From: a virus
Virus record (IMG/VR): IMGVR_UViG_3300025308_000336
Location: 1-29,213 of that record
DNA: 29,213 nt
Reading direction: 5' to 3' (one strand)
The translations under genes were made by a program, and so were the position numbers. The notes under the pieces were generated by a model that saw only the letters and a program-made list of their open reading frames with translations, was not told where the DNA came from and did not search any database. Every line of letters starts with the position of its first letter. Within the stretch, counting starts at the first letter, position 1. Below, in pieces: positions 1-29,213 of the stretch.

Positions 1-1416
1 CTAATTCCTCACTGCATCAATCGTTGTTGAATCATCCACAATATCATAATGAATTCCTACCGGAGAATAAATCCGGTCATGATAGCCAATTGATTGAGTA
101 AAATCAAATTCAACAGAATCAACTTGGAACTTACAAATTTTCCCGGAAGAAATATTATTCATGTAATCATACCAAAGCAAAGCGATCAACTTTCTGAAAG
201 TTTTATAATCGGTTGAAGTTGCTTTATCCTTTGCGAAAATAACATGCAGAAAAACACCATTTACATCTTTAACTTTCAAAGGTGAAGTTAAAATATACTT
301 CGTCACTCCTTGAACGATTGCAAAATTCATGATCGTAACCAAAGCAATGTTCTTATCATAACCATTAGTAAGCTCCGACTGCGTTCCGATCGTATGGCTA
401 AGATGGCTGTTAGCGCTTACTTCAGTTATCTTGATCCATTCAAGCCTTTCAAATGAGACTTCCTTTGTGAACGAAAAAACCGATCTATTTGCGTTAAAAG
501 TTTTATCTGTCCGGAAAGATTTGTTGATTGAAGCGAAAGTAACTTTGTTGTGCGTTACCGTTAATGTAGCGAAATAAGAAAAGCACAAAGCTTTTAATAT
601 TTCGTGGCAGGAGTTTATTCCTAAGCGATAAGAAATATCCCTTACGTTGAAATAAAGATCGTGTATAGAATATTCACCAATCGAACCGGCTGCAAAAATA
701 GTATTTGGATTAGAAGAAAAATGAGAAAGAGTAGGATCACTATGAGTACAAAAAACAAACTCATGTTCAATGGTTACATTTTCTCTTTTCAGTTCGGGAA
801 AAGCAACTTGCAAAAGATAGTAGAGATTATCCCGAAAAGACAAATGCTGATCTGGAATCTCTTCTGCATCTGCTCTGGCTGCCTTTAGATTATGAATATC
901 CGCTTTCTTCAGCAGTTCAATATCCGGTTGTACCGATAAAGAAAACATTTTCGTAAAGTCATCAAAACCAAGAGACTTCATATAAACGTAACCGGAAAAG
1001 AACGGTGTGTGATTCAAATCCAAAGGAAATTCAAACCGTTCATGATCTCCGATCTTATAAAGCAAAGCTTTAACCGGTTTTGATAAATCCGGAGCGTAAT
1101 ATTGTCCAACATCTAAGGGAGTAGGATTGTTCTCAAAAAATAATTCATCCAGGACAGAATTATTATCGAAAATAGAAAGATTCCAAATCCCCGGAATTAT
1201 TAATTTATCATCGAAATTATAATTGAAATCGATCTTATCAATTTCAGCTGGAAGATAAACTTCATAATCCTTTCCCCAAATAGTATATGAATAAAGAGTT
1301 CCATCAAAATCAACTCCATCAATAAAACCGGAGAAATATCGAGTGAACTGAAGCTGTAAAAGATATTTGGGATTAGAAATTGTAGTGATATTAAGTTTCA
1401 GAGTAAGATTAGGCAT
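1..1416 (-). CDS. Putative phage tail protein, possibly tail hub/baseplate
   Basis: 471 residues, complete, with its stop codon at the window edge. I do not recognise a named family with certainty. It directly follows the tape measure gene, where long-tailed phages encode distal tail and hub proteins. It is rich in aromatic and beta-prone segments and has no signal peptide or membrane segment. The stretch around residues 265-300 (an ILKAL helix followed by two short strands) resembles the inserted domain of gp27/gpD-type hubs, but this is a weak likeness. The start ATG overlaps the tape measure stop by one base (TAATG), indicating translational coupling. It could instead be a distal tail or receptor-binding protein; a structure prediction would decide. 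Confidence 0.5.
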   Translation of the reverse strand: MPNLTLKLNITTISNPKYLLQLQFTRYFSGFIDGVDFDGTLYSYTIWGKDYEVYLPAEIDKIDFNYNFDDKLIIPGIWNLSIFDNNSVLDELFFENNPTPLDVGQYYAPDLSKPVKALLYKIGDHERFEFPLDLNHTPFFSGYVYMKSLGFDDFTKMFSLSVQPDIELLKKADIHNLKAARADAEEIPDQHLSFRDNLYYLLQVAFPELKRENVTIEHEFVFCTHSDPTLSHFSSNPNTIFAAGSIGEYSIHDLYFNVRDISYRLGINSCHEILKALCFSYFATLTVTHNKVTFASINKSFRTDKTFNANRSVFSFTKEVSFERLEWIKITEVSANSHLSHTIGTQSELTNGYDKNIALVTIMNFAIVQGVTKYILTSPLKVKDVNGVFLHVIFAKDKATSTDYKTFRKLIALLWYDYMNNISSGKICKFQVDSVEFDFTQSIGYHDRIYSPVGIHYDIVDDSTTIDAVRN

Positions 1417-3302
1417 TAATAAAGAGCTTCCATCATTTGTTTGTTCTGATCCAACTTCATTTGAAGCTTATGAAGCGAAACATCGAAATTCCCTTGAATG
1501 ACCGGCTGAACATAAATTACCTTTGTACTGTTCATCTGATCAAGAGGAATAACACCTTCGGGACCTGCTTCTCCTATCATTGCCAAGGTAGGTTTTGTAA
1601 CAATAGCTCCATCGGCAAGAAAAGGAATAGCATACATTGCATAGCTTATGATAGTATCTAACAAACCGGCGTCATTTTTATCTCCACCGGCTCCGGAATT
1701 TGACGATCCTTTGAATAACATTTTCATGAAACTGTCGGAAACCTCGCTTCCAATTTTGTTAAGCGCTGTATTTCTCATAGACAACCAAACGGCATCCCAA
1801 CTATTTTTCGCTTTCCGGCTTCCTACAATGAACTCATTCCACATAGTACCGAACCCGGACTGCATACCGGCGTATAACGCACTATGTTTTTGCGCATATT
1901 CATATTCAAGAACAGCAGCAGCTTCTAATCGTTGGCGTTCAATATCCCGTAATAAATCTTCTTTTGCTTTTTCATCCTTTATCCGGTAACTAATTAAATT
2001 TTTATCCGCTTGCGCTTTTAAGTTATTGAGATCCAAATGTTTTTTAAGCGATTCCTCCTCTAAAGATTTTTCTTTGATGGCCAAATCACTATGCGCTTTA
2101 AGGGCATTGTAATTTTCTTTAGCTTTTCTATCGGCTTCGATTTCGGCAGCATAGGCTATTTTATCAGCTTTAGTCTTTTCCGCTTGTTCAACAAAATAGA
2201 TTTGTCGTTCTGCAGCATCTCCAACATCTTGAACCTCCGGATCGGAAGAAAGTTTTCCGGCAGCGATAATATCTTTTAACTTAGAAATAAAATTTTCTTT
2301 TGTGATAGAACCGGCTCCTTTGTTATAGTTGTTGATCAACCTGCTTAAAGCTTCTCGCGGTTCCGATTGAGCTTTCCCGATTTCCTTCAAGTCATAATCA
2401 AGAAGTTTATAATAATCAGCCTTAACATGAAAAAGTTCTTTTTGATTTTTCGTTATCTTATCAGTAGAAGCAAGGACATTCTTTTTATATTCCTCATAAT
2501 CTGCATTTGTTCTATCACTCATCAAATAAATATCTCGATAATTTTGAAGTTTTTGTTTTAATAAATCTTCAGGACGGTTACCAAAATTAGAAAAACCATT
2601 TTGCGAAGGATCAGCAATCTTAGCCTTAACTTGAGATATATCAAAAAGCACTTTGTTGAATTCCCTAACATCAGCTTCATAATATTTGTTACCTTTATCC
2701 CATTTGAAGGCTTTTAATGCTTCATCCCAAAAATTAGCTCTCATATTAAGAGTAGCTAAAAGTTTGTCATTATAACTACCTTTACCATTTAAGACAGTAC
2801 CCTCAAGTTGATATTGAGCAGATAATAACTTATTTATTTCCTCACGGTAAACATCATCAGCAATTTGTCCTCTATTATGCAATAAAGTACCGATATTATC
2901 ACCAACGTTCCAAATATCTCCTACAATAGGGATCATACTCATAATACCGTCTAAAGTAGCTTTAGGAGCATTATTCCAATTAGCATTTTTATCTTTGAAA
3001 TCGCCATAGGTGCTATTAAATACACCTTTAGACATTTTGCCTTCAGTAGCTGCGATATTAGCTTTGACAATTTTTTCAAAATTAGAAGGCATTTTTAGAA
3101 ATAACGGATCAAGTTGTTTTTGAATATTCCCATACGTTTTATCCATAAAAGACAGTTGTGTATCTACAAAACTATCTAGATACTTTGACCAATTAGAAAG
3201 ATTCTCTTGATCTATAATTTTCAACCATTTATCATTAGCATTTGTCAATATGGTTGTCATATTATCAAGGGCAGGAAAGGTTGTTATTTTACTTTTAGCC
3301 AT
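1416..3302 (-). CDS. Tail tape measure protein
   Basis: 628 residues. Tape measure proteins set tail length and form the rod inside the tail tube. Evidence: the C-terminal motif near residues 575-595 (VTKPTLAMIGEAGPEGVIPL) is the usual tape-measure signature. A long Lys/Glu/Ala-rich, predicted coiled-coil middle spans about residues 270-480, a hydrophobic stretch lies near residues 120-140, and another lies just before the signature. The gene sits immediately after a frameshifting chaperone pair, the classic arrangement. At about 0.15 nm per residue a tail of roughly 90-100 nm is expected (inference). The start overlaps the end of the frameshifted chaperone frame by 8 bases. Confidence 0.85.
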   Translation of the reverse strand: MAKSKITTFPALDNMTTILTNANDKWLKIIDQENLSNWSKYLDSFVDTQLSFMDKTYGNIQKQLDPLFLKMPSNFEKIVKANIAATEGKMSKGVFNSTYGDFKDKNANWNNAPKATLDGIMSMIPIVGDIWNVGDNIGTLLHNRGQIADDVYREEINKLLSAQYQLEGTVLNGKGSYNDKLLATLNMRANFWDEALKAFKWDKGNKYYEADVREFNKVLFDISQVKAKIADPSQNGFSNFGNRPEDLLKQKLQNYRDIYLMSDRTNADYEEYKKNVLASTDKITKNQKELFHVKADYYKLLDYDLKEIGKAQSEPREALSRLINNYNKGAGSITKENFISKLKDIIAAGKLSSDPEVQDVGDAAERQIYFVEQAEKTKADKIAYAAEIEADRKAKENYNALKAHSDLAIKEKSLEEESLKKHLDLNNLKAQADKNLISYRIKDEKAKEDLLRDIERQRLEAAAVLEYEYAQKHSALYAGMQSGFGTMWNEFIVGSRKAKNSWDAVWLSMRNTALNKIGSEVSDSFMKMLFKGSSNSGAGGDKNDAGLLDTIISYAMYAIPFLADGAIVTKPTLAMIGEAGPEGVIPLDQMNSTKVIYVQPVIQGNFDVSLHKLQMKLDQNKQMMEALY

Positions 3303-3923
3303 TGGGTTTGATCTTCTTATAAAATTTCATTTCTTCAACTTTGTAGAGAAGTGAATTTAAGTTCTCAATTCTTCTTTTGTAGAAATATTCATACATCGGA
3401 ATAATGGGATTAATTTTTAATTGCTCATATTTTAAGAAATCGCCGTTGCTTAAGAGCAAAAGAACGGCGGGCAAAGATAATTCGATATCCGGCTCAAAGT
3501 GTTCATAAGGGAACTTCTGGAATGATTTAAGATCATCATTTGCTTTTTCTTCTATCGCATTGAGTTGACTAAAGCAAAGATTCCATTGAGTAATGAATTC
3601 CCCTCTGAAACGAAAAAATCCGTTAAGATAGAAACATTAATCAAAGGAGAGACTGCTTTCAATTCATCAATAGACGGGGGAATTCCATTCTCATCTTGTA
3701 AGATTAATTGAATGAGATCGTATGCTTTCCCGGTAGCAAAAAGAGTTTTAACAGTTAAAAAGGGAGTAGAAACATCCTCTTGTAAAACAGAAGAAAATAT
3801 TTCCGGGAACTTGAAAAAGTTCTCATGAGAAATTGAGTGATACGAAAATTTCTTTTCGTTTAACCAATAACTTTTTGGTTCGGGGATTTTTCCAAATATT
3901 GGTTTTGTCTCTTGTTTTTTCAT
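3295..3923 (-). CDS. Tail assembly chaperone, -1 frameshift fusion (lambda gpGT analogue)
   Basis: The upstream 123-residue frame shares its DNA with a -1 frame that stays open from the slippery site to 3295. Shifting at 3612-3618 joins 104 residues of the first frame to 105 residues of the second, giving about 209 residues. The second frame begins RFRGEFITQWNL and continues with a Glu/Lys/Leu-rich domain, which looks like real protein. It has no ATG near its 5' end. It ends 8 bases inside the tape measure gene. In lambda the shifted product recruits tail tube subunits onto the tape measure. The stretch 3295-3551 would look like an intergenic gap without the frameshift. Confidence 0.8.
3552..3923 (-). 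CDS. Tail assembly chaperone, unshifted product (lambda gpG analogue)
   Basis: 123 residues from ATG at 3923 to the TAG at 3552. Acidic and aromatic, with no membrane segment. The role is assigned from position just before the tape measure gene and from the slippery heptamer at codons 102-104, not from recognisable similarity. In tailed phages the unshifted protein is made in excess over the fusion and coats the tape measure before the tube polymerises. Fourteen bases separate its TAG from nothing else coding in this frame; the downstream DNA is read only in the -1 frame. Confidence 0.75.
   Translation of the reverse strand: MKKQETKPIFGKIPEPKSYWLNEKKFSYHSISHENFFKFPEIFSSVLQEDVSTPFLTVKTLFATGKAYDLIQLILQDENGIPPSIDELKAVSPLINVSILTDFFVSEGNSLLNGIFALVNSMR
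3612..3618 (-). promoter_or_regulatory. Programmed -1 ribosomal frameshift site (T TTT TTC)
   Basis: Read on the minus strand in the zero frame the codons are GAT TTT TTC, which gives the canonical X XXY YYZ heptamer T TTT TTC. After slipping back one base the next codons are CGT TTC AGA and the frame remains open for 105 residues. The zero frame ends 60 bases downstream of the heptamer at TAG. No strong downstream stem was identified by eye. Confidence 0.8.
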
Positions 3924-3971
3924 TTATGTTGATAACTCCAATAAGATGATGGGAAGTGATAAAATATATTC

Positions 3972-4340
3972 TTATTTATCTTCGATTAACCAATTAAGCA
4001 TAGCTAATTCATTGACACTTAATTTTGCTTGTGCGAAATTGTCAATAGAAAACATCTTCGAGTGAATTTCAACTTCAATGCGGTAAAGTTCTCCGATATC
4101 GTTTAAGAATTTAGGCATGTTCTTTTCGGTAACAGACAATTCCTTACCAGGTTTCGGTTTACCGGAATATTGTTTAACCAAATCAATTCGTTTAGCTTCC
4201 AACGCATCCAATTCTTTTTGGATTAATTGAACCGTTTTTCCTAATTTGAATGAAACAACAACCGGAAGCGGCTGAGCGACTAAACTTTTTAATGCTTCTT
4301 CACTGTTTTTTAATTGACCTAAACTAACCTTGATACTCAT
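3972..4340 (-). CDS. Small phage protein, DUF1617-like
   Basis: 122 residues, mostly helical. The N-terminal part (LKNSEEALKSLVAQPLP then a KLGK..QLIQKELDALEAKR helix) and the end (LSVNELAMLNWLIEDK) resemble small helical phage proteins of the DUF1617 type, whose role is unknown; this is from memory. It lies between a fibre-type gene and the chaperone pair, so it may take part in tail assembly. No membrane segment, no signal peptide. The gene upstream stops 26 bases before the start. Confidence 0.5.
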   Translation of the reverse strand: MSIKVSLGQLKNSEEALKSLVAQPLPVVVSFKLGKTVQLIQKELDALEAKRIDLVKQYSGKPKPGKELSVTEKNMPKFLNDIGELYRIEVEIHSKMFSIDNFAQAKLSVNELAMLNWLIEDK

Positions 4341-4366
4341 TTTATTTGTTCCTTGTATTGTGATTA

Positions 4367-5020
4367 TTAAATTTCATAAATGCTCGTTAAAACACCTTTT
4401 GTGAAAGTAACGCTATATGATATTCCATCCTCAGAATTATAAAAGCTGAATGAACCGGATTGTCCGGTGGCGGTACCAACTTTCAAGTTGGTAGTATTGA
4501 TAATGAAATCAGAAGCTGAAATACTTGCATGAATGGTACTACCGGCATCAGCCGTAAAAATAATCTTCTGTGAGTTTCTGATAACCAAATCATCAGCAAC
4601 AGCGCCGGTAACTAAAGCATTTGCTGCCCATGCGTTACCCAAAATCCCTTTGTAACTGCTATACTTTTGGATCCCAAAACCACCCCAAGAATTAGCAGTA
4701 ACACTGTTCGAGATAAAAAGATTATTTGTTCCAACTGAAGTAATATTTCCCGTGGCTATAACTGTCCCGATATTGTTTACATTTCTGGAACTATCGATAA
4801 CCGTATTACTCCCAATACTCAAAGAAGTAAAATTCGGAGTTGAAGAAACCGACACTGTTACATCACCGGTCCCGGTATCAACACCGGTGGAAGAAATAGA
4901 AATATTTGTTCCGGAAATTAACCGGCGGATCAAAGCTTCGCCGGTTTGCGTTATATTAACATCACTGCGCTTAACACCACCGTCTTTAATTTGTTCCGAT
5001 TTAACAGATGTTTTTGCCAA
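4367..5020 (-). CDS. Putative tail fibre-type virion protein
   Basis: 217 residues, very rich in Ser, Thr, Gly, Asn and Val with alternating beta-prone segments such as SGTNISISSTGVDTGTGDVT, typical of trimeric fibre shafts. The middle (residues about 105-150) reads like a jelly-roll or beta-helix tip with several aromatic residues. It lies 14 bases downstream of the larger fibre gene and is transcribed with it. I infer a virion-surface role. No chaperone or cleavage motif is evident at the C terminus. Confidence 0.5.
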   Translation of the reverse strand: MAKTSVKSEQIKDGGVKRSDVNITQTGEALIRRLISGTNISISSTGVDTGTGDVTVSVSSTPNFTSLSIGSNTVIDSSRNVNNIGTVIATGNITSVGTNNLFISNSVTANSWGGFGIQKYSSYKGILGNAWAANALVTGAVADDLVIRNSQKIIFTADAGSTIHASISASDFIINTTNLKVGTATGQSGSFSFYNSEDGISYSVTFTKGVLTSIYEI

Positions 5021-5034
5021 GAGATCAAACCTTA

Positions 5035-6699
5035 TTAATACGTATAAGTAACTAAAAGCAAATCATCAGAAAGAGGAGCAGTAAGCATGGTAATCGTTGC
5101 ACCGGTAATGGTGTAATCATTACCGCCACCGGCATTTTGAAGAACTCCATTCAAGAAAACCATTTCTTTTCCGCTTGTTGGCGTATGTGCTAAGGTGTAG
5201 GCAATATTACTTCCATTCAATAGACCGGAAGGAGTTTCCCTCACGATATAATTTGCAGCAGTCAACTTTGTATTGATCTGTGTCTGGATCGCTGAAGTAA
5301 CTCCACTCAAATAGCCCAATACTGTTGTGCTAATTGAAGAAACAGCAACCTTACCCGATCCATCAGAAATTAATGCAAAGTTGGCAGTTAAGTTAGATGA
5401 CAGAATTGTGGTAGCACCTCCGGTAATAGCATTTTGCTTTCCGTTAAAAGTATTCCAATCTGTATTAGATAAATAACCACTAACCGAAGTCGAAGCAGCT
5501 TTCACTTGGATCGACAAACCACTTCCGATAATTGCACCGGTTCCGCCGGTAATAGTCAATACTGAACTTGTAGCTTCAGTAAGATTACCTTTTGTTAAAG
5601 TCCCTTCCTTAGCGTTTAACTGTGTTTGAATTGCACTTGTAACACCGACTAAGTAACCAAGTTCAGCTGCGCTCGTTGTAGCGGCTGCAACTTTACCACT
5701 TGCATCCGAAACGAGCGCTTTGCTAACTGTTAAGTTCGAAGCGGTAATTGTGGTTGCTGCACCGGTAATCGCTGGTTGCTTATTGTTGAACGTGTTCCAA
5801 TCGGTAGTTGATAAATAACCACTTACGGTGGAAGAAGCAGCTTTCACCTGGATAGATAAACCGGTTCCGATAATAGCGCCGGTTCCTCCGGTGATGGTTA
5901 AAACTGCTGAAGTTGATTCAGTAAGGTTTCCTTTTGTGAGAGTAGCTTCTTTTGCATTCAATTGAGTTTGGATCGCTGAAGTTACACCATTCAAATAACC
6001 GAACTCGGTATTATCGACTACACCTCCGCCGATCTTCGCAGCATCAATACCGGAAGGTAAATCAGTTGCAGTTATTGAGGTTGCGGAAGTAACTCTTCCG
6101 TAAGTGTCAACAGTAACTTTCGTATAAGTACCGGGAGAACAAACACCACTTGCAAGACTGATCGTATTTCCACTTTTTGAAATTCCGGTTCCCGCGATAA
6201 TTTGACCGGCTCCCGAAAATTGAGCAAAATCAATTGAAGAAGCGGCATCACCGACCAGATCACTTGCACCGTTATTTGAAGTACAAACAAAACCATTATC
6301 ACCGTTAACGGTACCTTCCTCAACAAAAACAAATGAACCTCCAACGTGCATACCTCCGGCAAAATCTGTTGCCCTTGTCCATGCGCCGGAAGCAGCAACA
6401 TAAATACCGTTATTTCTTGAATCTCCTTGAACATCATCCTTAACTAAAACTCTATCACCGGCAACAACAGTGATCCCATCTATTGTCAATAAGCCGGTTA
6501 AACCAATGAGATCAGCCGTACTCGCGCAACGTACAGAACGTTTAACATCCAAACCAATTGACATATTGTCAACATAGTTTTTGGTAGCCGCATCTTGCGC
6601 ATTTACAGGATCAGCAAGATTCATGATCTTTTTGGAATTGAATGATACATCGGCATTAAATTTTAATTGCCGTGAAGCTTCCGCTCTTGTAACAGACAT
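5035..6699 (-). CDS. Tail fibre protein with internal 114-residue repeats
   Basis: 554 residues. The N terminus (residues about 10-45, including KIMNLADPVNAQDAATKNYV) is a widespread phage fibre attachment motif. Residues about 60-165 form a Gly/Asp-rich beta domain. Residues 232-345 and 346-459 are two copies of one repeat beginning GYLxGVTSAIQTQLNAKE, with a third partial copy from 460. The last 65 residues carry the VFLNGVLQNAGGGNDYTITG tip motif, shared with the C terminus of the next upstream gene (6719-7294). The role is probably host recognition or shaft extension. Placement between the putative tail tube gene and the chaperones is unusual, since fibres normally follow the tape measure. 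Confidence 0.75.
   Translation of the reverse strand: MSVTRAEASRQLKFNADVSFNSKKIMNLADPVNAQDAATKNYVDNMSIGLDVKRSVRCASTADLIGLTGLLTIDGITVVAGDRVLVKDDVQGDSRNNGIYVAASGAWTRATDFAGGMHVGGSFVFVEEGTVNGDNGFVCTSNNGASDLVGDAASSIDFAQFSGAGQIIAGTGISKSGNTISLASGVCSPGTYTKVTVDTYGRVTSATSITATDLPSGIDAAKIGGGVVDNTEFGYLNGVTSAIQTQLNAKEATLTKGNLTESTSAVLTITGGTGAIIGTGLSIQVKAASSTVSGYLSTTDWNTFNNKQPAITGAATTITASNLTVSKALVSDASGKVAAATTSAAELGYLVGVTSAIQTQLNAKEGTLTKGNLTEATSSVLTITGGTGAIIGSGLSIQVKAASTSVSGYLSNTDWNTFNGKQNAITGGATTILSSNLTANFALISDGSGKVAVSSISTTVLGYLSGVTSAIQTQINTKLTAANYIVRETPSGLLNGSNIAYTLAHTPTSGKEMVFLNGVLQNAGGGNDYTITGATITMLTAPLSDDLLLVTYTY
5275..6006 (-). repeat. Two full and one partial 342-bp in-frame repeats in the fibre gene
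   Basis: Unit 1 is 6006-5665, unit 2 is 5664-5323 and a partial third begins at 5322. Each unit encodes 114 residues. The units align almost residue for residue (TLTKGNLTE, VLTITGGTGAIIG, LSIQVKAAS, SGYLS, TDWNTFN) and differ mainly in the last 30 residues. The arrangement would allow unequal recombination that lengthens or shortens the shaft. Confidence 0.85.
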
Positions 6700-6718
6700 A
6701 ATAGTACCTCAAAAAAAA

Positions 6719-7294
6719 TTAATAAGAATAATTAACTAAAAGAATATCATCGGTTAACGGTGGAAAAATAAAATCTATCACCGCACCGGAAATCGTAAAA
6801 TCATTTGTTGGACCAACATTCATTAAAATTCCGTTCAAGAAAACCATGAAATTATTTTCAAATGGGCTATGTGATAAAACAAAAACTGTATTACTGCCAT
6901 TCATAGAACCGAAAGGAACTTCATTAAATACCGAAATATTCAATCCGTCAGGATTAGGATCGATCTGCGGGATAGAATGATTATAGTTCAACAAATATTC
7001 TAATCTCTGATAGCTTAATGAAGCGGTCGGAAACGATAAATTTTGAATTGCGACATAAAGGTTATTCTGCGCCGTATCATTCAAATCATTAAAGAAATCA
7101 TAGTAAGCGAAAACAATAGTCAAATCAGTTAAACCCGATATCGAATAGTTCCTTGGTGTATTGAGACTAAAAAAATATTGCGTTACGATGTCTGCTGAAT
7201 CATGGTAAGAGTCAATCGTGTTGGCAATGCCTAACGATTGAATTCTTTGAGCATGAAACTTATTAATGACGGTATAAAAATCTGTGATATTCAA
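6719..7294 (-). CDS. Putative tail/fibre protein sharing the fibre tip module
   Basis: 191 residues. Residues 1-115 form a helical domain of unknown function. Residues about 120-191 match the C terminus of the neighbouring fibre gene: NGSN then VFLNGILMNVGPTNDFTISG then PPLTDDILLVNYSY against NGSN, VFLNGVLQNAGGGNDYTITG and APLSDDLLLVTYTY. The shared module suggests the same attachment or capping role in two virion proteins. A terminator-like hairpin lies just upstream of its start, between it and the putative tail tube gene. Confidence 0.55.
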   Translation of the reverse strand: MNITDFYTVINKFHAQRIQSLGIANTIDSYHDSADIVTQYFFSLNTPRNYSISGLTDLTIVFAYYDFFNDLNDTAQNNLYVAIQNLSFPTASLSYQRLEYLLNYNHSIPQIDPNPDGLNISVFNEVPFGSMNGSNTVFVLSHSPFENNFMVFLNGILMNVGPTNDFTISGAVIDFIFPPLTDDILLVNYSY

Positions 7295-7312
7295 TGTTAT
7301 TGTGACGAATAT

Positions 7313-7348
7313 GAATAAAAAGCCGGGAGAGGGGATTATCCACTCCCG
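7313..7348 (-). terminator. Rho-independent terminator-like hairpin after the putative tail tube gene
   Basis: On the minus strand CGGGAG (7348-7343) pairs with CTCCCG (7329-7324), with further GGAT/ATCC pairing inside, followed by GC and a T-rich run at 7321-7313. The fibre genes downstream need read-through or their own promoter, so this may act as an attenuator that lowers fibre expression relative to the upstream gene. Confidence 0.6.
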
Positions 7349-7365
7349 ATATGATCTAAAATGAA

Positions 7366-8058
7366 TTAAACCGCAACATCAAGTTTATCGATTCCAAATT
7401 CCTCAGAAGGAGTGCCAACTAACGAAGCGCGTAAGCTTTCAAATCGATTGCTAACCAAATCATAAACTCCAACAGGAACAGAATGATGAATAGTTTCAGG
7501 AGCAGTCTCCGGAACAGTGGTTGGAGTAGCATAAGCCCAAGGCGAATTCCCATAAGAAAGATCACCCCAAGGATTAGGATCATAAACATCTCTAATATTT
7601 CTGACAAATTTCTTACCGGAAATGATCGTTTTCGTATTTCCGTCTTTATCAAAAACATCATCAACCGTGATCTGTATGTAAACATCTTTGATATAATATT
7701 GAAGCGGGTGCAAGTTGATCGTACAAAGTTCATTCTTGAACTTTTCGATTTGAAATCTTGAATACATCTGAATTGATTCGATACTGAATTCAAAATCATA
7801 TCCTCTCTGAAATTCAGATCCATCCCCCAATCTTCGAACATTTGGAGTGAGTTTAACCTTTACACCGGCTTCGGGGAAATAACCGAAATTCAACATTTTA
7901 TTGTTCCCGGCTGTGACGAAGGCATTTTCTTCAACCGTACCTCCTTGAGCGGTAGTTCTTGCATAAAGATTTTGATTTGTTTGGATCAAAACATCTGAGA
8001 TAAAAGCATTAAGGACTTTGTCTTTATCCCTTTTCAGATTTATAACTTGTAATGCCAT
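7366..8058 (-). CDS. Putative major tail (tube) protein
   Basis: 230 residues, with alternating beta strands through residues 10-150 and a Pro/Ala-rich linker (residues about 165-195) before a short C-terminal domain. I do not recognise a named family. The assignment rests on its size, beta-rich content, place between the neck/lysis genes and the chaperone/tape measure genes, and the strong hairpin terminator immediately downstream, as expected for a highly expressed structural gene. It could instead be another virion protein. Confidence in being a real gene is high, in the role only moderate. Confidence 0.45.
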   Translation of the reverse strand: MALQVINLKRDKDKVLNAFISDVLIQTNQNLYARTTAQGGTVEENAFVTAGNNKMLNFGYFPEAGVKVKLTPNVRRLGDGSEFQRGYDFEFSIESIQMYSRFQIEKFKNELCTINLHPLQYYIKDVYIQITVDDVFDKDGNTKTIISGKKFVRNIRDVYDPNPWGDLSYGNSPWAYATPTTVPETAPETIHHSVPVGVYDLVSNRFESLRASLVGTPSEEFGIDKLDVAV

Positions 8059-8085
8059 AGAAAAACTCCTATTAAAAAATGATAA

Positions 8086-8436
8086 TTAGTTTAACGCTAA
8101 AAGAAAGAGACTGAAAACAATAGCTGTCACAGTTGAACCAAAGAGAAAATTATTATACCACGAAGGAGTTAACTCAGTCACTAAACTTTTGTACGATGTT
8201 TCTTTCTGAATGAATAATGTTTCTTTTGTCTTATACTCCAAAATGATTTTCGCATACTGTGATAACTGTACAGAATTCAAAGAATCTTGTTCTACAAGAA
8301 AATCATGTTCATTAAGAGCATTAGCGATCTGTCTTAGCTCATCACTAGTTAAATTGTTGGACTGAGCGTAAGTCTTGTAGTTGCTTCCTAATAAAACGAA
8401 CAAGAGAAGTATCATTATGGAGCGAATCGATTTCAT
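8086..8436 (-). CDS. Secreted/membrane lysis-associated protein (possible spanin partner)
   Basis: 116 residues. Residues 1-25 look like a signal peptide (hydrophobic ILLLFVLLG, then KTYAQ with a signal peptidase I type site). Residues 26-90 are charged and helical. Residues about 93-116 form a C-terminal membrane segment. The start lies inside the upstream spanin-like gene in another frame, overlapping it by 92 bases, an arrangement like Rz/Rz1. There is no lipobox cysteine, so it is not a standard outer-membrane o-spanin lipoprotein. Neighbours are the endolysin and small membrane proteins. Confidence 0.5.
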   Translation of the reverse strand: MKSIRSIMILLLFVLLGSNYKTYAQSNNLTSDELRQIANALNEHDFLVEQDSLNSVQLSQYAKIILEYKTKETLFIQKETSYKSLVTELTPSWYNNFLFGSTVTAIVFSLFLLALN

Positions 8437-8683
8437 AAAATTTCTGTGTGTAATAATTTTTAATTTCTGTTTTTTTATTAGTTATGATCTGAACACTATC
8501 TAACCGCGATTGTGTTACTCCATTAATTGAATCAATCTGGACAGTAAGTGACCGGATTGATTTTTCTAAACTGATTTTGTTGGTATCGCTTTTCATGTTA
8601 ATGATCGCAAGCAAATAAATATTGAATATGACCAAGATCAGCAAAGCAATGAATGAAACAATATGAAAAGGTTTAATTTGCAT
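8345..8683 (-). CDS. Inner-membrane spanin-like protein (Rz-like)
   Basis: 112 residues when started at the ATG at 8683, which overlaps the endolysin stop (TAATG) and has GGAG six bases upstream. An in-frame GTG lies 12 bases earlier. One N-terminal membrane segment (residues about 5-28) is followed by a periplasmic coiled-coil-like helix rich in Lys, Ser, Asp and Gln. This matches the shape of i-spanins, which connect inner to outer membrane during lysis of diderm hosts. No sequence family is recognised; the call rests on topology and place in the lysis cluster. Confidence 0.55.
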   Translation of the reverse strand: MQIKPFHIVSFIALLILVIFNIYLLAIINMKSDTNKISLEKSIRSLTVQIDSINGVTQSRLDSVQIITNKKTEIKNYYTQKFYEIDSLHNDTSLVRFIRKQLQDLRSVQQFN

Positions 8684-9141
8684 TATCCTCTCCACACCGC
8701 CGGGGAAAGTCTTCCTAACAATCCTCTGGTATCGATATGCAGGAATGTTTCATACAACCCGATTCCACAAAGCAAATGATTTACTCTGAATAGTTTACCA
8801 TGAAAAGTAAAATCGAGATAATATTTCCCTCTGATCAAATCATTGAAAATATTTTCTAATTGATTAAACGTATATCCTTCTGGTGCAAAATCAAAAGCGT
8901 TAAAAACAAGATGCAATGAATTAGTTTTCCCTTTAACCTCTGCATTATGATGCTTATCCCGATAAGTAGAATGAACGATAATCGGTTTACCGATACTTGT
9001 TCTAATCATCTGCAGCAGCTTCAAAGTTGGTGCAATATTCGGGATAAGATTAACCGGAATATTCTTTTCGGGGTAACCGTTCAGAATTTCTTCTTCAGAG
9101 AAATTCACAATATTATTTGCAGCTATAATTTCTTTAATCAT
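8683..9141 (-). CDS. Endolysin, M15 (Peptidase_M15_3-like) D-Ala-D-Ala peptidase
   Basis: 152 residues. The zinc-ligand pattern of M15 peptidases is visible: SLHLVFNAFDF with H77 and D84, and HID with H135 and D137. The arginine-containing segment STYRDKHHN lies near residues 58-66. These enzymes cut peptide cross-links in peptidoglycan. There is no signal peptide, so it needs a holin for export, which fits the small membrane genes directly upstream. The start overlaps the stop of the 52-residue gene (TAATG), and the stop overlaps the start of the spanin-like gene. Confidence 0.85.
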   Translation of the reverse strand: MIKEIIAANNIVNFSEEEILNGYPEKNIPVNLIPNIAPTLKLLQMIRTSIGKPIIVHSTYRDKHHNAEVKGKTNSLHLVFNAFDFAPEGYTFNQLENIFNDLIRGKYYLDFTFHGKLFRVNHLLCGIGLYETFLHIDTRGLLGRLSPAVWRG

Positions 9142-9299
9142 TACTTATTAAAATCCTTAGCGTTCAGTAATCCCAAACCCGAAACTAAAAAGGGCGATGC
9201 AGTTACCCAATCCATCGATCTAAACCCAATCAATAAACCAAATCCAATTGACAGAAGACCAAAGAAAGAAGTTTTCCAATGAGATAAAAAGTTTTTCAT
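9141..9299 (-). CDS. Small membrane protein, holin candidate
   Basis: 52 residues: MKNFLSHWKTSFFGLLSIG and onward, ending GLGLLNAKDFNK. It has a hydrophobic helix at about residues 12-26 and a second short hydrophobic stretch at about residues 34-46. The start codon overlaps the stop of the 95-residue gene upstream, and its stop overlaps the endolysin start, both as TAATG, so it is embedded in a translationally coupled lysis cluster. The small size, membrane character and position directly before the endolysin suggest a holin or holin accessory. No family is recognised. Confidence 0.6.
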   Translation of the reverse strand: MKNFLSHWKTSFFGLLSIGFGLLIGFRSMDWVTASPFLVSGLGLLNAKDFNK

Positions 9300-9586
9300 T
9301 AGCCTACTCTCTTTAAGATTTCTTTAACATCAGATTCAACGGTTGTTAATTTCTTTTCGATGTTTTCAACTTTCGTTTCAAGACGAGCGCCGGAAACATT
9401 AGAATAAGAAGTTTGATTGCTCGCATGCATAGCAATTTTATTATCAATTAATTCAGCAGCTTCAACTCTATCAATTTTATTTTTCATTTGAGTTTTGATC
9501 ACTCCATAATTGACACCTATTAAAACGGTGGAAGTAAGGATAAACCCAAAATTTTGGTGCAAGAATTGTGAGATAGTTAATTCCAT
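9299..9586 (-). CDS. Membrane-anchored coiled-coil protein of the lysis cluster
   Basis: 95 residues. A membrane segment spans residues about 13-31. From residue 35 to the end it is a charged helix, and the last 25 residues (TKVENIEKKLTTVESDVKEI) form a clear heptad coiled coil. The shape resembles haemolysin XhlA-type or holin-accessory proteins, though those often carry the membrane segment at the other end. The stop codon overlaps the next start. It may be a holin, an anti-holin or a spanin-like factor. Confidence 0.5.
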   Translation of the reverse strand: MELTISQFLHQNFGFILTSTVLIGVNYGVIKTQMKNKIDRVEAAELIDNKIAMHASNQTSYSNVSGARLETKVENIEKKLTTVESDVKEILKRVG

Positions 9587-9600
9587 AAATATTTTCTTGA

Positions 9601-10026
9601 TTAAACTATTTGAGTAAAAGAATATTCAGTTTCAAAAAAGATCGAATGCTCAAAAACCCCATATTTATCTTTGTATTGTTTCAGTTCATCCTTCATGATT
9701 CTGAAAGGTTTCATCTTGGCTTCGTTCATATTAGTTCCATTGATCAATGAAACAACATCATTAAAGACTACTAACGATTGATCATCTTGAATTAAACTTT
9801 GATAAATAACCGACACTTTGAATTGAGGTTTCGCTACAACATTTGAAGGAAGATTTATGTTATTCTGTGAATAAGAATAAATCGAACCTTCGTAAGACAA
9901 AAGAACACTTCCCGAAGTGATCAAACTTTCATCTATCGTCATGCTACTTTTCAAGTAGGGAAAGAGGAAAGTTTGCGCTTCAAGAATCACGGAAAGAAAA
10001 GCTTTCAGTACTAAAGGATTAATCAT
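9601..10026 (-). CDS. Putative head-tail joining/neck protein (Mu gp37 position)
   Basis: 141 residues from the ATG at 10026. An in-frame start 36 bases earlier is less likely, since it would lie deep in the upstream gene; GAGG lies ten bases before the preferred start. It overlaps the stop of the DUF1320-type gene by 8 bases. In Mu-like head operons the gene after the gp36-type protein encodes a gp37-type neck or tail-terminator protein, and the size and mixed alpha/beta sequence fit, but I cannot recognise the family from the sequence alone. Confidence 0.45.
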   Translation of the reverse strand: MINPLVLKAFLSVILEAQTFLFPYLKSSMTIDESLITSGSVLLSYEGSIYSYSQNNINLPSNVVAKPQFKVSVIYQSLIQDDQSLVVFNDVVSLINGTNMNEAKMKPFRIMKDELKQYKDKYGVFEHSIFFETEYSFTQIV

Positions 10027-10456
10027 AATCGAATAACCTCGTTTCTTCAATAGCAACTTCACTAACTGAAGAGTTCACAAACTGAGGTAATGAAAGAGCA
10101 TCTAACTTTTGTTGATTTATCGCCAAAAGATTTTCTCTATGCTCTATGCAAGCATCCTTAATTGATGACGGAACAGGGAGGACGCCTCTCCGTTTATAAA
10201 CAAATTCAGCAGTGAAGTCATTAACCATATTTTGAACGAGAACAGAATCAAAATCGGGATTCGATAAATAAAGAGATATATCAGCTTCAGCTTGCTTGAT
10301 ACATTGATCCAAACGCAAGGAACAGACATCTGGAGTCACTGATACAAGGGCATCATCAGATAAATTAATTGTATTAACTAATCGCTTCTCATCATTCAAA
10401 AGATTGATTATCAAATCTTTTGAATAAAATTTAAGGAATCCCGAAATTGACTGCAT
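10019..10456 (-). CDS. DUF1320 / Mu gp36-like head completion protein
   Basis: 145 residues. The arrangement FYSKDLIINLL near the start, then LDQCIKQAEADISLYLSN and later MVNDFTAEFVYKRRG followed by a terminal helix, is the usual pattern of DUF1320 (gp36 of Mu-like phages) and similar head-tail connector proteins with a helical bundle. It probably caps the portal vertex. It is the fourth gene after the capsid gene, as in Mu-type clusters. It starts 12 bases after the cement-type gene. Confidence 0.75.
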   Translation of the reverse strand: MQSISGFLKFYSKDLIINLLNDEKRLVNTINLSDDALVSVTPDVCSLRLDQCIKQAEADISLYLSNPDFDSVLVQNMVNDFTAEFVYKRRGVLPVPSSIKDACIEHRENLLAINQQKLDALSLPQFVNSSVSEVAIEETRLFDYD

Positions 10457-10468
10457 ATGACTTTCAGA

Positions 10469-10891
10469 TTAAACGAGTTTAACTCTGACAAGTTGATCTG
10501 CTGCAGTGGCTTCATCCAAAGCATATCCATTAATAGCTTGCGGTAAAACAGAACCCGCAAGAGTGATCGGGGGCGTAGCAGCAGAAGAAGTAACCGCAAC
10601 AGCGCCGTCAGCATTAACAGCAGAAAAAGTAGTCGCAGCGATTGCTTTACCGGCAGCGTTGCTTGCCAAAGCAGCACCGATTGAAAAAGTTGCTCCCGAT
10701 TTAACAATAGCGATACCAGAAACAGCAACAGGAGCTTGTTCATCCAGTAACACGTTTTCAGCTAAGACTCCAAGAGCCTTTTCATTTGCGGCACAAAGAG
10801 CGCCGGTAAAACCAATAAAAAGGTTTTTCTTTGCAGATAGATCAACGGCTGCTTTGATTGAAGTCGTAAGAATTATTTGTTCGGTTTTCAT
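10469..10891 (-). CDS. DUF2190-like capsid cement/decoration protein
   Basis: 140 residues, strongly enriched in Ala, Val, Gly and Thr. The pattern KAAVDLSAKKNLFIGFTGA, then EKALGVLAENVLLDEQAPVA, then GIAIVKSGATFSIGAALASN, matches the DUF2190 style of small capsid-stabilising proteins (parallel in role to lambda gpD). It follows the major capsid gene by one gene. No membrane segment despite the hydrophobic composition. A Leu-rich reading in another frame of the same DNA is a shadow. Confidence 0.75.
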   Translation of the reverse strand: MKTEQIILTTSIKAAVDLSAKKNLFIGFTGALCAANEKALGVLAENVLLDEQAPVAVSGIAIVKSGATFSIGAALASNAAGKAIAATTFSAVNADGAVAVTSSAATPPITLAGSVLPQAINGYALDEATAADQLVRVKLV

Positions 10892-10945
10892 TTAACATTC
10901 TCCATAAAATTGATTTGTCACAAATAGTAATTAAAAAATATCACG

Positions 10946-11218
10946 TTAGTTTTTTCTCTGTCTTCCGCGTCCGGGTTTTGAGCTGATAGTTTCCGGTTCA
11001 ATCTGAACGGACGGGGGGACATCAGCTTCATTTACCGGAACTAAAAAAGAAGAGAACGCCGGTTCAAAGAAATCTACGATCGAGCCTTCACGGATTATCT
11101 TTTTATTTCTGTAAAGATCGGTGTCAACGACTTTATAATATTTCTTCTTCGGAATCTGTCCCGACGATCGGGGTAAATCGCCGGGTGAATTTGTTGCAAC
11201 TAAATTCTCTTGTACCAT
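10946..11218 (-). CDS. Small head-region protein, FluMu gp35-like
   Basis: 90 residues. The core YYKVVDTDLYRNKKIIREGS resembles the short beta barrel of FluMu gp35-type proteins (a K-V-x-D-x-x-x-R-x-G-x-x-x-x-x-G pattern). The C terminus is a basic, disordered tail (GRGRQRKN). It lies between capsid and cement genes. The function is unknown; a decoration or maturation role is inferred from place only. Confidence 0.5.
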   Translation of the reverse strand: MVQENLVATNSPGDLPRSSGQIPKKKYYKVVDTDLYRNKKIIREGSIVDFFEPAFSSFLVPVNEADVPPSVQIEPETISSKPGRGRQRKN

Positions 11219-11253
11219 GATAAACTCTCTTTTTTTTGATAGTCAGCGAATAG

Positions 11254-12177
11254 TTATGAGTTAGTATCGTTGATTAAAAAACCGGCGTCAGCTCCAACAA
11301 TGAGCGCCTGGAAGATGTCGGTATTTCTAACGAACTCAACTTTGTTCCCTTCACCGGAATAAACGTCAACGATAGGGAAATTCCTTTTCTTGAACGTATA
11401 ACCAAACGAAGGTTCATACAAACTTCTTTCAACATTAGTAGCTTGTCCCGGAATGTAGGCAAGGATAACATTATCTCCCCAAACATCTGCGAACACATCA
11501 TCATCGGAAGAGTAGACAGCTTCACCGATAAAAAGATTTGGGATCTCCAGGAGAGCTGCAAGAAGAGCCGGAGTCATGATGGCATGCTGGGTATAACGGA
11601 TCTTCTCCAAAATCTTTGGATGATTTTTCAATGAAGAATAAGCGGAAGCTCCGATTATCGCAACATTAGGACGTTTAGCGATCTTCCCTCGAACAGCTTC
11701 TTTGGCAGACTCAAAAACATGAATAGGGTTACTTGCATCATTATCAAACTTATCACCGGCAGCAAGAGTCACTTTATTGCCGGTAGGGAAAGAATTAAGA
11801 TTCTGAACAAGATCAGCAACTTGTTTTTCAAGACGAAGTTTTATCGTTTCAGTGGTTACATGAGTTGCATAGACTTTTAAGTTTCGGATATCCTCAGCTA
11901 CTTCACGGTAATCCATCGGATAAGCGATATCATGTTCAGTTAACGAATAGGGGAGAGTATTGATCCCTTCCGGATTGATAACATTTGAATTTGCCCGAAT
12001 AGCTCTTTCCGTGTTGTAAATTTTAAAAGCTTCTTTGTTGAACAAAGGAACTTTCCCTCCTTCTTTTTCAACAAACACTTCAGGGAAGAGTTGAGAAGCA
12101 ACTAAATTCGGTTGCGAAAACCCTCTTGCAAGGGAAGTTAATACCGGATCAACGATTCTTTTATTTAAGAGCGACAT
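11254..12177 (-). CDS. Major capsid protein (HK97-fold, Mu/phage E-type)
   Basis: 307 residues. The N-terminal segment (PNLVASQLFPEVFVEKEGGK), the central helix-rich domain with a KRPNVAIIGASAYSSLKNHP element, and the C-terminal part (DNVILAYIPGQA, then EPSFGYTFKKRNFPIV, then VRNTDIFQALIVGADAGFLI) follow the pattern of Mu-like and lambda gpE-like capsid proteins. It lies directly downstream of the protease/scaffold gene. A CCCGCC/GGCGGG hairpin lies in the leader, and GAGG precedes the start by about six bases. Confidence 0.88.
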   Translation of the reverse strand: MSLLNKRIVDPVLTSLARGFSQPNLVASQLFPEVFVEKEGGKVPLFNKEAFKIYNTERAIRANSNVINPEGINTLPYSLTEHDIAYPMDYREVAEDIRNLKVYATHVTTETIKLRLEKQVADLVQNLNSFPTGNKVTLAAGDKFDNDASNPIHVFESAKEAVRGKIAKRPNVAIIGASAYSSLKNHPKILEKIRYTQHAIMTPALLAALLEIPNLFIGEAVYSSDDDVFADVWGDNVILAYIPGQATNVERSLYEPSFGYTFKKRNFPIVDVYSGEGNKVEFVRNTDIFQALIVGADAGFLINDTNS

Positions 12178-12215
12178 TTTTACCTCGTTATATTAATTAG
12201 GAATTACGAATTAGG

Positions 12216-12230
12216 CCCGCCTGAGGCGGG
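12216..12230 (-). other. GC-rich hairpin in the capsid gene leader
   Basis: CCCGCC (12216-12221) and GGCGGG (12225-12230) pair around a three-base loop, in an otherwise AT-rich 58-base gap between the protease stop and the capsid start. There is no T-run after it on the minus strand, so it is not a standard terminator. It could stabilise or separate the capsid message, or be a small inserted repeat; AATTATGAATT and AATTACGAATT flank it. Confidence 0.55.
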
Positions 12231-12235
12231 TTCAA

Positions 12236-13246
12236 TTATGAATTAAACACAATCTTAGCAGCCTCGGCATAAAGAATGTTTTTCTCTTTAGCTGTGGCTA
12301 ATATTTTATTGTGCAGGATCAAACTTTCTTCATCAACATTGAAATCGGAAAATGAAATATCTTCTTTGAAATTACTTTCACTTTTCACTGCAAATTCCTT
12401 CGTCAAATTCAATGTTGAAATTTCGTTGGTTAAACTTTTTACAACTTCAAGAGGATCACTAACAGAACCGTCAGAAAAGTTAAAACTATTTGTTAATTGA
12501 GATTCACTGAAATTTACCGTAGAGACAATCTCAACTAATTTCATCAAAGAATTTTTCATTGGAACCGTTATGTTCCCATACACCAATTTTTCCATCAGAT
12601 AAATTTCAAACTCCGAAATTCTCTGCTTTACATACGACTTTGAAAGCTGCATACGTAAATTTGTATCTTCGTCGGGAGTTAAAACTGCTGTAGATTCAGG
12701 TGAAGAAAAATTTTCGGGAGGCGGAACATCACCGGTTGATTCAGCAACAATTTCTTGATCATTAAGAACAGCTTCATGATCTTGAGTCACAGGCGATTCT
12801 TGTAAAGGTAATTCATCCTCTTTTTCAACATCTGAGAATTCAGAAATTTCAATAGTTTGAGTTTCTGCATTAGCTTCAAAAGCTAAATCTTGCATCCCTT
12901 TTACTGCCGGTGGAACGGCTCCCAAAAATCCAACATGTCGTAAAGTCATATCGGGATTTAGTGCAATTGATCTTTTAGGAAACAATCCATCTTTAATGGA
13001 TTGTTCAAATTCCGGAACGATACTTTTTGCCTTTGCAAAAAGAGAATTACCAAATCTTTTAACCTCACCTACCCAACCATAAGCAGGTTCATTTGATTTC
13101 GGGTGACCGATAACAAGAGGAGCTTCGTCATGCTGCGGGTTGTAATTGGTGGCAATTGTATCAAGGTCTTGATCCGTGTAGGAGTGAACTTTTCCGGTTG
13201 AATCTGTATGTGTCCCGCTTTTAAATATTTCAAACCATTTACTCAT
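12236..13246 (-). CDS. Mu gpI-like prohead protease with C-terminal scaffold region
   Basis: 336 residues from the ATG at 13246, preceded by GAGAG. The frame is open 66 codons further upstream, but that stretch runs through the promoter region and into the divergent gene, so it is rejected. Residues 1-130 (MSKWFEIFKSGTH, then VIGHPKSNEPAYGWVGEV, then FPKRSIALNPD and VGFLGAVPPAVKG) match Mu-like gpI protease. The rest is acidic and helical, like the scaffold portion that is cleaved away during maturation. It is the first gene of the leftward head-lysis-tail operon. Confidence 0.85.
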   Translation of the reverse strand: MSKWFEIFKSGTHTDSTGKVHSYTDQDLDTIATNYNPQHDEAPLVIGHPKSNEPAYGWVGEVKRFGNSLFAKAKSIVPEFEQSIKDGLFPKRSIALNPDMTLRHVGFLGAVPPAVKGMQDLAFEANAETQTIEISEFSDVEKEDELPLQESPVTQDHEAVLNDQEIVAESTGDVPPPENFSSPESTAVLTPDEDTNLRMQLSKSYVKQRISEFEIYLMEKLVYGNITVPMKNSLMKLVEIVSTVNFSESQLTNSFNFSDGSVSDPLEVVKSLTNEISTLNLTKEFAVKSESNFKEDISFSDFNVDEESLILHNKILATAKEKNILYAEAAKIVFNS

Positions 13247-13259
13247 TTTACTCTCGATG

Positions 13260-13335
13260 TTATTAAATAATTGTTTAATAAATTGAGCGAAACATAATAA
13301 ATACTCAATTAGAAACAAACAAATATTAAATAATT
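13260..13335. promoter_or_regulatory. Operator-like palindrome and 12-base direct repeats in the divergent late control region
   Basis: A near-perfect 22-base palindrome lies at 13260-13281 (TTATTAAA on one side, TTTAATAA on the other). AATTGAG at 13281-13287 is mirrored by CTCAATT at 13304-13310. TATTAAATAATT occurs at 13261-13272 and again at 13324-13335. A third exact copy is at 24728-24739, upstream of the recombination gene. The AT-rich composition raises the chance rate, but placement over two promoters suggests a regulator binding site. Confidence 0.45.
13289..13319 (-). promoter_or_regulatory. Candidate leftward promoter of the head-lysis-tail operon (Bacteroidota type)
   Basis: On the minus strand TTTG (13319-13316), a 19-base spacer and TATGTTTC (13296-13289) differ by one base from the Bacteroidota consensus TTTG-N19-21-TAnnTTTG. 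Transcription would begin near 13282, about 36 bases before the protease start. The AATTGAG/CTCAATT inverted repeat brackets the -7 element. Confidence 0.45.
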
Positions 13336-13338
13336 TAT

Positions 13339-13346
13339 TAAGTTTG
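13339..13346 (+). promoter_or_regulatory. Candidate rightward promoter -7 element for terminase/portal genes
   Basis: TAAGTTTG is an exact TAnnTTTG match. A good TTTG at -33 is not seen. If used, the transcript starts near 13353, after the upstream GTG at 13346, which supports the ATG at 13367 as the terminase small subunit start. Confidence 0.35.
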
Positions 13347-13366
13347 TGCAAAAAAGTTTGGATTTT

Positions 13367-13774
13367 ATGGAACCTATTATTCAGGAAGATGATCAAAAAC
13401 CGGAACGAAAGAAAACCGAACCGGTTATTCTTAACCAAAGGCAAATAAAAAATATGGCTAAATGGGGTTTGTCAAATAGGATAATAGCGGATATCGTTGG
13501 TTGTGATGAAAAAACCATTCGTAATAAATACGGCGATATAATTAAAAGGGGAAAAGCGGAATTAAAAAGGAAGCTTATCCATAAAGTAATCGAGAAAGCT
13601 TTGAAAGGGGATAACGTAATGCTTATATGGGCAACTAAAAATGAATGTGGTTGGTCTGATACACCAACGATTAGTACAAATCAATCTCTTACTGTAGTTA
13701 AAACAACCGTTAATACTAATTCAACGGGACAAGTAGAAATAAAAAACGAAACAAAAGAGATTGAACCGACATGA
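13367..13774 (+). CDS. terS: Terminase small subunit-like DNA-binding protein
   Basis: 135 residues from the ATG at 13367; a GTG seven codons earlier falls inside the proposed promoter. Residues about 20-60 carry a helix-turn-helix (RQIKNMAKWGLSNRIIADIV then DEKTIRNKYGDII) followed by KRGKAELKRKLIHKVIEKAL, the pattern of small terminase or transposase-like HTH proteins. The ensuing LIWATKNECGWSD motif is common in small terminase subunits of Mu-type packaging clusters. The C terminus is Thr/Asn/Glu-rich. Its last bases overlap the large terminase start (ATGA). Confidence 0.75.
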   Translation: MEPIIQEDDQKPERKKTEPVILNQRQIKNMAKWGLSNRIIADIVGCDEKTIRNKYGDIIKRGKAELKRKLIHKVIEKALKGDNVMLIWATKNECGWSDTPTISTNQSLTVVKTTVNTNSTGQVEIKNETKEIEPT

Positions 13775-15048
13775 GCGAACTTGAACTAAAATACCTTCCT
13801 AAACAATCTGAACTATTTGAAGATCCCGCAAGATTCAAAGTTGTTGGAAAAGGACGCCGTTTCGGACTTACACGCGGAATGGCGCTTCATGTGATAGAGA
13901 ATTGTATCGATGGGATTACTCCTACGCTGTGGGTTGATACCGTGAACTCAAACATCGAAAGGTATTTTGACCGATATTTTTTACCGGTACTGAAAGCACT
14001 GCCAAAAACCGCTTGGAAATACAACCGGCAAAAAGGGGAGTTAAAGATTTACAATTCAGTAGTCGATTTCCGTTCTGCAGAATCACCCGAAAACATTGAA
14101 GGGTTCGGATACAGATTGATCATCATTAATGAAGCGGGAATAATCCTAAAGAACCGCCGTTTATGGGAAGAAAGTATTCGTCCGATGGTGATGGATTTCG
14201 GTGCGAAAGTTATCATCGGCGGTACACCGAAAGGGAGAAAATACAAAGGAGAAAAACATTTATTCTATGAACTTCATCAAAGAGGGTTAGCTGACGGTGT
14301 TCGATGGAAGTCATTTAATTATTCAACCTATGATAATCCATTACTCAGCAAGTTAGATGTTGACGAAGCTGTTTCAGAAATTTCTCCAGCTCTGAGGGAC
14401 CAGGAAATCTACGGAAAATTTATTGACACTTTCGCAAAAGGAATAATTCGTAAAGAATGGCTGCCAACATTTGATTATGATTTCCGGTCACGTCCGGTCA
14501 GAAAAATTATTCAAGCTTGGGACACCGCTTTCAAAGCGAAAGAAGAAAATGATTATTCAGTATGTCAAACATGGGCTTTGATGGAAGATGAAATATTACT
14601 TGTTCATCAATGGGCGGGGAAAGTAGAATTTCCCGAGCTGAAAATAAAATTCAAAGAATTGTATTATGAAATACCGGGGGTTGAGGAAGTTCTTATCGAA
14701 GATAAGGCTTCCGGTCAATCACTCATTCAAGAAATGGAAAGAGACACAAACATTCCAATTGTAAAAATTAAACCCGACACAGATAAAATAAGCCGAGTAC
14801 ATGCAGTTACTCCAATTATGGCGCAAGGGAAAGTTAAGATTTACAAATATCTCGATTACCTTGATTTATTTTATGAACAAAGTGAAGAGTTTCCAAATGC
14901 CGAACATGATGATATAGTTGATGATATGAGTCAATCTCTAATATATCTTAAACCATTATTAGGAATTGTGAGCAACATAGATCACGTTTCCGCGCCATTA
15001 AACATGAATTCTCTTACCATGAATTATAAAAATTTATTTTTTAATTAA
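13771..15048 (+). CDS. terL: Terminase large subunit (packaging ATPase and nuclease)
   Basis: 425 residues. The ATPase half has an atypical Walker A region at about 26-35 (GKGRRFGLTR, with Leu where GKT-type sites have Lys), a Walker B at 116-123 (LIIINEAG) and a coupling motif IIGGTPKG at 148-155. The RNase H-like nuclease half has WDTA with D251, VLIEDKASG with E310/D311 and HDDIVDD with D380/D381. It translocates and cuts concatemeric DNA at the portal. It overlaps the small subunit by four bases and is followed by the portal gene after 20 bases. Confidence 0.9.
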   Translation: MSELELKYLPKQSELFEDPARFKVVGKGRRFGLTRGMALHVIENCIDGITPTLWVDTVNSNIERYFDRYFLPVLKALPKTAWKYNRQKGELKIYNSVVDFRSAESPENIEGFGYRLIIINEAGIILKNRRLWEESIRPMVMDFGAKVIIGGTPKGRKYKGEKHLFYELHQRGLADGVRWKSFNYSTYDNPLLSKLDVDEAVSEISPALRDQEIYGKFIDTFAKGIIRKEWLPTFDYDFRSRPVRKIIQAWDTAFKAKEENDYSVCQTWALMEDEILLVHQWAGKVEFPELKIKFKELYYEIPGVEEVLIEDKASGQSLIQEMERDTNIPIVKIKPDTDKISRVHAVTPIMAQGKVKIYKYLDYLDLFYEQSEEFPNAEHDDIVDDMSQSLIYLKPLLGIVSNIDHVSAPLNMNSLTMNYKNLFFN

Positions 15049-15068
15049 ATCAAAAAAAAGGTGTTATT

Positions 15069-16241
15069 GTGAAACATGTATTAATACAAGAAATTGCAAC
15101 GAGAAAGAATAACGCGTTCTATTCCTCACTGATTGCAATTCTACCCGATCCGGATTTAATTGTTCAAGGTTATGCTAAACCGATAGAACATTACAAGAAA
15201 CTTTTGAACGATGGGAGGCTATCATCTGCAATTACAAAAAGAAAAGCTTTTGTGAAATCAATGGTTTATGAATTCTTGGAGAAGAAAAAGAATACTGATG
15301 AAATTAAGAAATTATTCAAATCGCTGCCGGTAGATGAATTGATTGAACAAGCCTTAGATGCGGTTTATTTTGGTTATACAGTACATGAGATAATTTGGGA
15401 ATTCAGAGAAAATAAATTCATGCCAAAGGTGATTACGGAAAAACCGCAAGATTGGTTTGCGTTCAATACGGAAAATGTTTTGAAATTAAAAAATCAAAAG
15501 AAATTTAATGAGCTAATAGACTTACCAGATTTCAAATTTATCTTATCTCAACACAAACCGACATACACAAATCCTTATGGCGATAAACTTATAAAAAAAT
15601 GTTATTGGTGGGTAAAGTTAAAAGCAAATACAGTTGAATATTGGTCATTTTTCGTTGAAAAATTTGGTTCGGGTTTTATTGAAGCTGAATTACCGGTTTC
15701 AATTTATGAGTCTAAAAAAGATGAAGTTCTCGCTGACTTAATTGCATTGAGAAAAACCGGCGCTATTGTAAAAAGAGAAGGTACGAAACTAGGTATTCTT
15801 GAATCAAAAACTAAAGGAGGTAGTACATCAACATTCAAAGAATTCAAAGATGATATGAGCGAGGAAATAGAGATAGCAATAATGACCGAAACGCTTAGTC
15901 AAATATCAAAAGCAACAGGAAGTTATGCTCAATCAAAAACAATTAAAGAAATAATTGAAACAGTAGTTGACGGCGATAAGAAAATAGTAGAAAAGTTCTT
16001 CAATACGCTTATCGATTATTACAATGTCTTGAATTACGGGAATATTGAAACAACAAAATTTATGCTATTTTCTAAGAAAGAAATTGACAAAGAACTTGCT
16101 GATAGGGATAAGATTCTAACTGAACAAGGTGTTGAATTCTCTAAAGATTATTACATGAAGAACTATAATTTGAAAGATGGGGATTTTGTATTAAAAAATA
16201 GGGGGGATAAAAATAAAAAGGTGGAAAATCCGGCGGTATAA
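15069..16241 (+). CDS. Portal protein, DUF935 / Mu gp29 family
   Basis: 390 residues. The pattern LPDPDLIVQGYAKPIEHYKKL, then SAITKRKAFV, then VYFGYTVHEIIWE, then PQDWFAFN matches DUF935 portal proteins. Further on, the segment KFGSGFIEAELP and the SQISKATGSYAQSKTIKEII helix also fit. The protein forms the dodecameric vertex through which DNA enters. It ends the rightward packaging module. The MuF/gp30-type head morphogenesis gene that usually follows in Mu-like clusters is absent; non-coding DNA follows. Confidence 0.88.
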   Translation: MKHVLIQEIATRKNNAFYSSLIAILPDPDLIVQGYAKPIEHYKKLLNDGRLSSAITKRKAFVKSMVYEFLEKKKNTDEIKKLFKSLPVDELIEQALDAVYFGYTVHEIIWEFRENKFMPKVITEKPQDWFAFNTENVLKLKNQKKFNELIDLPDFKFILSQHKPTYTNPYGDKLIKKCYWWVKLKANTVEYWSFFVEKFGSGFIEAELPVSIYESKKDEVLADLIALRKTGAIVKREGTKLGILESKTKGGSTSTFKEFKDDMSEEIEIAIMTETLSQISKATGSYAQSKTIKEIIETVVDGDKKIVEKFFNTLIDYYNVLNYGNIETTKFMLFSKKEIDKELADRDKILTEQGVEFSKDYYMKNYNLKDGDFVLKNRGDKNKKVENPAV

Positions 16242-16543
16242 TATTTATGCAGTGCTAATTTATTTAAAGTCCAGTTAAGTGAATTGAACTGTTTGAATTT
16301 GGGTTCATTGTTGCGAATTTCACAGGTACGGTTGGCAGAATCTAACATTAAAATGAACCTCACAAACCGTACATTTGCGATTAATAAATTTAGTATTGGC
16401 AAAATTCTGGATATTTGCATGTGCGATTAACCGGATAAATTATAAGCGAAGCGAAATAATTTAGACGAGTAAGAAAACTGCGATTAAAATAATACCGGCT
16501 AATTGGAAGTGCGATTTTCCGGCAGTGTAACACAAATATAACG
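16242..16543. other. Non-coding gap between convergent genes, with GCGATTA repeats
   Basis: About 300 bases with no credible gene. It holds a possible pseudoknot (16301-16372). GCGATTA appears near 16377, 16423 and 16480 and GCGATTT near 16511. An 8-base inverted repeat TAAATTAT/ATAATTTA lies near 16435-16462, and GGAA/TTCC encloses GTGCGATT near 16505-16520. No clear rho-independent terminator was found, although transcription from both sides should end here. The GCGATTA words recall the loops of the stem-loop region at 17.9-18.7 kb. Confidence 0.5.
16301..16372 (+). ncRNA. Possible H-type pseudoknot downstream of the portal gene
   Basis: GGTTCATT (16302-16309) pairs with AATGAACC (16352-16359), and GTACGGTT (16326-16333) pairs with AACCGTAC (16365-16372). 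The two helices interlock as A-B-A'-B'. A G-U pair extends the first helix at 16301/16360. It could protect the 3' end of the packaging message. Chance pairing is not excluded. Confidence 0.35.
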
Positions 16544-16990
16544 TTAAAAGCAATCCTCGATAGAAACAGGGTTCTCTTCAAGTAATCTTTCCCATAAATC
16601 GCCATCTCGATAATCACAATCACTATATTCATTGTCAATCAATCCCAAAAAACGAGAATCTTCATATGATGGGAATTCAATATGATTATTTGTTAATAAA
16701 ACTTGCAAATCGTTTATGTAAATATACAAATGACCGTTATCAATGTTAAGATCATCAATTGAGTTATCAGCGTTATCAAGTCTTTTTTCAAGTTGGGAAA
16801 TGTAGTGATCTTTTTTAACGATTTTATCATAGAGGATATTTAATCTTTCATCAGGAATGAAAATAAGAATAAATTTACCTTCTTGCATGTAATAGCCGTA
16901 AGAAGTAAAGATAGAACAGAATAGGTCAAATGATTTAGCAGTAACGAAATTTACTGTAGAACGAACGATTGAGGTTAATAGATTTTTCAT
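16544..16990 (-). CDS. Unknown small protein with conserved ERLLEENP-type C-terminal tail
   Basis: 148 residues, unrecognised. Residues 15-50 are hydrophobic and aromatic but not a clean membrane helix. Residues 60-90 form a charged, coiled-coil-prone helix. The end, LWERLLEENPVSIEDCF, matches the last residues of the neighbouring 76-residue protein (MYERWLEESPVNLEDCF). AAAGGATC eight bases before the start is a good ribosome binding site, so it is probably translated. The three small genes here form a leftward group between the packaging module and the stem-loop region; the role is unknown, possibly host takeover. Confidence 0.6.
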   Translation of the reverse strand: MKNLLTSIVRSTVNFVTAKSFDLFCSIFTSYGYYMQEGKFILIFIPDERLNILYDKIVKKDHYISQLEKRLDNADNSIDDLNIDNGHLYIYINDLQVLLTNNHIEFPSYEDSRFLGLIDNEYSDCDYRDGDLWERLLEENPVSIEDCF

Positions 16991-17043
16991 GATATGATCC
17001 TTTGTTTAGAATTTATAAATATGATTAAGAAATTTTGATGTAA

Positions 17044-17274
17044 TTAAAAACAATCCTCTAAATTAACCGGAGATTCTTCTAACCATCTCTCATACATTGT
17101 TTTTGCATCTAAAATCTGACCTTCCTCACTTGTATCGATTCCGCCATCATCGTAACAATCTTTTGGCTGTCCAATGTCTTTAAAATTGATGTTATTGAAA
17201 ATATTTAATGATTTATTTAATTGAAATTCGTCATTTGGGAAATCATTGCGATAGTCATTTGATGTAGTTTTCAT
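17044..17274 (-). CDS. Unknown small acidic protein with the same C-terminal tail
   Basis: 76 residues, acidic and Asn/Asp-rich, probably largely disordered apart from the C-terminal helix. The last 17 residues (MYERWLEESPVNLEDCF) match the end of the 148-residue neighbour, both finishing EDCF at the stop codon, while the rest of the two proteins is unrelated. AAAGG lies about nine bases before the start. A shared terminal peptide on otherwise different proteins suggests a common partner, or degradation or localisation signal. Confidence 0.6.
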   Translation of the reverse strand: MKTTSNDYRNDFPNDEFQLNKSLNIFNNINFKDIGQPKDCYDDGGIDTSEEGQILDAKTMYERWLEESPVNLEDCF

Positions 17275-17311
17275 GATTGAAACCTTTGATATGTAGTTTA
17301 TTGAAATTTAT

Positions 17312-17542
17312 TTAATTAAGAACAATGCTTGCAACTGACGAAATTATCTTACGGTTGAATGAATCAATAGAGGCATCATTTAACGCAATTTCGAATTCAG
17401 ATGCCGTTACTGTATGAATGAAATTTGAGAAGGAAAGATCATTACGGACTAATCTTGAAACTGATGTTTTTTGATCATCTAGAAGTAGAGCATCCATATA
17501 ATCTAGCACAACGCTAACGATTTGAGATAATTTATTATTCAT
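17312..17542 (-). CDS. Unknown small protein
   Basis: 76 residues from the ATG at 17542, which has AAAAGGA about ten bases upstream. The frame is open a further 35 codons, but without a ribosome binding site. Predicted helical (SQIVSVVLDYMDALLLDDQK, then VSRLVRNDLSFSNFIHTV and a terminal helix), soluble and compact. It lacks the EDCF tail of the two following genes. No family is recognised. It is the first gene of the three-gene group. Confidence 0.55.
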   Translation of the reverse strand: MNNKLSQIVSVVLDYMDALLLDDQKTSVSRLVRNDLSFSNFIHTVTASEFEIALNDASIDSFNRKIISSVASIVLN

Positions 17543-17900
17543 GATGTTTTTTCCTTTTTGTAATGGATTAAATGTTAATAAAAATTTAGAAATTAAAGTC
17601 TTTTGTATATTCCAGATTTTGTGAATTATTAAACTTCTCGTGAACAAGGATGTTTTGAAATTATGCTATTTCGATTTATCTAGTATTTGCTTGCTATTCA
17701 GGTAACATCAGAACAGAAATTTAATGGAGAATTTTCAGGTCAAAGGATCAGTTTCAGAGCTTGCATCCTTCATGTCTTGTTGCGTTGGTAGTTTCCGGTA
17801 CTCCAACAAACGATTTATCTCTAAGTATTCTACCTTAGAGAGTTTCGAGTCCGCCAGCTTTTCAAAGAACATTTTTTATATGGCATGCGCTTGTTTTGCC

Positions 17901-17973
17901 AGGTGTTGTAAATGCGAAAAAATCTGCCGGGATGCGATTAGCGGTGGTAGATTTTTTTGTATTTACAATACCT
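17901..17973 (+). ncRNA. 28-bp stem-loop (hairpin 1) with GCGATTAGC loop
   Basis: Bases 17901-17928 pair with 17946-17973 without a single mismatch if G-U is allowed. Wobbles are at 17905/17969, 17914/17960, 17916/17958 and 17926/17948, always G on the left and U on the right. The 17-base loop contains GCGATTAGC at 17934-17942, in which GC pairs GC around GATTA. Confidence 0.85.
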
Positions 17974-18128
17974 TACAGTTGGTTAATGAAGAAAGAAAAA
18001 TTGTGAAGAAAGTAACTCGGAACAAAGATGGCAAAACTAAATTATCGCCAAAAAAATGTTCTGAAAAGCTGAAGCGGACGGACACTGTAAGGGAAAGTGT
18101 AAGAGATTAATTGTGGGAGAATTGGGAA

Positions 18129-18203
18129 CGTATAAAAGCGTTGGGAAGCTGAAAACTATACGCGCCGCTTTCCGCAAAAAAGCACAAAAAGGAAGAAAGC
18201 GGC
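18129..18203 (+). ncRNA. Paired stems CGTATA/TATACG and GCCGCTTTC/GAAAGCGGC
   Basis: CGTATA at 18129-18134 pairs with TATACG at 18157-18162. Directly after it GCCGCTTTC at 18164-18172 pairs perfectly (9 bp) with GAAAGCGGC at 18195-18203 around an A-rich loop. Both belong to the stem-loop region. Confidence 0.65.
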
Positions 18204-18209
18204 ATTCCG

Positions 18210-18264
18210 GAGGTTTGGCGTGGTTTTTAAGCGATTAGCAAAAGAAAAACCATGTACAAACCTC
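18210..18264 (+). ncRNA. 19-bp stem-loop (hairpin 2) with GCGATTAGC loop
   Basis: Bases 18210-18228 pair with 18245-18264 with one bulged A (18256). G-U pairs are at 18218/18255 and 18220/18253. The loop contains GCGATTAGC at 18231-18239. The 16 bases from there (GCGATTAGCAAAAGAA) recur exactly in the integrase gene at 28220. Confidence 0.8.
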
Positions 18265-18282
18265 ATTTGTATTTGCAGCTAA

Positions 18283-18473
18283 GGGAGGGGCAAAAATAGG
18301 TAGTTTGCATAATGTCTCTTTATTTTGCGGACACTTCAACTACCCCTATTAAGTCCGCAAAATAATACCGCATTATGTAAAGGGAATAAGGTAAAATTTC
18401 TTTGTACTCCAGCATTTGTCCTACATAAAAATTTTACCGTTTCCCGTACTACCGTTAAGTTTTTGCCCCTTCC
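18283..18473 (+). ncRNA. Three-way junction RNA domain
   Basis: A closing stem of 14 bp (18283-18296 with 18460-18473, one G-U) continues as GGTAGT/ACTACC (18299-18304 with 18448-18453). It encloses two arms. Arm 1: 18304-18314 with 18371-18381, then ATTTTGCGGAC/GTCCGCAAAAT at 18322-18332 and 18353-18363. Arm 2: GGGAA/TTCCC at 18382-18386 and 18441-18445, then 18390-18406 with 18422-18438. All helices nest. Confidence 0.75.
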
Positions 18474-18525
18474 GTTGCCTTTTGTTATTAAAAAAACTTT
18501 CCTTTCTTTCAAATATTTTACGACA

Positions 18526-18581
18526 ATAAAACGGAATAGCTTAAACCATGATTAGAGGTTTAAGAGGGAATTCCGTTTTAT
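18526..18581 (+). ncRNA. 20-bp stem-loop (hairpin 3) with GATTA loop
   Basis: Bases 18526-18537 pair with 18570-18581 (12 bp perfect). After an asymmetric internal loop 18540-18547 pair with 18557-18564 (8 bp perfect). The nine-base loop ATGATTAGA again centres on GATTA. Confidence 0.8.
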
Positions 18582-18619
18582 ACAAGATGAAGCCGATGTA
18601 GCTAAAAAGAGTGTCGGGA

Positions 18620-18669
18620 GGATTGGCGGAATTCTTGCATGCGATTAGCGGAAAGAATTGTGCCGATCC
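18620..18669 (+). ncRNA. 17-position stem-loop (hairpin 4) with GCGATTAGC loop
   Basis: Bases 18620-18636 pair with 18653-18669, with one G-G mismatch and G-U pairs at 18624/18665 and 18628/18661. The loop contains GCGATTAGC at 18641-18649. Confidence 0.75.
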
Positions 18670-18811
18670 GATGGGTGTCGTAAGAGAAAGGTTGTTTGAT
18701 CAGGCAAAGAGAATGGGATAGAAACATACTGGACGCGCGAAGCGCGGACGATAAGAGTTCGCGGCAATATCTGCGTTAGAATAACATTACCAATCGCAAA
18801 CCCGAACATTT

Positions 18812-20242
18812 CTAAATTGGGAATTCAAGCTGTTCATGTTCAGGAGGTTCATGATGCGATGGAGATGAAATTTGCTGCCATTCTTCCGGTTTATAATGAA
18901 CATCTTCAAAGGTATGAATTGGTTTCAGGTAACGTAAACGAGTAAGCCCGGTTAATCCTCCACGATTCTTAGCGATTATCACCTCAAAATATTCTTTTCT
19001 GTCCAAGAGAGATTCATCATTGCAATAAAGTTCTTTAGTTTTATCAGCATAGGGATTGATGCCGTAATAGTCAGGGCAATGAAGTAAAAGAACTTGCCTT
19101 GCATCTTGTTCAATGGCGCCGGATTCCCGGAGATCTGAAAGCTGGGGACGTTTATCATGTCTTGTTTCGTTATTTCGATTCAACTGACTTAGCAAAATGA
19201 TCGGTGTTCCAGTGGTTTTCGCAAACTTCCGAAATTCTTCTGAGATTTGCGCGACGATCAAATCATTTCTTGAAATGACTTTCTCTTTTGTCTCATCTGC
19301 TTTGATCAGTTGCATATAATCGATGAAGATTGCATCCACCTTGTGCTGTACCTTCCATTTATTGATAGTAGCCATGATCTTCTTAGGTGTTTGGTGTGAA
19401 TCCTCGTCTATTTGGTAGTTTTTCGCTCTAAGACGATCTGTGGCGTTTTCTATGGCAGCCATTTCAGTTATTCCGATTTTCCCGGATTCAATCAAGACTG
19501 AATTTATCTGAGTCATTGCTGAAATATCTCGAACCAATAAACTTTCTGCATCCATCTCTATGGAGATGATTCCGGTTTTATAGCCTTGTAAGGTCAGATT
19601 CCGATTGCATTGCTGCATAAATGCGGTTTTACCAATACCCGGTCTGGCTCCGATGACACAAACAGATTTCTTGTGAAAACCGATTATGATGTTATCGAGA
19701 TTCTTTATTCCGCTCGGAATATATTGGTGTGACTTACCGGCTCTGGATTCACGGATATTAGTTATTAATTCATCGATGGATTGGTCCATAGACTTATCCA
19801 TGACATATTTCTGGAAATATTTGTAAATGATCTTTGTAATTCTGTCATTCACATCATGCGCTAAATCTAATCCTAAGAGATTAGATGTCTGAATGTCATT
19901 TGCGATTAACGCTAAATCGTTTGAAACATTCTGATCGAGTAAGTGTTTTACAAATGGCATTATCTGCAATTCGTAAGAGGACTGACCAAGGAAAAGAACG
20001 AAATTTTTCAACTCTTTGTTTTTGCTTGGCATTAAAAAAGTGTAAAGGTCAACATGGTTCGGGAACTTGTTAAACTCAAACACATATTTCAGCGCAACAT
20101 TGAAAGCATCTTTGCATAACTGAGAGAGAAAGATATCATCAGTTAATCCGAACGAAATTACATCTGCAAAATTATTTTCTGTTTGAAGGATCGAAGCAAT
20201 GATTTTCTTTTCATAAGCGAAGCGTTCTTTTGCATCCATCAT
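18812..20242 (-). CDS. dnaB: Replicative DNA helicase, DnaB family
   Basis: 476 residues. An N-terminal helical domain (residues 1-110) of the DnaB type is followed by a RecA-like core: Walker A GARPGIGKT at 198-206, SIEMDAESL at about 227-235, Walker B IFIDYMQL at 305-312, the SQLNR sensor at 352-356 and the DLRESGAIEQDA segment at 370-381. It unwinds the phage DNA ahead of the fork. The start overlaps the stop of the initiator-like gene upstream (ATGA), so the two are coupled, as in other phages where a loader precedes the helicase. The C terminus is Pro/Glu/His-rich. Confidence 0.92.
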   Translation of the reverse strand: MMDAKERFAYEKKIIASILQTENNFADVISFGLTDDIFLSQLCKDAFNVALKYVFEFNKFPNHVDLYTFLMPSKNKELKNFVLFLGQSSYELQIMPFVKHLLDQNVSNDLALIANDIQTSNLLGLDLAHDVNDRITKIIYKYFQKYVMDKSMDQSIDELITNIRESRAGKSHQYIPSGIKNLDNIIIGFHKKSVCVIGARPGIGKTAFMQQCNRNLTLQGYKTGIISIEMDAESLLVRDISAMTQINSVLIESGKIGITEMAAIENATDRLRAKNYQIDEDSHQTPKKIMATINKWKVQHKVDAIFIDYMQLIKADETKEKVISRNDLIVAQISEEFRKFAKTTGTPIILLSQLNRNNETRHDKRPQLSDLRESGAIEQDARQVLLLHCPDYYGINPYADKTKELYCNDESLLDRKEYFEVIIAKNRGGLTGLTRLRYLKPIHTFEDVHYKPEEWQQISSPSHHEPPEHEQLEFPI

Positions 20243-20946
20243 AACATCAAATCCCTATAGTGAGTTTGCGACTCAGAACCAGTTGATTGTTGAACTTTTA
20301 TTGATTTAGCATTATTTTCTAAAATTTTCTCAATGTATGCTATGTTTCTTTTGTCTTTATCCTTGGCAGCAACGATGTCAAAAACCGCCTCAACATTTTC
20401 AAGAGAATACATATCGATTAACGGGTAAACTCTATCAACGATCGAGCTATTAACATTTTTACTTTCAGTTTTCAAATTCAAAAAAAGATTTAAGATTAGA
20501 GAGTCTTTAACTTTAATTCTATTCTCTTCTTTTCTTTTCTCTTCTATTAGACGGTAATCATTCATGTCAAAATCATGAACAGTTCCGGTAGCGGGTAAGG
20601 GAATAGGTACGGTAGTATTTTTCAGTAATCCCTTATAAAGAGGGTGGTTAGGGTCTGGCAGTTTGCTCGGTTGTGGTTTATTAATTGTCTGATAAGTGTT
20701 CCAATTGGGAAGGAAATAATACAAACTGTTGTAAAGAATTAAAGAGTTTTGCAATGAACTATAAATATTTTTTAGTTTTCGTGGCGAAACCATGCTCGAA
20801 ATGTTTTTTTCGAGAGTACTTACTCTGCCTTTCCCTTGATCATCGGCGCAAGAAATTGAGGACATAAACACCACTAACGTGTCCGAATTCCAACCCTTAT
20901 CTGTTGCTGACTCCCATATATTAGGATCGATCATTCTCTTACGCAT
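20239..20946 (-). CDS. Putative replication initiator / helicase-loader (DnaD-like N-terminal domain)
   Basis: 235 residues. The N terminus (MIDPNIWESATDKGWNSDTL then VVFMSSISCADDQGKGR and a second helix pair) resembles the winged-helix domain of phage replication proteins of the DnaD/O type. A Lys/Glu-rich linker (about residues 130-145) separates it from a helical C-terminal domain with DIVAAKDKDKRNIAYIEKIL, which resembles DnaD-like domain 2 (a YIxxIL element). Immediately upstream of dnaB, with a four-base overlap. It probably binds an origin and brings in the helicase. Confidence 0.65.
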   Translation of the reverse strand: MRKRMIDPNIWESATDKGWNSDTLVVFMSSISCADDQGKGRVSTLEKNISSMVSPRKLKNIYSSLQNSLILYNSLYYFLPNWNTYQTINKPQPSKLPDPNHPLYKGLLKNTTVPIPLPATGTVHDFDMNDYRLIEEKRKEENRIKVKDSLILNLFLNLKTESKNVNSSIVDRVYPLIDMYSLENVEAVFDIVAAKDKDKRNIAYIEKILENNAKSIKVQQSTGSESQTHYRDLML

Positions 20947-21240
20947 TTAGTATCGAATTCCTTTCTTTTTTTTATCAATATGTAACCCAATAGAAGGGAG
21001 ATCAAATCCCTTCATCGTCGCTTCGTAAATACCCTCAATATAGTTTAATTGATTAGGCGTAAAAGGTTCATTGTTACTTTTCATTCCGACAAAAGAAAGG
21101 AGTGCATTTTCCATCTTCTCTTTACGGTCAACTCTCCGTAAAGAACTGATATTGACAACACAAAATTCTATTTGAATTTTGGCTGTATTTTGCGCTCGTT
21201 CTTTATCGCTTGAATAAGTGTTTCTTGCTGAACTGTGCAT
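20947..21240 (-). CDS. Unknown small early protein
   Basis: 97 residues, basic overall. Residues 55-97 (PFTPNQLNYIEGIYEATMKG, ending DKKKKGIRY) resemble the end of small early proteins seen in many phage replication operons, none with a role I can name. AGGA lies before the start. The stop directly abuts the next start (TAA then ATG). Confidence 0.5.
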   Translation of the reverse strand: MHSSARNTYSSDKERAQNTAKIQIEFCVVNISSLRRVDRKEKMENALLSFVGMKSNNEPFTPNQLNYIEGIYEATMKGFDLPSIGLHIDKKKKGIRY

Positions 21241-21248
21241 GACTAATC

Positions 21249-21818
21249 CTAAAGTAGTTCATTTAAAGAAACATGTTCATTCTCGGAGGGTATTAATCCT
21301 CCATTTGAATACTTTTCTTCGTTGATTTGAGCAGCTTTTTCATTGAACTCTTTTTCAATTTCTTCAGGCATTTCAGAAATAACTTCTTCATAATCTACTG
21401 AATCCGTATAGCCTTCATGAAGAAGTAATATCCTTGGTTCCGATTGTTCTTCCGGCTGTTGTTCCTCTAAATCCATTTTCACTGAATTATTTTTAGGATT
21501 ATCAAAGATATTCATATCAGTGACTCTAACTTTTTCACCGGTATCGCTGCGATAAATTGTTTTCTGACCCTCTTCCGGTTCATCAAAAACAAAATAACAT
21601 TCAACATCTTTAAGTTCACCTTCAGACTGATAGCGTTTCGAAAGGTTCAAAGCTTGAAGCTTCAGTGATTTGATCTGTTCATTTGCATCTTTGTTATAAC
21701 TGGATTTCTCCTCTTCGATTTTTGATAAATTAATTTCGATTTCAGTTAATTCATCTGCTATTTGCTGTTTAGTTTCATCTGATAATTGTACCGGTAATTT
21801 TTCTGTGTACTGTTGCAT
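21249..21818 (-). CDS. Acidic early phage protein with YRxDTGE motif
   Basis: 189 residues, very acidic. Residues 1-65 form a coiled-coil helix (SDETKQQIADELTEIEINLS). A short beta section follows, with one cysteine and the IYRSDTGEKV motif, then a long acidic, probably disordered C terminus. The helix plus YRxDTGE layout is familiar from uncharacterised early phage proteins. The function is unknown. It lies inside the replication operon. Confidence 0.55.
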   Translation of the reverse strand: MQQYTEKLPVQLSDETKQQIADELTEIEINLSKIEEEKSSYNKDANEQIKSLKLQALNLSKRYQSEGELKDVECYFVFDEPEEGQKTIYRSDTGEKVRVTDMNIFDNPKNNSVKMDLEEQQPEEQSEPRILLLHEGYTDSVDYEEVISEMPEEIEKEFNEKAAQINEEKYSNGGLIPSENEHVSLNELL

Positions 21819-21837
21819 TGTGTACGATCCTTCGTCT

Positions 21838-22278
21838 TTATTGAACCAATTGTTTGAAATTATTTTCTTTCAACGTCTGGAATAATGTTCTATCATTAAC
21901 TCCATCATAGAGATAAGGCATAAAGACTTGTGTGGCTTCTGCTTGTTCCATTTGAACCATTGAAATTTGAATATGAACCCATTCATGGAGTAATTTCCAT
22001 GAAGTTTTTTCTGCTTGTTCAATTACTCTTTTTATAGTTTCCTTTCTTGGTTTAATTAATTGAGCGATTAGAACTTTTTCTACAGCTTTGGGATTAGACG
22101 GTAATTTGAATGTGACCAGGGATTCACCAACTTTCAATTGGAATAAGAAACCGGCTATTTTATTATCATCCATATAGAATTTAGAAATTGTCTTGGCGCC
22201 GGCTTCCACTAAAAGAATTTCGATTGAGGAAATACTTTTCGATACAGCGACACTCGACGAATAATTTTTTATTTTCAT
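21838..22278 (-). CDS. Unknown early phage protein
   Basis: 146 residues. The N-terminal pattern (KNYSSSVAVSKSISSIEILL then VEAGAKTIS.FYMDDNKIAG) is familiar from uncharacterised phage early proteins, and a helix with TSWKLLHEWVHIQISMVQME follows, with two His and a Glu that could be ligands but do not form an HExxH motif. No membrane segment. It precedes the coiled-coil gene by 19 bases. Confidence 0.55.
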   Translation of the reverse strand: MKIKNYSSSVAVSKSISSIEILLVEAGAKTISKFYMDDNKIAGFLFQLKVGESLVTFKLPSNPKAVEKVLIAQLIKPRKETIKRVIEQAEKTSWKLLHEWVHIQISMVQMEQAEATQVFMPYLYDGVNDRTLFQTLKENNFKQLVQ

Positions 22279-22293
22279 AGATATATGATTTGG

Positions 22294-22884
22294 TTAAGAA
22301 ATTAAATTATTGTGATCAGTGAAATGGAAGTAGATTCTTTTTGTTAATAAAATATCTGTTCTTGCATCATGGAGGTTTCCCTCTGCGATTATGTTTAAAT
22401 GATTTGCAACTGTCCCTAATTTGAAATTAGGCATTGACACACGTTCGTCTTTAAGATTGAATAACGCAAGCTGCAAGACATCAAGTGCAGGCTGATAAAA
22501 ATAACTTCCGAAATAACGAGATTGATTTTTCACAAACCATTCTCTCATAAAATCCGCGTCAAATTTTGCATTGAAACCAACAAAGAAAAATTTATCGTTT
22601 TGGTTGTTCCTAACTACATAGCGATTAAGAATTGCCATCATTTCATTAAATACAATTTTCGGTTCATTGTATGTAAAAATTTCTTTTACAGTTTTTTTGT
22701 TAACCGTCAATGCTTCTGCAGTGATCTCATCAAAAACAAATGGTTGAACAGTAAAATTGAACGTTTCGATTACTGTATAAACAGCATTTTGTCCAAAAAT
22801 TATTTCACCGGCAATCTGGATTACACCATTTTTTTTCGCATCCAATCCGGTAGTTTCTACATCTATAAAGCAAAGTTTGATCAT
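22294..22884 (-). CDS. DnaQ-like 3'-5' exonuclease (DEDDh)
   Basis: 196 residues. ExoI motif FIDVETTG (D8, E10), ExoII motif FVGFNAKFDADF (D109 or D111) and ExoIII motif LHDARTDI (H172, D177) are all present, so it should be active as a DEDDh nuclease. Roles could be proofreading, recombination or RNA/DNA end trimming. There is no polymerase domain, so it would act alone or with a host polymerase. It lies between RusA and the 146-residue gene in the leftward operon. Confidence 0.88.
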   Translation of the reverse strand: MIKLCFIDVETTGLDAKKNGVIQIAGEIIFGQNAVYTVIETFNFTVQPFVFDEITAEALTVNKKTVKEIFTYNEPKIVFNEMMAILNRYVVRNNQNDKFFFVGFNAKFDADFMREWFVKNQSRYFGSYFYQPALDVLQLALFNLKDERVSMPNFKLGTVANHLNIIAEGNLHDARTDILLTKRIYFHFTDHNNLIS

Positions 22885-22922
22885 GTTCAGAGTCCCTTAA
22901 ATATTATTGATTGTTGTTTGAG

Positions 22923-23435
22923 TTAAATTGATGTTACAAGTTCTTCCATCACCAAAGAGATCCCTGGAGTATTTGAATAAAACTTTTTGCAATTGTTAAG
23001 TCCGCAAATTTGAGAATCATTTATAAATACTAATCCTTCCAACGCATCGAATACCCCTTTGTTGAGATTATCCGTAAGGTCCGGCTTGGTTGTTTTTACT
23101 ACTTCATGACCGGAATCTATTTTTGCGATAATCTTTTTGCTAAAAGATTTTAACGGAGGGAAAGAGTAATGAAGTTTGGTTACGTTAATCCCTTTACTAA
23201 ATGGTACAAACCCGGTTGGTAATTGAGGAATAACAATTGCTCTGATATTACGTTCGGCTTCTATTACTTTAGAGGTCTGATGATGCTTAACAAAAGATTT
23301 GTCCCCGACATTAACAATGCGTGATCGCACCGATTGTTTAGGTTGAGGAACACCCGGGATAAATAATGAAATATGATTCGTTCTAAAAGTTTCAGATCGT
23401 TTAGAAAGAGGTTCGGGAAATAAAGATTCATTCAT
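22923..23435 (-). CDS. rusA: RusA-family Holliday junction resolvase
   Basis: 170 residues. IPGVPQPKQSVR near residues 26-37 and KPDLTDNLNKGVFDALEGLV followed by FINDSQI (D119, D122, D130, D140) are the hallmarks of RusA, which resolves four-way junctions made during phage recombination. The N-terminal 20 residues are an extra leader. It overlaps the ribbon-helix-helix gene by four bases. Confidence 0.9.
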   Translation of the reverse strand: MNESLFPEPLSKRSETFRTNHISLFIPGVPQPKQSVRSRIVNVGDKSFVKHHQTSKVIEAERNIRAIVIPQLPTGFVPFSKGINVTKLHYSFPPLKSFSKKIIAKIDSGHEVVKTTKPDLTDNLNKGVFDALEGLVFINDSQICGLNNCKKFYSNTPGISLVMEELVTSI

Positions 23436-23635
23436 GTTATTTTGACCTCAATCCCTTCAGTATCCTTCATGATCAAATCAATTACATATTGATTGACAAA
23501 CTTATTAGAATGAGAAGCTTTAACGCTCAATTTCATCCAAAGAGTTTTTGGAATTTTGAAATTAAGATTTTTAGAACTTCCCCCATGGTCGGGGGAATGT
23601 TCTCTTAAAATCTTCTTGGTTTTATTTCTGGGCAT
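23432..23635 (-). CDS. Small ribbon-helix-helix-like DNA-binding protein
   Basis: 67 residues. A basic N terminus is followed by LNFKIPKTLWMKLSVKAS and NKFVNQYVIDLIM, which fit the strand-helix-helix layout of Arc/CopG regulators. It may repress the early operon or serve as an accessory. It lies 4 bases after the recombination gene stop and overlaps rusA by four bases. Confidence 0.55.
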   Translation of the reverse strand: MPRNKTKKILREHSPDHGGSSKNLNFKIPKTLWMKLSVKASHSNKFVNQYVIDLIMKDTEGIEVKIT

Positions 23636-23639
23636 TTAC

Positions 23640-24713
23640 TTATTTACCTTTCTTAGTTTTGAGTAATTCAAATTGCTTTTTCGATTCAATTTGAATTTGC
23701 GTGATTTTGGAATTTGGAAATGTGCTAACTTCTGAATCATATTCAGAAATGAGATTGAGTAGTTCTTGTTCTGTTTTAGTTTTCCCAATTTTGTTGATTA
23801 GACCAGAAGTAAAAACATCCTGGTATTCAGCATCATCCTTCGATGGTTCATTATTTGACTTGGTTGTTTCCTCTACAACTTTAGCATCGGTAATAATTAA
23901 ATTATCCGCGTCGGTTGGAGATGTTCCTTTGGGATCTGTCGGGGCAGGTTTTTCTTGCGGGAAAATTGTATCAACGGATTCAATTCCATCCTCAATACTT
24001 CGTAAAGCCCCGGATAACATTACAAGTTTTTCAATATCCCAACCTTTTTGCAGACCAAAAGAATCTTCAATTCTTGGGATAGGGATTCCGATGGTTGTGG
24101 CTTTCTTTATGATCATCAAACGTGCTTTTTCAACCCCAAGAGATTTGATTTTCTCGACAACATTCTCTTTTGCTTTCGATAAAACTTTTGAAGTCAACCA
24201 TTTGGGAACTGCATTTAAGACAACATTTCTAATTGCTTTTGATGCACCGATTTGAAAGATTACATCCTTACCCCGATCTCCTTTATAAACATCACCGCCG
24301 TCTTTTTTCTTAGGAGATTGTTTATTCTGTTTGAACGGTCTCACGATATTGAAACCGGTTTCCAGGTCAACAAATGCACCGTGAAAAATATAAGAATCAT
24401 GTGTTTCCTCAATTTTAACATCAACTGCACAATTACCCCAATTACGAGCTATAGCTAAAGAAGCGCCGACGGTTGATCCTTCAATGATCTCACCTCCTTG
24501 TTTCCATGAATAATAAAATTCATCTCCGGCGATTGCTGCTTCTTCTTCGCAACGCGCTATTACATTACGAAGATTTCGTGGTTTAATTACTTGTACTGCG
24601 GTACTATAAGCCGTTTTTGTCTGCAACATTCCATTCTGACTAATGCTGTCGGAATCTTGATGTTCGCGAATAGAAGATTCAATGACTTTATAATTTGTTT
24701 CTAAATCTGACAT
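23640..24713 (-). CDS. Putative recombination protein (possible single-strand annealing protein)
   Basis: 357 residues. The core (residues 35-190) has a YSTAVQVIKPRNLRNVIARC segment, then GGEIIEGSTVGASLAIARNW, a beta stretch with GAFVDLETGFN, and KDVIFQIGASKAIRNVVLNA. This pattern belongs to a phage family usually left unnamed, next to recombination nucleases; a RecT/Erf/Sak-like annealing role is inferred from its place between the Fe-S nuclease and RusA. Residues 265-310 form a Pro/Asp/Thr linker before a C-terminal helical domain. A 12-base repeat shared with the late control region lies 15 bases upstream of the start. Confidence 0.4.
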   Translation of the reverse strand: MSDLETNYKVIESSIREHQDSDSISQNGMLQTKTAYSTAVQVIKPRNLRNVIARCEEEAAIAGDEFYYSWKQGGEIIEGSTVGASLAIARNWGNCAVDVKIEETHDSYIFHGAFVDLETGFNIVRPFKQNKQSPKKKDGGDVYKGDRGKDVIFQIGASKAIRNVVLNAVPKWLTSKVLSKAKENVVEKIKSLGVEKARLMIIKKATTIGIPIPRIEDSFGLQKGWDIEKLVMLSGALRSIEDGIESVDTIFPQEKPAPTDPKGTSPTDADNLIITDAKVVEETTKSNNEPSKDDAEYQDVFTSGLINKIGKTKTEQELLNLISEYDSEVSTFPNSKITQIQIESKKQFELLKTKKGK

Positions 24714-25142
24714 TCTATAACCCTTATTATTAAATAATTATCTGTAAAAATTGTTACTTGAAATCGAAAATCGCTTTGTTTTAATTATTTACTTTTCTGT
24801 CATAACGATTCTTTCCTTTATTGGTAGTTAGTGTATTTTGTTTCTGCTCCACTCATTTCAATTATTAAATTATTACAGCAAACAAGAATATGTTTAACAT
24901 GAATTTTCATATCCGTTATCATTAATGAGATAATGAAATAAATGTTTACAGTTTCTACAATCTGCCATTGTGATTATCAATTGAATAAGGTGAAAAAAGT
25001 ATTTTGAGAATTAGAAGAAAAACCATCCAAAGGACCTTCCCTAGTAAGAAATTATTTTTAAGCATCCTTTCAACGGAATAGTTAGTCGTACAAACCTCAA
25101 CATTGACAAGTATATCAGTAACAAATTGTCTTTTAACAAATA
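24714..25142. other. Gap inside the early operon
   Basis: 429 bases between the annealing-type gene and the Fe-S nuclease gene. It holds TATTAAATAATT at 24728-24739, several AT-rich inverted repeats (TTATC/GATAA near 24920) and one weak open frame on the minus strand, 24955-25146, listed separately. Nothing else is seen. Such a gap is unusual in this otherwise tightly packed operon. Confidence 0.5.
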
Positions 25143-25146
25143 TCAT
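24955..25146 (-). CDS. Possible small membrane protein (uncertain)
   Basis: 63 residues. Its start overlaps the nuclease stop as ATGA, which supports translation. Residues 38-54 (VLWMVFLLILKILFSPY) could cross a membrane. The sequence is otherwise unremarkable, with no family resemblance. It could be a chance reading frame. Confidence 0.3.
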   Translation of the reverse strand: MIFVKRQFVTDILVNVEVCTTNYSVERMLKNNFLLGKVLWMVFLLILKILFSPYSIDNHNGRL

Positions 25147-25907
25147 TTGACTTTTCCTCGATATTTTTTTTCACATTCATTCCAAAAAGAACAATATTTT
25201 TTATTGCACAAGAACGAATTGCGATTTGGATAAAAAACCCCTTTCTTTATTGCATCCGAAACAACGATAAAAGTATTCAGAAATTCTTTTTCGTCTACTT
25301 CAACGGGGAGATGACGGATTGAAGTATTAGTATCTGCACTCTTTGCACTTAAAAGGTCTATGCGCTGTGAGTATATTTTCAATTTGATAGAGTTGGCCAA
25401 GAATTTGTATCCCGATAACTGTCTTTTGTAACTGCCGGGAATTATCTTAAATCGTTTTCGGGTAGTCTTATGATCAATGAGTATATCATCCTCATCAATG
25501 AGATCAAGAGTTCCATTCAATAAATAAGGCATATTCTGAAAATTGATCGAGATTTTTTGTTCTACAACGAGAGGTTGGATTCTTGGAGCAATATCTTTTT
25601 GATACTTCGTTAAAAGTTCTATCCCGGAATCTTTTACAAAAGGGAGGGGTTCATCTTCCCGGAAAGATTCTAAATTACGTGTTTCAGCATCGTAATTGTC
25701 TGAAAACTCGGAAGTGATTTCATCTATACTTAAATCTTTTTTAGAAAAAATTTTTTCAGCATAATTTTTCTTTAATGCGGCATGGATCGAAGTACCAAAC
25801 GCAAGAGCGATTCTTCCTGGAGTTTGGATTTTATCGATGTACTGAAAACTGAACTTAGCGGAACAATCAAGGAAACTGTTTATGGAACTTACTCTGATCG
25901 ATTCCAT
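25143..25907 (-). CDS. PD-(D/E)XK nuclease with Fe-S cysteines (Cas4/AddB-like, RecB-type)
   Basis: 254 residues. RecB-type motifs: C15 in SSINSFLDC, FGTSIHAAL with H42, E116, GTLDLID with D135, LIDHKTT with D145 and K147, and QLSGYKF. C234, C239 and C245 near the C terminus with C15 give the 1+3 cysteine arrangement of the 4Fe-4S cluster in Cas4 and AddB nucleases. It probably resects double-strand ends for the neighbouring annealing-type protein. There is no cas gene nearby, so a phage recombination exonuclease is preferred over CRISPR. Start overlaps the upstream stop (TAATG). Confidence 0.85.
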   Translation of the reverse strand: MESIRVSSINSFLDCSAKFSFQYIDKIQTPGRIALAFGTSIHAALKKNYAEKIFSKKDLSIDEITSEFSDNYDAETRNLESFREDEPLPFVKDSGIELLTKYQKDIAPRIQPLVVEQKISINFQNMPYLLNGTLDLIDEDDILIDHKTTRKRFKIIPGSYKRQLSGYKFLANSIKLKIYSQRIDLLSAKSADTNTSIRHLPVEVDEKEFLNTFIVVSDAIKKGVFYPNRNSFLCNKKYCSFWNECEKKYRGKVK

Positions 25908-26569
25908 TATTTAGCTCTCAAAGAATCTTCAGAATAAAATTCAATTCCAGGAATTGGGCTGACATCATCAGCTTTTGACGATTTTCTAACTGCGTTAATT
26001 GCAACTTCATCGAGGCTAAACAATTCTCTTGGTACTAGAGTAATGTTTATTACTCTCCATTTTTTCAATGTTGTTGTAGTGATGTATGCAGTTTGCTGTG
26101 ACAGTTTATGTTCGGGAATAATCGTTTCGACAATTATAGCCGGTTCATCCTTTCCCGAATCGATTGCTTTGTTCAAAGCATCTTCTTCAAGTCTGGCTAT
26201 TTCTGCGCGTCTTAAATCATCCGATTTCTTCTTCTCTGCAGCATTGTAATTAAGTATTTCTCTATTAAGCCGGACCAATTCGGCATGAATGGGGGTTTGA
26301 AGCAATAGATTCTTAAAGTAGATGTTAGCTTCTTTGACTAAGCCATTCAACGGCTCCGTAATCAGTTTTCTAGTTTTTTCGGTTTCTTTCTCAATTAATT
26401 TGTACTGAGAAATAGATAATGCAGCTTCATTCAAAGATTTCTGATCAGTTACTACGATTTGAGAAGTATCTGCAATACTCTCAATTTTTATTATCAATTG
26501 TAAAAGAGAATTTCTTTCATTTAATTTCAAAAATGAAAAACTTACCGGTAAATTATTTGTTTCTATCAT
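25907..26569 (-). CDS. Coiled-coil early phage protein of unknown role
   Basis: 220 residues. A long helix (residues about 20-130) includes KETEKTRKLITEPLNGLVKE and KKKSDDLRRAEIARLEEDAL, and a C-terminal domain reads KKWRVINITLVPRELFSLDE then AVRKSSKADD and IPGIEFYSED. This W-x-V..VPxE(L/Y)...IPGxEFY layout is common in uncharacterised phage early proteins located near recombination nucleases. It may scaffold or regulate recombination. It overlaps neighbours at both ends (ATGA and TAATG). Confidence 0.6.
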   Translation of the reverse strand: MIETNNLPVSFSFLKLNERNSLLQLIIKIESIADTSQIVVTDQKSLNEAALSISQYKLIEKETEKTRKLITEPLNGLVKEANIYFKNLLLQTPIHAELVRLNREILNYNAAEKKKSDDLRRAEIARLEEDALNKAIDSGKDEPAIIVETIIPEHKLSQQTAYITTTTLKKWRVINITLVPRELFSLDEVAINAVRKSSKADDVSPIPGIEFYSEDSLRAK

Positions 26570-26805
26570 CGTGCCTTTAAGTGATTATTTAAGTCATTAT
26601 TTAATTCATTATTTATTTGATCCATCGTATATGAATTATTATTGACGTAAGAATGGAGAGATGAGGCAAGGATTTTAACAGGAAATTCATTAGCGATACC
26701 AACGAATAAGCGCAAATAACCCTTATTAATTAAAAAATTAACCTTATCCATAGAACAACCTAATTCTTTGGCAACTTCTCTTTTCGATAAAATTAATTTT
26801 CCCAA
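26566..26805 (-). CDS. Excisionase/MerR-like small HTH protein, first early gene
   Basis: 79 residues from a TTG start at 26805; the codon before it is an in-frame TAG, so no earlier start exists. AAGGA lies about ten bases upstream. LSKREVAKELGCSMDKVNFL followed by INKGYLRLF is the winged-helix pattern of excisionase-type proteins. As the first gene after the leftward promoter it could be the Xis or the Cro-like early regulator. The C terminus is Asn-rich. An ATG at codon 20 would cut the HTH in two. Confidence 0.6.
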   Translation of the reverse strand: MGKLILSKREVAKELGCSMDKVNFLINKGYLRLFVGIANEFPVKILASSLHSYVNNNSYTMDQINNELNNDLNNHLKAR

Positions 26806-26850
26806 CTAAAAATAATCCTTGACTTTTATTAAAAAAAAGGTTAAATATCA

Positions 26851-26877
26851 TACGGAACTAAAAAAATTAGTATCGTA
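26851..26877. promoter_or_regulatory. Second near-palindrome in the early control region
   Basis: TACG..ACTAA at 26851-26861 is mirrored by TTAGT..CGTA at 26867-26877 around an A-run. It lies just downstream of the leftward promoter and could be a second operator or a 5' UTR hairpin of the early message. Confidence 0.4.
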
Positions 26878-26880
26878 AAA

Positions 26881-26912
26881 CAAATATAATCAATTGGTTA
26901 TATTCGTGTCAA
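26881..26912 (-). promoter_or_regulatory. Leftward early promoter with overlapping 20-base palindromic operator
   Basis: Minus strand: TTGACA (26912-26907), 18 bases, then TATATT (26888-26883), continuing as TATATTTG, which fits both sigma70 and the Bacteroidota TAnnTTTG pattern. The palindrome at 26884-26903 (ATATAA on one side, TTATAT on the other, CAATTG in the centre, one mismatched pair) covers the -10/-7 element, where bound repressor would block transcription. A TATAAT on the plus strand at 26914-26919 may serve the repressor gene. Confidence 0.6.
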
Positions 26913-26979
26913 GTATAATTATATTTTACTGATTATTTTTTTATGACAAAACACTCAGAAATAGAAAAATGGAGTAAAT

Positions 26980-27561
26980 ATGGAAACGATTGGAGACAGA
27001 TTAAGAGAATTTGGTCAAACCAATTTTAGTAATTTGTCGGAATTTGGTCGTGCACTAAAAATGTCGCAACCCGCCATTTCATTATATTTAAATAATAAAA
27101 GGGAGCCGGGATCGGGGATATTGCTGAGATTAGAGCATCTAGGGTGTTCGATCGATTGGCTCTTGACAGGTAAAAAAAGGATTGTGAATATAGTTAATTC
27201 CTATCCGGTGAGGAAAAATCTTATTATGGAAAATGATGATCAACTTGAAGAAGTGCTATTCCCTTACCATAAGAGGGAAAATATGTACTGCTTATATGTG
27301 AATGAGAATGATGTAATTCTATCAACTAAAAAGCAACTATATACGGTGCTTTTAATTGATAAGGAGAGAGAATTAAAGGAAAATTGTGAGGTCGTAATTC
27401 GCGACAAAAATGGGAATGAATATTATAAAAAAATTCATGCACATGATTCTAATAAAAAAGTATTTATGCCGGTAACTGTTTCTGGAAATCCCCTTGTTTT
27501 AGAAACTTCGGAAATCGAAGTTTTACATCGGGTGGTTAGCAAATACACAAAAATGGACTAA
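26980..27561 (+). CDS. CI-like phage repressor, S24-like C-terminal domain without the catalytic serine
   Basis: 193 residues. Residues 1-65 form an HTH (LSEFGRALKMSQPAISLYLN) ending in LGCSIDWLLTG. Residues about 100-193 follow the S24/LexA C-terminal layout (YCLYV, LLIDKERELKENCEVVIR, YYKKI, PLVLETSEIEVLHRVVSKY). The G-D-S-M nucleophile segment is missing, replaced by NENDV, so self-cleavage is not expected. GGAG lies before the ATG. Divergent from the early operon, across palindromic operators: the expected lysogeny repressor. Confidence 0.75.
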   Translation: METIGDRLREFGQTNFSNLSEFGRALKMSQPAISLYLNNKREPGSGILLRLEHLGCSIDWLLTGKKRIVNIVNSYPVRKNLIMENDDQLEEVLFPYHKRENMYCLYVNENDVILSTKKQLYTVLLIDKERELKENCEVVIRDKNGNEYYKKIHAHDSNKKVFMPVTVSGNPLVLETSEIEVLHRVVSKYTKMD

Positions 27562-27715
27562 ATAAGGGAAGGGAATTATCATGGTTTTGATAAAGGTCAT
27601 TTTTTGATGTTATTTGTAATCGTAAGCATGAATAGTAAAAATTGTAAAGAATATTAAAGGAGTTTAAAAAAGGGTGGGATCCCTTGTAAAGTTTATAAAC
27701 AATGGAATAAAATAA

Positions 27716-27973
27716 ATGAATGAATATCCCGAAATAGGGGAACGTATAAAATCTTTTGCTTTGGAGAATTTTGGTTCTTTAAGTGAGTTTTGTTCGAAAA
27801 TGGAAATATCGTTACAAACCATTTACCCTTATATCAATGGGAAATCTTTACCAGGGACAAAATTGTTGATAAAGCTGCAAAACCTTGGTTGTTCTATCGA
27901 TTGGCTTCTTTCCGGATTGGAATCAAAAGAAAAAATCAAAGTAGAAGCAATTAAAAAAATAATGGAGGAATAG
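27716..27973 (+). CDS. Second HTH regulator, paralogue of the repressor N-terminal domain
   Basis: 85 residues. The whole HTH aligns with repressor residues 3-63: IGERIKSFALENFGSLSEFC against IGDRLREFGQTNFSNLSEFG, and LGCSIDWLLSG against LGCSIDWLLTG. It has no C-terminal multimerisation domain, only a short basic helix. It probably arose by tandem duplication. It might compete for the repressor operators or act as a Cro-type factor. A GGGATCCC palindrome lies in the 154-base gap before it. Confidence 0.7.
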   Translation: MNEYPEIGERIKSFALENFGSLSEFCSKMEISLQTIYPYINGKSLPGTKLLIKLQNLGCSIDWLLSGLESKEKIKVEAIKKIMEE

Positions 27974-28105
27974 ATGGAAATATTACTTGTCTTAGTTGGG
28001 AGCTCAGTTTTTGTCATGATGTTACTAGAACCAGTCTTACAAATGCATTTGGGAGCCTCTGAATTTAAGAGGGAATTATCAATCCTTAATGACGAATTGA
28101 GGTGA
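27974..28105 (+). CDS. 43-residue membrane peptide
   Basis: MEILLVLVGSSVFVMMLLEP then a charged tail ending LNDELR. Its ATG directly follows the TAG of the HTH gene, and GGAGG five bases upstream is one of the best ribosome binding sites in the window, so translation is likely. A single membrane helix covers residues 2-20. It lies between a regulator and the integrase with close spacing on both sides, suggesting one operon. The function is unknown; superinfection exclusion is a guess only. Confidence 0.5.
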   Translation: MEILLVLVGSSVFVMMLLEPVLQMHLGASEFKRELSILNDELR

Positions 28106-28109
28106 ATTC

Positions 28110-29213
28110 ATGGCTCAAATAATCTCTCGTAATAATAAACTTTATCTTCGGTATTATGATAAAATAACCGGCAAAAAAAAAGATAAAGCTTTAGGTTTAT
28201 CAAATAATCGGGATGGTTTGCGATTAGCAAAAGAACAAAAAAAGCTTTTTGAAGCCAATTTATTAGAGAAATATTATTCATTAAATACGATTATTAAGAA
28301 TCGACTGAGTATTGATGAAGCTGCAGAAATATTTCATGAAGTGAAAAAACATGCTGCAGGTACTATGGAAGTAATGAAATTGGCAATCGGTCATTTGAAA
28401 GAGGCAACCGGTAAAAAATATGTAGCTGACCTGGACCGGATGGATTTTAGGAAATTCAGCGTTTATTTATCAAAATATATCAGCAAAGATAAGGTAAATA
28501 AAAAGACAGAAGTTGTCACACAAGGGAAACTGTTATCGGCTAATACAAAGTCTATTTATTCCAGATCACTCCGGAACTTCTTTGGATGGCTTAAAAGCGA
28601 AAAGTATGTTAAAGAGAATCATGTGATACTGGAAAAAGGGGAAACAAAGCAGATAGAAATTATTCCCGATATTGCTTTTTCAGAAATAAAATCTTATCTT
28701 TGGAACCTTAATAAAAACGGCTATTATTTCGTGCGATTGCTCGAATTGACCGGGCTTAGAAAGTCTTCCGCTTTGTCACTGAGGTGGGAGCAAATTGATT
28801 TTGAAAAGAAAGTTCTTTTAATCGATAACATTAAAAAGAACAGGCAATTTATCTTTCCTCTAACGGAGGAAATTATTTTGTTGCTTACTGAAATTGGAAT
28901 TCAAAGCTTCGGTAAAATTTTTACTTATACTTCGGATGGTTTACATTTTTGGTATCGAGCACAAGAAAAATTAAATATAAAAAAACCATATGGACTTCAT
29001 CAAATTAGAAAAACCTTTATTTCTAATTTAGTAAATGATGGAGTTCTACTGTCTGATGTAGCGACATTAGCAGATCATCGAAGCATACAAACGACTCAAC
29101 AATATTATGTTAAGTCGAACATTGAAAGATTGAGATTATTGTTGGACGGGAAAAAACCTTCCCCCCAACCTTCCCCCCAAATGGTACGCAACGAGGTACA
29201 ATCTGGGATATAG
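28110..29213 (+). CDS. Phage integrase, tyrosine recombinase
   Basis: 367 residues. An N-terminal arm-binding-like region (residues 1-60) and core-binding domain (65-170) precede the catalytic domain with R217 (ELTGLRKSSALSLRW), probable K243, H297 and R300 (LHQIRKTF), H323 (ADHRSIQTT) and the tyrosine at 332/333 (QQYYVK). All catalytic residues appear intact. It drives site-specific integration, with the excisionase-like protein for excision. GAGGTGA precedes the start. The last 18 residues (PSPQPSPQMVRNEVQSGI) are low-complexity and come from a tandem ACCTTCCCCCC repeat, unlike normal integrase ends. Confidence 0.92.
   Translation: MAQIISRNNKLYLRYYDKITGKKKDKALGLSNNRDGLRLAKEQKKLFEANLLEKYYSLNTIIKNRLSIDEAAEIFHEVKKHAAGTMEVMKLAIGHLKEATGKKYVADLDRMDFRKFSVYLSKYISKDKVNKKTEVVTQGKLLSANTKSIYSRSLRNFFGWLKSEKYVKENHVILEKGETKQIEIIPDIAFSEIKSYLWNLNKNGYYFVRLLELTGLRKSSALSLRWEQIDFEKKVLLIDNIKKNRQFIFPLTEEIILLLTEIGIQSFGKIFTYTSDGLHFWYRAQEKLNIKKPYGLHQIRKTFISNLVNDGVLLSDVATLADHRSIQTTQQYYVKSNIERLRLLLDGKKPSPQPSPQMVRNEVQSGI

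Follow-up and report, generated by a model that had tools for sequence, protein, structure and literature searches.

The locus considered here raises the question of what is encoded by a region of about 1 kb that lies between the portal and helicase genes of a virus and contains no credible gene. From its letters, the region had been predicted to specify a large structured RNA with plus-strand polarity, similar in size to GOLLD or ROOL. The window, that is, the whole stretch of DNA that was analysed, corresponds to one complete IMG/VR record (29,213 bases), in which the following genes set the scene.

13771-15048, large terminase subunit (Pfam Terminase_6C)
15069..16241, plus strand, Mu-type portal gene, 5' of the RNA and in the same direction (Pfam Portal_Mu, 3e-69)
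16544-17647, minus strand, three small ORFs between the portal gene and the RNA region
18812..20242, minus strand, DnaB-type helicase gene, convergent with the RNA (Pfam DnaB_C, 1.5e-66)
28110-29213, tyrosine integrase gene (Pfam)

Because a terminase, a Mu-type portal, DnaB and an integrase were recognised by Pfam, the window was assigned to a temperate tailed phage. The RNA region was flanked by the three minus-strand ORFs and by the helicase gene, which occupied its 3' side and left no defence cargo there. No tRNA genes were found in the window.

Coding potential and fold of the region

Two ORFs overlapped the region, and both were judged spurious.

17724..18110, plus strand, 128 codons, without a Pfam match and without a homologue among the compared loci
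18325..18555, plus strand, 76 codons, broken in the homologous phage described below by a stop codon and by indels of 1, 1 and 2 bases

The prediction that the region lacks a credible gene was thus borne out, and a conserved protein, which had been named as evidence against an RNA, was looked for and no conserved reading frame was found in either ORF.

The plus strand of positions 17786-18745 was predicted to fold with -344.6 kcal/mol (z -13.3, with 0 of 20 shuffles as stable), and the minus strand with -277.9 kcal/mol (z -9.7). Inverted repeats of 28, 29, 24, 22, 19 and 12 nt were found within 17855-18581, in approximate agreement with the nested stems of 28, 20, 19, 17 and 14 pairs described originally, exact lengths varying with the way in which bulges are counted. 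The region was divided into the following parts.

17786..18145, plus strand, 5' domain, consisting of a single long nested rod and restricted to the window phage (z -11.5 on the plus strand, -8.4 on the minus strand)
17901..17973, plus strand, 28-bp stem with GCGATTAGC (17934-17942) in its apical loop (29 pairs, 5 G-U, 0 A-C)
18146..18606, plus strand, conserved RNA core of 460 nt (z -8.8)
18210..18264, plus strand, core hairpin with the loop GCGATTAGC (18231-18239)
18283..18473, plus strand, central domain, a three-way junction closed by the helix GGGAGGGGCAAAAAU (18283-18297) / 18459-18473, its pairs kept in the homologue
18299-18303 / 18449-18453, plus strand, inner helix GGUAG / CUACC of the central domain, its pairs kept in the homologue
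18304..18381, plus strand, hairpin UUUGCAUAAUG...CAUUAUGUAAA, with a second helix at 18320-18332/18353-18365
18383..18445, plus strand, third hairpin of the junction, with the strongest compensatory changes
18526..18581, plus strand, core hairpin whose loop contains GATTAG (18550)
18620..18669, plus strand, 3' hairpin with the loop GCGATTAGC (18641-18649), not kept in the homologue

The conserved portion stopped near 18606, and the 3' end (18590-18790) gave a z of -3.6 on the plus strand. The sequence GCGATTAGC occurred three times within 716 nt (at 17934, 18231 and 18641), compared with 0.07 occurrences expected in the whole window. Since this loop is common to the 5' domain, the core and the 3' hairpin, it suggests that these parts belong together.

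The predicted excess of plus-strand wobble pairs was found as far as its direction was concerned. The predicted folds of 17786-18745 contained 37 G-U pairs on the plus strand versus 11 on the minus strand, and stems chosen neutrally with respect to strand (those with at least 10 Watson-Crick pairs) contained 7 G-U versus 2 A-C positions, one of the latter being in a probably accidental stem. The bias came mostly from the 5' rod; in the core, G-U pairs were balanced (10 versus 9 in the plus and minus folds). As stand-alone proof of transcription, the bias did not hold, because a folded single strand of DNA gives the same bias. A folded-DNA recombination site was therefore taken as the main rival explanation, and it is considered below together with the relevant relatives. 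Simple scans revealed no convincing promoter or terminator.

Base pairing in the core and comparison with known RNAs

The sole close homologue, reached via a helicase search, was the phage IMGVR_UViG_3300014208_000080 (L002, also L123), which was 90% identical to the window in the terminase and 80-83% in the helicase. Close-relative terminase or helicase queries returned this single sister phage and little else. The core was located at the same place and on the same relative strand in L002, with 82% identity over 416 nt. Covarying pairs had been predicted for homologues, and 9 of the 123 predicted pairs were indeed changed on both sides between the window and L002, while none of the 123 was broken by substitution. 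Three adjacent double-changed pairs were located in one hairpin (18383..18445), where GGU/ACC was replaced by AUC/GAU. The 20-nt apical loop at 18333-18352 was invariant between the two phages and its stem covaried. As judged from this comparison, the 460-nt core was shown to be under selection for base pairing, as the original prediction had proposed for the RNA; with one close homologue, the covariation of the window's own core is that of two sequences. The L002 stretch that matched the 5' rod folded no better than shuffles (z -0.6). Because the rod has no counterpart in L002, the window RNA can be described as a conserved core with a lineage-specific 5' domain and a 3' hairpin.

Decaying DNA palindromes or repeats of the MITE or REP type were considered as a source of the helices, and the 5' rod at least, being a single near-perfect inverted repeat that is absent from L002, may be such an insertion. 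As an account of the region this is very unlikely, given that the G-U bias was strongest in the rod, that the core contained compensatory changes, that no second copy of the region was present elsewhere in the contig, and that a blastn search of 50,697 phages and 72,556 plasmids gave no match to the region.

In L002, two proteins whose C-termini bear sorting motifs of the T9SS type were encoded between the RNA and the portal gene (7801-11280); they are probable lysogenic cargo and suggest Ignavibacteria-like hosts. Prophages with a terminase identity of about 50% (L137, L138/L139) had no large noncoding gap at the corresponding place.

The region had not been identified as either GOLLD or ROOL, and a search with the covariance models of Rfam agreed with this: the window gave no match at the gathering threshold and none up to E 10, GOLLD, ROOL, OLE and HEARO included. 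The RNA of a relative gave no Rfam match up to E 1. No description of the window RNA was found in the literature. GOLLD is carried by phages and prophages, is often over 800 nt long and has an ornate fold; besides a conserved part it has a 5' part of lower conservation, and its linker sometimes contains tRNA cargo (PMC12286853). ROOL, which is also borne by phages and prophages, has a complex fold with kissing loops; the example with a solved structure is about 660 nt long (PMC12286853). The window RNA resembles both in being phage-borne and large; it shares with GOLLD the combination of a conserved part and a variable 5' part and with ROOL a complex predicted fold. It differs from GOLLD in having no covariance-model match, no tRNA and other sequence motifs. 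It differs from ROOL in the lack of a covariance-model match and in its place, which is near the portal gene (in relatives, with defence cargo as well) and not in tRNA islands. GOLLD and ROOL are often found near tRNA islands, whereas the window has no tRNA, and distant copies of the R2 family described below are located about 3-4 kb from single tRNA genes. GOLLD and ROOL form homo-oligomeric RNA cages. A divergent GOLLD or ROOL RNA would fit the phage origin, the similar size, the conserved and variable regions and the insertion-tolerant linker (as in PMC12286853); in view of the Rfam searches of the window (E up to 10) and of the relative (E up to 1), it is extremely improbable.

A covariance model of the window and L002, designated R1, was also used for searching. 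Its matches in host genomes (L145-L149, E 0.005-0.09, in 294 genomes) were rejected as chance matches by alignment, some of them being in coding sequence, and 164 genomes of one order gave no match. A 14-mer, GATGCGATTAGCGG, had at least 119 matches in IMG/VR, most of which are chance at such a length.

A probably related RNA family and the genes beside it

A deeper terminase alignment led to 80 phage loci, in several of which an extended noncoding stretch lay close to the portal gene. Six of these regions (L151, L152, L154, L155, L158 and L160) were mutually homologous. The RNAs of the related phages were 0.8-0.9 kb long, noncoding and located 3' of the portal gene on the same strand; folding z values of -5.2 (L151) and -7.0 were obtained. 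Their 3' domains covaried over long range, with 13 double-changed pairs in the six sequences. The shared central hairpin of ten phage sequences was used to build a second covariance model, R2, from which the window, L002 and L202 were left out.

The R2 hairpin has the consensus GUGCCGAGUUURYAUAA...UUAUGUAANNCUGGC, its ends being conserved, its bulges limited to single bases and its tip variable. Among 37 distinct sequences, 95.8% of the cells paired, 67 cells were double-compensated, compared with 20.4 +/- 3.7 in shuffles, and G-U exceeded A-C by 30 to 1. Sliding the pairing partners abolished the covariation signal. Of 294 genomes from one Bacteroidota class, 22 contained R2 copies, with a maximum of five in a single genome, and the 12 R2-positive genomes of a phylum-wide sample were all within those 22.

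The hairpin AGUUURYAUAAUG...CAUUAUGUAAA is common to the window, L002 and L202. The window contained the R2-like hairpin AGUUURYAUAA...UUAUGUAA and lacked the GUGCC/GGC closing helix. When 1 Mb was searched with R2, L002 (E 0.37) and the window (E 2.5) were among the next matches after the members and their antisense, below usual significance, and both matches fell exactly on the hairpin AGUUURYAUAAUG...CAUUAUGUAAA, on the same strand. With filters off, a search of 63 kb gave E 0.024 for L002 and E 0.14 for the window, the 3' side of the latter being out of register. In the L002 record alone, R2 had a single match, which fell on the RNA core in the correct orientation (E 0.0145). The best non-self match of R1 in 854 kb was L202, directly past the portal gene (E 1.2); its R2 match was weak and on the opposite strand. 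In a MAFFT alignment of the window-type and bridging sequences, the tips were misaligned. In the window, the hairpin at 18304-18381 and the portal gene at 15069-16241 are both on the plus strand, a placement as in the R2 phages with a Mu-type portal. It therefore seems rather probable, on this suggestive sequence evidence, that the window RNA is akin to the R2 family, and the hairpin at 18304..18381 is probably the homologous element. By eye, a tRNA-like remnant adjoined the RNA in L202 (about 11410-11480, minus strand).

In phages with a Mu-type portal, the RNA was located 3' of the terminase and portal genes and was co-directional with them; in L279, which has another terminase type, it was exceptionally opposite to the terminase gene. 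Variable genes on either strand followed on the 3' side of R2. PADLOC recognised, among others, 3' of the RNA in host loci, a ThsB TIR protein (1.6e-117), RmrA, AbiEii/AbiEi and AbiLi/AbiLii, and in phages a type IIG RM system (3e-278), a type III RM-like system, DUF262-type HEC systems and a TIR protein; Pfam added TIR, SIR2-like and DUF2326 domains beside the R2 RNA. Many copies in host genomes were located in tRNA-adjacent elements, beside defence genes (Thoeris TIR, AbiE, AbiL, RM). This adjacency, common and not universal, is a description of the loci examined. Phages and satellites contain defence hotspots, in which variable anti-phage systems occupy a fixed place in related elements. 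The R2 family is similar in this respect and differs in that the conserved flanking element is a structured RNA.

A tRNA gene was present approximately 2.8-4.1 kb 5' of the RNA at 10 of the 15 wider host loci, and most loci had a conserved set consisting of an SNase and two further proteins of 85-97 aa and 227 aa; in L260-L274, the 227-aa protein was encoded together with the other two, at approximately -2.0 to -1.2 kb relative to the hairpin. The 227-aa protein (MAxVxGNVLGNLSGKLGNLSARTVDGRTILAARPSSF...) had no Pfam match. A second conserved stretch, at about -3.2 to -2.0 kb, started at the tRNA gene in L260, L261, L264, L265, L267, L268 and L270; at the DNA level it was better conserved than the neighbouring gene, part of it is noncoding, and its appearance is that of a further structured RNA or of an attachment region. 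Rfam DUF3800-VIII RNA occurred near the cargo in L260 (4531-4595), L265 (7221-7284) and L270 (5886-5950). A GTA-type 3TM holin and an M15 peptidase adjoined the RNA 3' of the hairpin in L263, L274 and L262, a hint of phage or gene-transfer ancestry for the tRNA-adjacent elements. Short palindromic units GCGAATGAAGG...CCGGAATGAGCG, which may be dispersed repeats, recurred 5' of the hairpin in L239, L241 and L245. Two inserted CCTGCC...GGCAGG repeats were located within the 3' domain of the L154 RNA (approximately 8330-8365 and 8620-8645).

In L152 (10364-11518) and L155 (3646-4791), an ORF was inserted between the core hairpin and the 3' domain, and both RNA parts were kept. Such an arrangement would suit a catalytic RNA or an intron-like element with ORFs in a loop. 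This reading is highly improbable, since no Rfam intron or ribozyme matched, the inserted ORFs seemed by eye to be unrelated to homing enzymes, and the element is intergenic, so that there are no exons to join.

Possible role of the RNA

In phages with a Mu-type portal, the RNA follows terminase and portal on their strand, a position that could indicate a cis-acting RNA, one that either controls the genes around it as a leader, attenuator or antiterminator or forms the 3' end of the message for the late genes. This is quite unlikely: neighbours on the 3' side lie on either strand, the next gene in the window is convergent, three minus-strand ORFs separate the RNA from the portal gene, the RNA of L279 is opposite to the terminase gene, and the size is unusual for a leader.

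The main rival is a folded single-stranded DNA site, in which a recombinase would use the hairpins to gain or swap cargo, in the manner of an oversized integron attC. An attC site, which adjoins exchangeable genes, folds from one specific strand into a hairpin that has bulged bases and a tip that varies. The R2 hairpin shares these features: its ends are conserved, its bulges single and its tip variable, it flanks changing defence cargo in differing backgrounds, and wobble on one strand (G-T) suits folded DNA as well as RNA. However, the structured region of 0.5-0.9 kb, with long-range nested helices and several domains, is much larger than attC, it occurs as one copy per element and not in an array, no integron integrase was noticed nearby, and the window copy has no adjoining cargo. 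A DNA site of this kind is therefore considered unlikely.

The region is a real and probably new large structured RNA. By analogy, it is most likely a trans-acting, ornate phage RNA like GOLLD and ROOL that belongs to neither family. A temperate phage would encode a plus-strand, multi-domain noncoding RNA (about 17786-18670), probably a fast-diverging member, on suggestive evidence, of a large-RNA family found in related phages and in tRNA-adjacent elements. The RNA would be transcribed and, once folded, may act in trans, as GOLLD and ROOL are thought to; its recurring loops (GCGATTAGC, present three times, and the invariant 20-nt loop with AACUACC) may bind a protein or other copies of the RNA. 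In view of the resemblance to GOLLD and ROOL (large size, phage origin, a conserved and a variable part, an insertion-tolerant linker), an RNA scaffold or a multimer is the foremost hypothesis. The window copy indicates that the RNA does not depend on cargo, and because the RNA persists without it there, the defence cargo of the relatives would be a tolerated passenger. For this reading as a whole, comprising a plus-strand multi-domain RNA with a selected core, R2-type kin, trans-acting loops and passenger cargo, a probability of about 0.6 is estimated.

It may also be proposed, tentatively and as something more doubtful than probable, that the RNAs form an undescribed and widespread family that is a core component of a set of phages and tRNA-adjacent mobile elements in the Bacteroidota class and that marks, and perhaps organises or regulates, defence cargo, the window being a divergent copy free of cargo. 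Only a handful of large ornate RNA classes have been described from phages, and the roles of GOLLD and ROOL have yet to be settled. An additional family that shows covariation of its own and is found repeatedly beside defence genes would offer an independent system for studying the function of such RNAs, and the R2 covariance model makes this family searchable.
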